Both the position numbers and the translations under genes were made by a program. The notes under the pieces are model-generated. The model was not told the DNA's origin. It did no database searches and worked only from the letters and a program-made list of their open reading frames with translations. DNA of 64,000 nt from Kordia algicida OT-1 (lineage in GTDB: Bacteria; Bacteroidota; Bacteroidia; Flavobacteriales; Flavobacteriaceae), in contig NZ_DS544873.1 in NCBI RefSeq assembly GCF_000154725.1, forward strand, positions 3,385,339 through 3,449,338, in the 5' to 3' direction. Shown here one piece after another: positions 1 to 64,000 of this stretch (the stretch's first letter is position 1; every line of letters starts with the position of its first letter).

Positions 1-1773
1 CCTGTACGTTTACTTCCCCAAAGGAATGGATGATCATATACAAATTCTCCTGCTTTTGAATATTCTCCATAACGTTCTACCTCACTTCTAAACGGACGCA
101 CCATTTGCGAGTGACAACCCACACAACCTTCTCTGATGTAGATGTCTCTACCTTCCAATTCTAATGGTGTGTATGGTTTTACTTCTGTAATTGTTGGAAT
201 GTTTGAGTCAATCATAATGGTTGGAACTATTTGTACGATTCCACCAATTAATATAGCAATAGTAGCATAAATGGTAAGTTTGATTGGTTTACGCTCTAAC
301 CAAGTGTGCCATCCTTCTCCTTTTACACGCTTTTTAGAAACACGTTGCAATGCTGGTGCTTCTGCAAGTTCGTCGCTTACATTGTGTCTTGATCTTGCAA
401 TGGTTACTACAATGTTGTATGCTAAGAAGAACATTCCAAAAATGTATAAGGAACCTCCAATAGCACGCATCCAATACATTGGCATGATTTCAACTACAGT
501 TTCCAAGAAGTTTGCATAAAATAATGTTCCATCAGGGTTGAACTGTTTCCACATGGTTGCCTGCGTAAATCCTGCCACATACATTGGTAGTGCGTACATG
601 ACAATTCCCAACGTTCCAAGCCAGAAATGTGCATTTGCCAATCCTTTAGAGTATAGTTTTGTTTTGAATAGTCTTGGTACTAACCAATAGATCATTCCAA
701 AGGTTAAGAAACCATTCCAAGCTAAAGCTCCTACGTGAACGTGGGCAATAATCCAATCGGTAAAGTGGGCAATTGCATTTACATTTTTTAAGGATAGCAT
801 TGGTCCTTCAAAGGTTGCCATACCATATCCTGTGATTGCCACAACCATGAATTTTAATACAGGATCGGTTCGTACTTTATCCCAAGCGCCACGAAGTGTT
901 AGCAATCCGTTTATCATTCCTCCCCAAGAAGGCATTAGTAACATTACTGAAAACGCAACTCCTAAGTTTTGTGCCCATTCTGGTAATGCTGTGTATAGTA
1001 AATGGTGTGGTCCTGCCCAAATGTATATGAATATCAACGACCAGAAGTGTACAATAGATAATCTATACGAGTATACAGGTCTGTTTGCCGCTTTTGGTAC
1101 AAAGTAGTACATTAATCCTAAGAATGGTGTTGTAAGGAAGAATGCCACCGCATTGTGTCCGTACCACCATTGCACCAAGGCATCTTGCACACCTGCGTAT
1201 ACTGAGTAACTTTTTAATGCGCTTACAGGCAATTCTAAACTGTTGAAGATGTGTAAGACTGCGACTGTAACAAAGGTTGCTAAGTAAAACCAAACTGCTA
1301 CGTATAAGTGACGTTGTCTCCTTTTTAAGATCGTCCATATCATGTTGACCCCAAAAGCAACCCAAATAAGTGCAATTGCAATATCAAATGGCCATTCGAG
1401 TTCAGCATATTCTTTGGACGTTGTGTATCCTAAAGGAAGTGTTATTGCGGCTCCAACAATGATAAGTTGCCATCCCCAAAAGTTCACTTTACTTAGAAAA
1501 TCACTTGCCATTCTAGCTTTTAGTAATCGTTGTAGCGAGTAATATACACCCGCAAAAATGGCGTTCCCGACAAAGGCAAAAATGACTGCGTTTGTATGTA
1601 ATGGACGCAAACGACCAAAACTTAGCCAAGAAAATACCTTCTCCAAGTTCTGGAAATAGAAATAGGAAGGCTAATAACAATCCTACTAGCATTCCTACAA
1701 TTCCCCATACTATAGTTGCATAGATGAAGTTTTTAACGATTTTATTATCGTAATAAAACTGTTGGATTTCCAT
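1..1773 (-). CDS. ccoN: cbb3-type cytochrome c oxidase fused subunit I/II (CcoN-CcoO), partial, with a frameshift
   Basis: This is the haem-copper terminal oxidase of the inner membrane, which reduces oxygen at low tension. Reading leftward from the ATG at 1773, the first 47 or so residues form the N-terminal CcoN helix. After the codons for GEGI the frame breaks, and the family sequence [15 protein letters not shown] resumes one base out of phase. It then runs open to the window edge through CcoN helices (for example [18 protein letters not shown]) into the fused CcoO part, which shows its haem c motif CVGCH near position 100. The shift fits one extra base in a run of four A on the plus strand (1631-1634). 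It is either a sequencing error or a true mutation; the rest of the gene looks intact and conserved, which favours error. The C-terminus lies outside the window. CcoN-CcoO fusions are usual in Bacteroidota. Confidence 0.93.
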
Positions 1774-1797
1774 AATATTATATATTAATTTTTATAG

Positions 1798-1968
1798 TTA
1801 GTTCTGCTTTTTTGGTTTTTCTTTTACCAATTCATCTTCAAACAGCATGCGTACCGATGGTGTGTAACTATCGTCAAATTGTCCGTTTTTTACCGCTATA
1901 ATAAAGGCGACAAAAAAGAGTATTGCTACTACAATACTAATGGCTAGTAAAACATATATAACACTCAT
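1798..1968 (-). CDS. ccoS: cbb3-type cytochrome oxidase assembly protein CcoS
   Basis: A 56-residue protein beginning MSVIYVLLAISIVVA, with one N-terminal membrane helix (about residues 3-26) followed by a short charged tail containing GQFDD and a Lys-rich end. Size, helix position and the FDD segment after the helix match CcoS, which is needed to insert haem b and copper into cbb3 oxidase. It lies 24 bases upstream of ccoNO on the same strand and is almost certainly cotranscribed with it. A consensus promoter and an Fnr-type palindrome lie directly upstream. Confidence 0.9.
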   Translation of the reverse strand: MSVIYVLLAISIVVAILFFVAFIIAVKNGQFDDSYTPSVRMLFEDELVKEKPKKQN

Positions 1969-1987
1969 ACCTATTGAAGTTATAGTT

Positions 1988-2031
1988 CAAAAGTACTGTG
2001 ACGCGATTTCCTAAAAAATGACTTTTATCAT
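1988..2031 (-). promoter_or_regulatory. ccoS-ccoNO promoter with Fnr/Crp-type operator
   Basis: On the minus strand a perfect Bacteroidota -7 element TACTTTTG (1988-1995) lies 20 bases before the ccoS ATG. Upstream is the palindrome ATGAT-AAAA-GTCAT (2018-2031), centred 36.5 bases from the last G of the -7 box. That is about position -41.5 from a start point a few bases downstream, the class II activator position of Fnr/Crp proteins. The same half-sites and spacing recur before ccoI. Confidence 0.65.
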
Positions 2032-2306
2032 GTTTCAGATTTATTTTTAAGAATTTGAAATTGAACTTGAATTAGAACTTGAATTTGAGACGTCTTTGAA
2101 GACAAATTCAAAATTGTAAGTGGAACTTATCCCATTGAAAAACAGGATTTGTAAATGTTTATTTTACACTTCAAAACTGTTCTCGATACATTTTTACAAA
2201 AAATACTCGAACTGACGTGTTGTGGATTTGAATTTGAATTCGAGAAGTCCGTTGAAGTGTTTTACAGAGTGAAACAGCAAAAAAATGTTTTAACAGCTAC
2301 TCAAAT
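2032..2306. other. Intergenic region with degenerate and dispersed repeats
   Basis: No supported gene. The stretch 2050-2092 is a degenerate run of GAATTTGAA/GAACTTGAA steps. At 2180-2217 there is a copy of a dispersed element, TTCTCGATAC followed by ACTCGAACTGACG, which also occurs at 33921-33964. An open frame over 2155-2448 lies mostly on the ccoI 3' end and is not a credible gene. Confidence 0.5.
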
Positions 2307-4691
2307 TTACTTTAATTTTCTTCCTAAGATTGATGTGCAAATCGTGGTGAAAACCACAATACTAATAGAACTCAATGGCATTAATATTGCTGCAATTACA
2401 GGTGCTAATTGTCCTGTGATGGCAAAGTATAAACCAATACTGTTGTAGATAAATGATAATACAAAACTCCATTTGATAATTTTTATCGCTGTTTTGGAAG
2501 CTTTTATGTATTGATCTAACTGATTGAATTTTGAAGCATCTAAAATGGCATCACACGCTGGAGAAAATACATTTACATTTTCCGACAAGGCAATTCCGAT
2601 ATTGCTTTGTGCCAATGCGCCTGCATCATTTAAACCATCGCCGACCATTAACACTTTTGCGCCTTCTGCCTGATGATATTGTATGTATTCTAGCTTGTCG
2701 TTTGGTGTTTGATTGAAGATTAACTTTGTTTTGCTCGGCAATAGTTTTTTCAGGTTTTCAAGTTCGCCTTCATTATCGCCTGAAAGAATGGCTAAATCAT
2801 ATTGTTTTTTTAGATTGTTGAATAGTTTCGATAGTCCTTTTCGGTATTTGTTGTAAAAGGTATATTTTCCTTTGTATGTATTGTTTGTACTAATATGAAC
2901 AGTTGTATTTAATACCGTAGCATCATCTGTATAACCTACAAACTTTGCAGCACCAACTTTTATATGATCGTTGTGATAACTTGCGGTCATTCCTTTTCCG
3001 ATGTGTTCTTCAAAATGATCGAGCGTCACAATATTTTGTTCTTCTAAAATGTTGTATAAGGTTCTACTTAGCGGATGATTTGAACCACGCAACGTACTTT
3101 TTAATAAAGTAGTTTCAGCAGTAGTGAGTTGAGTTCCATCATAACTTGCCGTACTTTTTTGATTGGATGTAATAGTTCCTGTTTTATCAAAAATAATCGT
3201 GTTTATAGAGGAAAGTTGTTCTAAAACACTTGCATTTTTTACATAGAATTTCAATTTTCCAAAAATGCGCAATAGGTTTCCAAAGGTAAATGGCGCCGCT
3301 AATGCAATGGCACACGGACATGCGATGATTAAGACTGCTGTAAATACATTCATTGCTTTGGAAGCATCCACCATCAACCAAAAAATAGTTGCTACTACTG
3401 CAATAGATAATACCGTTACGGTAAAGTGCTTGCTAATTGCATTGGTTACTGTAGTAAAACCTTCTTCTTTGTTTTTTTCGAAAACATCATTACTCCACAA
3501 TTGTGTGAGATAACTTTGTTCTACCGATTTGATGGCTTCTATTTCGATGATTCCTGAAGTTTGCTTTCCGCCTGCGAATACTTTGTCGCCCGATTGTTTT
3601 TGAACCGTTTCAGATTCGCCAGTCACAAAACTATAATCGATCGCTGCAATTCCATTGATAAGGATTCCATCAACCGGAATGAGTTCTTCATTTCTGATTA
3701 ATAAACGATCTCCTTTTTCAATGTCATAGACCTGAATTGGCGTTTCTTTTCCGTTAGAAATCTTTGTAATTGCAATGGGAAAATACGATTTGTAATCGCG
3801 CTCAAATGATAGAAAGCTGTATGTTTTTTGCTGAAAGAATTTTCCAAGTAATAGAAAAAAGACCAATCCCGTAAGGCTATCAAAAAATCCAGAACCGAAG
3901 TCAAAGATGATTTCAACAGTACTTCTTATAAATAAGACTAAAATTCCCAACGCAATAGGCACATCAATGTTGAGTAGTTTTGCTCGCAAACCCTTGTAAG
4001 CTGAGATAAAGTAATCTTGCGCCGCGTAGAAAACTACAGGAAGTGAGAAAGCAAACATGAGCCAACGAAATAGAATTTTGTATTGTTCTATCCAAAAACC
4101 GCTGACTTGAAAGTATTCTGGAAATGATAGAAACATTACGTTTCCAAAAGCGAATCCTGCAATTCCGAGTTTGTAAATGAGCGTACGATTAATTTTGTTT
4201 TTTCCTGCGCTGTAGTCTTCTAAACTGATATACGGTTCGTAACCAATTTTGCTCAATAATAAAACGACTTCTTTAAGTGAAAAAGTTGTGGCATTGTATG
4301 TGATTCGAACTGTTTTTTTACCAAAGTTTACTTGCGAAGCCGTAATTTCAGGATTGAGTTTGTGTAAGTTTTCTAGAATCCAAATACACGAACTACAATG
4401 AATATGTGGAATGTATAAAGTTACTATTTGTATAGTATCATCGTTAAATTCCAATAATTTATCAATGATATTTTGCTGACTCAAAAAATCGTATTTCCCT
4501 GCTATTTCTTTTGGAATGGCTCCTGGTGCCGCTTGCAAGTCGTAATAACATGCTAAATCGTTTTCCGAAAATAGTTCATATACCGTTTTACATCCAAAAC
4601 AACAAAAAGATTTTTCTTCTAGTTGAATGATTTCTTCTTTACATGTGTCACCACAATGAAAACATGTTGTTTCACTCATAATATTGCTCAT
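2307..4691 (-). CDS. ccoI: Copper-translocating P-type ATPase of the cbb3 oxidase system (CcoI/FixI type)
   Basis: A 794-residue P1B-type ATPase that moves copper across the inner membrane for cbb3 oxidase assembly. An N-terminal Cys cluster (CFHCGDTC at 10-17, CCFGC at 30-34), typical of Bacteroidota CcoI, precedes a metal-binding domain with HCSSC (98-102). Membrane helices, the TGES actuator loop (357-360), the transmembrane CPC metal site (458-460), the phosphorylated DKTGT (502-506), the SNHPLSR motif of the nucleotide domain (537-543) and the GDGLNDAGAL hinge (684-693) follow in order. The start is either the ATG at 4691 or the one four codons later, which gives the common N-terminus MSETTCFHCG. 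It is divergent from a Crp/Fnr regulator and upstream of ccoS-ccoNO on the same strand, with its own promoter region. Confidence 0.95.
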   Translation of the reverse strand: MSNIMSETTCFHCGDTCKEEIIQLEEKSFCCFGCKTVYELFSENDLACYYDLQAAPGAIPKEIAGKYDFLSQQNIIDKLLEFNDDTIQIVTLYIPHIHCSSCIWILENLHKLNPEITASQVNFGKKTVRITYNATTFSLKEVVLLLSKIGYEPYISLEDYSAGKNKINRTLIYKLGIAGFAFGNVMFLSFPEYFQVSGFWIEQYKILFRWLMFAFSLPVVFYAAQDYFISAYKGLRAKLLNIDVPIALGILVLFIRSTVEIIFDFGSGFFDSLTGLVFFLLLGKFFQQKTYSFLSFERDYKSYFPIAITKISNGKETPIQVYDIEKGDRLLIRNEELIPVDGILINGIAAIDYSFVTGESETVQKQSGDKVFAGGKQTSGIIEIEAIKSVEQSYLTQLWSNDVFEKNKEEGFTTVTNAISKHFTVTVLSIAVVATIFWLMVDASKAMNVFTAVLIIACPCAIALAAPFTFGNLLRIFGKLKFYVKNASVLEQLSSINTIIFDKTGTITSNQKSTASYDGTQLTTAETTLLKSTLRGSNHPLSRTLYNILEEQNIVTLDHFEEHIGKGMTASYHNDHIKVGAAKFVGYTDDATVLNTTVHISTNNTYKGKYTFYNKYRKGLSKLFNNLKKQYDLAILSGDNEGELENLKKLLPSKTKLIFNQTPNDKLEYIQYHQAEGAKVLMVGDGLNDAGALAQSNIGIALSENVNVFSPACDAILDASKFNQLDQYIKASKTAIKIIKWSFVLSFIYNSIGLYFAITGQLAPVIAAILMPLSSISIVVFTTICTSILGRKLK

Positions 4692-4708
4692 TTGTACCTT
4701 TTACCACA

Positions 4709-4756
4709 GTAACAAAGGTTACAAATGATTCCGTTTTAAAATATGATATTTGTCAT
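4709..4756 (-). promoter_or_regulatory. Divergent ccoI / Crp-Fnr regulator control region with two palindromes
   Basis: Two perfect 5-4-5 inverted repeats lie in the 102-base gap. ATGAT-ATTT-GTCAT (4743-4756) has the same half-sites as the operator before ccoS. On the ccoI strand it is centred 36.5 bases upstream of the last G of AACCTTTG (4713-4720, one mismatch to TAnnTTTG), exactly the spacing seen at ccoS. The second repeat, GTAAC-AAAG-GTTAC (4709-4722), overlaps that -7 box. On the plus strand, TAACTTTA (4765-4772) is a possible -7 box for the regulator, with the first palindrome over its upstream promoter element, so autoregulation is possible. Confidence 0.6.
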
Positions 4757-4793
4757 AGTTTGAGTAACTTTATAATCATCTAATTTTTCAGCT

Positions 4794-5471
4794 ATGAGTA
4801 ATTGTGAACAGTGTATTGTACGACAGTTTAATTCTTTGAAATCTTTGACAAAAGAAGAATTGATTCGTATTTCTGGTTGCAAAACTTCAAAAACTATTAA
4901 AAAAGGACAATTGATTTTTGATGAAGGAGAAAATGTGAATGGAGTGTATTGCATTAAAGATGGTGTTTGTAAATTGACCAAATTGAGTGCTAACGGAAAA
5001 GATCAGATTGTAAAGTTGGTTGTAAAAGGCGATTTACTCGGACAACGTTCGTTGGTAAGTGATGAAGTAACGAATTTGAGTGCTACCGCGTTGAGTGAAA
5101 TGCAGGTTTGTTTTATTCCGAAGCAGGAAATTATGCATGATTTACATGAGAACTCCGATTTTACTTTAGATGTGCTACAACATATGGCAAAAGATTTGAG
5201 AAAAGCCGATAATGTAATTGTAAATATGGCGCAAAAATCGGTACGTCAGCGTTTGGCAGAAGCATTGATTTATATTTACAATACGTTTGGAACTACTGAA
5301 GACGACATGCTTTCCGTGATTCTTTCTCGTGAAGATTATGCAAATATTGTAGGAACGGCGACAGAATCAGCCATTCGTATTTTATCTCAGTTTAAAAAAG
5401 ATGGATTGATTTCTACCAAAGGCAAACAAATTAAAATTGAAGATTTAGTGACTTTGAAGCGTGTGGAATAA
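4794..5471 (+). CDS. Crp/Fnr family transcriptional regulator
   Basis: A 225-residue regulator with a cyclic-nucleotide-binding-like beta barrel (about 25-130), a long dimer helix and a winged helix-turn-helix (about 148-215). The recognition helix region reads GTATESAIRILSQF, with Glu191 and Arg195 in the places used by Crp/Fnr proteins to read DNA. The N-terminus has a CxxC pair (Cys4, Cys7) and there are further Cys at 29, 53, 59 and 106. A metal or redox site is conceivable, but the classical four-Cys Fnr spacing is absent. It is divergent from ccoI, and matching palindromes lie before ccoI and ccoS, so it probably switches on the cbb3 genes at low oxygen. The ligand or signal cannot be read from the sequence. 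Confidence 0.9.
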   Translation: MSNCEQCIVRQFNSLKSLTKEELIRISGCKTSKTIKKGQLIFDEGENVNGVYCIKDGVCKLTKLSANGKDQIVKLVVKGDLLGQRSLVSDEVTNLSATALSEMQVCFIPKQEIMHDLHENSDFTLDVLQHMAKDLRKADNVIVNMAQKSVRQRLAEALIYIYNTFGTTEDDMLSVILSREDYANIVGTATESAIRILSQFKKDGLISTKGKQIKIEDLVTLKRVE

Positions 5472-5573
5472 TTTGGATGAACTTAACTACCTAATATTGT
5501 CAATTAATTTCTTTTTCTAGATTTTCAATCTTTTCCCTATCTTTAATTTGATAAATTAATTCTAACCACCACC

Positions 5574-6266
5574 ATGGAAATCATTAGCAAACAACAAATT
5601 AAGGAAGTCTTGATTACTTTTATCGTAATTATTGTGCTTATCATTATTGGATTTTTCATTTTAAAAAATCACGCTGAAAAAGAAGGTAGAGAATTAATGA
5701 GTCCAATGGATGAAGTAAGCCGAATTCAGACTACGGATGGCATTACCGATTGCGAGGGAAGAACAGAACGAGAAGCGGCCAACTTGATAACACTTAATAA
5801 TATCATTCAAAATCATAAACAACAGCATGAAATTACGTTTTTAAAGTTGTATATGTATCAATATGTTTCAATGAAGTTTTTCATCATCTTTTCTATTTTA
5901 TCGGCGTTGACTGTTTTTGTAATTACGCATAGCGGATGGCAACATACCTCATCATATGTAAAAACGTTGTTCCTTATTTTTACTGCAATTACTTCATTTT
6001 TTGGATTGTCACTCTCAACTTTTGACCAAAAAGACGGCATTCACAGGAATGGACAGGCTTTTATAAATTATGACAATCTACAAAAGCAATTGGTCAATTA
6101 TTGCGCTACAGGAACAGATATTGAAGGAGATTCTATCAGCTTTACAAAATTGTATTCTGGTGTGATGAAAAAATCAGCTGAGCTTCATGATTTTTATTTA
6201 AATTTTGACAAGAAAAATATTGACACCAAGAATCTGTTTGATTACAAGAAAAAAGATCAAGAATAA
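5574..6266 (+). CDS. Hypothetical membrane protein with three predicted helices
   Basis: A 230-residue protein I do not recognise. Hydrophobic segments at about 12-30, 101-119 and 128-147 suggest one N-terminal anchor, a soluble loop of about 70 residues containing an acidic, Arg-rich stretch (TDCEGRTEREAANL), and a helix hairpin followed by a cytosolic or periplasmic tail. The paired helices followed by an amphipathic tail faintly recall SLATT/DUF4231-type effectors, but no motif supports that. It starts 102 bases after the Crp/Fnr gene and could be read from the same or its own promoter. Nothing suggests a link to respiration. Confidence 0.6.
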   Translation: MEIISKQQIKEVLITFIVIIVLIIIGFFILKNHAEKEGRELMSPMDEVSRIQTTDGITDCEGRTEREAANLITLNNIIQNHKQQHEITFLKLYMYQYVSMKFFIIFSILSALTVFVITHSGWQHTSSYVKTLFLIFTAITSFFGLSLSTFDQKDGIHRNGQAFINYDNLQKQLVNYCATGTDIEGDSISFTKLYSGVMKKSAELHDFYLNFDKKNIDTKNLFDYKKKDQE

Positions 6267-6290
6267 GTGACTTTTTAGAATCGAAATTTT

Positions 6291-6451
6291 GAAGTGATTT
6301 AAACTTTTCGGGTTTAAGCGAAAATTAGAAGTTTTAAGTACTGTTGAAGGCTTTTTTGAGTTTCATAGCAGCGCTACTGAACGAAAAAAAGACGAAAACA
6401 GGGCTGAAAAACAGTAATTTTTTAGCAAATCAAAAAAGTTTAAATCACTTC
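6291..6451. repeat. 161-bp element bounded by 18-bp perfect inverted repeats
   Basis: The arms GAAGTGATTTAAACTTTT (6291-6308) and its exact reverse complement (6434-6451) enclose about 125 bp of non-coding DNA. That DNA includes a GCAGCGCTAC core and the phrase TTGAGTTTCATA, which is also seen near 57140 in another intergenic repeat. It could be a miniature inverted-repeat transposable element or a long folded RNA. No target-site duplication is obvious. Confidence 0.6.
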
Positions 6452-6459
6452 TTTATATA

Positions 6460-6490
6460 AAAATCCCGAGGGTAATTTCTTCGGGATTTT
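6460..6490 (-). terminator. Hairpin terminator, probably bidirectional
   Basis: AAAATCCCGA (6460-6469) pairs with TCGGGATTTT (6481-6490), with A/T runs on both sides. It lies 38 bases beyond the stop of the Lys-rich minus-strand gene. Confidence 0.75.
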
Positions 6491-6528
6491 GAAGTATAAA
6501 GCATTTTATATGCTTTTCTACACTATAA

Positions 6529-6693
6529 TTACTTTTTCTTTTTCTTAGATTGCGATACGATAGAAGGACCTTTTTTGTTTGATTTTGTCACAACTGATTT
6601 TGCTTTTGCATCTCTTGCAGCTTTCTTTTTAGCTTTTAATGCTTCTGCTTTTTTTCTTGTATCGTTTGATTTGCTAACTTTTGTTGCTCCCAT
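6529..6693 (-). CDS. Small Lys-rich basic protein
   Basis: A 54-residue ORF starting MGATKVSKSNDTRKKAEALK and ending in five Lys. About a third of residues are Lys, with Ala and Ser next, and there is no hydrophobic core. Such tails resemble the basic H1-like nucleoid or RNA-binding proteins of bacteria, but no defining motif allows a firm assignment. It is followed by a clear terminator and preceded by an A/T-rich region, so it looks like a separate transcription unit. The reading frame and composition are credible even though the ORF is short. Confidence 0.65.
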   Translation of the reverse strand: MGATKVSKSNDTRKKAEALKAKKKAARDAKAKSVVTKSNKKGPSIVSQSKKKKK

Positions 6694-6947
6694 TTTTTTG
6701 GTTTTTTAATTGTTGATATAAATAATTATTCTTTTAATTGTAATCTTAAGACACCAAAAAATTAAAAGGTCACATCAAAATCACATTTTTTTCAAAAATT
6801 TTTTATCCTAATTTCAACTATCTGATTTTTAATTATTTAACCAACTATCTGATCAAAAAAAATTACTTTTGGATGTCTATTTATTTTGGCGTACGTTAAG
6901 AATTTATCTTTTTTGTGTAAATTGAATTCAGCGTGAAGCATCGTAGT

Positions 6948-7562
6948 ATGAAAAAAATAATAGTCTTGTTTGGTGTTCCTGTGGAAAAAAATAAAAAATC
7001 ACTATCTGATGAAGAATTGGTTGCACTGATTGTGGAAACGCAAGATGCATCTCTTTTTGGTGAATTATATGATCGATACGGGAAAAAAATCTACAACAAA
7101 TGCTACAGTTTTGTAAAAGATACCGACGAAATCCAAGATGTAACGCAAGACATTTTTTTAAAACTATTTGAACAACTCCATAAATATCAAGGTCGCGCTA
7201 AATTTTCTACGTGGTTGTATTCTTTTACTTATAATTTTTTGGTGAACTATAAAAAGAGAGAATCTGAGAAAAAACTAGGAGAACGCTGGGAAAAGCTCAA
7301 TAAAAACGAAAAGCATTTGTTACAGATTGAAGATGTAGCAGAAGAAGATTTTTTTGAATTAAAACTCTCAGGTTTGGAAAAAGCACTCGATCGTATTGAA
7401 CCTGCCGATAAAGCTTTATTATTACTCAAATATCAAGATGATGTATCTGTAAAAGACATTCAAAACTTATTACAAATCAACGAAAGTGCGGTTAAAATGC
7501 GGTTAAAAAGAGCGCGTATCAAACTCGTAAATGTGTATCAAAAATTACAAGAAAATGACTGA
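6948..7562 (+). CDS. RNA polymerase sigma-70 family factor (ECF type)
   Basis: A 204-residue ECF sigma factor. Region 2 includes LFGELYDRYGKKIYNKCYSFV, DEIQDVTQDIFLKLFEQL and the promoter-melting stretch FSTWLYSFTYNFLVNYKKR. Region 4 is ALDRIEPADKALLLLKYQDD followed by the helix-turn-helix VSVKDIQNLLQINESAVKMRLKRAR. The ATG at 6948 is preferred; a GTG fifteen bases earlier is also in frame. Its stop overlaps the start of a 47-residue peptide gene (7555), the arrangement usual for a sigma factor and its regulator, although no full anti-sigma factor follows. The regulon cannot be read from this window. Confidence 0.93.
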   Translation: MKKIIVLFGVPVEKNKKSLSDEELVALIVETQDASLFGELYDRYGKKIYNKCYSFVKDTDEIQDVTQDIFLKLFEQLHKYQGRAKFSTWLYSFTYNFLVNYKKRESEKKLGERWEKLNKNEKHLLQIEDVAEEDFFELKLSGLEKALDRIEPADKALLLLKYQDDVSVKDIQNLLQINESAVKMRLKRARIKLVNVYQKLQEND

Positions 7563-7698
7563 GGAAAATCCATTTAAAAAAATAACACCTGAATTGAAAC
7601 TTCCTGAAACACTTAAAGAAGATATTCTTCAAGAGATCAAAGAATATACGGAAGATTCGCAGGATACTGATAGTTCTTTAGAATCACAAGATATCTAA
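7555..7698 (+). CDS. 47-residue peptide overlapping the sigma factor gene
   Basis: MTEENPFKKITPELKLPETL begins inside the last codons of the sigma gene, so translation is likely coupled. The sequence FKKITPELKLPETLKEDILQEI resembles the short cytosolic N-terminus of proteins found behind ECF sigma factors in flavobacteria (NPFK followed by a Pro and LKE-x-[IV]-L), but no membrane segment follows. It may be a remnant or a miniature partner of the sigma factor. A related 36-residue peptide lies 57 bases downstream. Confidence 0.65.
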   Translation: MTEENPFKKITPELKLPETLKEDILQEIKEYTEDSQDTDSSLESQDI

Positions 7699-7755
7699 AG
7701 TGACGTAATTGCTTCTTCTGTGTCTCATTACATATGAATTATAAATTCTAGACAC

Positions 7756-7866
7756 ATGAAGAAAAAACATTCTTTTAAAATTTTAGGAAAACCGCTCCTA
7801 GAAGTTCCCGCACAGTTAAAAGAAATCATTCTTTCAAAAATTATAGCCATCACTGCAAAAAATTAA
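7756..7866 (+). CDS. 36-residue peptide related to the preceding one
   Basis: The peptide starts MKKKHSFKILGKPLLEVPAQ and contains LKEIILSKI. Aligned with the 47-residue neighbour it shares the pattern F-K-[IL]-x(3,4)-L-x-[LV]-P-x2-L-K-E-x-I-L-x2-I. The two are therefore probably paralogues or fragments of a common regulator of the upstream sigma factor. It has no signal peptide or membrane helix. It is short, so its status as a translated gene rests on that similarity. Confidence 0.5.
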   Translation: MKKKHSFKILGKPLLEVPAQLKEIILSKIIAITAKN

Positions 7867-8116
7867 ATTTTCAACAATGTGAAAACATTTGCAGATTCTT
7901 CACAGCATGCAAATCTTATATTGTTTTATCAAAAAACTTCTCAGACACAAGTCTACAAGAGCATTTACGAGAAACGACAGCTATTTCAATATAAATTCTG
8001 CAATACAAAAATCTATATCGTAAATTAAAAGTGACCCGCATCATGTTTTGGTGTCTTATAAATACATTTAGCACAAAAATTGTAAAAACAAACAACAAAA
8101 CTTTAAAATTAAAAAC

Positions 8117-8476
8117 ATGAAAGCAATAAAATTAGTTCCGTTATTCTTGTTAATCTTCTTAATAAATTCCTACACATGCGCAGCGCAAGAGGAAGAAGCA
8201 ATTGAAGAAATTGATGAACCTACAGTCTTGATTGCCAACTTTAAAGGTATGGACAAAAATACATTTGTATTTACCTATACGGATACTGACGGAGAAGAAA
8301 GTGAAATGATTTTCGAAAAAATAACACCTGAAGTCAAAAAAGCATTCAACTTCAACGATGCATCAATAATCGGAAAAAAATTCAAGATTACTTACACAAC
8401 GAAAAATGTTCCTGAAAAGGATGACGAAGATATGTTGGTCAGCATGAATACCATCATAGCTTTAGAGAAAATGTAG
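8117..8476 (+). CDS. Hypothetical secreted protein
   Basis: A 119-residue protein with an N-terminal signal peptide (KLVPLFLLIFLINSYTCAAQ, cleavage near residue 23) and an acidic start to the mature part (EEEAIEEIDEP). The mature region, about 95 residues with alternating hydrophobic strands such as NTFVFTYTD and KKFKITYTTK, looks like a small beta-rich domain. I do not recognise the family. It is monocistronic: a strong hairpin terminator follows, and an A/T-rich region of about 250 bases with no other gene precedes it. Confidence 0.75.
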   Translation: MKAIKLVPLFLLIFLINSYTCAAQEEEAIEEIDEPTVLIANFKGMDKNTFVFTYTDTDGEESEMIFEKITPEVKKAFNFNDASIIGKKFKITYTTKNVPEKDDEDMLVSMNTIIALEKM

Positions 8477-8481
8477 TAAAA

Positions 8482-8514
8482 AAAGACAGTCTTACCATAT
8501 TACAAGACTGTCTT
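8482..8514. terminator. Hairpin terminator between convergent genes
   Basis: AAAGACAGTCTT and AAGACTGTCTTT form a 12-bp stem with a short loop and T-rich flanks. It serves the secreted protein gene on the left and the ssb gene on the right. Confidence 0.85.
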
Positions 8515-8529
8515 TCCTTTTTTTAAATT

Positions 8530-8862
8530 CTATCTGCCTAACATTAAAATTTCGTTTACCAATACTTCAGTAACGTACTTTTTTTCGCCTTCGTCTGTTT
8601 CATAAGTACGATTCGTCAATTTCCCTTCTATCGCAATTTCTTTTCCTTTTAATAAGTATTTTTCCACGATTTCGGCAGTTTTGTTCCATGCGATTAGGTT
8701 GTGCCAATACGTATTTTCAATTTTATCTCCTTGTGCGTTTTTATACGTTTCGTTGGTAGCAATAGAAAATTTTGCAATCTTTTTACCATCTTCTAAATTG
8801 ATAATTTCTGGGTCATTTCCTAAATTTCCAATTAACTGTACTCTGTTTCTAAGCGTGTTCAT
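8530..8862 (-). CDS. ssb: Single-stranded DNA-binding protein
   Basis: A 110-residue OB-fold protein starting MNTLRNRVQLIGNLGNDPEI. The central segment NTYWHNLIAWNKTAEIVEKYLLKGKEIAIEGKLTNRTYE is the typical SSB core, with the Trp residues that stack on bases. The protein ends at the OB fold with LMLGR and lacks the acidic, Pro-rich C-terminal tail that recruits partner proteins. It therefore resembles the short accessory SSBs common in Bacteroidota rather than the main replicative SSB. It is convergent with the secreted protein gene and divergent from the acetyltransferase. Confidence 0.93.
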   Translation of the reverse strand: MNTLRNRVQLIGNLGNDPEIINLEDGKKIAKFSIATNETYKNAQGDKIENTYWHNLIAWNKTAEIVEKYLLKGKEIAIEGKLTNRTYETDEGEKKYVTEVLVNEILMLGR

Positions 8863-8998
8863 AAGATTATGTTTTTAAAATTAATAGTTGATTTTGTATT
8901 CAAATCGTTATCGTAATTCGACAGTGCAAATATGAAACGACACGCAAATTTTATTCGGTTACAAAGCACTTACTTTCGTTTACAAATATTTGTAGTCG

Positions 8999-9028
8999 TT
9001 TGTAAATGGATAATTTTTCATACCTTAG
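8999..9028 (+). promoter_or_regulatory. Promoter of the GNAT gene
   Basis: TTTG (8999-9002) and TACCTTAG (9021-9028) are separated by 18 bases, close to the Bacteroidota TTTG/TAnnTTTG pattern. Transcription would begin near 9034, downstream of an in-frame ATG at 8932. This supports the ATG at 9046 as the true start. Confidence 0.5.
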
Positions 9029-9045
9029 GCATCTATAAGTTACAC

Positions 9046-9579
9046 ATGAACATACACTTAGAAACCCAACGACTTATCATTCGAGACCTTACAGAACAAG
9101 ACATTGACGGCATGTTTGCTTTGGATTCCGATCCGGAAGTACACAAATATTTAGGCAACAAACCCATCAAACATAAAGACGAAGCTTTAAAATATATTAA
9201 AGATGTAAATACCCAATATGTAGAACGCGGTATCGGACGTTGGGCAGTAGAATTGAAAGAAACAGGCAAATTTATAGGTTGGTGTGGCTTGCGATTGTAT
9301 ACCGATTATACCTTTAACAATCACACAAATTTTCACGATATCGGCTACCGATTGCGACGTGAATTTTGGGGAAAAGGTTATGCTACAGAAGCTTCAAAAG
9401 TATGTCTGAAATATGCTTGGAATGTAATGAAACTCAATACAGTTTATGGAATTACCGAAAAAGGAAACGAAGCTTCACACAAAGTATTACTCAAAATTGG
9501 ACTGAATTATATAGAAGATTTTTTCTACAAACCCGAAAATATGATGCTGCGTTGGTACAGTATCTCAAAACCTAAATAA
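9046..9579 (+). CDS. GNAT family N-acetyltransferase (RimJ/RimL-like)
   Basis: A 177-residue acetyltransferase that would move acetyl from acetyl-CoA to an amino group. It starts with the RimJ/RimL hallmark LETQRLIIRDLTEQDIDGMF. The middle strand reads IGRWAVELKETGKFIGWCGLR, and the CoA-binding segment is GYRLRREFWGKGYATEA (about 106-122), where the usual Arg/Gln-x-x-Gly-x-Gly/Ala loop appears as FWGKGYA. The C-terminal NEASHKVLLKIGL helix is also typical. The substrate is unknown. A longer reading frame from 8932 exists, but a promoter lies between the two starts. The next gene begins four bases downstream. Confidence 0.9.
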   Translation: MNIHLETQRLIIRDLTEQDIDGMFALDSDPEVHKYLGNKPIKHKDEALKYIKDVNTQYVERGIGRWAVELKETGKFIGWCGLRLYTDYTFNNHTNFHDIGYRLRREFWGKGYATEASKVCLKYAWNVMKLNTVYGITEKGNEASHKVLLKIGLNYIEDFFYKPENMMLRWYSISKPK

Positions 9580-9582
9580 GCG

Positions 9583-9933
9583 ATGGAAAAGAAATGTTTA
9601 GAATGTGGCGATGCATTTAAAGGTCGCGTTGATAAGAAATTTTGTAGTGATTATTGTAGAAACACCTATAACAATCGACTGAATAAAGATGGAAAAAATC
9701 TCATTCGGAATATCAACAATCGTTTGCGTAAAAACTGGCGAATTTTAGAAGATTTAAACGTAAACAACAAAACAAAAACAACGAAAGCAAAACTTCTAGA
9801 AAAAGGATTTGACTTTAATTATTTTACTTCTATTTATGTGACAAAAGCAGAAGCGACGTATTATTACGTGTACGATCAAGGGTATTTGTCGCTAGAAAAT
9901 GATTATTATTTATTGGTAAAAAAGAATGCTTAG
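9583..9933 (+). CDS. Zinc-ribbon-like hypothetical protein
   Basis: A 116-residue protein whose N-terminus has a four-Cys knuckle, KCLECGDAF followed by KKFCSDYCRNTYNNR (Cys5, Cys8, Cys21, Cys25 by count). This matches small zinc ribbons that bind nucleic acid or act as structural modules. The rest is helical and basic, with a Tyr-rich end (TYYYVYDQGYLSLENDYYLL). It follows the acetyltransferase by four bases and overlaps the next gene by eight, so 9046-10935 is probably one operon. The exact function is unknown. Confidence 0.75.
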   Translation: MEKKCLECGDAFKGRVDKKFCSDYCRNTYNNRLNKDGKNLIRNINNRLRKNWRILEDLNVNNKTKTTKAKLLEKGFDFNYFTSIYVTKAEATYYYVYDQGYLSLENDYYLLVKKNA

Positions 9934-10243
9934 TATGACTAAAAAAAGTGTAAGTGTCTTTTCTTTTTTTATTTTAATCGTATCAATTGCTGGTTCGTTG
10001 CTATATCGAAATCATCAGAAGCAACAAAAAAACAATGAAGTCTTAGAAGCAAATAAAGAACTGTTTTTAAAGATCAAAGCGTTGCAGGAAAAAGAAGAAT
10101 ATGAAGCACAACAAGAAATCATAAAAGCAAAACGAGATTCCATATTCAATCTAGAAAAGAAAGAACGCGAAGCACAGATACAACAAATAAAGGAAACTAT
10201 AAAAAGACTTGAAGAAGAAGCCAAACAAAATAATACAAACTAA
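9926..10243 (+). CDS. Hypothetical membrane-anchored coiled-coil protein
   Basis: A 105-residue protein with one N-terminal helix (about 10-28, SVFSFFILIVSIAGSLLY) and a long charged coiled coil rich in Glu, Lys and Gln (about 30-102). The ORF overlaps the upstream zinc-ribbon gene by eight bases. An alternative ATG at 9935 would remove the overlap and give MTKKSVS. The shape resembles small scaffold or spacer proteins, and no enzymatic motif is visible. It is two bases from the GIDE-like gene, suggesting a joint envelope function. Confidence 0.7.
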   Translation: MLSMTKKSVSVFSFFILIVSIAGSLLYRNHQKQQKNNEVLEANKELFLKIKALQEKEEYEAQQEIIKAKRDSIFNLEKKEREAQIQQIKETIKRLEEEAKQNNTN

Positions 10244-10245
10244 TT

Positions 10246-10935
10246 ATGGACTATTTCGAATTTATAATTCCTGCACTTTTCGTTCTCGGCGTTGGCGCAT
10301 TTATCTTCGTTGCCATCTATTTCAGCATCAAAAACAAGATTCTTCGAGAATTGAAAAAAGTACGTCGAAAGAATATTCAAAGTGTTCGTGAAAACGAATA
10401 TGTAAAAATTGTGGGGAAAGCCAAATATGCTGGCGAACCGTTAATTGCACCATTGAGCAAACGAAAATGTGTCTATTATGATGTAAAAGTGAAGGAGAAA
10501 CGTGGAAAACACTGGCGAAATATTATCAACGATGTGCAATTTCAAGATTTTTTTATCCAAACAGGTACAGACAGTGCTATAATTCATCTTAACACACGAC
10601 GCGGATTCGAGAAAAGAGTACACTTAGTTGCCGATCATGCATTCAGTTCTGGTTTTTTAAATACGGTTGATGAAGAAGTAGAACGCTACTTAGGTCAATA
10701 CGGAAAAAATAGTAAAGGCGCATTTGGATTCAATCGGACGATGCGCTATACAGAACGCATCATTGAAGTTGATGAAGAAATTGCAGTCATGGGCATTGGA
10801 AAATGGTCTACGATAGACACACCAATTGATGGCTATTCTGATTCCCGAATTTTAACTTTATCAGGGAATTCAAAACAACGATTGTTAATTACCGATGAAC
10901 CGAAAGCGTTGGAACGTGTGAAAAGAAAATTGTAA
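10246..10935 (+). CDS. Membrane protein with a GIDE-like (MULAN-type) domain
   Basis: A 229-residue protein with one N-terminal transmembrane helix (about 6-28) and a soluble domain. That domain shows VKIVGKAKYAGEPLIAPLSKRKCVYYDVKV, a following strand QDFFIQTGTDSAIIHL and, later, ERIIEVDEEIAVMGIGKW. These are the hallmarks of the GIDE domain, first named in the eukaryotic E3 ligase MULAN/GIDE and widespread in bacteria without the RING part. The bacterial role is unknown and likely membrane-associated. No RING or Zn-binding Cys cluster is present. It is the last gene of the apparent 9046-10935 operon and meets the CBS gene tail to tail one base away. Confidence 0.75.
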   Translation: MDYFEFIIPALFVLGVGAFIFVAIYFSIKNKILRELKKVRRKNIQSVRENEYVKIVGKAKYAGEPLIAPLSKRKCVYYDVKVKEKRGKHWRNIINDVQFQDFFIQTGTDSAIIHLNTRRGFEKRVHLVADHAFSSGFLNTVDEEVERYLGQYGKNSKGAFGFNRTMRYTERIIEVDEEIAVMGIGKWSTIDTPIDGYSDSRILTLSGNSKQRLLITDEPKALERVKRKL

Positions 10936-10936
10936 A

Positions 10937-11407
10937 TCACTTCCAGCTTTGCCCTTTTAACTTCATGGCAGCTTTTAAAATATCTTTTTGGCTAATTTGT
11001 CCGACCAATTTTCCATTTTCTACAATAGGGAAACGTCTTCTTTTCGTTTCAATAAACTTATTCGCTGCATCAAAAATATTCAAATCTCCATCAATAGTTT
11101 CTACATTTTTTGCCATATGTGCTTCTATCTTATTGTGCTCAAACGGCATGTTGTAATAACGACTGTCAGAAATTTGCTTGATACAATCTCCTTCCGAGAT
11201 AATTCCAATCAACTCATTTTGATCGTTTACCACAGGTCCGCCAGAAATTTTATGCTGAATCAATTTTTGAATCACTTCTTCCACGGTTTGTTCTGGCTTA
11301 AATGTGATTAAATTTCGCGTCATATAATCACTTACTTTAAATGCTTCTGCTTTGTTGGTGCTGTTGGCTTGTACTTTTCGCGCGCCTTGAAAACTTTTAA
11401 TTCCCAT
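10937..11407 (-). CDS. CBS domain protein
   Basis: A 156-residue protein consisting of two CBS domains. The first (about 25-85) contains VSDYMTRNLITFKPEQTVEEVIQKLIQHKISGGPVVNDQNELIGIISEGDC; the second (about 95-150) contains HMAKNVETIDGDLNIFDAANKFIETKRRRFPIVENGKLVGQISQKDIL. Paired CBS modules bind adenine nucleotides and act as energy or ionic-strength sensors. With no effector domain attached it is likely a stand-alone sensor. It is single on the minus strand and convergent with the GIDE gene; its target is unknown. Confidence 0.93.
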   Translation of the reverse strand: MGIKSFQGARKVQANSTNKAEAFKVSDYMTRNLITFKPEQTVEEVIQKLIQHKISGGPVVNDQNELIGIISEGDCIKQISDSRYYNMPFEHNKIEAHMAKNVETIDGDLNIFDAANKFIETKRRRFPIVENGKLVGQISQKDILKAAMKLKGQSWK

Positions 11408-11529
11408 AACTTTTAAGATTTAGTCCTTACTAAAGTTACTTATTTTTAACCAGTTAACCTAAAACCGCCTTATAATCATATTTACTGTGTACTTTTTACT
11501 ATTTTTAGGCAACCGTATAATTAATCATC

Positions 11530-13812
11530 ATGAATTCTCAAAAAGCGCTTTATACTTCACTTTCATTTCTGTTACTCGCTATTGTTACGTATATCAGTTT
11601 TTATGGTGTAATGCCTCAAAAAACTTCCGAAAATAATGTACCCAAAGAAGCGTTTTCTACGGTTCGTGCATTTGCACATGTAAATGAAATGGGGAAAGAA
11701 CCACATTATCTCGGCTCAAAAGCGCATACAGATGTTCGGAATTATATTATTGCAGAGTTGAAACAATTAGGACTCAACCCCATAGTACAAGAAGGTTTTA
11801 CGCTAGATGATTATGGAAACATTTCAAAACCAAAAAATGTATTAGCACGTATAAAAGGGAAAAATAGCAAAAAAGCACTTTTATTATTGTCACATTACGA
11901 TAGTGATCCACATTCAGCAGTTGGCGCAAGTGATGCCGCTAGTGGTGTTGCAACTATTTTAGAAGGAATAAGAGCATTTTTAGCCCAAGGAAAACAACCA
12001 GAAAATGATATTATTTTGTTATTATCTGATGGAGAAGAACTAGGATTAAATGGTGCCGAATTGTTTGTAAATAAACATCCGTGGGCAAAAGATGTCGGTT
12101 TAGTGCTCAATTTTGAAGCGCGCGGAAGTGGCGGACCAAGTATTATGTTGTTGGAAACGAATAACGGAAACGCCAAACTCATCAAAGCATTTAAAGATGC
12201 TAACATGCAATATCCTGTTGGAAATTCGCTTGCGTATAGTATTTATAAAATGTTGCCAAATGATACCGATTTGACCGTTTTTAGGGAAGATGGAAACATT
12301 CAAGGATTCAATTTTGCGTTTATTGGCGATCATTTTGACTATCACACCGCAAACGATACGCCTGAAAATTTAGACTTTAATACTTTAACGCATCAAGGAT
12401 CGTATTTAATGCCGTTGTTAGCGTATTTTTCTGAGCAAGATTTGACACAAATGACAACCGATGACGATCTAATTTATTTCAATACACCTTTCGGATTTCA
12501 TACCTATCCATATTCGTGGATTTTCCCAATTTTAATTGTGCTTATCATCCTTTTTATTGGCGTAATTATTTATGGCGTAAAAGAAAAAATGCTCTCTACT
12601 AAAGGAATGTTGCTTGGATTTATACCATTTTTAGTAGCGCTTATTGTAGGTTGTATTGCGACAGTTTTAGGTTGGAAAATTATCAATTGGATGTATCCAC
12701 ACTACGCGGAAATTCAACACGGATTTACCTATAATGGATATACGTATATTTTACTCTTTGCCTTTTTATCTTTGGGAATTAGTTTTTATTTCTATCATAA
12801 ATTCAGTAAAAAAACAACGCCTGCCAATCTTACAATTGCTCCTTTATTCTTTTGGATTGTTATCGCAACACTTGCCGCTTTTTACTTAGATGGCGCAAGT
12901 TTTATTGCAATTCCAGTATTGTTGAGTTTGATTTCTGTGTTCATTCTCATCAAACGAAAAAAAAGACCTTCCGTATTGTTGTTGACAGTACTCGGAGTTC
13001 CTGCCGTGATGATTTTAGCTCCATTTATCAAGTTGTTTCCTGTTGGTTTAGGATTGAAAATGATTGCCGTTGTTCCATTATTAATTGTGTTGATTCTTGG
13101 CGTTTTAATGCCCGTTTTTGCATTGTACAAACGTAAAAAATGGACAGCACGATTGTTCTTTTTGTTAGCAATTGTGACATTTTTTGTAGCGCATTCCAAT
13201 TCAGGATTTACCGAAACAACTCAGAAGCCAAATAGTTTGGTGTATGTTTTAGATGCCGATAAAAATACTGCCAATTGGAATACATATGATGGTATTTTGG
13301 ATGATTGGACAAAGAATTACATCAAAGATGTTTCCAAAACTTCAAGCCATCAAGAAGTGATGGACAGCAAGTATAATGCTGGTTTTACGTATACGGAAAA
13401 TGCGCCAATAAAAGCAATTCCACAACCAAAAATTGAAATTATTCGTGATACAATAACGCACATGCGACATGTAACGTTAAAAATCACGCCACAGCGAAAT
13501 GTAAATCGTATAGAAATATTTAGAAAAGAAGAAGCAAACTTTACAACGCTAACAATTAATAATCTTCCATTGGAAAAACCAGAAAATGGCTGGAAAAAGC
13601 GTTTGATAACCTATTATATTTCAGATAATGAACCTTTGGAATTATCATTTACGATGAACCCAGAAGACAAACAGGAATTGATTATGTATGAAGCTTCTTT
13701 TGATTTGATGACGAATCCATTGTTTTCAATTCCTGAAAGAGCAAAAAATATGATGCCACGACCTTTTGTATTGAATGATGCTGTGATTGTGAAGAAGGTA
13801 ATTAGGTTTTAG
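11530..13812 (+). CDS. Membrane-bound M28 family zinc aminopeptidase
   Basis: A 760-residue peptidase. After an N-terminal membrane helix, the M28 domain has the metal ligands His122 and Asp124 in LLLLSHYDSDPHS, the bridging Asp135 in GASDAASG, and Glu169-Glu170 in LLLSDGEELGLNGAE. Asp-rich and His residues further on (FAFIGDHFDYHTANDTPENLD) complete the zinc site. The C-terminal half holds about eight hydrophobic segments and then a beta-rich exposed domain, an arrangement seen in Bacteroidota M28 membrane peptidases. It probably degrades peptides in the periplasm. It stands alone between a CBS gene and a repeat-rich intergenic region. Confidence 0.93.
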   Translation: MNSQKALYTSLSFLLLAIVTYISFYGVMPQKTSENNVPKEAFSTVRAFAHVNEMGKEPHYLGSKAHTDVRNYIIAELKQLGLNPIVQEGFTLDDYGNISKPKNVLARIKGKNSKKALLLLSHYDSDPHSAVGASDAASGVATILEGIRAFLAQGKQPENDIILLLSDGEELGLNGAELFVNKHPWAKDVGLVLNFEARGSGGPSIMLLETNNGNAKLIKAFKDANMQYPVGNSLAYSIYKMLPNDTDLTVFREDGNIQGFNFAFIGDHFDYHTANDTPENLDFNTLTHQGSYLMPLLAYFSEQDLTQMTTDDDLIYFNTPFGFHTYPYSWIFPILIVLIILFIGVIIYGVKEKMLSTKGMLLGFIPFLVALIVGCIATVLGWKIINWMYPHYAEIQHGFTYNGYTYILLFAFLSLGISFYFYHKFSKKTTPANLTIAPLFFWIVIATLAAFYLDGASFIAIPVLLSLISVFILIKRKKRPSVLLLTVLGVPAVMILAPFIKLFPVGLGLKMIAVVPLLIVLILGVLMPVFALYKRKKWTARLFFLLAIVTFFVAHSNSGFTETTQKPNSLVYVLDADKNTANWNTYDGILDDWTKNYIKDVSKTSSHQEVMDSKYNAGFTYTENAPIKAIPQPKIEIIRDTITHMRHVTLKITPQRNVNRIEIFRKEEANFTTLTINNLPLEKPENGWKKRLITYYISDNEPLELSFTMNPEDKQELIMYEASFDLMTNPLFSIPERAKNMMPRPFVLNDAVIVKKVIRF

Positions 13813-14136
13813 GTGTTGGGGTTTCTCATTGTCATTCCACATTTGTTGCAGAATTTAATTTGAAACATTTTATATTCTTATCTTGACAGAAACATTCTTT
13901 GAAAACATCTTGATTCCTGACTCAAAAAGTCTTGACTCTTTTCACACCTTTGTCATTCCGCATTTGTTTCGGAATCAAGTTCAACCTGATGTATTACCAT
14001 ATTGAAAATACTGAATATTCTATGTTTAGTTTCTCAATACTAACATCTCATTACTCAATACTTTTTAAATAAAAATTCAACCAAAAAAAAGCCTGAACAT
14101 ACATTCAGGCTTTCGTCTTTTATTGATTTGATATTA
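13813..14136. other. Repeat-rich intergenic region
   Basis: No gene is supported. Degenerate GTCATTCC...GGAATC hairpin elements occur at about 13839-13875 and 13953-13981, a type common between flavobacterial genes. At 14032-14062 is one of six copies in this window of a CTCAATACTAAYATCT phrase found only between genes. A terminator for the next minus-strand gene ends the region. Confidence 0.5.
14089..14112 (-). terminator. Terminator of the M13 peptidase gene
   Basis: AAGCCTGAA (14089-14097) and TTCAGGCTT (14104-14112) form a stem, and a run of T follows on the minus strand. It sits 25 bases beyond the stop of the peptidase gene. Confidence 0.8.
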
Positions 14137-16203
14137 TTACCAAATGCGAACTCTATCTTCTGGAGCAATGTACATTTTGTCTCCTTCTTTGATATCGAAT
14201 GCTTCATAGAAAGCGTCGATGTTTTGTAAAGGAACATACGCTCTGTATTGTCCTGGCGAGTGCGTATCTGTTTTGATACGTGTACGCAAAGCTTCTTCTC
14301 TCATTTTTGTTCTCCAAACGGTTGCCCAAGAAAGGAAGAAACGTTGTTCTGCGGTAAATCCGTCAATTTTGTCTGGTCGTCCGTTTTCTTTAATGTGACG
14401 TTGTAATCCGTCGTACGCACCTAAAACACCACCTAAATCTCCGATGTTTTCACCTAGCGTAAATTTACCATTGATAAATACGTCTGGCAATACTTCAATG
14501 GCACTGTACTGAGCAGCTAAAGCATTTCCTCTTTCTGTGAATTGTTTTAAATCATTTTCTGTCCACCAATTAGTTAGGTTTCCATTAGCATCAAAACGTG
14601 ATCCAGAATCGTCAAACGCATGTGAGATTTCGTGACCGATTACAGCTCCAATTCCACCGTAATTTACCGCATCATCTGCTTGATAGTTGTAAAAAGGTGG
14701 TTGTAAGATTGCTGCTGGGAAAACGATTTCATTGTTTAATGGATTGAAGTATGCGTTTACCGTTTGTGGCGACATTCCCCATTCTGATTTGTCCACTGGC
14801 TCATTAATTTCATCAAGATTTTTTCTGAATCCCCATTTTCCAACTGCCACCATGTTTTCATAGTATGAGTTTCCTTCTTTTACTTCTAAAGTAGAGTAGT
14901 CTTCCCACTCGTCAGGATATCCAATTTTTACGGTGAATTTATCTAGTTTTTCAACCGCTTTTTCTTTCGTTTCTGGACTCATCCAGTCTAACGCCATGAT
15001 TCTGTCTTTGTAGGCTTCAATGACGTTTTTAATCATTTTTTCTGCTTTTTCTTTCGCTTCTGGCGGAAATTTAGCATCAACATATAATTGTCCGATAGCT
15101 TCTCCTACAGAACCATTTACGGTTGCCAATGCTCTTTCTTTTGCGTCACGTTGCTTTTCTGCTCCGTTTAGTTCTTTCGAATAGAAATCCCAGCTTGCTT
15201 TGTTTAACTCTGTAGTCAACATTCCTGCAGCATTGTTTAGTGTAGACCAACGCATTAGGGTTTTGATATCGTCAATACTTGTAGATGTTAAGATTTCTTG
15301 TAATGCTGTCATGTATTTTGGTTGCATTACGATTACTGTATCTAATTGTTTTTTGATTTCTAAGTCAGCCATAAATTTGTTCCAGTTAATTGCTGGAGTC
15401 ATTTTGGCTAATTCTGCAACAGAGCGTGGATTGTTAAAGTTACGCATGTCTCTGCTTTGTACTTTGTCCAATCTTGGCTTTGCTAATTTTGTTTCTAACG
15501 CCAATACAGTTTCTGCATCTTTTTTAGCTTTTGCTTCATCGTCACCTAAATATTGTAACATACGTGTAATGTGTGCTACATATTTTGCTCTGATTTCTTT
15601 TGCTTTGTCATCTTCATCTAAGTAATAATCTCTTTCAGGCAATCCTAATCCGCCAGGAACCACATACGCAGCGTTCATACTACTATCGCTTAAGTTTGCA
15701 AAAGCAGTTAATCCCATAAAAGGCGCTGAAATTGTTGCCGGATTTTTAGCTAAAACCGTTTGCATGTCTTCTACAGAAGTGATTTCTGCAATTTTGTCTA
15801 AAGCTGGTTGCAAAGGTGCAATTCCTGCTTTGTTTCTTGCGGCAGTATCTAAGATAGAGTTGTAGATCATTAATGCTTTCGCCTGATCTGTTTCTGGACC
15901 GTATTTTCCGCTTTTGTTAGCTTCATCAAGAATTTCCAATACGTCTGCATCAGTATCTTTACGCAATACTCCAAAACCTCCCCAAGATGTTCTATCGGCA
16001 GGAATTTCGGTAGTTTCCATCCATTTTCCGTTTACATATGTGTAAAAGTCATCATTTGGACGTACAGAAGTGTCCATATATTCTAAGTTGATTCCGGGAA
16101 CTTGTGCTACTTCTTTAGCTTCTTCTTTTTTTTCTCCTTCACAAGAAAAAAGAAGGGCACTAGCGGTGAAACAAAGTGCTAACTTCAAGGTATTTGTCTT
16201 CAT
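14137..16203 (-). CDS. M13 family zinc metallopeptidase (neprilysin-like lipoprotein)
   Basis: A 688-residue metallopeptidase with a lipoprotein signal (ALLFSCEGEKKEE, Cys21). The zinc motif HEISH lies at about 524-528 in the stretch GAVIGHEISHAFDD, and the third ligand Glu in LGENIGDLGG follows at the usual distance. The C-terminal CxxW is replaced by EDRVRIW at the very end, as usual for bacterial M13 enzymes. It probably degrades peptides at the cell surface or in the periplasm. It is transcribed on the minus strand, followed by a terminator, with two small lipoprotein genes further upstream. Confidence 0.95.
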   Translation of the reverse strand: MKTNTLKLALCFTASALLFSCEGEKKEEAKEVAQVPGINLEYMDTSVRPNDDFYTYVNGKWMETTEIPADRTSWGGFGVLRKDTDADVLEILDEANKSGKYGPETDQAKALMIYNSILDTAARNKAGIAPLQPALDKIAEITSVEDMQTVLAKNPATISAPFMGLTAFANLSDSSMNAAYVVPGGLGLPERDYYLDEDDKAKEIRAKYVAHITRMLQYLGDDEAKAKKDAETVLALETKLAKPRLDKVQSRDMRNFNNPRSVAELAKMTPAINWNKFMADLEIKKQLDTVIVMQPKYMTALQEILTSTSIDDIKTLMRWSTLNNAAGMLTTELNKASWDFYSKELNGAEKQRDAKERALATVNGSVGEAIGQLYVDAKFPPEAKEKAEKMIKNVIEAYKDRIMALDWMSPETKEKAVEKLDKFTVKIGYPDEWEDYSTLEVKEGNSYYENMVAVGKWGFRKNLDEINEPVDKSEWGMSPQTVNAYFNPLNNEIVFPAAILQPPFYNYQADDAVNYGGIGAVIGHEISHAFDDSGSRFDANGNLTNWWTENDLKQFTERGNALAAQYSAIEVLPDVFINGKFTLGENIGDLGGVLGAYDGLQRHIKENGRPDKIDGFTAEQRFFLSWATVWRTKMREEALRTRIKTDTHSPGQYRAYVPLQNIDAFYEAFDIKEGDKMYIAPEDRVRIW

Positions 16204-16298
16204 TTTTTGATTGAGTTTAATTAGTTCTACGCAATTTAGTATAAAAAGTTTCGCGAATGTTACCGAAACTCAGGACATTAACATTTATTTAAGATAAT

Positions 16299-16817
16299 TT
16301 ATAATTGTGATTTTACGATCGAGTCGTTTTCCTTCTTTAGTTTTACAATTTCCTTTACATTATCGTTTGGAATTGCAATTGAAAGTACATAATGTGAAAT
16401 TTTCCAGGTGTCGCCTTCTTTTTTGAGAACGCCAGAACCTCTGCATAGTTCCATTTGTGTGTCTAGCATTTCATCAAACCAAGCAATATCGCCATAAGCT
16501 GAAATAAATATATTTCTTTCTAGTGCTGTAAAACTCCAAGCTTTTCCTTTGTCGAAATATGGCTTTGAAAATTCTTTAAATTCTTTATTTTGCCAGTTTT
16601 CAGTAGCATCTGTTCCTATAAAGATAGCATCATCTGTCATTTTGGAAAAGTATGCGTCAAAATCAGCATCTGCAGCAGCTTTATGCCAAGCATCTAAGAC
16701 TGAATTGATGGTGGTTTTTTGCTTTTCTAAACGAAATTCTTCTACTTTTTCACGTGCTTTTTCAGTGTTACACGCTATGAATGTAATAACGACTAATAAT
16801 GGAATGATTTTTTTCAA
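16299..16817 (-). CDS. Lipoprotein with SnoaL/DUF4440-like (NTF2 fold) domain
   Basis: A 172-residue lipoprotein with signal MKKIIPLLVVITFIAC and a domain of about 115 residues. The domain runs from VLDAWHKAAADADFDAYFSKMTDDAIFIGTDATENW through AWFDEMLD to GSGVLKKEGDTWKISHYVLS, the pattern of the NTF2-like SnoaL/DUF4440 family. The start codon read here is TTG, because no in-frame ATG precedes a good signal peptide. It lies seven bases after the stop of the upstream lipoprotein gene, suggesting coupled translation. Its biochemical role is not known. Confidence 0.8.
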   Translation of the reverse strand: MKKIIPLLVVITFIACNTEKAREKVEEFRLEKQKTTINSVLDAWHKAAADADFDAYFSKMTDDAIFIGTDATENWQNKEFKEFSKPYFDKGKAWSFTALERNIFISAYGDIAWFDEMLDTQMELCRGSGVLKKEGDTWKISHYVLSIAIPNDNVKEIVKLKKENDSIVKSQL

Positions 16818-16824
16818 AATATAA

Positions 16825-17490
16825 TTAGTTTTCTTCTGATTCTACTTCTTGGAATGGTTTTTTAGGTGACGTTGCCTTTTTCTTTGGTAGGAATTCTTTT
16901 CTGGCTTGCTGTTCTTTTTTGAGTGCGTTTGTCTCATCAACATTAGTACTGTCTTTTAATTTCATAGCATCGCCAAGAATTTCTTCTGGTTTAATGTTTA
17001 ATTGAGAAGCTTGTACTATTTGATAACAAACCGAATTGAATACTTTGTTCATTTCTACGATTTCTTTTTCTATGAAATCATTGGAAGTATTTTCGTCTGT
17101 TGCGTCGTCTTGAAGCTTTAGTGCTTTGGTTTTTAGCACTAAGAAACGACTGCGTATTTGCATGACATCTAAGTCTTTTGGATATTTCTTTTTTTCTATG
17201 ACATCAATGTTTGCTGCCAATTGCTCTAGGTCTTCTACAATGGCAAAACGCGTACTAGAATTGATGAGTTTCATGTTTTCATGAACGGTATTAAACTCCA
17301 ACCAATCTTGCACCAACTTTTTTTGATTTGGTGTCAATTCTTCAAGTTTTCCTTTTCGGGGAATATTGAGTTTGTTTTTGGCAAGATATTCCTCTTTACT
17401 TTGTGTTTCTTGTGCACGTGTTGCTTCTGCTTCTTTTTCACAAGAAATAAAGGAAATGATGATAAGAACTAATGTGATGATTTTCTTCAT
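16825..17490 (-). CDS. Hypothetical lipoprotein with coiled-coil stretches
   Basis: A 221-residue lipoprotein beginning MKKIITLVLIIISFISCEKE. The ATG at 17490 is preferred over an upstream in-frame start that would bury the signal. The mature part is highly charged and helical (for example KNKLNIPRKGKLEELTPNQK), ending in a basic, Pro-rich tail (KKKATSPKKPF). No family is recognised. It is directly upstream of the SnoaL-like lipoprotein gene on the same strand, and the two probably form a transcription unit. Confidence 0.75.
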   Translation of the reverse strand: MKKIITLVLIIISFISCEKEAEATRAQETQSKEEYLAKNKLNIPRKGKLEELTPNQKKLVQDWLEFNTVHENMKLINSSTRFAIVEDLEQLAANIDVIEKKKYPKDLDVMQIRSRFLVLKTKALKLQDDATDENTSNDFIEKEIVEMNKVFNSVCYQIVQASQLNIKPEEILGDAMKLKDSTNVDETNALKKEQQARKEFLPKKKATSPKKPFQEVESEEN

Positions 17491-17660
17491 TAATTTTTGA
17501 ATGTCAACTTTGTTAAAAAAGAGAAACAAATATAGCTAGTTTTTTAGGTTTGCCTGTATTTTTAACAAAGTTTACCATGCTAAGCTGTTGTATTTTATGA
17601 ATTTATCAAAAAAATGGCAGTTAATTTTCATTTTTCGCATTCGCTAGAAATAGATTTCTC

Positions 17661-17668
17661 TATATTTG
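17661..17668 (+). promoter_or_regulatory. Candidate -7 promoter element (TATATTTG)
   Basis: An exact TAnnTTTG box 121 bases upstream of the epimerase start. A matching TTTG -33 box is not clear. The leader in between contains a small CAAGG/CCTTG hairpin (17708-17721). Confidence 0.4.
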
Positions 17669-17788
17669 TAATCAATTTTTACTCGATAATCGAGATTTAA
17701 AATGTTGCAAGGATTTCCTTGTTATACGAATATGAATTTCTTATAAATACCCTACGGACTTGTCCTGAGGTAATTGATTGTTTTTTTG

Positions 17789-18739
17789 ATGAGTACAAAA
17801 GTTTTAATTATTGGTGCCTGCGGACAGATAGGCACAGAATTAACAGCAGCTTTGCGAAATACTTACGGCGCTGAAAATGTGATTGCGTCTGATATTCGCC
17901 AAAGCGAAAGCGAAGTGTTTACTCAAGGTGTTTTTGAACTGCTTGATGCACGCAATAAGGAAGCAATTCAGGCATGTGTAGAAAAACATGAAATCACCGA
18001 TGTGTATTTGATGGCTGCGCTACTTTCTGCAACTGCTGAGAAGAATCCGGAGTTTGCTTGGGATTTGAATATGAATTCACTACTTCATGTACTGAATCTT
18101 GCGAAAGATAAGATCGTCAAAAAAGTATTTTGGCCAAGTTCTATTGCGGTTTTTGGCGAAAATTCTCCGAAGAAAAATACACCACAACATACGATTATGG
18201 AACCTTCTACCGTTTACGGAATTAGCAAATTGGCTGGTGAACGTTGGTGCGAGTATTATTATAAGAATTATGGCGTTGATGTACGTAGTATTCGATATCC
18301 GGGAATTATTAGCTGGAAAGCAAATCCTGGTGGCGGAACGACTGATTATGCCGTGGAAATTTTTCATGAAGCGATTAAACACGGACAGTATACTTGTTTT
18401 TTGAGTGAAGATACTTCGCTTCCAATGATGTTTATGGACGATGCCGTTCGAGCTACAATTGCTATTATGAATGCCGAAGTTACTGACATAAACATACGTT
18501 CTTCGTATAATATTGCTGCGACGAGTTTTACACCAAAAGAATTGACCTCAGCAATACAAGAGTTGCTTCCTGAGTTTACAATTGCATATGAACCTGATTT
18601 TAGACAACAAATTGCTGATAGTTGGCCAGAAAGCATTGATGATTCTGCTGCTACTAATGATTGGAATTGGTCATCTGAGTTTGATATGAAAGCAATTGTT
18701 TCTGAAATGATTACGAATTTGAATAAGAGACTTGGTTAG
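17789..18739 (+). CDS. NAD-dependent epimerase/dehydratase family protein (L-threonine 3-dehydrogenase-like)
   Basis: A 316-residue short-chain dehydrogenase of the extended type. The N-terminus has the NAD loop KVLIIGACGQIGTELTAAL, the middle has WPSSIAVFGE, and the catalytic pair is VYGISKLAGERWCEYY (Tyr-x3-Lys). The stretch RSIRYPGIISWKANPGGGTTDYAVEIFHEAI is typical of bacterial SDR-type L-threonine 3-dehydrogenases, which oxidise threonine to 2-amino-3-ketobutyrate. The ATG at 17789 is preferred over an in-frame TTG 15 bases earlier. The substrate is inferred from similarity only. The stop codon lies inside a run of 9-bp tandem repeats. Confidence 0.85.
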   Translation: MSTKVLIIGACGQIGTELTAALRNTYGAENVIASDIRQSESEVFTQGVFELLDARNKEAIQACVEKHEITDVYLMAALLSATAEKNPEFAWDLNMNSLLHVLNLAKDKIVKKVFWPSSIAVFGENSPKKNTPQHTIMEPSTVYGISKLAGERWCEYYYKNYGVDVRSIRYPGIISWKANPGGGTTDYAVEIFHEAIKHGQYTCFLSEDTSLPMMFMDDAVRATIAIMNAEVTDINIRSSYNIAATSFTPKELTSAIQELLPEFTIAYEPDFRQQIADSWPESIDDSAATNDWNWSSEFDMKAIVSEMITNLNKRLG

Positions 18740-18777
18740 ACTTGTTAGACTTGTTAGACTTGTTAGACTTGTTAGAC
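18735..18777. repeat. Five tandem copies of a 9-bp unit GTTAGACTT
   Basis: The unit GTTAGACTT repeats from 18735; the last copy differs in its final two bases. The first copy contains the TAG stop codon of the epimerase gene. It is a microsatellite that could vary in length without changing the protein. Confidence 0.9.
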
Positions 18778-18823
18778 GAAAATACTTTTTCTCAATACTA
18801 ATATCTCAATACTCACTACTATT

Positions 18824-21562
18824 TCAAGCTTGTTTTTTTCTTCTTGATCGGATAAAAAGTATGATTCCTGTGAGTAATAATCCGCCTAAAATATAAGATA
18901 TATACGAACTTGAGGTTTCGTAAATCGGAGTTACATCGCCTGTAATGGTAAGTGCGCTCCAATAATACGGAGAAGCTTCACTCGTATTTCCATTGTTTTT
19001 GATATAGGTAAGCTTTGCTTTTTGCAATGCGCATGCTTTGGTATCTCCATTGGCTAGATTTTTGTAAAATTCTTGAATGATATCATTGCTTGCTTTTTCG
19101 TTGATATCCCAAAGTGAAGAAACTACACTTTTTGCACCTGCATTGAAAAATCCTCTTGCCAAACTCATGACTCCTTCGCCTTTTTTGAGCTCGCCATCTG
19201 AGGTTTTACAAGCACTTAGCACAACTAATTCCGATTGGTTTTTGGTAAAATACAGTTCGTCAAGCGTCATTTTTTCGTCATAAAAAGCCATCCAAGGAAC
19301 AGTATTGTCTATGCCGCCATGCGTAGAAAGATGTATGATTTTGTAGTTTCCGTAGGCTTCCGTGAATCGCTGTTTTGTAGCATCTTCATATTGAAAATGG
19401 TTTGCTTTGAAGATATTGGTTAATTTTTCGAGTTCTGCCGAGCTTGTGGCAAGTTTTCCGTAGTTATCATTTTTGAATTTTGTAGGTGCAATAGCAATGA
19501 ACATTTTTGATATCGGCACTTTGTTTTGTTTTGATTGTGCAGCCGAAGAAAGCGAGTAGTTGTAGTGAATGCCAACCGTTTTAATGAGGTATTCATTGTC
19601 TGGCGTTAACAAAGCTTCAAAAGGAATGTACTGCAACATTCCATCTGCAATTATCGTTACACGTTTTTGAAAAAGAGCATTACTTTCTTTGAACGGAATC
19701 AGTTGTTGATAGAGTTTTTTGGCAACAGTTTGGTATGTTTTTTTGTCTTTTTTGTTTATGAATGGTTTTGAAACAGATGCTTTGTAGGTTTCAACTGTTT
19801 TGGTCAAGATTCCGGTGTTTGGTAATGCTTCTAATTCAATTGTTTTTGGAGAGATTAATGCTACAAATCCTTTTTCTTTTCCAACAATGTATTGCAATAC
19901 CAATTCGTTTTCCTGTAGATTTTTTTGTACTTCTTGTAGTGTTATAATGTTGATATTTTTCTTGTAATTGTAATATTTTGGATAGTTAGTTTCTAAAGAA
20001 TCTACAAAGCTGTTGTATTCTTTTTTGTATTTGAATACGCTATTTTTTAGAGAATCTAAGGTTTGATTATCTGTTGCGCTTGCTTGAATTTCTGCTTCTA
20101 GCGTTTTGATTTCTTTGATAAGGTTTTGTTCACGTTCTAAGATATCTTCTGGAAGTTTGGAAAGACGCTTTGCCGTTGCATTGGTCATGTTTTCCAACAG
20201 CAACATCGCTTTGTTTTTTTCCATAAAGAAGAATGCTTTTTCAGGTTGTTGCAAACGATAACAAACCTCAACTGCTTTCGGATAAAAAGTGGCACTTTTT
20301 TTACGCCAGAATAGTTTTGATAAGTCTTCACGACTTTCCACATAAATAATATCAATTAATTGATCGGCTAGTGTGAATGTTTCGAGTGCATTTTGCAGGT
20401 ATGCTGGTTTTTCTTCTGCGTCATAATAGGCAATCCAACCATTGGCTTTGTCAATTAAATATCCTAAGATGTCTAGTTTGTTTGGAGATAATTCGATGTC
20501 TTGAAAACTAGGCAATGTTTTGTAGTCTAATTCTTTGGATTGCAATGCTTGTGTGATTGCTTTTTGGTAGTGAATAATGGCTTTTTTGTGGTTGTTTTCT
20601 TTTTGGTAGATGTCTGCTAGGTTGTTGGAAATCATATCAATAGCATCTTTATCGTATAAAATATTGCTTCTAGCTTCATTCAAATAATATTTTGCTTTCT
20701 CTAGTTGATTTATTTTTTTACTTACAATTGCCAAATTAATATTACTTCTGAAAATATTTATAGAATCTTCTTCTGAAATTGAAACATTTAGTGCTTTAAT
20801 GTAGTTTTCTTTTGCAGATTCAAAATCTTTTTGAAAATCGTAAAAAGCACCTAAATTCAAGTAATTAACTATATTATTTTCTATACTTATGTAACTTTTT
20901 AATATTTCTAATTCTTTCTTAATCTCTAATATTTGTTTAGTGTAACTAGAATCATATAAACCTATCAACGTTTCGAGCTTACATACATAAGATCTAACTA
21001 ATTCTTGATTATTTTCATATTTTTTTAAAAGGTATATAGATTTATCATAATTAGAAATTGATTTTTGAAAATCTCCTAAATCACTATAAATATTTCCTAA
21101 TGAACGATATATTTTGCCTGTATATTCGTCAATTTTGGGATATCTTTTTAAATAATTATTTCCTGCTTTAAGTGCTTTGTATAGTTGTTGATCTCGATAT
21201 AAAAAAACAATTCTATTTCTATGGTTTTTTTTGAAATCATCAAAATTAAAGTTATTTAAGCTTACAGCTAGGTTTTCGATTTTTTCTGTAAGCTGAATAG
21301 ATTTTTTAAGTTCAGAAAAACCTGTTTCTCTGATGAAACTTCTATATATTTTTGCCAATTTTAGTGTGTCTACTTTAATATTTTCTACGAGCAATAAACT
21401 ATCTAATAATACTTCCCTTTCATTAAAAGTCAACTCTTTGTCTTCAATTCGCTGGTAATAATAGGCAGCTAACTCCAAATTTTGCGCTTGAAGCATGTAG
21501 AATGATACTAAAAAAAGGAGTGTTAGGGGAAACTTATGAATTCTTGTATGTAAAGTAATCAT
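18824..21562 (-). CDS. TPR-repeat protein with C-terminal CHAT (caspase-like) domain
   Basis: A 912-residue protein with a signal peptide (about residues 1-26), many TPR helices (about 120-450), and a CHAT caspase-like peptidase domain (about 600-870). The domain contains IIHLSTHGGID with the catalytic His748 and ELVVLSACKTSDGELKKGEGVMSLARGFFNAGAKSVVSSLWDIN with catalytic Cys785. A C-terminal membrane helix (about 885-907) ends in RSRRKKQA. The active site appears complete. It is probably exported and membrane anchored. CHAT proteins with TPRs act in stress or cell-death-like signalling in several bacteria, but the target is unknown here. It is divergent from a small double-glycine peptide gene. 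Confidence 0.93.
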   Translation of the reverse strand: MITLHTRIHKFPLTLLFLVSFYMLQAQNLELAAYYYQRIEDKELTFNEREVLLDSLLLVENIKVDTLKLAKIYRSFIRETGFSELKKSIQLTEKIENLAVSLNNFNFDDFKKNHRNRIVFLYRDQQLYKALKAGNNYLKRYPKIDEYTGKIYRSLGNIYSDLGDFQKSISNYDKSIYLLKKYENNQELVRSYVCKLETLIGLYDSSYTKQILEIKKELEILKSYISIENNIVNYLNLGAFYDFQKDFESAKENYIKALNVSISEEDSINIFRSNINLAIVSKKINQLEKAKYYLNEARSNILYDKDAIDMISNNLADIYQKENNHKKAIIHYQKAITQALQSKELDYKTLPSFQDIELSPNKLDILGYLIDKANGWIAYYDAEEKPAYLQNALETFTLADQLIDIIYVESREDLSKLFWRKKSATFYPKAVEVCYRLQQPEKAFFFMEKNKAMLLLENMTNATAKRLSKLPEDILEREQNLIKEIKTLEAEIQASATDNQTLDSLKNSVFKYKKEYNSFVDSLETNYPKYYNYKKNINIITLQEVQKNLQENELVLQYIVGKEKGFVALISPKTIELEALPNTGILTKTVETYKASVSKPFINKKDKKTYQTVAKKLYQQLIPFKESNALFQKRVTIIADGMLQYIPFEALLTPDNEYLIKTVGIHYNYSLSSAAQSKQNKVPISKMFIAIAPTKFKNDNYGKLATSSAELEKLTNIFKANHFQYEDATKQRFTEAYGNYKIIHLSTHGGIDNTVPWMAFYDEKMTLDELYFTKNQSELVVLSACKTSDGELKKGEGVMSLARGFFNAGAKSVVSSLWDINEKASNDIIQEFYKNLANGDTKACALQKAKLTYIKNNGNTSEASPYYWSALTITGDVTPIYETSSSYISYILGGLLLTGIILFIRSRRKKQA

Positions 21563-21657
21563 AAAGGTTTGGGTATTTATTTTTTTTTTGCAATACGTAA
21601 AATCTGTACAATAATTAGTAACTTTCTTAAGTTATGTATCTATAAAACATTACTATT

Positions 21658-21777
21658 ATGAAAAATCAACAAAGTATTTCACAATTTAAACAATTTCAAA
21701 TTCCTTCCCTAATCATTTCCAAAATTAATGGTGGTGAAAAGAAACAAGCAGCAAAAGCCGATGAAGAAATTGAATAA
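21658..21777 (+). CDS. 39-residue peptide with a double-glycine leader motif
   Basis: MKNQQSISQFKQFQIPSLII is followed by SKINGG and a short charged tail (EKKQAAKADEEIE). The leader resembles the double-glycine natural-product precursors of Bacteroidota (compare the peptides at 34089 and 36588, which also end in GG). The putative core has no Cys, Ser or Thr, so it is not a lanthipeptide. It could be an unmodified signalling peptide, a decayed precursor or a substrate of another enzyme. A terminator follows 19 bases after the stop. It faces away from the CHAT gene. Confidence 0.6.
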   Translation: MKNQQSISQFKQFQIPSLIISKINGGEKKQAAKADEEIE

Positions 21778-21796
21778 AATCAAATTTTACAATATG

Positions 21797-21820
21797 AAAT
21801 CCTGCGTTATTGCGGGATTT
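21797..21820 (+). terminator. Terminator after the small peptide gene
   Basis: AAATCCTGC pairs with GCGGGATTT with one wobble, followed by a T run (21818-21824). Confidence 0.75.
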
Positions 21821-22875
21821 TTTTATACAAGATTCTTAGAAACGTCATTCTGAGCTTGACTCAGAATCTCATCACACTAATTATCAATCTTTATGAAAAA
21901 CCGAATCGATACTGAATTAAGTTCAGCACATGGTTTTGTTTGATGAAATTTTGACTTTCTGGACAGACTCTAATTCAACTAGCAATATTGTATGCGTCTT
22001 CCAGACTTCACAATATTGAGTTGCCCATACTTGATCTTGAGATCCCGTTATGCAACGGGATTAATTCAACTAGCAACATTGTGTGCGTCTTTCAGACTTC
22101 ACAATGTTGAGTTGCCCATACTTGATCTTGTGATCCCGTTATGCAACGGGATTAATTCAACTAGCAACATTGGGTGCGTCTTCCAGACTTCACAATGTTG
22201 AGTTGCCCATACTTGATCTTGTGATCCCGTTATGCAACGGGATTAATTCAACTAGCAACATTGGGTGCGTCTTCCAGACTTCACAATGTTGAGTTGCCCA
22301 TACTTGATCTTGTGATCCCGTTATGCAACGGGATTAATTCAACTAGCAATATTGGGTGCGTCTTTCAGACTTCACAATGTTGAGTTGCCCATACTTGATC
22401 TTGTGATCCCGTTATGCAACGGGATTAATTCAACTAACAATATTGGGTGCGTCTTTCAGACTTCACAATATTGAGTTGCCCATACTTGATCTTGTGATCC
22501 CGTTATGCAACGGGATTAATTCAACTAGCAATATTGGGTGCGTCTTCCAGACTTCACAATGTTGAGTTTCCCATACTTGATCTTGAGATCCCGTTATGCA
22601 ACGGGATTAATTCAACTAGCAATATTGTGTGCGTCTTTCAGACTTCACAATGTTGAGTTTCCCATACTTGATCTTGAGATCCCGTTATGCAACGGGATTA
22701 ATTCAACTAGCAATATTGTGTGCGTCTTCCAGACTTCACAATATTGAGTTTCATTAAGGTAAAAGAGGAGTTTTTACGCTCCCCTTTTAAATAGTCTAAA
22801 TGCAAGATTACCTAAACCTAATTTAAACTATAAACCTTTTATGGGAACTCTGTACTAACTAATTTTCTTTCTTCT
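21821..22875. other. Long intergenic region holding the tandem array
   Basis: Outside the array there is a GTCATTCTGAGCTTGACTCAG dispersed element (21843-21872) and, at 22761-22788, a weak AAAAGAGGAG/CTCCCCTTTT hairpin that could end the subtilase transcript coming from the right. No credible gene is seen. Confidence 0.5.
21970..22751 (+). repeat. Tandem array of 91-bp units, each with two hairpins (8 full copies plus a partial)
   Basis: Units begin at 21970, 22061, 22152, 22243, 22334, 22425, 22516, 22607 and 22698, and the last is cut after about 54 bases. Each unit has a long stem (outer CAACT/AGTTG, inner CAAYATTG/CAATRTTG, GTCT/AGAC tip) and a perfect short hairpin ATCCCGTT-ATGC-AACGGGAT. 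The varying stem base is always pairable as plus-strand RNA: T-A, C-G or T-G in every copy. No spacers exist between units, so it is not CRISPR. Open frames through it are by-products of the 91-bp period. Confidence 0.95.
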
Positions 22876-24183
22876 CTATTCAGGAATGTGCTTTGAATAT
22901 TGTATTTCTGATAAGTTAGGATCATAGATAGCATTTTCTATGACGGTGCTTTTTAATAAAACTCCTGACATTCCTAATTGATATTGAGTTCCACTATATC
23001 CTGAGGTTAATGCGGCAGAATACGAAGTTCCGCTTATGTATAATGTTTGGTTATTGTACGTAAAAGGAATGTATTCTCCTGAGGCTGCAATGTCGACAGA
23101 ATATACACCTCTATTTGAAAAACTTGCCAAACCAGAGTTTGGATTACTAGATGCGCCGTTGATATCTACTAATGAACCACTTGCATAAGGACTTGAATTT
23201 GTTCCTTGTGATCCGTGTGCTGCTAATGCTGCTACTGCTAATAAATTGTCAGATTCGTAAGAAGATGGATAATGTGGTGTGGTATCATTGTTTAATCCTT
23301 TGTTCCCTGCGGAAGTCACTACTAAAATATCTTCTGCATCATCAATAAATTTCTCCAATAACTCACGTTCATAATAATTCCAACCAAAACTCATGTTAAT
23401 GACATTTACGTCTGGCTTGTTTGCTGCATATTGAAATCCGCAAAGCGCATCAAAGTAACGGATATTCCCATTGCTATTCGCCACTTTTACAGGCAATATT
23501 TGATAGTTTACATTGGCTGCTTCAAACTGAGAAGCTATTAAGCTTGAAACAATCGTTCCGTGTCTTCCTCTGTGATCGTCGTACGGATTGTTGTCTTCAT
23601 CTACAAAATTCCATCCAAACAATTCATTGTAGCCATTATCCGAACAAGCATCTGTTCCACTGTTGTATAAATATGGTGATGAGAAACCTGGATACTCATA
23701 CATGATTCCTGTATCTAATACTGCTACAGTGACACCTTGATTTGAGCTAACCATTTTTGATAATCCATCATTGATATTCCCAGTGCCACCAAAATCTACA
23801 AACATATTTTCTTGTATTTTAATAGTTGGATTGTATTCGGCTCCTTCAATTTCTTCATCAGATTTTGCAGTCGCTTTTTTCTCCTCTAAACCACCGCCAT
23901 TGGCTTGTCCTTTGCTAAAAATCCAAAGTTCGAGGTTAGGGTCGGCACATTCACATTTTTTATATTCTTGGATGTGGTATTCGTTTCTTTTTATTACTTT
24001 TTCTGCTTCTGTAGTTCCTTCAGGATATAAAATGACAAGTTCGTTTCCTCCAGAATTAGCGCCTCCTTTTTGTGTGATCTCAGTTTCTTTTGCAATTTCA
24101 GTTTCAAGATTTAAAGACTCTTTTTGGCATCCTACTAAAGTTAAGGATAGGATTACACAGCAGTATACTATTACTTTTTTCAT
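22876..24183 (-). CDS. S8 family subtilisin-like serine peptidase, lipoprotein
   Basis: A 435-residue lipoprotein (signal ending LTLVGCQ, Cys19) with a Lys- and Glu-rich propeptide region and a peptidase S8 domain (about 145-410). The catalytic triad is Asp157 in TVAVLDTGI, His208 in DHRGRHGTIVSSL and Ser387 in SGTSYSAALTSG, with the oxyanion Asn294 in VTSAGNKG. No C-terminal sorting domain is present, so it is anchored by lipid. The gene is preceded by a 400-base leader whose distal part has the same promoter and hairpin as the T9SS operon to its right. It could process the large secreted protein, but this is only inferred from the shared regulation. Confidence 0.93.
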   Translation of the reverse strand: MKKVIVYCCVILSLTLVGCQKESLNLETEIAKETEITQKGGANSGGNELVILYPEGTTEAEKVIKRNEYHIQEYKKCECADPNLELWIFSKGQANGGGLEEKKATAKSDEEIEGAEYNPTIKIQENMFVDFGGTGNINDGLSKMVSSNQGVTVAVLDTGIMYEYPGFSSPYLYNSGTDACSDNGYNELFGWNFVDEDNNPYDDHRGRHGTIVSSLIASQFEAANVNYQILPVKVANSNGNIRYFDALCGFQYAANKPDVNVINMSFGWNYYERELLEKFIDDAEDILVVTSAGNKGLNNDTTPHYPSSYESDNLLAVAALAAHGSQGTNSSPYASGSLVDINGASSNPNSGLASFSNRGVYSVDIAASGEYIPFTYNNQTLYISGTSYSAALTSGYSGTQYQLGMSGVLLKSTVIENAIYDPNLSEIQYSKHIPE

Positions 24184-24313
24184 GTTGTTAATAAGTTTAA
24201 ATTTATTGTTTAATTTTTAATAATGGTTTAGGTATTTAAAAAAATTATCGCTAGTTCAAACTAGCTCAAATTCTCTTGCATTATTAGGTTTTTTAATGTG
24301 CTTTTTTAAGATT

Positions 24314-24368
24314 TTATTGGTTATTCCTACTCTATTTTTAGCTAAAAGGTTTTTCGGATTCGACCTTT
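24314..24368 (-). promoter_or_regulatory. Conserved 5' leader element of the subtilase gene
   Basis: On the minus strand a hairpin AAAGGT / ACCTTT (24345-24368) encloses a 12-base loop containing ATCCGAAAA, followed by the conserved string AGAGTAGGAATAACCAAT (24316-24333). The same element, with two compensated base pairs, lies before the T9SS operon (27767-27817). It may be a regulatory RNA structure. Confidence 0.55.
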
Positions 24369-24388
24369 AAAATGAATTCATTTATAGA

Positions 24389-24417
24389 ATAGTTAGGAAG
24401 GAGGAGTTTTGTTACCC
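24389..24417 (-). promoter_or_regulatory. Predicted ECF sigma promoter of the subtilase gene
   Basis: GGGTAAC (24411-24417) and TAACTAT (24389-24395), 15 bases apart on the minus strand. The same two boxes at the same spacing lie at 27839-27867. Confidence 0.6.
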
Positions 24418-24544
24418 AACTTTTTTATGAAAATTTTAACAAACTTATTTTGATCGTTTTCATGGTAGATAGATACAGCAAAATACATATTTTTAACTGT
24501 AATGTTATTTAATTTTATAATCGTTGTAAATATTTTAGATAAAA

Positions 24545-24576
24545 AAATTCCAGCCAATAGAGATTGACTGGAATTT
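24545..24576 (-). terminator. Terminator of the T9SS protein gene
   Basis: AAATTCCAG and CTGGAATTT with an inner CAA/TTG extension form a stem 25 bases past the stop. The following minus-strand bases are T-rich. Confidence 0.75.
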
Positions 24577-24600
24577 ATTCAGGTATTTAAAAAATGATAT

Positions 24601-27354
24601 TTATTCTACCATTATCTTTTTAGTGATTGTTTCTGTATCTGTAGTGATGACAAAGAAGTACATTCCTTGCGTTAATACAGATTTACCATTCCAAGATATA
24701 TTGATCGAATTATTTTCTATACGATTTTGATCGAATGTTTTGATTAGCGTTCCATCAAAACGATATACACTTATGGTGAAATTTGTTTTGTCTTTTCCAG
24801 AAATTTCAATATTCATGTTACCGTCGTTTGGATTTGGAGAAATTTTTGCTTCAGTTTTTACATCACTTGCACTTGGTTCCTGTGGTTTTGTTGGTCCGTC
24901 GTGTGGTTTTGTAAAACAACTACTGCATTTTTTATTTGACCAAACGATGTCTTCTTTACACTTTACTCCAATTTTCCAGCTAAAACATCCTGAGACATTA
25001 ATATATGGTAATTGAAATTTACTTTCTGTAACCATCCATTGTTGCGGAGCATTACTTTGAGTAGATTTACAGCACTCTGGATCATCCCAAATAATTTCAA
25101 CGATATAACTATCTGCATTTGGAATGTCTTCCCAATTTAATGTTGAAGTTTTACAACTATATACCAAGCTTGTTGGTGCATCACAAATAGATTCTTTGAT
25201 TTCATCAATTAATGAACAATCGATAACTCCACATAATTCACAATTTCCAGCTACAGTTGCTTCTCCACAGTTTCTACAAATTGTTTGAGCGAAACACACT
25301 TCACCACAATCACTTTTTACTTTGTGGAATAGGAAATAGTAAAGTCCGTTTTGCGCACTACTGTATGAGTAGTTTACTGCTGTTGATTCGTCTACTAAAA
25401 TATAAGGTCCGCCCGTTTCATTTGGACTTGAAAAGAGTGTCCACTCGTGTTCAATGCTTGAGTTATTTGGATATGTATTTGGCACAAATGTCTGAATAGT
25501 GCCACTTTGTGGATCAATTCCTATATCAAATGCAGCCGTGAATTCTTCTGGTGCTCCTGGTCCATTTGGCCAAAAATCAAAAACTAAACAACAGTCGACT
25601 TCTGCAGCAATGGCACTATTTTCTTTTCTTAGTGTCTCTGCTTCTTTTTGATATTGCACTTGTCCGTAGCAAATTTCTCCACAATAACTCACAACTTTGT
25701 GTATAATTGTGTAGTATACTCCAAATTGACCATCTGTATACAATTCAAAATCATTACCTCCTGTAGTGGTTGTACTAAATACTGGAGTGTATGGTCCGCC
25801 AGTTTCATTAGGACTTGATAATATATACCATTCGTGAGTGGCTCCAATATCTTGATATCCTTCATAACTACCTACCCAAAAGTCGTAATCAAAGTCAACA
25901 CCGACACTAAAGTCTGCCGAGTCAAATTCATCACAGCAATCTGGAGTTAAAGGTATTCTCGTTTCTTGCCACGGGCAGTTATTAGTCCATACTCCATGTT
26001 TGATGTAATAGAATCTCGTTGGATCTAACTCTGTAAAGGTTACTGTAATATCTCCTTGAATTTCACTTACTGGCCCAATTGTGTCTGCATCTGTAGTAGA
26101 TCCTGGAACGCTCGTTTCATAGACTCTCCACCATTGATTTGGAGCTGTATCTTGTGCGATTACTGTAACATCAAACACACCGTCGTAACAATCATAATTG
26201 ATAATATCAAACGCAGATGACATTTGTCCTTCTTCATAAGTAAATCTTCTAGTTTCTGAGATCCATCCACAATTAGGATCTACAATTGCTAACTTTACTT
26301 CATATGTAACTCCTGCTTGGAACGTAACTGGATTATCTTCATCATCAACAAATATTTGAGTTATATTGACTGGATTAGGAAATCCTTGCGCCCAACCATC
26401 ATCATTCTGATTAGAAAGCCAGCTTACAGACCCATCTCCATTAACTCTCCAAATATCAATAAAGTAACTTCCTGTAGCGGTAGTACCTGTTCCATCTAAA
26501 ATTACATCTTCACAAAGATTGAATACAGTATCTTCTACTCCATTTTCATGTTCAAAATGGAAATCTACAGCAGAGTCATTTGAACTAAACGTTCCTTGTT
26601 GAATGAATACTCCAGAGTCAAAAATACCATCAGACACATCTGCAATAGCTAACGTAATTGTATATGTTTGACAAGCTTGCAAATTATTAGCAACTGCCTG
26701 TAATACAGTTGTATGCCCATCATACTGAATGGAATTCCCATTACAATTATCTATAAAGAAATTAGAATTAGTTCCTCCTCCAGGAGCATTACAATCATTA
26801 GATTGACCGTTATTGACTGTATTTATAGCCACGGGAGTATTGCCTCCAGGGATAGTAGCAATATTTTGGTTCCCATTGATCCCAGGTCCTGAAATAAAAA
26901 ATCCAAATACATCATTGAACTGTGAATTCACAAAACGATGATATTCTTCAGAGGCGAATACATAATTAAAACTTATGTTTGTTCCTTCTGGCACAATATC
27001 AAAGGTAATTATAGTGGCATCTTGAGTTGCACCATCATTTACCAAGGCATCCAATAAGGCACTTCCTCCTGCATTTGTATCAGTTGCTGCATTTCTCACA
27101 TCATTTGGTCCAACAGCATCTTGTATTGATCCTGTTGTGAGTAATACTCCTTGGGCGATTCCAAAACCTCCATTTGTAAATTGACCATAAGAACCATTTG
27201 CAGCGGTAACGTTTACGTTACTTATATCAACTCCGTTACCTCCAAGAGTCTGGATAAGTGCGTTATTATCTAAATTAGTATTTACATTTATTTGACCTAA
27301 AGCTACTAAAGGTAAAAAGGTAATAATTGCTAAAAAATAGTATATCTTTTTCAT
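24601..27354 (-). CDS. Large T9SS-secreted protein with choice-of-anchor L domain
   Basis: A 917-residue secreted protein: signal peptide (1-20), a choice-of-anchor L domain (about 25-240, with LIQTLGGNGVDISNVNVTAANGSYGQF and SFNYVFASEEYHRFVN), then Cys-rich beta regions. Two stretches of about 95 residues are internal repeats of each other, each with EWxLxSSPNETGGPY and a CGEICYGQ/CGEVCFAQ end. A fibronectin-like domain and a C-terminal type IX secretion domain (ISPNPNDGNMNIEISGKDK to TETITKKIMVE) follow. Such proteins are exported and attached to the outer surface in gliding or biofilm-forming Bacteroidota. It is downstream of a small secreted protein gene in the same operon and divergent from the ECF sigma factor. 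Confidence 0.93.
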   Translation of the reverse strand: MKKIYYFLAIITFLPLVALGQINVNTNLDNNALIQTLGGNGVDISNVNVTAANGSYGQFTNGGFGIAQGVLLTTGSIQDAVGPNDVRNAATDTNAGGSALLDALVNDGATQDATIITFDIVPEGTNISFNYVFASEEYHRFVNSQFNDVFGFFISGPGINGNQNIATIPGGNTPVAINTVNNGQSNDCNAPGGGTNSNFFIDNCNGNSIQYDGHTTVLQAVANNLQACQTYTITLAIADVSDGIFDSGVFIQQGTFSSNDSAVDFHFEHENGVEDTVFNLCEDVILDGTGTTATGSYFIDIWRVNGDGSVSWLSNQNDDGWAQGFPNPVNITQIFVDDEDNPVTFQAGVTYEVKLAIVDPNCGWISETRRFTYEEGQMSSAFDIINYDCYDGVFDVTVIAQDTAPNQWWRVYETSVPGSTTDADTIGPVSEIQGDITVTFTELDPTRFYYIKHGVWTNNCPWQETRIPLTPDCCDEFDSADFSVGVDFDYDFWVGSYEGYQDIGATHEWYILSSPNETGGPYTPVFSTTTTGGNDFELYTDGQFGVYYTIIHKVVSYCGEICYGQVQYQKEAETLRKENSAIAAEVDCCLVFDFWPNGPGAPEEFTAAFDIGIDPQSGTIQTFVPNTYPNNSSIEHEWTLFSSPNETGGPYILVDESTAVNYSYSSAQNGLYYFLFHKVKSDCGEVCFAQTICRNCGEATVAGNCELCGVIDCSLIDEIKESICDAPTSLVYSCKTSTLNWEDIPNADSYIVEIIWDDPECCKSTQSNAPQQWMVTESKFQLPYINVSGCFSWKIGVKCKEDIVWSNKKCSSCFTKPHDGPTKPQEPSASDVKTEAKISPNPNDGNMNIEISGKDKTNFTISVYRFDGTLIKTFDQNRIENNSINISWNGKSVLTQGMYFFVITTDTETITKKIMVE

Positions 27355-27356
27355 AA

Positions 27357-27749
27357 TTATTTTTGTTTAGTAAAATTATAGGTGTAGCGCATTCTTTTTG
27401 ATATTGAACTAAAATGTTCATTCACTTGTAGTAAGGTAAACTTTCTATCTATTAAAGATTTTTTGTCTAAAGTCATAATGATTTTTTTTGACGCAAAATC
27501 TCCTTTGAGTTGGTGAAAATCAAAAGAAAATATTGTGCAAAAATCATTCAAATCTTCTGAGGATTTGAATCCTAGGTCAGTAATATCAACAGTATATGTT
27601 GATTGAATTTCATTGATGTTTGTATCATTTAATACAAACACTAATTGCTTATCAATTGACATTCCTTTTTTGTCACTGCTATTTTGTGCAGTTAACATGG
27701 AAGAAGTCAATAGTAATAAACAAAACATACTTTGTATAACTTTTTTCAT
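27357..27749 (-). CDS. Small secreted hypothetical protein, first gene of the T9SS operon
   Basis: A 130-residue protein with signal peptide MKKVIQSMFCLLLLTSSMLTAQ and a mature domain of about 105 residues beginning NSSDKKGMSIDKQLVFVLND. It ends two bases before the start of the large T9SS protein gene, so both are likely cotranscribed. No family was recognised. It starts 18 bases after a conserved leader element, preceded by the predicted ECF promoter. It may be a companion or periplasmic chaperone of the large protein, but no motif proves that. Confidence 0.75.
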   Translation of the reverse strand: MKKVIQSMFCLLLLTSSMLTAQNSSDKKGMSIDKQLVFVLNDTNINEIQSTYTVDITDLGFKSSEDLNDFCTIFSFDFHQLKGDFASKKIIMTLDKKSLIDRKFTLLQVNEHFSSISKRMRYTYNFTKQK

Positions 27750-27766
27750 AATTAAAGTGTTTGATT

Positions 27767-27817
27767 TATTGGTTATTTCCTACTCTATTTGATTGTAGGC
27801 TTTTCGGATACCGCCTA
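27767..27817 (-). promoter_or_regulatory. Conserved 5' leader element of the T9SS operon
   Basis: On the minus strand TAGGC / GCCTA (27796-27817) form a hairpin around a 12-base loop containing ATCCGAAAA, then the conserved tract AGAGTAGGAAATAACCAAT (27770-27788). Relative to the subtilase leader, one pair changes from T-A to C-G and another from A-T to T-A, so pairing is kept. Confidence 0.55.
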
Positions 27818-27838
27818 TGTGATGAATCGATTCATTAT

Positions 27839-27867
27839 ATAGTTATATTGAATAACTTTCGTTACCC
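27839..27867 (-). promoter_or_regulatory. Predicted ECF sigma promoter of the T9SS operon
   Basis: GGGTAAC (27861-27867) and TAACTAT (27839-27845), 15 bases apart on the minus strand, reading away from the divergent sigma factor gene at 27919. Confidence 0.6.
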
Positions 27868-27918
27868 GATTTATTTCATTATTTTTAGAACTTGATTTTA
27901 TAATCAACCCTATTTTTT

Positions 27919-28476
27919 ATGTCAAATGATGCTCATTTTATTGAAGGACTTCGTTCTGGAGAAAAAACTGTATTGCAAGAAATATATAATCAGTTTTTCG
28001 CGAAGGTTAAAACGTTTGTTTTACGAAATAAAGGTGCTGTTACAGATGCCGAAGACGTTTTTCACAACGCGTTAATTCAAATTTATATAAGACTCAAAAA
28101 GAGAGAATTAGAAATAAAATCTTCTTTTGAAGCATACCTCTTTACGACCTGTAAAAATCTCTGGAGAAGAGAATTAAATAAAAAACGGGTAACAAAACAA
28201 GAGGTTGTTGAACTAGAAGATAAAGAAACAGAAAATGCATTTGCATTACTTGAACAAGAACAGTGGGAATTGTACATAGAAAAGTTTCAATTACTCTCTG
28301 AAAATTGTAGAAAGGTGTTAACGCTCTTGTTTAATGGAACTTCGTATGAAGAAATCGTGGAAACTTTTTCATATTCATCTAAAGTAGTAGCTAGACAACG
28401 AGTTTTTAAGTGCAAAGCTAAATTAACCAAGCTAATTCAAGGAGACGCTAAGTTTTCTAAAATAAAAAAATTATGA
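27919..28476 (+). CDS. ECF RNA polymerase sigma factor
   Basis: A 185-residue ECF sigma factor. Region 2 runs from LQEIYNQFFAKVKTFVLRNKGAVTDAEDVFHNALIQIYIRLKK to FEAYLFTTCKNLWRRELNKK. Region 4 is FQLLSENCRKVLTLLFNGTSYEEIVETFSYSSKVVARQRVFKCKAKLT, a helix-turn-helix. Its stop overlaps the start of the membrane TPR protein (28473), the usual sigma/anti-sigma pairing. The divergent operon and the distant subtilase share a GGGTAAC-N15-TAACTAT promoter, so these are its likely targets. Confidence 0.93.
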   Translation: MSNDAHFIEGLRSGEKTVLQEIYNQFFAKVKTFVLRNKGAVTDAEDVFHNALIQIYIRLKKRELEIKSSFEAYLFTTCKNLWRRELNKKRVTKQEVVELEDKETENAFALLEQEQWELYIEKFQLLSENCRKVLTLLFNGTSYEEIVETFSYSSKVVARQRVFKCKAKLTKLIQGDAKFSKIKKL

Positions 28477-29285
28477 GTTTTGATGATAAAACGTATGAGC
28501 AAATCGCTTCATATTTGAACAATCAGATGAATGAAGCTGAAAAATCTACCTTTGAAGCTTTACTTAAAAATGACACAGAACTTGCTTCATTTGTAGAAAC
28601 ATTTTCTTCATTAGAAAGTGTGTACAATGAAGATACATGGACTGTAAAAAGCAATGCAAGTGTTGCCGAGGTAAAAGCACTTGCCAACGAATTTCGTGCA
28701 GATGATGTATTAGCATTGTCAAAGAAAATTCGTGATATCCAACAAACAGAAAATAACACCACTTCTTCTGGAAACAGAAAGTCATATTTCTACTATATTT
28801 CTTCTGCGGTGGCTATTGCGGCTGTTATGACCATGTTTTACTTTACATTCATGCAGTCAATTACTGCAACAGATGCTTTTGAGCAATACCATGATTGGAG
28901 TACATTGTCATCTTTTCAAACCAAAAGTGATACACTTAACAATTTGGTAAATGCGGAAAATTTATTCCAACAAGAAAAATATCAAGAAGCCTTAACAATC
29001 TTTGAGCAATCTGCCAAAAAAGATGCTATTTACGATCCGAAAAAGCATTTGTATATTGGTATTTCTTACCTAGAACTTGGCAACTATCACGAGGCACTTC
29101 AAACTTTTGACGCTTTACTAAATAGTGACGCACTCGACAATCACAAAGCATATTGGTACACTGCGCTTACGTATTTAAAGCAAAATGATGCTAAAAATGC
29201 AAAAAAAATACTTAAAACCTTAGTTCAAAATCCAGACAACTACAATTACGAAAAAGCAACAGAATTGCTAAAAAAATTAAAATAA
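28473..29285 (+). CDS. Membrane anti-sigma-like protein with TPR domain
   Basis: A 270-residue protein. The N-terminal cytosolic part (about 1-95, DDKTYEQIASYLNNQMNEAEKSTFEALLKNDTELASFVETF) resembles the start of Bacteroidota anti-sigma factors. One transmembrane helix lies at about 105-127 (SYFYYISSAVAIAAVMTMFYFTF), and three or four TPR repeats (about 165-268, ENLFQQEKYQEALTIFEQSAKK and LYIGISYLELGNYHEALQTFDALL) face the periplasm. It overlaps the sigma gene by four bases and is probably its membrane-bound regulator, releasing sigma on an envelope signal sensed by the TPR domain. Confidence 0.85.
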   Translation: MSFDDKTYEQIASYLNNQMNEAEKSTFEALLKNDTELASFVETFSSLESVYNEDTWTVKSNASVAEVKALANEFRADDVLALSKKIRDIQQTENNTTSSGNRKSYFYYISSAVAIAAVMTMFYFTFMQSITATDAFEQYHDWSTLSSFQTKSDTLNNLVNAENLFQQEKYQEALTIFEQSAKKDAIYDPKKHLYIGISYLELGNYHEALQTFDALLNSDALDNHKAYWYTALTYLKQNDAKNAKKILKTLVQNPDNYNYEKATELLKKLK

Positions 29286-29425
29286 CACAAAAATCTTCCT
29301 GTATTTTATAAATTTCGATAACTTATTTCACTTTTTATAAGTTATTACTGCTTCGTATGCTTGTAAGAATATAAAAAAAGCCTTTAATTTGAGGTAGACC
29401 AAAACTTGAATCATTTGAAAAAATT

Positions 29426-30643
29426 ATGAATAAGGAGCTATTAGAAAAAAAGTTAAAAGAAATTGACCAAATCATCAAAGAGAAATACAAAGAAGAAACT
29501 CAAATAGGAGTGTTAGCAGGACTTTCTGGCATCGCTTTATTTGAGTTTTACTATTCTAAATATCTTGATATTGATGACCACGCCGATGTTGGTGTGGAAA
29601 TGCTTACAGATTGTATCGATAAAATAAACGAAGGGTACAGTTATCCTACATTCTGTACAGGTATTGCAGGAGCTGGATGGGTTTTAGACCATCTAGAACA
29701 AGAAGAATTTATGGATGCTGATAATGACGATTTATTACCCGAATTAGATCAGTATATACATACATTTATGGTAACCGACATGAAAAATGGAAACTACGAT
29801 TTTCTTCACGGAGCCATTGGATACGCTTTTTACTTTTTAAACCGGTATAGAAATACAAAATCTGACGAATTAAAAGAAAAATATATCACCATTCTTAAAG
29901 AATTTATGGACTTATTAAAAGATTTGTCTGAAGATGATGGTGACGGAAAAATAAAGTGGGAATCTGAGTTGAGCATTGAAACCAAAGAAAGAGGTTACAA
30001 CCTTAGTCTTTCACACGGAATGTCAAGTATTGTTGGTATTTTAACCAAACTTCACGTGTATGACGATTTCAAAACACAAGCAGAACCTATGCTTAAAGGT
30101 GCCATTAAGTACATTTTAAGTCATAAAACCACAGAAGAAAACCCTTTCTCTATTTTTCCAAGTTGGATAACTGAAAATAAAGAAGATGAAAACGGACAAA
30201 GTCGCTTGGCTTGGTGTTATGGTGATCTTGGTGTTGCCATGCGTTTTTGGTTTGCTTCCAAAACACTGAATGATGCTGCATTAGGCGAAACTGCTTTAGA
30301 AGTATTAAAACATTCTGCCGCAAGGACTAAAGTAGATGACAGTCTCGTGCGCGATGCTGGAGTTTGTCACGGTTCGTACGGAAATGCGCAAATGTTCTAC
30401 AGAATGTACAAAGAAACAGGAGATCAAGTATTTAAAGATGCATTTGAATTCTGGATTCAAGACGGAATTGATAGAGGTAACTTTGAAGATGGATATGCTG
30501 GCTACAAACAGTGGAAAGGTATGGACAAAAGCTGGGAACCTGAAGTATCACTTTTAGAAGGTGTAGCAGGAATTGGACTAAGTATTCTCGATTACCTAGC
30601 AGATTACGATACCAAATGGGATGAATGTTTAATGATAAGCTAA
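29426..30643 (+). CDS. lanC: LanC-like lanthionine cyclase
   Basis: A 405-residue cyclase with the alpha-toroid repeats of LanC. The zinc ligands are Cys264 in LAWCYGDLG and Cys314-His315 in DAGVCHGSYG. His197 in YNLSLSHGMSS and the C-terminal SLLEGVAGIGLSIL also match the family. It adds cysteine thiols to dehydrated serine or threonine to form (methyl)lanthionine. It is the first of the three biosynthetic genes here and precedes the two-part dehydratase. It sits between the ECF sigma genes and the lanthipeptide precursor genes. Confidence 0.95.
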   Translation: MNKELLEKKLKEIDQIIKEKYKEETQIGVLAGLSGIALFEFYYSKYLDIDDHADVGVEMLTDCIDKINEGYSYPTFCTGIAGAGWVLDHLEQEEFMDADNDDLLPELDQYIHTFMVTDMKNGNYDFLHGAIGYAFYFLNRYRNTKSDELKEKYITILKEFMDLLKDLSEDDGDGKIKWESELSIETKERGYNLSLSHGMSSIVGILTKLHVYDDFKTQAEPMLKGAIKYILSHKTTEENPFSIFPSWITENKEDENGQSRLAWCYGDLGVAMRFWFASKTLNDAALGETALEVLKHSAARTKVDDSLVRDAGVCHGSYGNAQMFYRMYKETGDQVFKDAFEFWIQDGIDRGNFEDGYAGYKQWKGMDKSWEPEVSLLEGVAGIGLSILDYLADYDTKWDECLMIS

Positions 30644-30648
30644 AACAG

Positions 30649-32904
30649 ATGAGTAAAAATCCATACAAGAATTTTTCAAAATACATATTACGAACACCAC
30701 TTTTCTCATTCACATCTTATCAAGAATTAACTTCCAAAAAAGAAATCTCTGATGAAGATTTCAAAACAGTTTGCGAAAATCCTGTTGTGAGAGAAGCACT
30801 ATTTTTAGCATCACCTTCCCTATTTGAAGAAATGAATCGTTGGCTCGCTGGCGAAATGGACGATGCTAAAAAAGAAGAAAAACTACGTTACTCTATCTTA
30901 AAATATATCTCTAGAATGTCTTCCAGATGTACACCCTTTGGACTCTTTGCAGGATGTTCTGTAGGTGAATTTGGAGAAGAAACAGATATCAAACTCAAAG
31001 GTTCTGCTCAAAACAAGCGTCACACACGTTTGGATATGAACTATTTGGTAGCGCTTTCGCAAGATTTGGTAACTAATAAAAAAATTAGAGAACAACTCTT
31101 ATTCTATCCAAACTCAAGTATATACAAAGCCGGACCGCAATTACGATATATTGAATACAAATACTTTAACAGTAGACGTCATCACCATATTGTAGCGGTT
31201 GATGATACTGAATATTTGGCCGTTGTTTTAGAAAAAGCTTCCAATGGAGCTTCCTTATCAGAATTGGCAAAACTTTTGGTGGATGATGAAATTACCATAG
31301 AAGAAGCTACCGAATTCATAGAAGAATTAGTGTCAAGTCAGTTGCTTATCAGCGAACTAGAACCTTCAGTTTCTGGTCCTGAATTCTTAGAACAAATCTG
31401 CAACGTGTTAGAACGCTTAGAAGGTGTTGAAGGAATTCTGGCAGCACTCAAAGAAGCAGACAACAAAATCAATAAGATTGACGAATCTATCGGAAACAAC
31501 CCAAAAGTATACCTAGAACTCAGTGAATTTTTACAGCAACTAGAAACCGATTTCGAACTGAAATTCATGTTTCAAACCGATATGGTATTACAAAATACCA
31601 AAAACACACTTAGCTCAACAGTGGTAGACGACATCAAAAAAGGGTATGCATTGCTCAACAGAATCTCATTTCCGCAAAGTACCACAACCTTAACGAAATT
31701 TAGAGATGCGTTTCACGAACGTTTCGAAGAACGTGAAGTACCACTTTCGACAGCATTAGATGTTGAAATCGGAATTGGTTACAAGCAAGATCAAGGTGCA
31801 GGAGACGTAAATCCGTTGGTAGATAATATTGTCATTCCTGGCAGACAATCCAAACATCAAATGATGGAAGTGCGTTGGTCGCCTATCAATTCATTCTTTC
31901 AAGACAAGCTTATTGAAGCATTTAAAAATGATGATTACATCATTACGATCAATGAAGACGACTTTAAAGACTACGATCTCAACTGGAACGATCTTCCAGA
32001 TACCATGTCATGTATGATTGAAATCTTAGAAGATAAAAACGGCGAACACAAAATCAAATTTAGCGGTGGTGGCGGATCGAGTGCTGCCAACTTATTAGGA
32101 CGTTTTTGTCATGGAGATGAAGAACTATTCGCGTACACGCAAGAAATGGTAGACATGGAAGCGGAAATGAACAGCGAAAAAATATTAGCAGAAATTGTGC
32201 ATCTTCCAGAATCGAGAGTAGGAAACATTCTCATGCGTCCAGATTTACGTAAATACGAAATTCCATACTTAGCAAAATCGATCAAACCGGAAGAAGATCA
32301 ATTACCAATTGACGATTTAATGGTTTCTGTAAAAAATCACAGCAAAGTATTGTTGCGTTCTAAAAAGCACAACAAAGAAGTTGTACCACACTTAACCAAT
32401 GCGCACAACTATTCACACAATTCCTTGCCAATTTATCATTTCTTAGCAGACATGCAAACGCAAGGAATACGAAGTGGCGTTGGTTTCGGATTAGGTCCTT
32501 TTGCAAATGACTATCCATTTTTACCTCGTGTAGAATTTAACAACTTAATCTTACACGATGCTACGTGGAACTTAAAGAAAAGTCACATTGAGCCATTATT
32601 AAAAGTTAAAAAAGACAATGATAAACTTACGGAAGCTATACAAACATTGCGCGATAGTCTAAAAATTCCGCAATACGTAATGCTTGCCGATGGAGATAAT
32701 GAATTGCTTGTCAACTTTGAAAACCTTACTTCTGTACGTATGTTACTAAACACCGTAAGTAAGCGAGGTTCTTTCAAACTTACCGAGTTCTTATTTAGCG
32801 AACGCGGTGTTGTAAAAGAGGGAGATGAATATTACACAAACCAAGTAGTAATTTCATTTTATAACGAACAAAAATTAACTCAAAGCAAGCAAAGCAATGA
32901 ATAA
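30649..32904 (+). CDS. lanB: Lantibiotic dehydratase, glutamylation (N-terminal) part
   Basis: A 751-residue protein beginning MSKNPYKNFSKYILRTPLFSF. It carries the lantibiotic dehydratase N-terminal fold, with YILRTPLFSF, YISRMSSRCTPFGLFAGCSVG and a late PFLPRVEFNN. This part uses glutamyl-tRNA to glutamylate Ser/Thr of the precursor. The C-terminal elimination domain is absent and is encoded by the next gene, so this is a split LanB. The ATG at 30649, six bases past the LanC stop, is preferred over one overlapping lanC at 30625. It overlaps the next gene by eight bases. Confidence 0.93.
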   Translation: MSKNPYKNFSKYILRTPLFSFTSYQELTSKKEISDEDFKTVCENPVVREALFLASPSLFEEMNRWLAGEMDDAKKEEKLRYSILKYISRMSSRCTPFGLFAGCSVGEFGEETDIKLKGSAQNKRHTRLDMNYLVALSQDLVTNKKIREQLLFYPNSSIYKAGPQLRYIEYKYFNSRRHHHIVAVDDTEYLAVVLEKASNGASLSELAKLLVDDEITIEEATEFIEELVSSQLLISELEPSVSGPEFLEQICNVLERLEGVEGILAALKEADNKINKIDESIGNNPKVYLELSEFLQQLETDFELKFMFQTDMVLQNTKNTLSSTVVDDIKKGYALLNRISFPQSTTTLTKFRDAFHERFEEREVPLSTALDVEIGIGYKQDQGAGDVNPLVDNIVIPGRQSKHQMMEVRWSPINSFFQDKLIEAFKNDDYIITINEDDFKDYDLNWNDLPDTMSCMIEILEDKNGEHKIKFSGGGGSSAANLLGRFCHGDEELFAYTQEMVDMEAEMNSEKILAEIVHLPESRVGNILMRPDLRKYEIPYLAKSIKPEEDQLPIDDLMVSVKNHSKVLLRSKKHNKEVVPHLTNAHNYSHNSLPIYHFLADMQTQGIRSGVGFGLGPFANDYPFLPRVEFNNLILHDATWNLKKSHIEPLLKVKKDNDKLTEAIQTLRDSLKIPQYVMLADGDNELLVNFENLTSVRMLLNTVSKRGSFKLTEFLFSERGVVKEGDEYYTNQVVISFYNEQKLTQSKQSNE

Positions 32905-33811
32905 CGAAATACAAAGAAATTTTATCTTAGGAGACAGTTGGCTGTATTATAAAATATATACAGGACCAAAAACCTGTGATGCTGTGCTAACGGAAATCAT
33001 CAAACCTATTGCCGAACAGTTAATAGCACACGGAATAATTGACAAATGGTTTTTTATCCGATATGCCGATCCAAAACATCATGTTCGTGTACGTTTTCAC
33101 TATACCAAACCTGAAAATGTTGGATTTATTATCAACGGATTGTATCCGAAGTTTAAAGAATTTATCGATCAAGATTTAATCTATAAAATCCAAATTGATA
33201 CGTATCAACGCGAAATAGAACGTTACGGATCCAATACGATGGAATTGGCAGAAGCGATGTTTTACCATGATAGTAAAATGATTGTTGATTTTATTGACAT
33301 GATTGAAGGCGATGAAGGCGAAGAACTACGTTGGTTGTTCTCTATCCGTGCAATGGATTCTCATTTAACAAGTTACGGCTACAACGACGATGAAAAGCTA
33401 GAACTTTTAGATCGTTTAAAAACTGGATTCGGAAATGAATTCGGGATGTCGCGTCCGCTAAAAAAGCAATTGGACGACAAATTTAGAGCCGAGCGTAAAA
33501 AAATTGAAGAATTCATGGTATTTACGGCGGAAGAAAATCCAGATTACGAACCAATTTTAGATGTTTTAGCACAAAAAGAAGAAGGCATCAAGGATATTGC
33601 GGCAGCAATCATTAAACACAAAGAAGATGAAACATTGATGATGCCAATTAACGACTTAATGGGAAGTTATTTGCACATGTTAATGAATCGTTTGTTCAAA
33701 TCAAAAAACCGTATTCATGAAATGGTATGTTACGATTTCTTATATCGTTACTACAAATCGATGATTGCGCGTAAAAAGCACATGAATAAAAATAAAAACA
33801 AGAAGAAGTAA
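32897..33811 (+). CDS. Thiopeptide-type/LanB C-terminal elimination protein
   Basis: A 304-residue protein of the small LanB/thiopeptide-type bacteriocin family. The N-terminus reads NFILGDSWLYYKIYTGPKTCDAVLTEIIKPIAEQL, followed by KWFFIRYADPKHHVRVRFHY, which holds the basic residues expected to bind the glutamate leaving group. The C-terminal half is helical and ends in a Lys-rich tail. It completes the two-part dehydratase by removing glutamate to leave dehydro-amino acids. It overlaps the glutamylation gene by eight bases, and an intergenic repeat region separates it from the first precursor gene. Confidence 0.92.
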   Translation: MNNEIQRNFILGDSWLYYKIYTGPKTCDAVLTEIIKPIAEQLIAHGIIDKWFFIRYADPKHHVRVRFHYTKPENVGFIINGLYPKFKEFIDQDLIYKIQIDTYQREIERYGSNTMELAEAMFYHDSKMIVDFIDMIEGDEGEELRWLFSIRAMDSHLTSYGYNDDEKLELLDRLKTGFGNEFGMSRPLKKQLDDKFRAERKKIEEFMVFTAEENPDYEPILDVLAQKEEGIKDIAAAIIKHKEDETLMMPINDLMGSYLHMLMNRLFKSKNRIHEMVCYDFLYRYYKSMIARKKHMNKNKNKKK

Positions 33812-33819
33812 TATTCTCG

Positions 33820-33970
33820 ACTCGCTGTGCATTTGGATAAAATTCGTCAATTCGAGTGAATTTTACGATTGAAAATAAGTAAAATTAGTATCGAGAATAG
33901 AATTTTTGATATGAAACAAGTTCTCGATACGATTTTCCGTTCCTCAAAATCACTCGAACGGACGTTTATT
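33820..33970. repeat. Dispersed intergenic inverted-repeat element
   Basis: GTATCGAGAA (33888-33897) is the exact inverse of TTCTCGATAC (33921-33930), which is followed by ACTCGAACGGACG (33952-33964). The last two strings recur at 2180-2217, so this is a repeat family rather than part of the lanthipeptide locus. Confidence 0.6.
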
Positions 33971-34088
33971 AAATGTTTGAGTTCTAAATGCACAATAAAT
34001 TATTCTTAACATATAATTATAAGAAAAGTAACAATAATGTATTCTTAATTTACGTTAAAATTGTGTATTAATTAAAATTTTAAAAATT

Positions 34089-34226
34089 ATGAAAAAACAA
34101 AATTCAAAACTTCATTTAGCTAAAAAAGTAATTTCTACTTTAAAAACAAATGCTATTAAAGGAGGAACTAATACTCTTCCTACATACAAAACTGATCCTG
34201 CTGTAGAATCAACAGATAACTGTTAA
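34089..34226 (+). CDS. lanA: Lanthipeptide precursor A1 (LanA), 45 residues
   Basis: A leader of 26 residues ending NAIKGG and a 19-residue core TNTLPTYKTDPAVESTDNC, which has five Thr/Ser and one C-terminal Cys. The leader has K-L-x-L-A-K-K-x-I-S-x-L, the pattern of Bacteroidota class I lanthipeptides. With a single Cys at the end, at most one lanthionine ring can form, leaving several dehydro residues. It lies after the two LanB parts and before the regulator, and is followed by a strong terminator. The double glycine fits cleavage by the C39 transporter at 38312-40519. Confidence 0.88.
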   Translation: MKKQNSKLHLAKKVISTLKTNAIKGGTNTLPTYKTDPAVESTDNC

Positions 34227-34247
34227 TAATAATAACATAAATCTACG

Positions 34248-34277
34248 AAAAGGTCTAGTAAATTACTAGACCTTTTT
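34248..34277 (+). terminator. Terminator after lanA1
   Basis: AAAAGGTCTAGTA and TACTAGACCTTTT form a 13-bp stem with a T run. Confidence 0.9.
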
Positions 34278-34385
34278 TATTTTCTATCCTTTACACGAAA
34301 GCAATTACCTTTCATCCTACTTATTTTTTTTCTCCACAGAAAACCGTTATACTTGTATATTCCCAATTACCTTAATATTTTAAGA

Positions 34386-36098
34386 ATGTATCCTAAAAAA
34401 TCTTCTTACCCAACATGCTATTACATAGTTGTTGTCATCCTTTTTTGCTGTTCGCTTTCGCTGAATGCACAAACCGATTCACTACAAGAAAAATCGTATG
34501 AGGAGTTGATAACACTTTTTGAGACTACTTTACGGAAAGATGCTATAAAAGCGAAAGTGTATGCTGAAAAATCATATCAATTAGCTAAGGAAGAAAATAA
34601 TTTAGAAAAAAAAGCGCTGGCAAAATATAGCATTGCCCACGCCAACTATACTATTGCAGCATATACATTATCAATTGAAAACCTTAATGATGTTATTAAA
34701 ATTGCTGAAGAACTCAACGACAATATATTATTATTTAGAAGTCATAATTTAAAGGGAAACAATCTATGTGATCTCAATAAAAATAGTGAGGGTTTTGAAG
34801 CCTATAAAGAAGCTAGGAAATATGCAAGGCTTACGAAAAATCCAATACATATATCTACGGTCAACATTAATATAGCGCTTATAAAAAAGGTGCATAAAGA
34901 TTACCAAGAATCAATTAATATTTTACTAGAAAATTTAAAGCTTTTAGGAACATTAGATACTGAAAGCAGAGAAAAAACATACAATAAACGAATCATTTTA
35001 TCACAGCTTGCAGATACATATCTTAGGATTAGTCAACCAAAAAAAGCTGACTATTATAACGATTTAGCTTTAGAAATATCTCCTAAAAAACAATTTCCAA
35101 ATGCCTATTATTGGGCTTTATCAAATAAAAGTATTATTCACTATCAAAATAAAAATTATAAACAAAGTATTGATATTTGTAAACAAATAGAAACATATTA
35201 TTTAAGTACAAATGAGCTTCCCAATTTAACAACGCCATATTTTTACATTGGAAAAAACTCTTATGAATTGAAAGAGTTTCATCAAGCTATAAAATATTTA
35301 GAAAAAGTAATTACTATTTCCGATGAATTCAAGTTAGATTTTTCAGAAGAAAAAGAAGTATATAAGTATTTACAATGGTCAAATTCAGAAATAGGAAATC
35401 ATAAAAAAGCCACTGAATATTCTAAGAAATTCTATGAATTAGATAAGATAAACGACAGTCTTGATATTTCTCTAAACAACCGAATTCATAAAGAGCATGA
35501 TATTATTCCTTTGCAAGAAGAAATTGACTCTTTAGATAAAAATACCAAATATTTATATATCATTTCGACTATTCTAATCATATTCCTTATTGGGTTCTTT
35601 ATTTGGTTTAAGCAAAAGCAACAACGCAATAAAAAACGTTTTCAAGAATTATTAGTTACCATTGAAAAACTAGAACAACCGAAAGAGAAAATAATTCCTG
35701 AGGTTGTTGTGAAGGAAACTTCCAATACAGTCACTGATGAAAATGCACTGCAGATTTTAAAAGATTTGGAGAAATTTGAAGCAAAAGAATTGTACTTACG
35801 ACAAGATTGTACACTGAGTTATGTTGCTAAGAAATTAAAAACAAATACAAGTTATTTATCAAACGTAATTAATACGTACAAAGAAAAATCATTTAAAACC
35901 TACCTTTCAGAATTACGAATCAATGCTGCCTTAATACAACTGAAAAATGATCCTAAATTACGTTCGTATACCATTAAAGCCATTGCAGAAGAATTCGGTT
36001 TTAAGCGTTCAGAAACCTTTTCAAGAGCCTTTAAAGCGCAAACAGACATGTACCCATCATATTACATAAAAAGCCTTCAAAATCAGAAAGATACATAA
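34386..36098 (+). CDS. TPR-containing membrane regulator with AraC-type HTH domain
   Basis: A 570-residue regulator with a signal or anchor (about 10-30), TPR repeats (about 50-390), a transmembrane helix (about 404-422, YLYIISTILIIFLIGFFIWF) and a C-terminal AraC-type helix-turn-helix (about 480-565). The HTH contains QDCTLSYVAKKLKTNTSYLSNVINTYKEKSFKTYL and AIAEEFGFKRSETFSRAFKAQTDMYPSYY. The sensor faces the periplasm while the HTH is cytosolic. It sits among the lanthipeptide precursor genes and may control them in response to an extracytoplasmic signal. The ATG at 34386 is preferred to an upstream in-frame TTG. Confidence 0.9.
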   Translation: MYPKKSSYPTCYYIVVVILFCCSLSLNAQTDSLQEKSYEELITLFETTLRKDAIKAKVYAEKSYQLAKEENNLEKKALAKYSIAHANYTIAAYTLSIENLNDVIKIAEELNDNILLFRSHNLKGNNLCDLNKNSEGFEAYKEARKYARLTKNPIHISTVNINIALIKKVHKDYQESINILLENLKLLGTLDTESREKTYNKRIILSQLADTYLRISQPKKADYYNDLALEISPKKQFPNAYYWALSNKSIIHYQNKNYKQSIDICKQIETYYLSTNELPNLTTPYFYIGKNSYELKEFHQAIKYLEKVITISDEFKLDFSEEKEVYKYLQWSNSEIGNHKKATEYSKKFYELDKINDSLDISLNNRIHKEHDIIPLQEEIDSLDKNTKYLYIISTILIIFLIGFFIWFKQKQQRNKKRFQELLVTIEKLEQPKEKIIPEVVVKETSNTVTDENALQILKDLEKFEAKELYLRQDCTLSYVAKKLKTNTSYLSNVINTYKEKSFKTYLSELRINAALIQLKNDPKLRSYTIKAIAEEFGFKRSETFSRAFKAQTDMYPSYYIKSLQNQKDT

Positions 36099-36187
36099 GT
36101 GACGTTTTATAAAATATCACTTATACTTTTTAAATAGTTGCCTTTTTTTTTAGACATTTAACTCGTTAAACTAAAACAAAGATTATT

Positions 36188-36421
36188 ATGAAATCACTAA
36201 AACTGAAAAAAGTAAAAATTTCAAGAATAGGAAATCCCCATATCCTATTTGGAGGAGCATCAAACGATAATGGTTGCACAACTGCGCCACCACCGCCACC
36301 TCTTACATTAAATATAGAATGTATTAAGTCAATGCATAATGAATGTGATACAGTAACTAATACTACTGGTGGACAGAGAACAAGTGGTAGATTTAGTGGT
36401 GGTACAGACGACGGAGAGTAA
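36188..36421 (+). CDS. Lanthipeptide-like precursor A2, 77 residues
   Basis: The leader MKSLKLKKVKISRIGNPHIL ends in FGG. The core of about 54 residues has a run of five Pro (APPPPPL), three Cys, and several Thr/Ser (CTTAP, SMHNECDTVTNTTGG, RTSGRFSGGT). It lacks the clear L-x-L-A-K-x-x-I pattern of A1 and A3 but has the basic leader and GG of Bacteroidota natural-product precursors. It may be modified by the same LanB/LanC set or be an unmodified or differently modified peptide. A strong terminator follows. Confidence 0.75.
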   Translation: MKSLKLKKVKISRIGNPHILFGGASNDNGCTTAPPPPPLTLNIECIKSMHNECDTVTNTTGGQRTSGRFSGGTDDGE

Positions 36422-36442
36422 AACAAAATCACCAATAATTTC

Positions 36443-36475
36443 AAAAAGTCTTTAGCAATCCACTAAAGACTTTTT
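36443..36475 (+). terminator. Terminator after precursor A2
   Basis: AAAAAGTCTTTAG and CTAAAGACTTTTT form a 13-bp stem with a T run. Confidence 0.9.
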
Positions 36476-36587
36476 TTGTTAATTAACAATTCCTTAAGCG
36501 TTATGTATGAGTTTGTTCTGTATATTTAAAGTTATTATTCCTCAAATTCCTAATGATGTATTTTTTATTAACTAAAAAAATTAAATC

Positions 36588-36863
36588 ATGAAAAAACAAA
36601 AATTAGGATTAAACAAACTGAACTTAGCAAAGTCAAAAATTGCAGAATTAAATTCGCATAATGCAAAAGGTGGTTGGAATACAGCATCTACAAATCCAGA
36701 TTGTCTTGCTACAGGTATTTATGATGGTTGTGAAGTAACAGGCAACTGCAATACTGCAAATCATTGTGGAAATACCAATAATGGTTGCCAAACCAACGGA
36801 TGCTCTAATGGTTGCGGAAACACACAAACACGAGAAATTATTTCCTGCTACGAAGCATGTTAA
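36588..36863 (+). CDS. lanA: Cys-rich lanthipeptide precursor A3, 91 residues
   Basis: The leader, with KLNLAKSKIAEL and ending HNAKGG, closely matches A1. The core of about 62 residues is unusually Cys- and Asn-rich: nine Cys in a spaced series (NPDC, YDGC, TGNC, NHC, NNGC, TNGC, SNGC, IISC, YEAC) with many Thr and Ser. It could hold several lanthionine rings. It starts about 165 bases after A2 and is followed by its own terminator, so the precursors are probably expressed separately. Confidence 0.85.
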   Translation: MKKQKLGLNKLNLAKSKIAELNSHNAKGGWNTASTNPDCLATGIYDGCEVTGNCNTANHCGNTNNGCQTNGCSNGCGNTQTREIISCYEAC

Positions 36864-36876
36864 AAATGAATCATAT

Positions 36877-36911
36877 AAAATCCTTTCAGGCTAACTTCCT
36901 GAAAGGATTTT
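36877..36911 (+). terminator. Terminator after precursor A3
   Basis: AAAATCCTTTCAGG and CCTGAAAGGATTTT form a 14-bp stem. Confidence 0.85.
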
Positions 36912-36951
36912 TATAATGAAAAAAAAGAATGTAAACATTGTTATATTATTA

Positions 36952-38310
36952 CTATTTTCTACTAAAAACTTCTCGTAACTGATAGAAAATACGTTGCATT
37001 ACGGTCAATTCTTCTACGACAATTTCTGCGGCACCTTCCATTTCTTGTTTAAAATCAATAGACTTTTCAAAAGAACTTTCTAATGATTTTACCTTTAAAT
37101 ATGCCACATACATTGGCGGTCCACCTTGCGGATTTAATTGTGGTACTCCAGAAATATTGATAATTTCTCCCGATAAACTTCCCCATTCTTGGTATGGATA
37201 ACTATCTAATTTGATAATTACGCTTTGACCAACTTCAATTTTTCCTGAATTCTGCACAGGAAACGATACACGCCCAATAATGCCTTCTATTTCATCTGGA
37301 ATTACAGTAAATAAGTCCTGTCCTACATTTACATTTTGGTACTTTGACCAAATGTCAAAAACAGTTACTTCTCCTTGTATAGGCGATTTTAGTACAAATT
37401 GCTGTTCCCATTGTAAAATTTGATTCTCTAAATCTTGTTTGGCTTGTTCTAAATTTTGATCTGTAGAAATTTCAGAACTTTTGTCACCAACTGAAGCCTG
37501 ACGTAAGTTGTTTTGTAATGTTAATATAGAACTTTCATCGTTTTCAATACTCGCCAACAAACCTTCATACGCACGTTGCGCTCCTAAATATAAATTTTCT
37601 TGATCTTTAAATTCTCGTTCAGATACGCTCTGACGTGAAAACAATCGCTTAAACTTTTCATAACGCTTTTTTGAGTTTTCCAGCTCAGATTTGTAATAAT
37701 CCAACTGATTTTTACTATTTCGTAACCTATTGCGAACTCTCCCCAATTGCAAACTTATATTCGCCGCCTGATTTTTATCTTCACTAAAGGTTGTGTAGTT
37801 TAAATATGTAAGATATTGTGCTCTAAACGCATTATAAACCGACTGTATTGGTCCTAATTTTAATTTTGTTGGAAATGTATAGTTTAAAGAATCAAAATCA
37901 TTCTGATTAGGTTTAAAGTCTTTTAATTTTTTCTTCAACAATTGTACATCTTCAAAATTTGCTGTGTTTTCAATAACTGCCAACACTTGATCGGCTTCTA
38001 CTTTTTGTCCAGCTTCTACAAAAATACTGGTTAATTTTCCAGAGGTTTTTGCCGTTAAATGCGCAGGCGGATTTTCAGAAGTAATCGTTACTCTTGCACG
38101 AATGATATCGTTGTAACTCAGTAAGGACGATCCGACCAAAAACAGAATAATAATGACAAATACAACCGAAATTCCCCATTGAATTACCCAATTCGGAGCT
38201 TGGCCAAGGATTTCCTTTACCTGATCGGAACGTTCGTCAAGATCATTAATCTTCTTGCGTCTTTCTTCCTTTTTTTCTTCTTCTTTTTTCTCGTCTTTCT
38301 TCTTTGCCAT
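36952..38310 (-). CDS. HlyD family membrane fusion protein (export adaptor)
   Basis: A 452-residue adaptor with a charged N-terminus rich in Lys and Glu, one transmembrane helix (about 42-66), a barrel-like lipoyl/biotinyl region (GKLTSIFVEAGQKVEADQVLAVIENT), a long coiled-coil hairpin (about 110-310) and a second barrel half (SPIQGEVTVFDIWSKYQNVNVGQDLFTVIP). It bridges the ABC transporter encoded immediately upstream to the outer membrane. The ABC gene's stop is one base from this start. No TolC-like gene is visible here. Confidence 0.93.
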   Translation of the reverse strand: MAKKKDEKKEEEKKEERRKKINDLDERSDQVKEILGQAPNWVIQWGISVVFVIIILFLVGSSLLSYNDIIRARVTITSENPPAHLTAKTSGKLTSIFVEAGQKVEADQVLAVIENTANFEDVQLLKKKLKDFKPNQNDFDSLNYTFPTKLKLGPIQSVYNAFRAQYLTYLNYTTFSEDKNQAANISLQLGRVRNRLRNSKNQLDYYKSELENSKKRYEKFKRLFSRQSVSEREFKDQENLYLGAQRAYEGLLASIENDESSILTLQNNLRQASVGDKSSEISTDQNLEQAKQDLENQILQWEQQFVLKSPIQGEVTVFDIWSKYQNVNVGQDLFTVIPDEIEGIIGRVSFPVQNSGKIEVGQSVIIKLDSYPYQEWGSLSGEIINISGVPQLNPQGGPPMYVAYLKVKSLESSFEKSIDFKQEMEGAAEIVVEELTVMQRIFYQLREVFSRK

Positions 38311-38311
38311 A

Positions 38312-40519
38312 TTAGTTTCCTAGCTCTAATTGATTTTTTACTAACGTATAATATGATCCGCGTTTTGCGGTTAATTCTTCATGGTTTCCTAATTCGATAA
38401 TTTTTCCTTTGTCAAGTACAATAATTTGGTCTGCATTTTTTACAGTACTCAAACGGTGCGCAACAACAACAACGGTTTTTCCTTTGTAGAATTCCTGTAG
38501 GTTTTCCATAATTACCTTTTCGTTATTCGCATCCAAAGCACTGGTTGCTTCGTCAAAGAAAATATACTTCGGATCTTTGTAAACCGAACGTGCAATGAGA
38601 ATACGTTGTTTTTGTCCTCCAGAAACATTTACACCACTTGATCCAATTTTAGTATTATATCCTGATGGCAATTCTTCGATAAAATCTTCAATATTGGCAA
38701 CTTTTACTGCGTGAATCAAACGTTGTTTGTCAATAATTCCTTCTGAATCAGATTCTGTAATATTTCTTGCAATCGTATCGCCGAATAAGAAACCATCTTG
38801 CATTACTGAACCGCAGGATTTACGCCAAGTTTTAGTACTAATGTCGCCCAATTTATGCGGACCAATGTGAATAGAACCTTCATTAAAGTCGTAGAATTTC
38901 AACAATAACTTAATCAATGTTGTTTTTCCACTTCCACTCGCTCCCACAATTGCGGTTACTTTTCCTTCTGGAATATCAACTGTAATATCATCTAAAATTA
39001 ATGGCGAACTTTTTCCACCGTAACGGAAACTTGCATTGGTCAATTTGATGGTTTTATCTGCTGGTAATTCTTTAATATTATCTTCAAAACGATCTTCTTC
39101 ATCATCTTTATTGTGAATTTCAGACAAACGTTCCAAACTAATTTTTGCATCTTGTCCAGATTGAATAAATGTGATAAAGTTGTTAATTGGCATGTTTAAT
39201 TGTCCAATGATATACTGAACTGAAAGCATCATACCCAACGTAAATAATGGATCGTCAATAACGGAAGTCGCCGCAATGTAGGTAATGATAATATTTTTTA
39301 ATTCGTTGATAAATCGTCCTCCTGTATTTTGTGTTTGCGAAAGCGCTAAACCTTTAATCGAAATTTTAAATAAACGCACTTGAATTGCTTCCCATTCCCA
39401 ACGTCTTCTACGTTCAGAACCATTCAATTTTATTTCCTGCATTCCAGAAATCAACTGATACAAACTACTTTGATTGTCGGAAGATTGGTCAAATCGTTTG
39501 TAATCAAGTTCGGCTCTCTTTTTCATAAACAGCAACGTCCAACCAATATACAAAGCTGAACCAATAAAGAATATGGCGAAAATTTGCATGTTGTAATATG
39601 CTAATACGGCTCCAAAAATAATCATGTTAAACGCCGAGAAAAGTGTATTTAATGTAGTTGACGATAGAAAACTCTGAATCCTATTGTGATCGTAAATACG
39701 CTGAATGATATCTCCTGTATTTTTCGAATCAAAAAATGCAATTGGCAAACGCATCAGCTTGATTAAGAAATCTGAGATCAAATTAATATTAATCCGGCTC
39801 GTCATGTGGAGTAAAATCCAACCTCGAATCAGTTCGACAGTAGTTTGCGATATAAACAGTGTTAATTGCGCAATTAATATCAGGAATACAAAGTTTTTGT
39901 TCTGATAATTAATACCATAATCCACTACAGATTGGGTTAAAAACGGAAATATCAATTGCAACAAACTCCCTACAATAAGTCCCAACACCAACTGCATGAT
40001 GTATTTTTTGTAAGGCTTAAAATACCAGAATAGAAACTTAAATCCGTATTCTTTCTTTTCTTCCTTCTCCATTTCGTAAAACTCTGGAGTTGGCTCTAAA
40101 AGCAGTAAATATCCTTCCGCAGTATCTGGATCAGCAGTATTTCCTATCCAACCTTTTAAGAAGTCTTCTTTAGAATATTTTACCAATCCATGCGCAGGAT
40201 CGGCAACATACACTTTATTTCTTTTTATTTTATATACGACCACAAAGTGACGCTGTCTCCAATGCGCAATACACGGATACGGAACTTCGTCAACTAAGGT
40301 TTTATAATCGACACTTACTGCCAATGTATGCAAGCCAATTTCTTCAGCAGCTTCAGCAATTCCTCCTAAGGAAACACCTTCTCGGGTAATGTTTGCTTTT
40401 CTTCGTAGAAAATCAATTGTATATGCGCGTCCAAAATGTTTTGCTACCATACGCAAACATGTAGGTCCACAATCCATTTGGTCTAACTGCCTGTAAAAAG
40501 GAAATTCTCTCTTTATCAT
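38312..40519 (-). CDS. C39 peptidase-containing ABC exporter (LanT-like)
   Basis: A 735-residue exporter. The N-terminal C39 peptidase has Cys17 in QLDQMDCGPTCLRMVAKHFG, His91 in QRHFVVVYKI and Asp107 in YVADPAHG. Six or so membrane helices (about 170-470) follow, then a nucleotide-binding domain with IVGASGSGKTTLI, the signature VSGGQKQRI and Walker B YIFFDEATSALD. It is expected to cut after the double glycine of the precursor leaders and export the cores. Its presence with class I enzymes and the GG leaders is what makes this cluster a hybrid. It is divergent from the AAA ATPase gene. Confidence 0.95.
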   Translation of the reverse strand: MIKREFPFYRQLDQMDCGPTCLRMVAKHFGRAYTIDFLRRKANITREGVSLGGIAEAAEEIGLHTLAVSVDYKTLVDEVPYPCIAHWRQRHFVVVYKIKRNKVYVADPAHGLVKYSKEDFLKGWIGNTADPDTAEGYLLLLEPTPEFYEMEKEEKKEYGFKFLFWYFKPYKKYIMQLVLGLIVGSLLQLIFPFLTQSVVDYGINYQNKNFVFLILIAQLTLFISQTTVELIRGWILLHMTSRININLISDFLIKLMRLPIAFFDSKNTGDIIQRIYDHNRIQSFLSSTTLNTLFSAFNMIIFGAVLAYYNMQIFAIFFIGSALYIGWTLLFMKKRAELDYKRFDQSSDNQSSLYQLISGMQEIKLNGSERRRRWEWEAIQVRLFKISIKGLALSQTQNTGGRFINELKNIIITYIAATSVIDDPLFTLGMMLSVQYIIGQLNMPINNFITFIQSGQDAKISLERLSEIHNKDDEEDRFEDNIKELPADKTIKLTNASFRYGGKSSPLILDDITVDIPEGKVTAIVGASGSGKTTLIKLLLKFYDFNEGSIHIGPHKLGDISTKTWRKSCGSVMQDGFLFGDTIARNITESDSEGIIDKQRLIHAVKVANIEDFIEELPSGYNTKIGSSGVNVSGGQKQRILIARSVYKDPKYIFFDEATSALDANNEKVIMENLQEFYKGKTVVVVAHRLSTVKNADQIIVLDKGKIIELGNHEELTAKRGSYYTLVKNQLELGN

Positions 40520-40822
40520 TAACTTTCTTTATCGTGTAATTTATACTTAATCGATGTTGTAAAAAGACGCACTAAACAGCTGATCTTTTTATGTTTGAAG
40601 AATCATTTAAGCAACTAATTATTGTTTTTAACAGTTCATGCGGTATTTACGATGATTCTTCTAAAATTCATGTTTTTTCAATAAAAAAATTATCATTTAT
40701 GAGAAAAACACGTACAAATATATACTTTTATTTCATCTAGCCAAAACAAAAAACATCTTTTTGTACGATATTTTCGTATAAAATGATATATTTGTAATGC
40801 AGAACCTAAAAAAATTACCTAA
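40520..40822. other. Intergenic region between LanT and the AAA ATPase
   Basis: It holds a 10-base inverted pair (GAAGAATCAT at 40597-40606, ATGATTCTTC at 40652-40661) and, near the ATPase, a strong promoter. No gene is seen. Confidence 0.4.
40760..40794 (+). promoter_or_regulatory. Promoter of the AAA ATPase gene
   Basis: TTTG (40760-40763) and TATATTTG (40787-40794), 23 bases apart, match the TTTG/TAnnTTTG pattern. The start codon follows 29 bases later. Confidence 0.6.
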
Positions 40823-42109
40823 ATGCTCGTAAAATTCACAGTAGAAAACTATTTATCTTTTAAAAATAGAACCTCTATTGATTTGACAGCTACTTCACTT
40901 ACCGAATTGCGAAGTACCAATCTTTATGATGCGCCATTGAAAAATTTGACGCTTTTAAAAAGTATGATTGTTTACGGAGCAAATTCTAACGGTAAGAGTA
41001 ATTTATTTAAGGCCATCAACTTTGCGCGAAAGTTTATCATTAATTCTTCTAAAAACTCGCAAGCAGATGAAGCTATAGAAGTGCAACCTTTCTGCTTGTC
41101 TGTTGAAACCATTGAAAATCCTAGTTTTTTTGAGTTTATATTTATTCATGAAAGTGTAAAATACCGATACGGTTTTGAAGTAGATGAAGAACAAATTCAC
41201 AAAGAATGGTTGTACATGACCACAAAGAATAAAGAACAACTTTTGTTTGAACGAGCGCTGCAAGATATCAGCATTACTAAAAAATATGATGCTGCAAGCA
41301 CAAATCTGACTTCAATTACACGAAAAAATGCGTTGTTTTTATCGGTTTGTGCACAATTCAATATTCCTGTGGCGATGTCTATTTTAAAAGCATTGAACAA
41401 TGTGCAATATATTTCTGGAATGCAAGATCGGTTTACAATCAATTTTACGATTGACATGATGGACGATCCTGAAAAGAAAAAATATATTGATAATTTTATT
41501 GCTGGTGCCGATTTAGGATTTACCGAAACGAAAGTAGAACGTTTTAAACTTACAGAAGAAATTTTGGAGAAAGGAAACGTTCCGAAGGAAATTAGAAAAA
41601 TGATTTTAGAATCGGATGAGGAAAATGTTGTGGTAAGTACAAAACATCCTATTTATGATGAAAACAACGAAGAAATAGACACTATTTACTTTAATTTATT
41701 TGTGAATGAATCGTTAGGTACGGGAAAATACGTGGCGCTTTCGGGTCCAATTATAGATACATTATTACACGGAAAAACACTGATTATTGATGAGTTTGAC
41801 GCACAATTACATCCACATTTAAGTAAATCTATTGTAGAGTTGTTCAACTCTAAAGAGAACAATCCGCATGGTGCGCAATTGATTTTTGCTTCGCACAATT
41901 CTTCATTAATCAATTCAAAACGAAAACTTTTTAGACGCGATCAAATTATTATTGCTGAAAAAGATCAGTACGGCGTTACTTCACTAGAATCGTTGTACGA
42001 CAAAAAAATCCGCAAAGATGCTTCTTTCGAAAAAGACTATCTCGAAGGAAAGTATGATGGAATTCCTGATTTGAAAATTGATGATAATTTTCGTTTGTTT
42101 GATGCGTAA
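40823..42109 (+). CDS. RloA/AAA15-type ATPase, apparently without its usual partner
   Basis: A 428-residue ATPase of the AAA15/OLD-related group. It has the N-terminal VENYLSFKNR, the P-loop YGANSNGKSNLF, and at the C-terminus the Walker B and switch region TLIIDEFDAQLHPHLSKSIVELF followed by LIFASHNSSLI. Such proteins often form a defence operon with RloB, but no RloB-like gene follows: the 200 bases after the stop contain only a terminator. It lies between the lanthipeptide export genes and the starch-use locus and has its own promoter. Confidence 0.88.
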   Translation: MLVKFTVENYLSFKNRTSIDLTATSLTELRSTNLYDAPLKNLTLLKSMIVYGANSNGKSNLFKAINFARKFIINSSKNSQADEAIEVQPFCLSVETIENPSFFEFIFIHESVKYRYGFEVDEEQIHKEWLYMTTKNKEQLLFERALQDISITKKYDAASTNLTSITRKNALFLSVCAQFNIPVAMSILKALNNVQYISGMQDRFTINFTIDMMDDPEKKKYIDNFIAGADLGFTETKVERFKLTEEILEKGNVPKEIRKMILESDEENVVVSTKHPIYDENNEEIDTIYFNLFVNESLGTGKYVALSGPIIDTLLHGKTLIIDEFDAQLHPHLSKSIVELFNSKENNPHGAQLIFASHNSSLINSKRKLFRRDQIIIAEKDQYGVTSLESLYDKKIRKDASFEKDYLEGKYDGIPDLKIDDNFRLFDA

Positions 42110-42195
42110 ACTTTTCGCTTTCGCGAGAACATTCAAAACACGATTTACATTGCTATATACACTTTTATTCTACCAGTAAAAGCAACTATAACAAC

Positions 42196-42225
42196 AAAAA
42201 GGTCGCTATTACTAGCGACCTTTTT
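42196..42225. terminator. Terminator after the AAA ATPase gene
   Basis: AAAAAGGTCGCT and AGCGACCTTTTT form a 12-bp stem with a T run; it also could serve the convergent amylase. Confidence 0.85.
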
Positions 42226-42321
42226 TAAAAACATTTTCTTCTTATTTTATTGATAATACACAAGCTACGAACAAGTTTAGTCAAATAATAATATAGCCGA
42301 TTCATTCATTAGAAAAAAATG

Positions 42322-45198
42322 TTATTCTATCAACAAGCGTTTGGTTGCTGTTCCTTTGTTAGAAACTATTTTTACCAAGTATAAAGCGTTTGTTAATTCT
42401 GAAACATCAAATGTATGTCCGGCAGCAAAACTACCTTCAAATGTTTTGATTTGCTTTCCAGTAATATCGTAAATCTGAACTTCTTGTACGTTTTTGTCTA
42501 GTTTAAAACTGTCGGAAGCAGGATTTGGATATAATGAAATTGTGCTTGTTGTATTTTGAAATTCTTCTGTACTTAAAATTGATTGCTGATTTCCAAAGAT
42601 TCTAAATTGTCCCGCAGGAATTGCAATTGGATCTGCCGTATTGGTTACTAAGATGCTAGTTGCGCCTGTTTCGTCCATTAAGTCGTACCAAACACCATTA
42701 TATGGAAAGTCTGGAACAATTGTTAAATCTGCTACAGAGAAATTACACAAAATCACTACATTCTTTAAATCTGTTGCAGGAATATTGTCATCCCAAATAT
42801 AAATACGTTGTCGAATGTCATTAATATAAGGACTTATAGAATAGTTTCCTTCAAATACAGGTTCTGCAACTTTTAGGTTGATGATACGCGCCCAATCGTT
42901 ATAGATTTTTGCTCGGTTTGCATCTGCCAACCAGTTATCTGTCCATTGTGGTTGTGGTTTGGTATCTAATTTACAATCGCCAGGCGCTGGATCGCTTGGT
43001 GTATTTACTGTTCCGTTGTTGCAAGTAAAGATAGAGTTCTCCATTCCTAAAGCACCAAAATGCCAAATCATTTTTGGACCTGGAATTGTCAATGACGCTG
43101 CGCCTAGCGCAGACATTCTTGATAATGCCGTGTTTAAATCTTGTACGTTGTGAGACGATAATGCGGTGTTTCCAAATTGTAGGTTTCTGTACATTAATCG
43201 TTCTTCATCATGACTTTCTGCATAACCGATGAGTCTAGGTCCGTTAAAACCTCTACTGTTGTGTCCCATACGAGAAATATCTGCATTTGATGCATAACCC
43301 ATTGTTAATTGGTTGTACTGATCGGTCATTTTTCCCCACATCATTATTCCTTTACCTTCACCTAAACGATAATCTGCCCATTCTTTTTCTTCGTTGTCTT
43401 GTCCTAAATGTTCAAAGATCACATAATGTGTATCATCCAAACTCCAAGAATAGTCAGCGTATTGTTTTAAAATAGCCACACGATCGTTTCGGTAACCGTT
43501 GGTACAACCTTCGTCGCTGGCAGTACATTCTTGTGTGAATCCTTTGGTTAAATCCCAACGGAAACCATCAATTTTATATTCTTCAATCCAATGTTTTACC
43601 ACGCGTTCTGTGTAATATTGCGTTCTTGATTGTTGGTGATTAAAGTCAGAACCAACACTGTAACTGTGTGTTGCTACTTGATTGAAGTATGGATTTTCTG
43701 AGCTTGGTTCTCCCCAACCATCATTGTCAGGATCGTTCATCCACATACGCACCATTGGGTTTCTTCCGAAAGCATGATTTAAAGCTACATCTAAGATTAC
43801 GGCAATTCCGTTTTGATGACATAAGTCTACGAATTCTTTGAATTTGTCTGCCGTTCCGTAGTATTTGTCTAAAGCTAAATGGAAAGACGTGTTGTATCCC
43901 CAACTTTCATTGCCTTCAAATTCCATGATTGGCATTAACTGAATGGCATTTATGTTTAAGTTTTTGAAGTAATCGATACGATCAATTAAGTTTTGATAAT
44001 TTCTATCGGCATCAAAATCACGAATTAATACTTCGTATACGATTAGGTCTTCTTTCTTTGGTTTTGTAAAGTTTTGTACTTGCCAATTGTAAGGTGTTTG
44101 TCCTGTTTGTAATACCGTTACTTCACGTTCTTGTCCCGCAGGATAAGTTGGAAGGTTTGGATATGTTGATGCAGGAATAAAAGGATCGTCAAAAGGCGAT
44201 AATACTAATGTAGAATATGGATCTGCTGTTTTTACTAACGATGGTGAATTCGCTATTGGCGTTTCGTCAATTACCCAATATTGATAGGTGTAGTTTTGTC
44301 CTGGCGTTAATCCACTGATTTCCAACCAGAATTTTCCTGTAGTTCCATCTTTTTTCATTGCGTAGCTTCCGTCAGGTTGCCAGTTGTTAAAACTTCCTGC
44401 AATGTATACAAAGTCTTTGTTTGGCGCATCTAACACCAACGTTGCTTTTGATGTGTCGGCGTTGTAGTTAATTCCGTCTTCTAAGCCTGCTGGTAATGAT
44501 TCTGTAACCGTTCCAGGGTTGATGATAACATTAAAGTTTTTGGTAATTGTTGTTCCGCTAAGTGTAACTTCTAATGCGTAGTTTTTATTTTCAGTGATGT
44601 TTGTATCTGTGTATGAATATGAAGTACCACTGTTTGAATTGATGGTTGCTCCGTTTGCTTTTAGTACATACGTTGCACTTCCACCTGTGTTGTTTGCTGT
44701 GATAGTAAGGTTTGAACCTGAGGCTAAAATGGTTGTACTTCCATCATCTGGCGTTACTAATGTTGATTGAAACGCTCCTACATCAAAGAAGAAATCGTTA
44801 CAACCTGTTGCTTTTAGCTCTTGTCCTCCGTTTTCATTACGAAAAACCATTCCCATTTTTGTAATGGTGGCAGCTTGAGCGCTAGTTAATCCGTAGTATG
44901 TTTCTGGAACAAGAGTAATTTGCCATAATCCGCCGCCCATATCGGTCATTTCTCCTACACCATCATCTTGTCCCCAATTTCCAACAACATACGTCCAAGG
45001 ATTGGCGTCTGTTCCAACTCCAGAATGCAAGTATACTTTATTTGGATTGTTGATTCCGTCGCAGTCTGTTGCCGAACTATTAATATCTACTGTAATCGTT
45101 ATTGATTGGTTTACCTCAAAAGGTGATGGCGTAATGGTTACTTGACCAAACGCAATACTTGCAAACAATAAACATAATATGTGTAATTTTTTTTTCAT
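42322..45198 (-). CDS. Secreted GH13 alpha-amylase with T9SS domain
   Basis: A 958-residue secreted protein: signal peptide (1-18, ASIAFGQ), two beta-sandwich modules including a starch-binding-like or CBM48-like region (VYIAGSFNNWQPDGSYAM), a GH13 barrel (about 380-800) and a C-terminal T9SS sorting domain (about 885-958, ISLYPNPASDSFKLDKN to TATKRLLIE). The catalytic residues are Asp549 in KIDGFRWDLTKGF, Glu596 in YVIFEHLGQ and Asp664 in GYAESHDEERL. It would cut starch outside the cell for uptake by SusCD. It is the final minus-strand gene of the sus set. Confidence 0.95.
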   Translation of the reverse strand: MKKKLHILCLLFASIAFGQVTITPSPFEVNQSITITVDINSSATDCDGINNPNKVYLHSGVGTDANPWTYVVGNWGQDDGVGEMTDMGGGLWQITLVPETYYGLTSAQAATITKMGMVFRNENGGQELKATGCNDFFFDVGAFQSTLVTPDDGSTTILASGSNLTITANNTGGSATYVLKANGATINSNSGTSYSYTDTNITENKNYALEVTLSGTTITKNFNVIINPGTVTESLPAGLEDGINYNADTSKATLVLDAPNKDFVYIAGSFNNWQPDGSYAMKKDGTTGKFWLEISGLTPGQNYTYQYWVIDETPIANSPSLVKTADPYSTLVLSPFDDPFIPASTYPNLPTYPAGQEREVTVLQTGQTPYNWQVQNFTKPKKEDLIVYEVLIRDFDADRNYQNLIDRIDYFKNLNINAIQLMPIMEFEGNESWGYNTSFHLALDKYYGTADKFKEFVDLCHQNGIAVILDVALNHAFGRNPMVRMWMNDPDNDGWGEPSSENPYFNQVATHSYSVGSDFNHQQSRTQYYTERVVKHWIEEYKIDGFRWDLTKGFTQECTASDEGCTNGYRNDRVAILKQYADYSWSLDDTHYVIFEHLGQDNEEKEWADYRLGEGKGIMMWGKMTDQYNQLTMGYASNADISRMGHNSRGFNGPRLIGYAESHDEERLMYRNLQFGNTALSSHNVQDLNTALSRMSALGAASLTIPGPKMIWHFGALGMENSIFTCNNGTVNTPSDPAPGDCKLDTKPQPQWTDNWLADANRAKIYNDWARIINLKVAEPVFEGNYSISPYINDIRQRIYIWDDNIPATDLKNVVILCNFSVADLTIVPDFPYNGVWYDLMDETGATSILVTNTADPIAIPAGQFRIFGNQQSILSTEEFQNTTSTISLYPNPASDSFKLDKNVQEVQIYDITGKQIKTFEGSFAAGHTFDVSELTNALYLVKIVSNKGTATKRLLIE

Positions 45199-45290
45199 CT
45201 GTTTCTTTTTTTTCAGATGGAATATGTTGCGTGATTTTGCTACACAACCTATTTCATAGCTATTATTTAAATGCTTTCTTGTATAAGATA

Positions 45291-45323
45291 AAAAAGGCTG
45301 TAACTAATTGTTACAGCCTTTTT
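45291..45323 (-). terminator. Terminator between susE and the amylase gene
   Basis: AAAAAGGCTGTAAC and GTTACAGCCTTTTT form a 14-bp stem, so susCDE and the amylase are probably separate or attenuated transcripts. Confidence 0.85.
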
Positions 45324-45337
45324 GATTGATCGTTGAA

Positions 45338-46399
45338 TTAATTAAGTGTCAATGTATATGTATATTCTCTTGGATTGCTTAGGTCTAAGACTACTGTGTA
45401 GTTTCCTGCTGCTGGAACGGCAATATTGTCTCCTCCTGGATTCAATTTTCCATCAGCTCCTGTATCTCCGTAGTTCCAATCCCAACCGTCGTTTGCTCTG
45501 AATTTGATTTCGTCTGCAGTTAAATCAATTGTAATAGAGAATGTTTGCGTTGCTGGATCATACGTCATATCGTTATCACTGTCCCAACCTGTTGGTGTTC
45601 CTGATCCGATAAGTCCCCAGTTTGAATACTGAGTTGCACTGTATGTTAGGTTTTCAGTATCTACTTGTAATAAGTAGTATCCTGGCGTTGCTGGTACGTT
45701 AGATTCTCCGTCATCTGTTAATATTCCTGAGAAGCTTCCATCATCTCCCCAATCTAAGTTACCCCAAGCAAAGTTTCCTGCGTCATCTGGAGCAACAAAT
45801 TTGTATTCTGTTTCTAACCAAACATATCCTTCATAATCAGAAGCTCCAAAATCAGAAGCTGCCAATCTTGGTGCTGTTCCTGGATCCCATCCTTGGTGAT
45901 TTCCTGGAACCGCAATTTTTGGTAATGAAGTTGTGTATGGAGTTACGCTAATTGTAAGTACTTCCGAAACTTGTTGTTGAGCATCTTGTGTTCCGATAGA
46001 AGAAACAATACGAACGTCTACATCTCCAGCTATAAATGGACTTAATCCTAATCCTATTGCCGCATCATTTAATTGCGTGTGTGTCCAAGAAAGAAATCTT
46101 TCATTTGTAGAACCCGCATTAACTGGTGCTGCAAATTCTGTTCCGCCTAGAGCAATTTCTACATCGTATGTTACAGCTGTTTGTGTATCATAATCTGCAT
46201 CATCCCACACAAGTGTAGTTGCTACATCTTGAGCATTATCAGCATTTAAGATTAAAGCCGTTCCTGATGCAGGAGTTCGTAATTCTGGTCCACCTTGAGG
46301 AGAAGCAATGATTAGGTTGTCATCATCGCTACACGCGTTGAATCCAACAAAGGCTACGATTGCTAAAAAGCCTGCTGATATTTTATTTAATTTTTTCAT
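45338..46399 (-). CDS. SusE/SusF-like starch-binding outer membrane lipoprotein
   Basis: A 353-residue lipoprotein (signal ending VGFNACSDDD, Cys23). The N-terminal part is a SusE-like Ig domain with PELRTPASGTALILNADNAQDVATTLVWDDADYDTQTAVTYDVEIA, and the C-terminal carbohydrate-binding modules contain APRLAASDFGASDYEGYVWL and a repeat of W-x-L-I-G-SGTPTGWDSD. Such proteins bind maltodextrins on the cell surface. It lies 12 bases downstream of the SusD gene, and a terminator follows. Confidence 0.88.
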   Translation of the reverse strand: MKKLNKISAGFLAIVAFVGFNACSDDDNLIIASPQGGPELRTPASGTALILNADNAQDVATTLVWDDADYDTQTAVTYDVEIALGGTEFAAPVNAGSTNERFLSWTHTQLNDAAIGLGLSPFIAGDVDVRIVSSIGTQDAQQQVSEVLTISVTPYTTSLPKIAVPGNHQGWDPGTAPRLAASDFGASDYEGYVWLETEYKFVAPDDAGNFAWGNLDWGDDGSFSGILTDDGESNVPATPGYYLLQVDTENLTYSATQYSNWGLIGSGTPTGWDSDNDMTYDPATQTFSITIDLTADEIKFRANDGWDWNYGDTGADGKLNPGGDNIAVPAAGNYTVVLDLSNPREYTYTLTLN

Positions 46400-46411
46400 T
46401 TGTGAATTTTT

Positions 46412-47995
46412 TTAATAACCTGGGTTTTGAGTTAAGTTAGGGTTTGCAGTAATATCTGTAGATGGAATTGGGAATAAATCTCTGAATGATTCTGTTGTTG
46501 TTCCATTTTCAACATTTCCTTTCCATGGCCATATACCTTGATCTGAGAATTGCCCGAAGCGAATTAAATCTGTTCTTCTGTGTGCTTCCCAGTGGAGTTC
46601 TCTTGAACGTTCTGATAATAAGAATTCATCTGTAATTTCAGAGAATCCACCAATTGGGTTTGCATTAGAACGTTGTCTTACTAAGTTTACGTATTGTACG
46701 GCCAATCCTTGATCGCCTGTTCCGCTTCTTTTTACAGCTTCTGCATACATTAAGTACGCGTCTGCTAAACGGAATACTGGGAAATCTGTATCGATAAAGT
46801 CTCCTGAAGCATCAGATCCTGGTACTCCTTCACTTGTTACATTTTTGTATTTTTCAACAGCATATCCATCATTAAAGTTGAATACATCTGCAATTTCTAA
46901 TTCTTGTCCATCTGTAAAGAAGTTTGCTCTGTCATCAACAGATGAAGCTCCATTAGGAAATTGATTTACCAATGCTTTGGTTGTTCTGATTCCGCCCCAA
47001 CCTCCGTTGATACCGAATTCTGCTGCACTCATGTTTCCTCCAACTGGTGCATGAACTAAGAATGTCATTGCTCCGAATCCTTGAGTATTTAATCCATCAG
47101 AGTTGAAAGAGAAAATCATTTCGTTTTGCGCTCCGTTGGTGTCATTGTCTGCTAAGAACAATTCGTCGTAGTCATCATGAAGCATGTAACCTGCACTAAT
47201 AATGTTTTCTAAGTACGGAATTGCTTGTGCACTTTGATCTGTTCCTGTATACACTTCTGCATTTAAGTGTAGTTTTGCCAATAACATCCAAACGGCTGCT
47301 TTGTCTGCGCGTCCGTAAACGTTTTGGCGTGCATCGATCATTATTGGCTCAATTTCGTTTAATTCAGCTACAATAAAGTCAAATACTTCTTGTCTGCTTC
47401 CTTGTACTGGTAAGAATGCTCCAATAGGATCTTCTTCAGTTACAAAAGGAACATTTCCGAACATATCGATTGCGTGCCAGTAGCTTAACGCTCTTAAGAA
47501 ACGAACCTCAGCTTTATAAGCTGCTGGTAAGAATTCTGATTCTGGTACATCTGCAGTTGCTCTTAAAAATTCATTTGAGATTGAAATCTGAAAATAAATT
47601 CTGTTATACATTGCTGTGATAAATTCATTGGCTGGCGTCCATACTTGCCAGTTAAGGTCATGAATTGTTCCGTCATTCCAAGCAATTAATGCTTCATCTG
47701 TAGTTAATTGTTGGTGTTTCCAATATTGTCTTAAGTAGTTTGAAAACCCTTCGTCAATTCCTGTAATATCAGGATTACCTGCTGGACCTTGTTGTCCACT
47801 CACTACAAAACCTGCATATATTCTTGCAAGGAATTGTTCGTATGCTGCAGGATCGTCAAATACATCTGCTGCTGACTGTTCTACTATTGGTTCTAAGTCT
47901 AGTTCGCTTTCACAAGACGTGAATCCTATGCTTGCCACTAGCAATAGCAGTACAATACCTATACGATTTGATTGTTTTCTCATTGTTTTCATCAT
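46412..47995 (-). CDS. susD: SusD/RagB family outer membrane nutrient-binding lipoprotein
   Basis: A 527-residue lipoprotein (signal ending IGFTSCESELD, Cys28). It has the typical SusD helical TPR-like start (EQFLARIYAGFV), the C-terminal VQYVNLVRQRSNANPIG and the RSRELHWEAHRRTDLIRFGQF motif, with the PIPSTDITANPNLTQNPGY terminus. It forms the lid over the SusC channel encoded next to it and would bind maltooligosaccharides here. A gap of 12 bases separates it from susE and about 22 from susC. Confidence 0.95.
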   Translation of the reverse strand: MMKTMRKQSNRIGIVLLLLVASIGFTSCESELDLEPIVEQSAADVFDDPAAYEQFLARIYAGFVVSGQQGPAGNPDITGIDEGFSNYLRQYWKHQQLTTDEALIAWNDGTIHDLNWQVWTPANEFITAMYNRIYFQISISNEFLRATADVPESEFLPAAYKAEVRFLRALSYWHAIDMFGNVPFVTEEDPIGAFLPVQGSRQEVFDFIVAELNEIEPIMIDARQNVYGRADKAAVWMLLAKLHLNAEVYTGTDQSAQAIPYLENIISAGYMLHDDYDELFLADNDTNGAQNEMIFSFNSDGLNTQGFGAMTFLVHAPVGGNMSAAEFGINGGWGGIRTTKALVNQFPNGASSVDDRANFFTDGQELEIADVFNFNDGYAVEKYKNVTSEGVPGSDASGDFIDTDFPVFRLADAYLMYAEAVKRSGTGDQGLAVQYVNLVRQRSNANPIGGFSEITDEFLLSERSRELHWEAHRRTDLIRFGQFSDQGIWPWKGNVENGTTTESFRDLFPIPSTDITANPNLTQNPGY

Positions 47996-48017
47996 TGTGT
48001 GTATTTGGTATTACTTA

Positions 48018-50942
48018 TTATAAGTTCAAATTGATTCCCATTAATATGTTTCTTGATCTTGGATAGAAGTTGTTGTCAATTCCTCCATTGATTTCAGGAT
48101 CTAATCCATCGTAATCAGTAATTACAAATAGGTTTTGTCCTGTTGCATACACTCTCATGCGTACGTCTTTAAAGACGTTATCAAGACTGTAACCTATTGT
48201 TAGGTTGTCTAATTTTAAGAAAGAAGCATCTTGCACGTAGTAATCAGAGAATAGTTGCTGATTTTGGAATCCTGTATCAAGAATTGATGAGTTTACATTA
48301 TTGATAGAGTTTGCACCGAATAATGATTGTACATTTCCTGTGTTAGACGCTACATTATTATATGCAAAGTTACCTAAACTTGCTCTCATTGTAAAACTAA
48401 AGTCAAAATTACCGTATTGCATGTTAGAATTGAAACCTAATACGGCATCTGGATTTGGGCTTTTATATCTGTATCTGTCATCTGTATCAACTACTCCATC
48501 ACCGTTAATATCTACATACGCTCCTTCAATTGGCGCACCATTTGCATCATATATTTGTTTATATACAAAGAAAGAGTTTGCTTCATACCCAACAGAGTTG
48601 ATTTGAATTGTGTTACCTACTCCACCTGCAATTCCTCCTGTTGGAGATCCTGGTGATGTTGGATCGTCTGTTAAGAATAGTTTTGTGATTTCGTTGTCAA
48701 AGAATGAAACATTGAAGTTGGTATTCCATGAGAAGTTTTCATTTTCAACGATGGCAGCATTCAAGTTGATTTCCAGACCTCTATTTTCTAAGTTACCAAC
48801 ATTTGTAAACAAAGCGTTTGATAAGTTTGTTCCTGCTGGTACTGGAATAAAGTTGATTAAGTCTTCTACTTTACGCTCATATACTTCTACCGAACCTGTT
48901 AAACGATCGTTGAAAAACCCAAAGTCTAAACCAAGGTTGATTGTTTTTGAACGTTCCCAACGTAAGTTTTCATCATATTCTTCTGGACGAATTGTTGTTA
49001 CAAATCGTGGTGATCCATCTGAGTTATACCCAAATTGGTATTGTACTTGTCCATCTCCTGTTGTGTAACGTGGAATGTATCCGTAGTCTTGACCAAATTC
49101 TTGCTGTCCAGTTTCTCCGTATCCAGCTCTAAGTTTTAATTGAGAGAATACTTTTGAATCTTTCATGAAGTTTTCATCGATAATGTTCCATCCAACAGAA
49201 ACTCCTCCAAAGAAGTCAGAACGATCATCTGGATTTAAACGAGATGAACTATCATTTCTAAGATTTAAAGTCACTAAGTATTTGTTATCGTATGCAAAGT
49301 TCAGTCTACCAAAATATGATTCTAAAGCATTTTCTGTTTTAAAAACGTTGCCTGTAACTTGTCCAACTCCAGGTGTATTTAGAAATCGGTTTGATCTGTA
49401 GAAACTTTGGAACGAGTGACCAACAGTTAAGTCGATCGTACTTTTAATGCTTTCAATATCTTTCTTATAGTTTGCATATAAGTCTAATAGTCTACTTCTG
49501 TTTAATGTACTATTTGTTCCAATTAAACCATCTGTATTAGAGTTTGAAGCAGCAGTTGCAGGAATGACTAAGTTTCCGTCTACTTCAAAATAATCATAAC
49601 CACCTTTTGCTGTTAATTTCAAATCTCTAAAGAATGGTAATGTATAGTCAATTTTTAAACTTCCTGTACTTCTTTTTGTATCTGCTGTATTGCTATATAA
49701 TTCTAGCAAAGCAACTGGGTTACGAACAGCAATTGTGTTGATAGAACCGTCGTTGTTCACATTTTCCGTATATCCGCCAAAAGGACTATTCGGGTCAAAT
49801 ACAGATTGCGTAGGATCAAAAGAAACGGCTGCTCCAATGGCACCTTGATTTCCAAAAGTATCATCTATCAATGCACCTAATACATTTGCTTCAATTCTTA
49901 AATCGTCGTCTAATAATCGTTGAATAAATTTAACAGAACCTGTCCAACGATTAACTTTAGAGTTTCTCAATGTTCCTTCTTGGCTTACATATCCAATAGA
50001 AGCTCTGAAGTTCGAATTGTCAAAACCTCCAGAAACAGTTACGTTTGTATCTGTTGTTAAAGAACCTCTATAAATTTGATCTTGCCAATCAGTACTTGAA
50101 TTCCCTAAATCACTTATTTGATTTGCGTTTCCGTTTGCCAATACCAAGTCTCTAAACTGTGTTGATGATAATACATCTACTTCATTTACATTATTTCCAA
50201 CTGAAGTGTAATGGTTTACGTTAAAGTTTAACTGACCAGATTTTCCTGTCTTAGTCGTAATTAAAATAACACCACCTGTTGCTCTCGATCCGTAGATAGA
50301 AGCTGCAGAGGCATCTTTTAATACTGTGAATGACTCAATATCATTGGCGTTGATGTAATTTAATCCACTATTTCCTTGATCTAACGGAACTCCATCAACT
50401 ACAATTAAAGGAGCAGAACTCGCAGATAACGAAGAAACTCCACCTCTAATTTTGATAGCAGAACCAGAACCTGGTGCTCCACTTGGTGGTGTTACTTGTA
50501 CTCCGGCAGTTTTACCAGCAATTAATTGTTCAGGAGAAACGATTGCTCCACCATTAAAGTCTTCTGACGTTACCGATTCAACAGCTCCAGTTACATCTTT
50601 CTTTACAGCAGAACCATATCCTACTACGACAACCTCATCAAGTGTAGAGGCATCTTCTTCTAGTGCTACATTTACAGTAGCTTGTCCTGTATACGGAATT
50701 TCCTGAGTTTTGTAGCCCACATACGTGAATACGATGGTTTGACCATTCGTAGCAGTTATTTGATACTTACCATCAAAATCGGTTGTGGTTCCAGTAGATG
50801 TACCTTTAAGAACTACATTTACTCCTAATAATGGAGTGCCTGTAGATTGCTCAGTAACAACACCTGTCACTTTTGTTTGGGCAAGCATTCCGATGGGAAT
50901 TAAAAAAGCCAAAAACAAAATAAATTTTTGCATTTTCTTCAT
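48018..50942 (-). CDS. susC: SusC/RagA family TonB-linked outer membrane transporter
   Basis: A 974-residue protein with signal peptide (FILFLAFLIPIGMLAQ), a carboxypeptidase-regulatory-like domain (VTGVVTEQSTGTPLLGVNV), a plug with DEVVVVGYGSAVKKDVTGAVESV and a beta-barrel with many aromatic strands ending YPRSRNILMGINLNL. It imports maltodextrins across the outer membrane, powered by TonB. The ATG at 50942 is preferred over a TTG-initiated frame 18 codons longer. A consensus promoter and a LacI-type palindrome lie 150 to 200 bases upstream. Confidence 0.95.
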   Translation of the reverse strand: MKKMQKFILFLAFLIPIGMLAQTKVTGVVTEQSTGTPLLGVNVVLKGTSTGTTTDFDGKYQITATNGQTIVFTYVGYKTQEIPYTGQATVNVALEEDASTLDEVVVVGYGSAVKKDVTGAVESVTSEDFNGGAIVSPEQLIAGKTAGVQVTPPSGAPGSGSAIKIRGGVSSLSASSAPLIVVDGVPLDQGNSGLNYINANDIESFTVLKDASAASIYGSRATGGVILITTKTGKSGQLNFNVNHYTSVGNNVNEVDVLSSTQFRDLVLANGNANQISDLGNSSTDWQDQIYRGSLTTDTNVTVSGGFDNSNFRASIGYVSQEGTLRNSKVNRWTGSVKFIQRLLDDDLRIEANVLGALIDDTFGNQGAIGAAVSFDPTQSVFDPNSPFGGYTENVNNDGSINTIAVRNPVALLELYSNTADTKRSTGSLKIDYTLPFFRDLKLTAKGGYDYFEVDGNLVIPATAASNSNTDGLIGTNSTLNRSRLLDLYANYKKDIESIKSTIDLTVGHSFQSFYRSNRFLNTPGVGQVTGNVFKTENALESYFGRLNFAYDNKYLVTLNLRNDSSSRLNPDDRSDFFGGVSVGWNIIDENFMKDSKVFSQLKLRAGYGETGQQEFGQDYGYIPRYTTGDGQVQYQFGYNSDGSPRFVTTIRPEEYDENLRWERSKTINLGLDFGFFNDRLTGSVEVYERKVEDLINFIPVPAGTNLSNALFTNVGNLENRGLEINLNAAIVENENFSWNTNFNVSFFDNEITKLFLTDDPTSPGSPTGGIAGGVGNTIQINSVGYEANSFFVYKQIYDANGAPIEGAYVDINGDGVVDTDDRYRYKSPNPDAVLGFNSNMQYGNFDFSFTMRASLGNFAYNNVASNTGNVQSLFGANSINNVNSSILDTGFQNQQLFSDYYVQDASFLKLDNLTIGYSLDNVFKDVRMRVYATGQNLFVITDYDGLDPEINGGIDNNFYPRSRNILMGINLNL

Positions 50943-51097
50943 TTGTTTAGTTTTTATTTTCAAAATTGTCGTAAAATAATCACGTATTTTTTCCAATTAT
51001 TTCTGAATTTTTTTTGACAAAATCCGTGTTATTTTTGATTAAATACTCTTATATTTTCACCTCTCGATGTTAAAACTATGTAAAATTTAAGTAAATC

Positions 51098-51138
51098 AAA
51101 ATCTAGGCATAACTTTTGGTACTACGCAAACGTTTTCG
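51098..51138 (-). promoter_or_regulatory. susC promoter overlapped by a LacI-type operator
   Basis: On the minus strand TTTG (51127-51130) and TAGATTTT (51098-51105) are spaced 21 bases apart. The -33 TTTG is contained in the near-palindrome CGAAAACGTTTGCG (51125-51138), whose centre CG and AAACGTTT core fit LacI-family operators. Binding would block the promoter. The LacI gene starts 108 bases to the right. Confidence 0.6.
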
Positions 51139-51245
51139 TGTTGAAAACTTTTGTAAACATTAGGTTTTATCCAATTAAAACAGTGTATTTTTAACAAAAA
51201 AATAAAAATTCGTAGCTTTAATTATTGATCTTATAATAAACCCTT

Positions 51246-52286
51246 ATGAAGCGAAAAGTAACTCTCAAACAAATAGCCAAAGAATTAGACGTTTCAGTAT
51301 CAACTGTTTCGAAAGCTTTAAGGAATAGTAAAGAAATAAGTTTAGACACCAGAAGCAAAGTGCAAGCGTTTGCAAAACTTTATAATTACCGCCCAAATAA
51401 TATTGCCTTAAGTTTAAAAAATAAGCGAACCAAAACCATTGGTGTCATTATTCCTGAAATTGTGCATCACTTTTTCTCCAAAGTGATTAGCGGCATTGAA
51501 AAAGAAGCCAACAATAGAGGTTATAATGTTATTATTGGATTGTCGAATGAATCGTTTGATAAAGAAGTAATTAACATTGAAATGCTTGCCAACGGTAGTA
51601 TTGACGGATTTATCTTGTCAGTTGCTAAAGAAACGTTACTCTTACAAGATTACCATCATTTTTATGAAACCATCAATCAAGGAATGCCAATTGTAATGTT
51701 TGATAGAGTTGTGAACGAAATTGCCTGTGATAAGGTTGTGGTTGATGATAAACTAGGCTCTAAAAAAGCAGTTGCCAAATTGATTGATAGTGGATGCGAA
51801 AACATTGCGCTCATCACAACTAAAGATTATGTAAACGTCGGAAAGCTCAGAACACAAGGCTATCTAGAAGCATTGGAAGAACATAAAATTACGCCAAAAT
51901 CTTCACTCATTATCAAAGTAGAAGAAAACAAAGACAAGGAAATTGAGATTGAAACCTTAGAAAAAGAAATTTCTGCCTTGCTTGACAAAGAAAAATCGAT
52001 TGACGGAATATTTGCCGTAAACGAGCTCTACGCAATTACTGCGATGAAAATTGCCATTAATAAAGGATATAAAATTCCAGAAAACATGTCTATTGTTGCT
52101 TTTACAGATGGCGTTTTATCAAAACATGCCATTCCTTCATTAAGCACAATAAGTCAGCATGCAGTGGAAATGGGCGAGAAATCGGCAACGATGTTAATTG
52201 ACAAATTAGAAGAACTAGTTGATGAAGAAAAATATCAAACAGAAGTCATAAATACCACATTAATAGAGCGTGACACTACACGATAA
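51246..52286 (+). CDS. LacI family transcriptional regulator
   Basis: A 346-residue repressor. The N-terminal HTH reads VTLKQIAKELDVSVSTVSKALRNSKEISLDTRSKVQAFAKLYNYRPN, and a periplasmic-binding-like sensor domain (about 62-340) has IGVIIPEIVHHFFSKVISGIEKEA, NIALITTKDYVN and DGIFAVNELYAI. It sits divergently between susCDE and the maltose-use genes, the usual place for a MalR-type regulator of both. The effector is probably maltose or a maltodextrin, by context only. Confidence 0.92.
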   Translation: MKRKVTLKQIAKELDVSVSTVSKALRNSKEISLDTRSKVQAFAKLYNYRPNNIALSLKNKRTKTIGVIIPEIVHHFFSKVISGIEKEANNRGYNVIIGLSNESFDKEVINIEMLANGSIDGFILSVAKETLLLQDYHHFYETINQGMPIVMFDRVVNEIACDKVVVDDKLGSKKAVAKLIDSGCENIALITTKDYVNVGKLRTQGYLEALEEHKITPKSSLIIKVEENKDKEIEIETLEKEISALLDKEKSIDGIFAVNELYAITAMKIAINKGYKIPENMSIVAFTDGVLSKHAIPSLSTISQHAVEMGEKSATMLIDKLEELVDEEKYQTEVINTTLIERDTTR

Positions 52287-52487
52287 CATAGTGATTTTCA
52301 GGCGTGAAACTGTTAAAATTTCAAGAAAATCTCTATGAGATTTATAATTTTATGATGGCTGTTTCAAAAAAACACCTATATTTACAGCATAAAAATCAAG
52401 ACTTATATTTTTACCTCTCACCCAAAAAGTAAGTTTTGATAAGTCTTAGCGCTTATCGTATAGAGTACTAACTAATACATTACGATA

Positions 52488-53996
52488 ATGGAAAAGCGTA
52501 AGTTAAGTTTCTGGGAAATATGGAACATGAGTTTCGGTTTCTTAGGAATACAATTCGGGTTTGCACTTCAAAATGCCAATACCTCAAGAATATTTGAAAC
52601 CTTAGGAGCACAAGTAGACGATTTAGCTGTCTATTGGTTAGCTGCACCCGTAACTGGTCTAGTTATACAACCTATCATAGGATATTTCAGCGACCGTACT
52701 TGGCACCCTAAATTAGGACGAAGACGTCCCTATTTTCTTGTAGGAGCAATATTAGCATCTATTGCTTTGTGCTTAATGCCAAACTCTCCTCTTTTATGGA
52801 TGGCAATAGGTGTTCTATGGATTATGGATGCATCTATTAATGTTTCAATGGAGCCTTTCAGAGCTTTTGTTGGAGACAATTTACCCGAAAAACAACGTAC
52901 GCTAGGTTTTGCCATGCAGAGCTTTTTTATTGGTATTGGTGGATTTGTAGGCTCATCATTACCATATGTATTTTCTAATTGGCTAAACATAAGTAGTGAA
53001 GCACCAGATGGTGTCATTCCTGACACTGTAAAATATTCTTTTTACTTTGGAGCAGCAGCTTTTTTATTAGCTGTTTTATGGACAGTGCTACGTTCTAAAG
53101 AATATTCACCAGAAGAATTTGAAGCTTTCGAAGAACAAGAAAAAGCAACAAATGAGGAAAATCAACAAGAAGTTACACGAAAAAAGCAATCGAGTGTAGG
53201 TATTGGAATGATGATCGCAGGTCTTTTAGGTACAATGGGAATTGTATTCTATGAGCTCAAAAAAGATTTATACATTCTAACAGTTGGAATTGCCATTGTT
53301 GGTTTGCTATTTTTATTAGCATCTTATTTGAGAAGTAAAAAAGCAGACAACGGATTTGTACACATTATGACAGATTTGTTGAGAATGCCCGAAACAATGA
53401 AACAATTAGCTTTTGTTCAGTTTTTCTCATGGTTTGCAATGTTTTCTATGTGGATTTATGCAACTTCAGGTGTTACCAGTCACATTTATAAAACAGTTGA
53501 AACAACTTCAAAACTATACAATGAAGGCGCCGATTGGGTTGGTTTCCTCATGGGAATCAAGTTTTTAGTAGCCGCCATTGTTGCATTCTTACTTCCCGTA
53601 TTAGCAAAATACACCAATAGAAAAGTAACACATCTTATTTGTCTTACATTGGGAGGATTAGGATTGATCTCTTACTTCTTCATCACAGATCCAGATTATT
53701 TATTAATATCTATGATTGGTGTAGGAATTGCATGGGCTAGTATCTTATCAATTCCATATGCAATGCTTACAGGTTCATTACCAGCTTCTAAAATGGGTTA
53801 TTACATGGGAGTTTTCAACTTCTTTATTGTAATTCCGCAAATCGTTGCGGCTTCTATTTTAGGATTTATCCTTACTACATTTTTTAACAAAGAACCAATT
53901 TATGCATTAGTTGTTGGTGGAGTATCAATGATTATTGCAGGAATATTAACGCTTAGAGTAAAAGACGAAGCAACAACAGCAATCAATGAACAATAA
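52488..53996 (+). CDS. MFS sugar transporter (SLC45/GPH-like), probably maltose
   Basis: A 502-residue major facilitator with 12 membrane helices. The conserved inter-helix motif IIGYFSDRTWHPKLGRRRPYFLVGA follows helix 2, and a large cytosolic loop (about 205-240) separates the two bundles. Bacteroidota members of this group import maltose and related disaccharides. Its end overlaps the beta-phosphoglucomutase gene by 11 bases, so translation is coupled. It is the first gene of the maltose phosphorolysis operon. Confidence 0.92.
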   Translation: MEKRKLSFWEIWNMSFGFLGIQFGFALQNANTSRIFETLGAQVDDLAVYWLAAPVTGLVIQPIIGYFSDRTWHPKLGRRRPYFLVGAILASIALCLMPNSPLLWMAIGVLWIMDASINVSMEPFRAFVGDNLPEKQRTLGFAMQSFFIGIGGFVGSSLPYVFSNWLNISSEAPDGVIPDTVKYSFYFGAAAFLLAVLWTVLRSKEYSPEEFEAFEEQEKATNEENQQEVTRKKQSSVGIGMMIAGLLGTMGIVFYELKKDLYILTVGIAIVGLLFLLASYLRSKKADNGFVHIMTDLLRMPETMKQLAFVQFFSWFAMFSMWIYATSGVTSHIYKTVETTSKLYNEGADWVGFLMGIKFLVAAIVAFLLPVLAKYTNRKVTHLICLTLGGLGLISYFFITDPDYLLISMIGVGIAWASILSIPYAMLTGSLPASKMGYYMGVFNFFIVIPQIVAASILGFILTTFFNKEPIYALVVGGVSMIIAGILTLRVKDEATTAINEQ

Positions 53997-54642
53997 AGGA
54001 TTTATATTCGATTTAGATGGTGTCATTGTCGATACCGCAAAATACCATTACCTAGCTTGGAAAACGCTTGCCAATGAACTAGGTTTCGACATCACGCTAG
54101 CACAAAACGAACAACTCAAAGGAGTTAGCAGAGTACGTTCACTAGAAATTATTTTAGACTGGGGAAATAAAACACTCTCCGAAGACGAGTTCAACAAATA
54201 CATGGCAGAGAAAAACGATAATTACTTATCGCATATTGCACAAATGGACGCTGGAGAAATTCTTCCAGACGTTCCAAAAATACTCAACTATTTACAAGAA
54301 ACACAGCAAGGAATCGCCTTAGGATCCGCAAGCAAAAACGCACGCAAAATTCTACAAAAAGTAGACTTATTCGATGTTTTTCAAGCTATTGTAGACGGAA
54401 ACGACGTAAGCAAAGCTAAACCCGATCCAGAAGTATTCCTAATTGCCGCTCAAAAACTAAACAAAAAACCAACAGATTGTATTGTATTTGAAGACTCTGT
54501 TGCAGGCGTTACCGCAGCAAACAGCGCAGAAATGATCTCTATCGGAATAGGTTCAAAAGAAACACTAGGTCATGCCGATTATGTCTTCAAAGATTTTACC
54601 GAAATACAAACGAGTTTTATAAACGAATTAATAAAAATATGA
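53986..54642 (+). CDS. pgmB: Beta-phosphoglucomutase (HAD superfamily)
   Basis: A 218-residue HAD enzyme that converts beta-glucose-1-phosphate to glucose-6-phosphate. The nucleophile pair is Asp9 and Asp11 in KGFIFDLDGVIVDTAKYHYLAWK, and the cap has QLKGVSRVRSLEIIL. GSASKNARKIL and KAKPDPEVFL and the metal site FEDSVAGVTAA follow in order. It overlaps the MFS gene by 11 bases and precedes the GH65 phosphorylase, whose product is its substrate. Confidence 0.95.
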   Translation: MNNKGFIFDLDGVIVDTAKYHYLAWKTLANELGFDITLAQNEQLKGVSRVRSLEIILDWGNKTLSEDEFNKYMAEKNDNYLSHIAQMDAGEILPDVPKILNYLQETQQGIALGSASKNARKILQKVDLFDVFQAIVDGNDVSKAKPDPEVFLIAAQKLNKKPTDCIVFEDSVAGVTAANSAEMISIGIGSKETLGHADYVFKDFTEIQTSFINELIKI

Positions 54643-54735
54643 TGGTATTTAGGGATGTGGAATTAGGAAATAGGGATTTGTGTTAAAAAATCCAAAACCT
54701 AAGACCAAAAACCAAATATCAAATACCCAAATAAA

Positions 54736-57042
54736 ATGAATCAGAATTATATACAACCAGACAACTGGTCGATCATCGAAGAAGGATTTGATACCGAAAG
54801 TGTCAAATCTTCCGAAAGTCTCTTTAGCATCGGAAACGGCGCTATGGGACAACGAGCTAATTTTGAAGAATACTACTCTGGAGCTACATTCCAAGGAAGT
54901 TACATTGCAGGAGTGTATTATCCTGATAAAACAAAAGTAGGTTGGTGGAAAAACGGATATCCCGAATATTTCGCCAAAGTACTCAACGCACCAAACTGGA
55001 TTGGAATCAATGTGAAAATCAATGATGAAATACTAGACCTAAACGCATGTAAAAATGTGGCTGACTTTCGTCGCGAACTTAACATGAAAGAAGGTTGGTA
55101 CGAACGTACATTCAAAGCAACACTACAAAATGATATCGAAATAGCAGTAACTGCAAAACGATTTCTAAGCTTAGATATTGACGAAGTGGGTGCCATCGCA
55201 TACAGCGTAAAACCACTCAACAATGATGCTACCATAACATACACACCGTATTTAGATGCTGGAATCAAAAATGAAGATGCCAACTGGGAAGAAAAATTCT
55301 GGGAAACCATTCAAGTAAAAGAAGAAAACAATCAAGCATTTATCGTTGCCAAAACACTCAAAACAGATTTCTATGCGTGTACCTTCATGCAAACGGAATT
55401 AAAATTAAACGACAAATCGATTGACTTACCAACGAATGTTTCGCAAAAATCAACAGACATTTCGTTTCACTATTCACAAGAAGTAAAAGCAAACGAAACC
55501 TTAACCATTCACAAATATGGTGGTTACACCGTTTGTACAAATCATGATAAATACGAACTCATTACTGCTGCCAAAAAAGCGCTACAACAAGCAACTTCAT
55601 TAGGTTTTGATGCCTTGCTAGAAAACCAAAAAGAAGCTTGGGCGAAAATTTGGGAAATGGCAGACATAACCATTGAAGGCGATGTAAAAGCACAACAAGG
55701 AATTCGTTTCAACATCTTTCAACTCAATCAAACCTACTTAGGGAAAGATTCACGTCTCAACATTGGTCCAAAAGGATTCACAGGCGAAAAATACGGCGGA
55801 AGTACCTATTGGGACACGGAAGCGTACTGCATTCCGTTTTACATGACTACAAAAGATCAGCAAGTTGCTAGAAACCTATTGCAATATCGCTACAATCACT
55901 TAGAAAAAGCCATCGAAAACGCACAAAAACTCGGTTTCAACAATGGCGCTGCATTATATCCAATGGTAACGATGAATGGCGAAGAATGTCACAATGAGTG
56001 GGAAATTACCTTTGAAGAAATTCACCGAAACGGAGCCATTGCCTTTGCTATTTACAACTACACACGTTACACAGGCGATTACAGCTACATTCCAGAAATG
56101 GGACTCGAAGTTATGATCGGAATTGCACGTTTTTGGCATCAAAGAGCAAGTTTCTCTACAGCAAAAAACAAATACGTAATTCTTGGCGTTACAGGACCAA
56201 ACGAATACGAAAACAACGTAAACAACAATTGGTACACCAACTATATCGCACAATGGTGTATCAAATTTACCAACGAACACATTGAAAAAGTAAGACAAGA
56301 ATATACGGCAGATTACGAACGCATCATGCAAAAAGTTCGCTTATCCGAACAAGAAATCTCATCGTGGATGGAAGTTGCCGAAAACATGTATTTCCCATAC
56401 AGCGAACAATATGGCGTATACTTACAACAAGATGGTTTCTTAGACAAAGATTTGGTAAGTGTTGCCGATTTAGATCCGTCACAACGACCAATCAATCAAA
56501 AATGGAGTTGGGACAGAATCCTGCGTTCGCCATACATCAAACAAGCAGACACCTTACAAGGTTTCTACTTCTTTGAAGATCATTTTACACAAGAAGAATT
56601 GGAAAAACACTTCAACTTCTACGAACCATTTACCGTTCACGAATCGTCACTTTCACCTTGCGTACACAGCATTCAGGCGGCAAAACTCGATAAAATGGAC
56701 ATGGCATACACGTTCTATTTACGTACATCGCGACTCGATTTAGACGATTACAACAAAGAAGTCGAAGAAGGTTTACACATTACCTCAATGGCAGGAACTT
56801 GGATGAGTATTGTAGAAGGTTTTGGCGGCATGCGTATGAAAAACGACACGCTATCTTTTGAACCTAGAATTCCTTGGCAATGGAAAGGATATTCGTTCAA
56901 AGTCAACTACCGAAATCACATTCTCAAAATCAACGTAACGCAAGATGGAACCTCGTTCGAACTTGAAAAAGGTGATGATTTAGTAATCTTAGTCGATGGA
57001 AAAAAAGTAGCAGTTTCGCCAAATGATTTGGTTACTGTTTAA
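54736..57042 (+). CDS. GH65 family maltose phosphorylase
   Basis: A 768-residue cytosolic enzyme without signal peptide. N-terminal beta sandwich begins WSIIEEGFDTESVKSSESLFSIGNGAMGQRANFEEYY; the catalytic barrel has YWDTEAYCIPFYMTTKDQQVARNLLQYRYNHLEKAIENAQKLGFNNGAALYPMVTMNGEECHNEWEITF and the general-acid Glu in TGPNEYENNVNNNWYTNY. Substrate-recognition features match maltose phosphorylases of Bacteroidota. It splits maltose with phosphate into glucose and beta-glucose-1-phosphate. Confidence 0.94.
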   Translation: MNQNYIQPDNWSIIEEGFDTESVKSSESLFSIGNGAMGQRANFEEYYSGATFQGSYIAGVYYPDKTKVGWWKNGYPEYFAKVLNAPNWIGINVKINDEILDLNACKNVADFRRELNMKEGWYERTFKATLQNDIEIAVTAKRFLSLDIDEVGAIAYSVKPLNNDATITYTPYLDAGIKNEDANWEEKFWETIQVKEENNQAFIVAKTLKTDFYACTFMQTELKLNDKSIDLPTNVSQKSTDISFHYSQEVKANETLTIHKYGGYTVCTNHDKYELITAAKKALQQATSLGFDALLENQKEAWAKIWEMADITIEGDVKAQQGIRFNIFQLNQTYLGKDSRLNIGPKGFTGEKYGGSTYWDTEAYCIPFYMTTKDQQVARNLLQYRYNHLEKAIENAQKLGFNNGAALYPMVTMNGEECHNEWEITFEEIHRNGAIAFAIYNYTRYTGDYSYIPEMGLEVMIGIARFWHQRASFSTAKNKYVILGVTGPNEYENNVNNNWYTNYIAQWCIKFTNEHIEKVRQEYTADYERIMQKVRLSEQEISSWMEVAENMYFPYSEQYGVYLQQDGFLDKDLVSVADLDPSQRPINQKWSWDRILRSPYIKQADTLQGFYFFEDHFTQEELEKHFNFYEPFTVHESSLSPCVHSIQAAKLDKMDMAYTFYLRTSRLDLDDYNKEVEEGLHITSMAGTWMSIVEGFGGMRMKNDTLSFEPRIPWQWKGYSFKVNYRNHILKINVTQDGTSFELEKGDDLVILVDGKKVAVSPNDLVTV

Positions 57043-57328
57043 CTGTAAAAATAAAAATTTGAAGCTATTTCCTGCTTTCCGCTGTATCTCCCGAGAAAAT
57101 CGGGAGGATGTCGCTGCAATCAGGGCTAGTCAGAAACTTTTGAGTTTCATATAAAATATTGGAATATATAGTATTGAGAATTGAGATATTAGTATTGAGA
57201 AGTACTTCAAAAACGTCATTGCGAGGAAGTATGACGAAGTAATCTGCTTCTTTTTTTAACCAAAAGGTAAAACAAACACGTCTCAATTCTCAATATTAAC
57301 AGCTCAATCCTTTAAAAAAGCCAATCTG
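57043..57328. repeat. Dispersed intergenic repeats
   Basis: At 57061-57130 is a known-looking Bacteroidota intergenic element with the hairpin CTCCCGAGAAAATCGGGAG (57088-57106) and GCTGCAATCAGGGCTAG. At 57215-57247 is a GTCATTGCGAGGAAG element. Copies of the CTCAATACTAAT phrase lie at 57171-57202 (inverted) and 57280-57310. No gene is seen. Confidence 0.5.
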
Positions 57329-59293
57329 ATGAAAAAAATAATCTTAGTTACGCTACTAGCATTTTGCTTCTCTTGTCAAAACAAAGAAAACAAAACAATA
57401 ACTACTGCAAAAAAATCATCTACAGAAGTCACAGAAATCAAAAATGACATAGAACGCATAGAACCGCCGTATTGGTGGACAGGTTTCAAAAACAACAAAC
57501 TCCAGCTCTTAGTCAAACATCCTAACATCTCCAAAGCAACACCAAGCATAACAAATGCAAATATTCAAATCGAAAAAATTCAACAAGGCGAGAGTCCCAA
57601 CTATCTTTTCATTGACTTAAACATTGCTAACGCACAAGCAGGTAAATTCAATATTGAATTCAAACAAAAAGATGGAAAAACACTCACGCAAACCTACGAA
57701 CTCAAAAAACGTACAAAACAAGCAACAGACTACGTAGGTTTTGACAGTTCAGACGTTTTATATCTCATCACTCCAGATCGATTTGCAAATGGCGATCAAA
57801 CCAACGACATTCCTTTCAAAAAAACAGGAATCAATGAAGCTGGGCAAAAAGTAAGTTTACTCAAAGAAGCAACCATCAATCGCAAAGACGATTATGCACG
57901 TCACGGCGGCGATATCAAAGGAATTACACAACATTTAGACTATATAGACGAAATGGGTTTTACGGCAATTTGGTCGTGTCCATTACTCACCAATGACATG
58001 CCGCGTAGTTCCTATCACGGATACGCCATCACAGATTACTACCAAGTAGATCCGCGTTTTGGAACCTTGGCTGAATACAAAGAATTGGTAGACAAAGCCA
58101 GTGAAAGAGGAATAAAACTCATCATGGATCAAGTAGCAAACCATTGCGGTTTAGAACATTGGTGGATGAAAGATTTACCATTCAATGATTGGGTAAACTA
58201 TCAAAAAGAATTTGAAAATGGAGAAAAAATAAACTCATCCAATCACCGACGAACTGCGAATCAAGATGTATATGCTTCCCAAAGTGACAAAGAAGGTTTG
58301 GCAAAAGGTTGGTTTGTCAGTGCGATGCCCGATCTTAATCAGCGCAATCCATACATGGCAAAATACATCATTCAAAACAGTATTTGGTGGATAGAATCCT
58401 TAGGTTTAAGCGGAATTCGTCAAGATACCTATCCATATCCTGACAAAGAATTTATGAGCAATTGGGCTGGTGCCATCATGACCGAATATCCAAACTTTTC
58501 CATCGTTGGCGAAGAATGGAGTTACAATCCGTTGTTAATTGGTTACTGGCAAAAAGGTGCAAAAAACAAAGACGGTTACGAAAGCAATCTAACATCTACC
58601 ATGGATTTTGCCATGCAACGCAAAACGGTAGAAGCACTATCTGAAAAAGAATCGTGGGACAAAGGTTTGGTAAAAATCTATGAAGGCTTGGCAAATGACT
58701 TTTACTATCCAAATCCAAAAGACATCATGATTTTTCCAGACAACCATGACATGAGTCGCATCTTTACACAACTCAACGGTGATGTTGCCAATACCAAAAT
58801 GGCGTTGAGTTATCAATTGGTATTGCCAAGAATTCCACAAATCTATTACGGAACCGAAATTTTAATGAACGACTTTGCAAAACCAGGCGATCATGGATTA
58901 ATCCGAACCGATTTCCCTGGCGGTTGGCAAGGTGACACTACAAATGCATTTACAGGCGATGGTTTGACTGCCGATCAAAAAGATATGCAAATGTACCTTA
59001 AAAAACTATTGAATTTCCGAAAAACAAGTAAAGCAATTCACGAGGGAAAAACGGTACATTTTGCGCCATTCTTAGGAACCTATTTTTTATTTAGAACTTT
59101 AAGTGATGAAACCGTAGTGCATATCATCAACAAAAATGAAAAACCTATCACGATAGATTTAAAACGCTATGCAGAAATGAATTTAAAAGGAAAAACCTTG
59201 ACGAATGTGATAACTGGCGAAAAATTTACTTGGAATGAAGGTATTGAATTAAAAGAAAAAGGAAGTATAATTTTGACAACGAAATCTAATTAG
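57329..59293 (+). CDS. GH13 lipoprotein, cyclomaltodextrinase/neopullulanase type (SusA-like)
   Basis: A 654-residue lipoprotein (signal ending LAFCFSCQN, Cys16). It has a cyclomaltodextrinase-type N-terminal domain (IEPPYWWTGFKNNKLQLLVKHPNIS), a GH13 barrel with the active-site Asp in GIRQDTYPYPD, Glu in IVGEEWSYNP and Asp in FPDNHDMSRIF, and a C-terminal beta domain. It is anchored in the periplasm or the outer membrane and would cut maltodextrins to maltose for the MFS importer. The 286 bases to the GH65 gene contain only repeats. Confidence 0.93.
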   Translation: MKKIILVTLLAFCFSCQNKENKTITTAKKSSTEVTEIKNDIERIEPPYWWTGFKNNKLQLLVKHPNISKATPSITNANIQIEKIQQGESPNYLFIDLNIANAQAGKFNIEFKQKDGKTLTQTYELKKRTKQATDYVGFDSSDVLYLITPDRFANGDQTNDIPFKKTGINEAGQKVSLLKEATINRKDDYARHGGDIKGITQHLDYIDEMGFTAIWSCPLLTNDMPRSSYHGYAITDYYQVDPRFGTLAEYKELVDKASERGIKLIMDQVANHCGLEHWWMKDLPFNDWVNYQKEFENGEKINSSNHRRTANQDVYASQSDKEGLAKGWFVSAMPDLNQRNPYMAKYIIQNSIWWIESLGLSGIRQDTYPYPDKEFMSNWAGAIMTEYPNFSIVGEEWSYNPLLIGYWQKGAKNKDGYESNLTSTMDFAMQRKTVEALSEKESWDKGLVKIYEGLANDFYYPNPKDIMIFPDNHDMSRIFTQLNGDVANTKMALSYQLVLPRIPQIYYGTEILMNDFAKPGDHGLIRTDFPGGWQGDTTNAFTGDGLTADQKDMQMYLKKLLNFRKTSKAIHEGKTVHFAPFLGTYFLFRTLSDETVVHIINKNEKPITIDLKRYAEMNLKGKTLTNVITGEKFTWNEGIELKEKGSIILTTKSN

Positions 59294-59631
59294 ATATGAG
59301 ATGTTAGTAGTGAGTATTGAGATTTTGAAACGTCATTGCGAGGCAACAGCAGAAGCAATCTGTCTAAATCAAGGCAACATTCGTATTTGAAAAAACATTG
59401 GTACATTTTCAAATTAGCGAATTGACACATTAAAAAAAACGTCACTTCGAGTGATATTCTAGGCATTAGGTTTTGGGCATTAGTCAAGAACCGAAAACCT
59501 ATTGAGTACCAAACGCCACTTCGAGTGTCCTGAACTTGATTCAGGATCTGTCGAGAAGTACATGAAAAACAGAAACGCTCAATAAACTTGTCTCAATTCT
59601 CAATACTAACATCTAGTATATATAAAAAAAC
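59294..59631. repeat. Intergenic region with several dispersed repeats
   Basis: It contains inverted and direct CTCAATACTAA-type copies (59291-59325, 59591-59620), a GTCATTGCGAGGCAAC element (59332-59361), and two CGTCACTTCGAGTG / CGCCACTTCGAGTG elements (59440-59460, 59513-59560) ending in TCGAGAAGTAC. No gene is supported. Confidence 0.5.
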
Positions 59632-61698
59632 ATGAAAACAAAACTAACCATATTACTGATCTCCATGCTACTCCTTTCCTGCAAAGGACAGCAAAAAGAT
59701 GACAATACCGATGGAAAAAAATCTGTAACGTTTGTAGTGACCAACTTGCCAAGCGATCACGATTTTTCAAAAAATATCTACATTTCAGGTGATTTTGAAG
59801 GTTGGTCTGGCGGAAGACCTGAATTAAAACTGGAGAAAAAAGACAAAACCTATCAAATCACACTACCAAATCATAAAGAAACTATTCAATATAAATTTAC
59901 GTTGGGAAGTTGGGACACTGTTGAATTAGATGCCAAAAAACAAAACATAGAAAACAGAAGCTACACTTTTAAAGAAGCTCCTGAAACTATCAATATTACT
60001 ATTGGCGCTTGGTCCAACGGAAACAACAACGAAACTGTTTCTACCAAACAACCAAATGTAGCAACCTTTGCAGAAGCATTCAACATACCACAACTCAATA
60101 CCACACGAAAAATTTTAGTCTATTTACCACCAAACTATGCCAAATCGCACAAAAAATATCCTGTATTGTACATGCACGACGGGCAAAATGTTTTTGACAA
60201 AGCAACGTCATATTCAGGCGAATGGGAAGTAGATGAAACCCTAAATAAATTACATCAAACACATGGTTTGGACGTGATTGTAGTTTCTATTGACAATAGC
60301 GAAGCACGCATGCAAGAATACACCGCTTGGGAACATAAAAAATACGATACGCCAAAAGGAAAAGAGTACATTGACTTTATCGCAAAAACCTTAAAACCTG
60401 CCATCGATCAACAATACAGAACCAAAACAGATGCCAAAAACACTGCGATCATGGGAAGTTCTATGGGCGGATTAATTTCACATTATGCCGCTTTTCAATA
60501 TCCAAATGTATTTGGAAAAGCGGGTATTTTCTCGCCCTCATTTTGGTTTTCAGAAGAAACATTTGCCTTTACAAAGAACCATCTGGCGAAAGCCAAAAAC
60601 TCCAAATTATACTACTTAATGGGAGAAAAAGAAGGTGGAAATATGGTTGCAGACCTCAACAAAATGTTACAACTGTTGAACAAAAATAATTTCCCAAAAG
60701 ATCAAGTTCTTTCAAAATTTTCACCAAACGGCACACACAGTGAAGCATTTTGGCGAAGCGAACTCAAAACTGCATTACTTTGGTTATTTGCGGAAGATAT
60801 AACGTTTCAACCAAGTGACAGACCTGTTGCCAAAGAAGTAAAAACCGTAAAACTTGCCGCTGGGAAACTCATGCGTGTCGTAGATTTTCCTTCAGAATAT
60901 ATCCGCCCAAGAAATGTAGATGTTTGGTTGCCTGAAAACTATTCATCAGACAAAAAATACAATGTATTGTACATGCACGACGGACAAATGTTATACGATG
61001 CTTCTACGACTTGGAATAAGCAAGAATGGAAAGTAGACGAAGTTGCCACAAAACTAATGCGCGAAGGAAAAGTACAGGATTTTATTGTCGTTTCGCCTTG
61101 GAATATTGCTGAAATTCGCTGGCAAGATTACTTTCCACAAAAAGCATTTGAATATTTAAATGAAGAAGCAAAAAACTCGTTGTTGGCAAAAGCAAAAGCT
61201 ATGAATTTTGAGGTCGTATTTAATGCTGATAATTATTTAAAATTCCTTACGGAAGAACTAAAACCATACATTGACAAAACCTATGCTGTAAAAACCGATC
61301 GCGAACATACTTTCGTTGCTGGTTCAAGTATGGGAGGATTAATTTCTATGTACGCCATGTGTGAATATCCTGAAGTTTTTAGTGCCGCAGCGTGTATTTC
61401 GACACATTGGGAAGGCATTGTTCCAACAACAAAAAACAATCCGATTCCTGATACATTTTTTGCGTACATGAGCGATCATTTGCCATCGCCAGAAACACAT
61501 CGTTTCTATTTTGATTACGGAACCGAAACGCTCGATCAATACTATCCGCAATACGCATCAATTGTTGATACAATTTTTATGAAAAAAGGATATACAGACG
61601 CAAACTATAGAAATCTAAAATTTGAAGGAGCCAATCACTCTGAAAATGCTTGGCAAAAACGATTACACATTCCGTTTACATTCTTATTAGAAAAATAA
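59632..61698 (+). CDS. Lipoprotein with CBM-like domain and two tandem esterase domains
   Basis: A 688-residue lipoprotein (signal ending MLLLSCKGQ, Cys17). A CBM20/CBM48-like domain (about 30-115, NIYISGDFEGWSGGRPELKLEK) is followed by two esterase D-like alpha/beta-hydrolase domains. The first has KYPVLYMHDGQNVFD and the nucleophile elbow GSSMGG at about 275; the second has KYNVLYMHDGQMLYD and GSSMGG at about 564. Both have intact elbows. The tandem fusion may act on substituted alpha-glucans, but the bond it cuts is unknown. It is two genes from the SusA-like enzyme and 3 bases from the GH31 gene. Confidence 0.85.
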   Translation: MKTKLTILLISMLLLSCKGQQKDDNTDGKKSVTFVVTNLPSDHDFSKNIYISGDFEGWSGGRPELKLEKKDKTYQITLPNHKETIQYKFTLGSWDTVELDAKKQNIENRSYTFKEAPETINITIGAWSNGNNNETVSTKQPNVATFAEAFNIPQLNTTRKILVYLPPNYAKSHKKYPVLYMHDGQNVFDKATSYSGEWEVDETLNKLHQTHGLDVIVVSIDNSEARMQEYTAWEHKKYDTPKGKEYIDFIAKTLKPAIDQQYRTKTDAKNTAIMGSSMGGLISHYAAFQYPNVFGKAGIFSPSFWFSEETFAFTKNHLAKAKNSKLYYLMGEKEGGNMVADLNKMLQLLNKNNFPKDQVLSKFSPNGTHSEAFWRSELKTALLWLFAEDITFQPSDRPVAKEVKTVKLAAGKLMRVVDFPSEYIRPRNVDVWLPENYSSDKKYNVLYMHDGQMLYDASTTWNKQEWKVDEVATKLMREGKVQDFIVVSPWNIAEIRWQDYFPQKAFEYLNEEAKNSLLAKAKAMNFEVVFNADNYLKFLTEELKPYIDKTYAVKTDREHTFVAGSSMGGLISMYAMCEYPEVFSAAACISTHWEGIVPTTKNNPIPDTFFAYMSDHLPSPETHRFYFDYGTETLDQYYPQYASIVDTIFMKKGYTDANYRNLKFEGANHSENAWQKRLHIPFTFLLEK

Positions 61699-61701
61699 TA
61701 T

Positions 61702-64000
61702 ATGAAGTTAGTTAAAATTTTATTGATATCATTGCTAAGTGTTCAGTTTGCACTGGCTCAAAATACAGAACGAAAGTTTATCAATTACAGCGAAAGTGTC
61801 AATGTACATTCCGTTGAAGTTTCTGATGGACGTTATTTTATTCGGCTGATTAATGACAATATGGTTGGAACGACTTTTATTCCAAAAGGACAAAAAATCA
61901 CTTCTCCAAGTCATGCTGTGATTTTAAAAGATATTCAAAAGATAAAAAATGTCTCTGAAACTAGTACTTCCGTAGATTTGATCTCGGATGGAATTTCAGT
62001 TCATATTCAAAAATCACCATTTCAAATCTCATATAAATACAAAGGGAAACCGATTATTTCTGAGAAAAACGGTTATCAAAAAATAGCAGAAGGCGAAGCA
62101 ATTGACTTTAATATTACAAATGATGAAATTCTTATGGGCGGCGGTGCGCGTGCCTTGGGAATGAATCGTCGTGGAAATCGTCTAAAACTTTACAATCGTG
62201 CGCATTACGGGTATGAAACACATTCGGAATTGATGAATTTTACGTTGCCAATCGTAATTTCATCCAACAAATACATGCTACATTTTGACAACGCACCGAT
62301 TGGATATTTGGATTTAGACAGTAAAAAAGACAATACACTTGCCTACGAAACCATTTCAGGTCGCAAAACCTATCAAGTAATTGCGGGTGATTCTTGGGAA
62401 AATATCGTAGAGAATTATACCAACTTGACAGGAAAACAACCGTTGCCACCACGTTGGGCATTTGGAAACTTTTCAAGCCGATTTGGCTATCATTCGCAAG
62501 CAGAAACCGAAGCAACAATTAAAGCCTTTAAAGATGAAAAAATTCCTGTAGATGCGGTAATTTTAGACTTGTATTGGTTTGGGAAAGACATCAAAGGTAC
62601 GATGGGAAATCTACAAGTGTATAAAGATTCGTTTCCCAACGCGAAGCAAATGATTCAAAATTTGAACGACAAAGGTGTCAAAACAGTTTTCATTACCGAA
62701 CCGTTTATTTTAACGACTTCCAAACGTTGGTATGAAGCGTCAAATTTGGGAATTTTAGCAAAAGATTCAGTGGGAAATCCATTCAAATTCGATTTCTATT
62801 TTGGAAATACAGGTTTGATTGATATTTACAATCCGAAAGGAGAAGCGTGGTTTTGGAATATTTACAAAGAATTAGCAGAACTAGGCGTTGCAGGCGTTTG
62901 GGGCGATTTGGGAGAACCAGAAGTGCATCCTGAAAAACTTCTACATCACACAGGAACAGCAAACGAAGTGCACAACATTTACGGACACGATTGGGCACGA
63001 TTGATCTATGAAGGATATGCAAAAGATTTTCCAAGCGTGCGACCATTTATTTTGATGCGCGCTGGCTATTCAGGTTCGCAACGTTACGGACTCATTCCGT
63101 GGTCGGGCGATGTAAATAGAACTTGGGGCGGATTGCAATCGCAACCTGAAATTGCGCTACAAATGGGCTTGCAAGGATTGAGTTATATGCATTCGGATTT
63201 AGGCGGTTTTGCTGGTGCGAATTTAGATGATAATTTATACATCCGATGGTTGCAATACGGAATTTTTCAGCCAATTTACCGACCGCATGCGCAGGAAGAA
63301 GTAGCTAGCGAACCTGTGTTTCGTTCCGCAAGAGCGAAAAAATTAGCAAAAGAAGCTATTGAGTTGCGTTATCAATTATTGCCATATAATTATTCGATTG
63401 CTTTTGAAAACAACCAAAAAGGAACACCATTAATGCGTCCGCTATTTTTTGAAGAAAGTGACAACAAAGCTTTATACACAAACGCTGCTACGTATTTGTG
63501 GGGAAATGATTTTTTGGTAACTCCAATTCTAAAAGATAGTGTAACAACGAAAGAAGTATATTTCCCAAAAGGTTCGGTTTGGTTTGACTTTGAAACTGAT
63601 GAAAAAGTTGTTGGCGGACAAACAAAAATGGTGAAAACGAAAGAACGTTCTATTCCTGTATATGTGCGTGGTGGTGCGTTTATTCCAATAGCCAATCAGA
63701 TGCAAACGACTGCAATGTACAATCCGAATAAGCTGCAACTGCATTATTACCATGATGAAAGTATTACCGAAAGTGAACGCGAAATGTATATAGATGATGG
63801 AGAAACTAAGAATGCTTTTGAAAAAGGCATGTATGAATTGTTGGGGTTTGAAAGTAAATTAAAAAAGAACCGTTTAGAAATTGAGCTAGAAGCAGAAACT
63901 GGTAAAAACTACGCAACAAGTACAAAGAATATTGAAGTCGTTGTTCACAACATTCACAAAAAACCTAATAAAGTAAAATTCCGCGGAAAGCGTGTTGATT
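61702..64000 (+). CDS. GH31 alpha-glucosidase, partial (cut by window edge)
   Basis: The ATG at 61702 opens a frame that stays open to the end of the window (766 codons). It has a signal peptide (KLVKILLISLLSVQFALAQ) and an N-terminal beta domain, and the barrel shows VDAVILDLYWFGKD, the nucleophile Asp402 in GVWGDLGEPEVHP and the acid Asp470 in LIPWSGDVNRTWGG. GH31 enzymes of this type release glucose from alpha-glucans. It starts three bases after the esterase stop, so it shares that operon. The C-terminus is missing only because the window ends. Confidence 0.92.
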   Translation, partial: MKLVKILLISLLSVQFALAQNTERKFINYSESVNVHSVEVSDGRYFIRLINDNMVGTTFIPKGQKITSPSHAVILKDIQKIKNVSETSTSVDLISDGISVHIQKSPFQISYKYKGKPIISEKNGYQKIAEGEAIDFNITNDEILMGGGARALGMNRRGNRLKLYNRAHYGYETHSELMNFTLPIVISSNKYMLHFDNAPIGYLDLDSKKDNTLAYETISGRKTYQVIAGDSWENIVENYTNLTGKQPLPPRWAFGNFSSRFGYHSQAETEATIKAFKDEKIPVDAVILDLYWFGKDIKGTMGNLQVYKDSFPNAKQMIQNLNDKGVKTVFITEPFILTTSKRWYEASNLGILAKDSVGNPFKFDFYFGNTGLIDIYNPKGEAWFWNIYKELAELGVAGVWGDLGEPEVHPEKLLHHTGTANEVHNIYGHDWARLIYEGYAKDFPSVRPFILMRAGYSGSQRYGLIPWSGDVNRTWGGLQSQPEIALQMGLQGLSYMHSDLGGFAGANLDDNLYIRWLQYGIFQPIYRPHAQEEVASEPVFRSARAKKLAKEAIELRYQLLPYNYSIAFENNQKGTPLMRPLFFEESDNKALYTNAATYLWGNDFLVTPILKDSVTTKEVYFPKGSVWFDFETDEKVVGGQTKMVKTKERSIPVYVRGGAFIPIANQMQTTAMYNPNKLQLHYYHDESITESEREMYIDDGETKNAFEKGMYELLGFESKLKKNRLEIELEAETGKNYATSTKNIEVVVHNIHKKPNKVKFRGKRVD

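Follow-up and report, generated by a model that had tools for sequence, protein, structure and literature searches.

The question raised by this locus is whether its novelty lies in the lanthipeptide enzymes or in the regulator encoded among the precursor genes. The window, a stretch of 64,000 nucleotides of Kordia algicida OT-1, holds a class I lanthipeptide cluster at positions 29426-40519 comprising a LanC, a split LanB, a C39-ABC exporter, an HlyD protein and three precursors, and the same cluster was seen in 9/9 Kordia loci examined. It is a lanthipeptide factory of an already described type, and the less expected element is an AraC/TPR receptor paired with a small peptide gene. The repeated occurrence of such receptor and peptide gene pairs, some of them with a common DNA switch, suggests a peptide signalling network that has so far gone unrecognised.

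Enzymes and precursors of the cluster

The LanC cyclase (29426-30643, plus strand; PF05147, Pfam LANC_like, E 1.2e-43) has its best NCBIfam match in LanM (TIGR03897, 91.5 bits), and its residues Cys264, Cys314 and His315, presumably the Cys-Cys-His zinc ligands, are invariant among eight aligned sequences including that of the window. Both LanB domains by which class I is recognised were found, as two separate proteins: LanB-N for glutamylation (30625-32904, plus strand; PF04738, Lant_dehydr_N, E 1.4e-150), the one PF04738 match in the whole genome, and LanB-C for elimination (32897-33811, plus strand; PF14028, Lant_dehydr_C, E 2.4e-73; TIGR03891). LanB-N could be aligned with NisB and 9g04, and LanB-C with the C-terminal part of 9g04 and with 5ehk; the stretches RxTPFGLF, RLD, GRF and GS..HM..NR, which we take to be catalytic, are retained in these alignments. 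On the minus strand lie an HlyD-type periplasmic adaptor (36952-38310; PF13437) and an ABC exporter with a C39 peptidase domain (38312-40519; PF03412, Peptidase_C39, E 4.5e-38; PF00664; PF00005). Every part named by the initial annotation, namely class I enzymes (split dehydratase plus LanC) with GG leaders and a C39 exporter, was thereby confirmed by Pfam matches and open reading frames. Neither a histidine kinase nor a response regulator was found among the scanned genes of the cluster.

The conserved block opens with an ECF-type sigma factor (27919-28476, plus strand; Pfam Sigma70_r2), whose gene is overlapped by that of a TPR protein (28473-29285, plus strand) with TPR Pfam matches and, by eye, one hydrophobic segment, a candidate anti-sigma factor or sensor. 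The ECF gene was found in 8/8 Kordia loci, each time with the TPR gene next to it, so that the pair 27919-29285 is retained with the cluster; weaker ECF matches (33-36%) adjoin the Aquimarina clusters L015-L017. The initial annotation was silent on this pair, as it was on the AraC/TPR regulator encoded among the precursor genes. Synteny of the block extends to all eight other Kordia loci compared, and the nine-Cys core type is conserved; the cluster is therefore not a chance assembly.

Of the three unlike precursors initially proposed, the GG-leader reading frames with one, three and nine Cys all stand, but they are not of equal standing. Precursor A (34089-34226, plus strand; 45 aa, GG leader, 1 Cys) varies between species, having not been found in 5/8 Kordia loci searched and being devoid of Cys in L005 and degenerate in L002. 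Precursor B (36188-36421, plus strand; 77 aa, GG leader, Pro-rich, 3 Cys) belongs to a receptor-linked class: a peptide of its kind follows the AraC/TPR gene in 12/12 cassettes from nine Kordia loci, the window's included, with a leader ending in AG rather than GG in L004, L006 and L007. Intrinsic-terminator-like hairpins were called by the terminator scan 3' of A (34247-34277, plus strand) and 3' of B (36443-36475, plus strand). Precursor C (36588-36863, plus strand; 91 aa, 9 Cys) is LanA-like, with an LxLxKx5L leader and GG, and its core type is kept across Kordia with 7-9 Cys and recurs, shortened, in Leptobacterium (L010) and in genome G288. By eye the LxLxKx5L motif fits A and C, and B has Ile at the motif end. 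C is the sole one of the three to touch a curated leader model (lant_leader_L1a), at 18.8 bits and thus under the model cut-off of 22.

A putative membrane receptor paired with GG-leader peptides

The gene at 34386-36098 (plus strand) encodes a membrane one-component regulator of AraC type, as judged from Pfam HTH_18 and TPR matches, hydrophobic segments and an AlphaFold model (pLDDT 85.8). It is 570 aa long from the ATG, with an alternative TTG start at 34353, and is predicted to consist of a signal peptide, a TPR superhelix, a membrane helix and an AraC-type HTH, in this order, placing the TPR part outside the inner membrane. The best PDB fold matches of the predicted superhelix were peptide-bound LGN, with RapI, RapF-peptide and NprR at ranks 44, 47 and 48. 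A profile sequence search of the receptor against PDB yielded nothing more specific than 'TPR', and PADLOC gave no match for the regulator.

Pairing was scored by a rule that requires GG or GA at residue 15-47, a Lys/Arg-rich start and a distance of at most 150 bp, both rule and limit having been set post hoc on data already seen. The genome encodes 16 membrane-anchored AraC-type proteins that are 559-607 aa long and contain an internal membrane segment; by this rule a GG-leader ORF lies 10-127 bp downstream of 14 of them, versus 0/19 for the other AraC-family proteins (Fisher 5e-8). One of these 19, a 370-aa protein at 1107 kb (L086), precedes by 162 bp a 37-aa GG-leader ORF, under the minimum length of the rule, with further GG peptides starting 405 bp away. 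The two unpaired receptors are one with a leader-like peptide carrying GKG downstream and one at 705 kb that falls under the Pfam cut-off and was missed by the AraC/TPR query. Among sampled AraC/TPR genes of other Kordia genomes, 34/40 are paired with a GG-leader peptide, compared with 2/40 on the reverse strand and 0/40 in shuffled segments; the six exceptions are four with a leader-like peptide lacking GG/GA at the expected place, one with a GG peptide about 318 bp off and one with no peptide.

Outside Kordia, 14/30 AraC/TPR loci are paired in LanB-bearing genomes, four adjoining LanB-N and ten elsewhere in the genome. This sample represents 12 of the 24 genomes, other than Kordia and the window's own, with a LanB-N match, weak matches included among the 24; one genome (G211) is without an AraC/TPR match at threshold. 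Two genomes with a long unsplit LanB frame (G039, 1069 aa; G195, 1040 aa) have 0/6 loci paired, and the remaining LanB-bearing genomes 14/24. In 12 LanB-free genomes, hand-picked for an AraC/TPR match and the absence of a LanB-N match, 0/30 loci are paired, or 0/19 when four genomes known beforehand to be peptide-free (G063, G078, G198 and G287) are excluded. A 16-locus 'family set' (0/16 paired) had been chosen for peptide absence in an earlier scan and is not counted as a control.

Cys makes up 7.5-8.4% of the paired peptide cores and 0.8% of the ORFs of the window; for Ser+Thr the values are 22-24% and 13%. Only 2/10 scanned GG peptides of the genome exceeded the cut-off of curated lanthipeptide-leader models, and one of these two also scores close to a radical-SAM RiPP leader model, so that other enzymes may modify some of the peptides.

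Among the 12 Kordia cassettes the mean pairwise identity is 46-49% in the TPR part and 87% in the HTH. TPR similarity follows peptide-core similarity (Mantel r 0.69, p 1e-4) more closely than does HTH similarity (0.51, p 4e-4) or LanB distance (0.22, p 0.06). When the near-copy L005 is excluded the TPR correlation persists (0.68, p 1.5e-4), and those of the HTH (0.17) and LanB (0.05) are not significant. Because receptor and peptide genes adjoin, linkage can itself produce such co-divergence.

A candidate operator

The palindrome GTGACGTTTTATAAAATATCAC (36099-36120) is a candidate operator of the AraC/TPR regulator, and its inner 20 bases end 68 bp upstream of precursor B. It is the one site in the window, with none at LanC or precursor C. 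The palindrome is present in 24/26 members of the clade of the lanthipeptide receptor and 0/121 outside it, the pattern for this count having been fixed post hoc after a K-mer enrichment analysis, which itself returned uninformative AT-rich words. In the own genome 34 places match with at most three mismatches; six of them sit 64-71 bp upstream of a GG-leader ATG, and 27 are not upstream of GG peptides. Four other Kordia genomes have 13 places with at most one mismatch, 10 of which lie 66-75 bp upstream of a GG-leader ATG, and a reversed-pattern control gave 0 places there. For 8/16 of these peptide-preceding palindromes (6 own, 10 other Kordia) the AraC/TPR gene is absent from the retrieved locus (L280, L283, L284 and L300 in the own genome; L316, L318, L327 and L328 in the others).

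This last observation bears on a rival reading, in which the palindrome serves the 3' end of the regulator gene as a terminator or an RNA element and is no operator. The palindrome does start directly past the regulator stop codon, and a short T run follows within 10 bases in the window. Yet copies precede GG-peptide genes by 64-75 bp at loci without an AraC/TPR gene, for which reason this very improbable reading was rejected, and the palindrome was not called by the terminator scan, whose threshold is three G-C pairs. A general palindrome at every receptor-peptide junction was also considered and dropped, as p<=0.05 was reached in just 6/44 intergenic regions; an operator is therefore supported solely for the clade of the lanthipeptide receptor.

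Discussion

We consider it somewhat probable that the class I cluster works together with an autoinducing pair of AraC/TPR receptor and peptide, which controls lanthipeptide-type precursors, partly in trans, through the palindrome. What the computation provides is the parts, the pairing and its link to genomes with LanB, the divergence of the sensor and the near-fixed distance of the palindrome from peptide genes. LanB-N and LanB-C would dehydrate and LanC would cyclise the GG-leader precursors, probably including precursor B, and the C39-ABC/HlyD exporter would cleave at GG and then export, C giving a multi-ring product. The AraC/TPR protein would act as a membrane one-component receptor whose HTH binds the palindrome and activates precursor B and, through the other copies, LanA-like precursors dispersed in the genome. 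The ligand of its TPR ectodomain is most likely the neighbouring peptide in its mature, exported form, whereby receptor and peptide would form an autoinducing pair, one of many per genome. Against this proposal, the mature peptide, tens of residues long, would have to pass the outer membrane after export to reach a periplasmic sensor.

The regulator might instead be an ordinary local activator of bacteriocin genes, its TPR part responding to envelope stress, a partner protein or some other signal rather than to the neighbouring peptide. Receptor relatives without a downstream GG peptide exist (30/30 loci in LanB-free and 16/30 in LanB-bearing genomes), and the receptor tree contains peptide-free clades; the architecture therefore has other uses, and linkage by itself could explain the co-divergence. 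We regard this explanation as unlikely, though by no means negligible, given that the ectodomain of the Kordia cassettes is far more divergent than the HTH and follows the peptide core more closely than HTH and LanB do, and that the pairing recurs many times per genome. Comparably doubtful is a reading of precursor B and the remaining receptor-linked peptides as GG signal peptides that stay unmodified or as substrates of other enzymes, leaving the precursor C type as the only lanthipeptide. Three paired peptides of the own genome lack Cys, and peptidase genes come after some receptor-linked peptides, an S9 prolyl oligopeptidase in two cases and an S8 subtilase in one; against it, pairs were found only in LanB-bearing genomes of the sampled genera, and Cys and Ser/Thr are on average abundant in the paired cores.

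The initial annotation had read the locus as a new hybrid of class I enzymes with a class II leader and exporter, yielding three lanthipeptide products and perhaps akin to the pinensin cluster, reportedly that of Mohr et al. in 2015. Enzymes and exporter match this description, but precursor A is not conserved and precursor B falls in the receptor-linked class. The supposedly unusual mixture of class I enzymes with GG and C39 was, moreover, already reported for Bacteroidetes (PMC7268733), and this reading is improbable.

Extending the autoinducing pair to split-LanB Flavobacteria in general gives a picture which we offer tentatively, at somewhat less than an even chance: a network of tens of membrane TPR-AraC receptors, each sensing its own lanthipeptide-type peptide, with a central LanB/LanC maturing in trans and clade-specific operators before scattered precursors. 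Signalling by a propeptide and a TPR receptor is known from Gram-positives. If true, Bacteroidota would have a version that spans the membrane, is tied to lanthipeptide enzymes and occurs many times in each genome; this would open a new field of signalling and could account for the abundance of orphan GG-leader peptides in these bacteria. With the candidate operator, part of the regulon can be predicted and directly tested, and there would be a handle to induce silent lanthipeptide clusters.

Comparison with known systems

Nisin autoinduces through NisRK. The lanthipeptide here would likewise induce its own genes, but one membrane protein carries both sensor and HTH. Among RRNPP systems, TprA/PhrA is said to regulate a lantibiotic cluster, reportedly in work of Hoover et al. 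from 2015. In RRNPP quorum sensing (PMC10075063) a TPR receptor gene adjoins a propeptide gene, as in the window, but the receptor is cytoplasmic and the peptide imported, whereas the prediction here places the TPR part beyond the inner membrane, preceded by a signal peptide. The AraC-type HTH, the mostly Cys/Thr-rich GG-leader peptide and the Gram-negative host differ as well, and in view of the predicted signal peptide and membrane helix the receptor is not classed as RRNPP.

According to Walker et al. 2020 (PMC7268733), class I leaders of Bacteroidetes carry LxLxKx5L and GG, and their clusters often encode a C39 protease. The same work found the LanB to be split, as it is for pinensin, in several class I clusters, and described the class I LanCs of Bacteroidetes as relatives of the cyclase domains of LanM. 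The lanthipeptide headline is therefore not new, and the earlier remark that Bacteroidota systems such as pinensin have a split dehydratase agrees with that source. The window shares LanB/LanC chemistry, LxLxKx5L-GG leaders and the C39 protease with these clusters and those of Chryseobacterium/Runella (PMC9993889), the split LanB with some of them and the LanM-related LanC with those of PMC7268733. With pinensin it has the split dehydratase and a Bacteroidota host in common (PMC7268733), and its LanC, by its best NCBIfam match, fits the LanM-related trait of the pinensin family (I 17 in Walker 2020). Its precursors have sequences of their own, and the portions of PMC7268733 and PMC9993889 consulted mention neither paired AraC/TPR receptors nor a shared operator such as is proposed here. 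In Bacteroidales RiPP clusters (PMC10352776), TPR genes lie near GG-leader precursors and regulation upon pheromone binding is raised in one sentence; the excerpted text does not describe them as peptide-paired AraC receptors and gives no operator, whereas the window has both as predictions.

The lanthipeptide cluster and its precursors

The class I cluster at 29426-40519 holds a complete set of genes for LanC, LanB-N, LanB-C, HlyD, a C39-ABC exporter and three short GG-leader ORFs, and each gene of the split LanB, LanC, C39 exporter and three GG-leader precursors proposed in the initial annotation was found intact. LanB-N and LanB-C each align with one of the halves of structurally characterised NisB-like enzymes, LanC keeps Cys264, Cys314 and His315, and LanB-N is 89-94% identical to eight Kordia records. 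Gene order is the same in 8/8 Kordia loci: genes for an ECF sigma factor and for a TPR protein precede the others, and amid the precursors stands an AraC/TPR regulator, here called the receptor (34386-36098, + strand). The ECF sigma factor/TPR pair (27919-29285) adjoins lanthipeptide clusters in Kordia, and a weakly similar pair stands at Aquimarina lanthipeptide clusters (L015-L017). An AAA_21 ATPase (40823-42109) that PADLOC matches strongly to AbiLi (293 bits) adjoins the cluster in 6/8 Kordia loci, the other two stopping short of the gene. In Psychroserpens and a relative (L011, L013 and L014), LanB of the same type is accompanied by rows of three to five similar GG peptides and by an additional LanC-like gene.

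The description of three unlike precursors stands in that all are present and differ in kind, and can be refined: C (36588-36863) is a conserved LanA-like peptide, A (34089-34226) is variable and B (36188-36421) is linked to the receptor. The 17 sequences of precursor C have in common the block [ST]T.P.C..TG....C and, at the C-terminus, SC...C (TC in two), while the middle varies. Precursor A lacks Cys in L005, is degenerate in L002 and was otherwise found outside the window in L003 only. Precursor B lies 3′ of the AraC/TPR gene in 12/12 cassettes from nine loci, window included, with two cassettes apiece in L003, L005 and L008. In Aquimarina clusters, 10/15 AraC/TPR genes have a peptide with its own type of leader within 200 bp downstream; eight of these ten have a single Cys, and the receptor-linked peptides stand apart from the other precursors.

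The genome (5.03 Mb, one contig) has only one PF04738 match, that of the window. Two further groups, L061:7399-9740 (about 1.588 Mb) and L062:9798-11858 (about 3.478 Mb), combine genes for LanC and a nucleotidyltransferase (NTP_transf_2) with one for a GG-leader peptide; LanB is absent among the neighbouring genes scanned. This nucleotidyltransferase might serve as Ser/Thr activator in place of LanB; a search of the open-licence literature gave no paper title on this subject. At L060:6045-9478 (about 3.08 Mb) consecutive APH, HopA1 and LanC genes are found, a combination known from class V lanthipeptides.

Receptor-peptide pairing

The pairing of receptor and peptide is general. The source genome has 35 HTH_18 matches (34 above the Pfam cut-off), all of which were considered; 16 are ORFs of 559-607 aa whose membrane segment lies around residue 356-430. 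Fourteen of these 16 are followed on their own strand by a GG-leader ORF beginning 10-127 bp further on, and a fifteenth has a leader-like peptide with GKG. By a rule set after a first look at the loci, none of the other 19 AraC-family genes has such a peptide within 150 bp (Fisher 5e-8); three have one within 400 bp (at 180, 207 and 350 bp) that on visual inspection does not resemble a leader peptide. A counter-example among the 19 is a 370-aa AraC gene at 1107 kb followed after 162 bp by a 37-aa GG-leader ORF, which the rule excludes because it is too short.

Receptor matches number 20-62 per genome in 11 Kordia genomes, the source genome included, some genes counting twice. Every second of the 80 best-ranked listed places was fetched (n=40; LanB cluster and source genome excluded), and a G[GA] leader peptide lay within 200 bp of the receptor gene in 34/40, against 2 on the reverse strand and 0 after shuffling of the same segments. 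A tree of 147 receptors shows 20 switches between the paired and unpaired states (300 shuffles: mean 46, minimum 36).

In other genera, 14/30 receptor loci were paired in 12 LanB-bearing genomes (4 beside LanB-N, 10 elsewhere) and 0/30 in 12 hand-picked LanB-free genomes, or 0/19 without the four already seen to lack the peptide. Around LanB-N in genomes of the family (one Kordia), 12/20 loci have an AraC/TPR gene, 11 of the 12 with a peptide. Cys makes up 7.5% of paired cores in the source genome (15 entries, one of them a duplicate), 8.4% in the 34 sampled pairs and 0.8% in window ORFs; the paired cores are also rich in Ser+Thr. Three paired peptides of the source genome lack Cys (L171, L172 and L174); there the next gene encodes an S9 prolyl oligopeptidase (two) or an S8 subtilase (one). 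The lant_leader_L1a cut-off was passed by two of ten GG peptides scanned in this genome, one of them receptor-linked.

Receptor architecture and divergence

The AlphaFold model of the receptor (27-sequence alignment, pLDDT 85.8, pTM 0.57) predicts a signal helix, a TPR superhelix (38-335), one long transmembrane helix and a C-terminal HTH. Its top Foldseek matches are to the peptide-binding TPR domain of LGN, with RapI, RapF with peptide, and NprR lower down. Among the 12 cassettes the TPR part is 46-49% identical, whereas the HTH is 87% identical. TPR similarity tracks peptide-core similarity (r 0.69; 0.68 without L005). For the HTH, r is 0.51 (p 4e-4) over all 12 and falls to 0.17, no longer tracking, without L005; LanB distance does not track core similarity over the 12 (0.22, p 0.06; 0.05 without L005). 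Physical linkage can contribute to this co-divergence of receptor and peptide.

A palindrome as candidate operator

The palindrome GTGACGTTTTATAAAATATCAC (36099-36120) lies directly 3′ of the receptor gene, is kept in 12/12 cassettes and has a single copy in the window at up to 3 mismatches. Its inner 20 bases occur at 34 places in the source genome at up to 3 mismatches (reversed pattern 15). Among the 11 places with up to 2 mismatches, a GG-leader ATG follows at 64-71 bp in five cases: L280, L283, L284, precursor B itself and the receptor pair at 768 kb. Three others stand ahead of two secreted proteins that resemble each other (L277/L278 and L279), and the last three (L281, L285, L286) precede neither. 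Two of the 23 places with 3 mismatches are ahead of a GG-leader ATG (L300, 71 bp; L299, 110 bp). Excluding the source site, 6/33 sites precede GG peptides (binomial 8e-5), random positions scoring 2.2% for the 40-150 bp range in 304 kb of the genome's own sequence that is rich in peptide loci. At L278 and L279 the copies lie 71 and about 128 bp before the secreted proteins (326 and 309 aa), which are possible further regulon members.

Four other Kordia genomes gave 13 places at up to 1 mismatch (reversed pattern 0), ten with a GG-leader ATG 66-75 bp downstream. Three of the ten (L320, L322, L323) have the same peptides as the motif-source cassettes of L003 and L008, so 7/10 are new; of the rest, L324 is followed by an AraC/TPR gene at 185 bp, and other genes follow L325 and L326. 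At eight of the 16 places linked to a peptide, the fetched locus contains no AraC/TPR gene, and two scattered peptides related by eye between genomes keep the site (L280/L328 and L284/L327). With a pattern fixed after an earlier k-mer enrichment, the palindrome was found 3′ of 24/26 receptor genes inside the clade and 0/121 outside.

Proposed mechanism and known systems

Most likely, the HTH of the receptor would bind the palindrome and activate precursor B and the scattered LanA-like genes, the one LanB/LanC set, together with a C39 exporter, would mature and export the peptides, and the TPR ectodomain would read its own peptide. The putative binding and activation step is suggested by the position and clade-specificity of the palindrome; modification of precursor B and peptide sensing by the TPR domain are what we infer.

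Class I enzymes with GG leaders and a C39 exporter had been put forward as a mix of class I and class II traits. According to Walker et al. 2020 (PMC7268733), Bacteroidetes class I precursors carry an LxLxKx5L leader motif, many leaders end in GG and their clusters also encode a C39 protease, pinensin-like split LanBs are known from a number of class I clusters, and the LanCs resemble LanM cyclase domains; PMC9993889 describes modification of two Bacteroidota class I peptides in E. coli. Since such clusters and modified peptides have been published, that headline describes a known kind. For receptor-peptide pairs of this sort, searches of the open-licence literature found no published description. 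In PMC10352776, one sentence on TPR proteins near Bacteroidales RiPP genes raises regulation after pheromone binding, and PMC10075063, whose screen covered Firmicutes only, cites TprA/PhrA as regulating a lantibiotic cluster.
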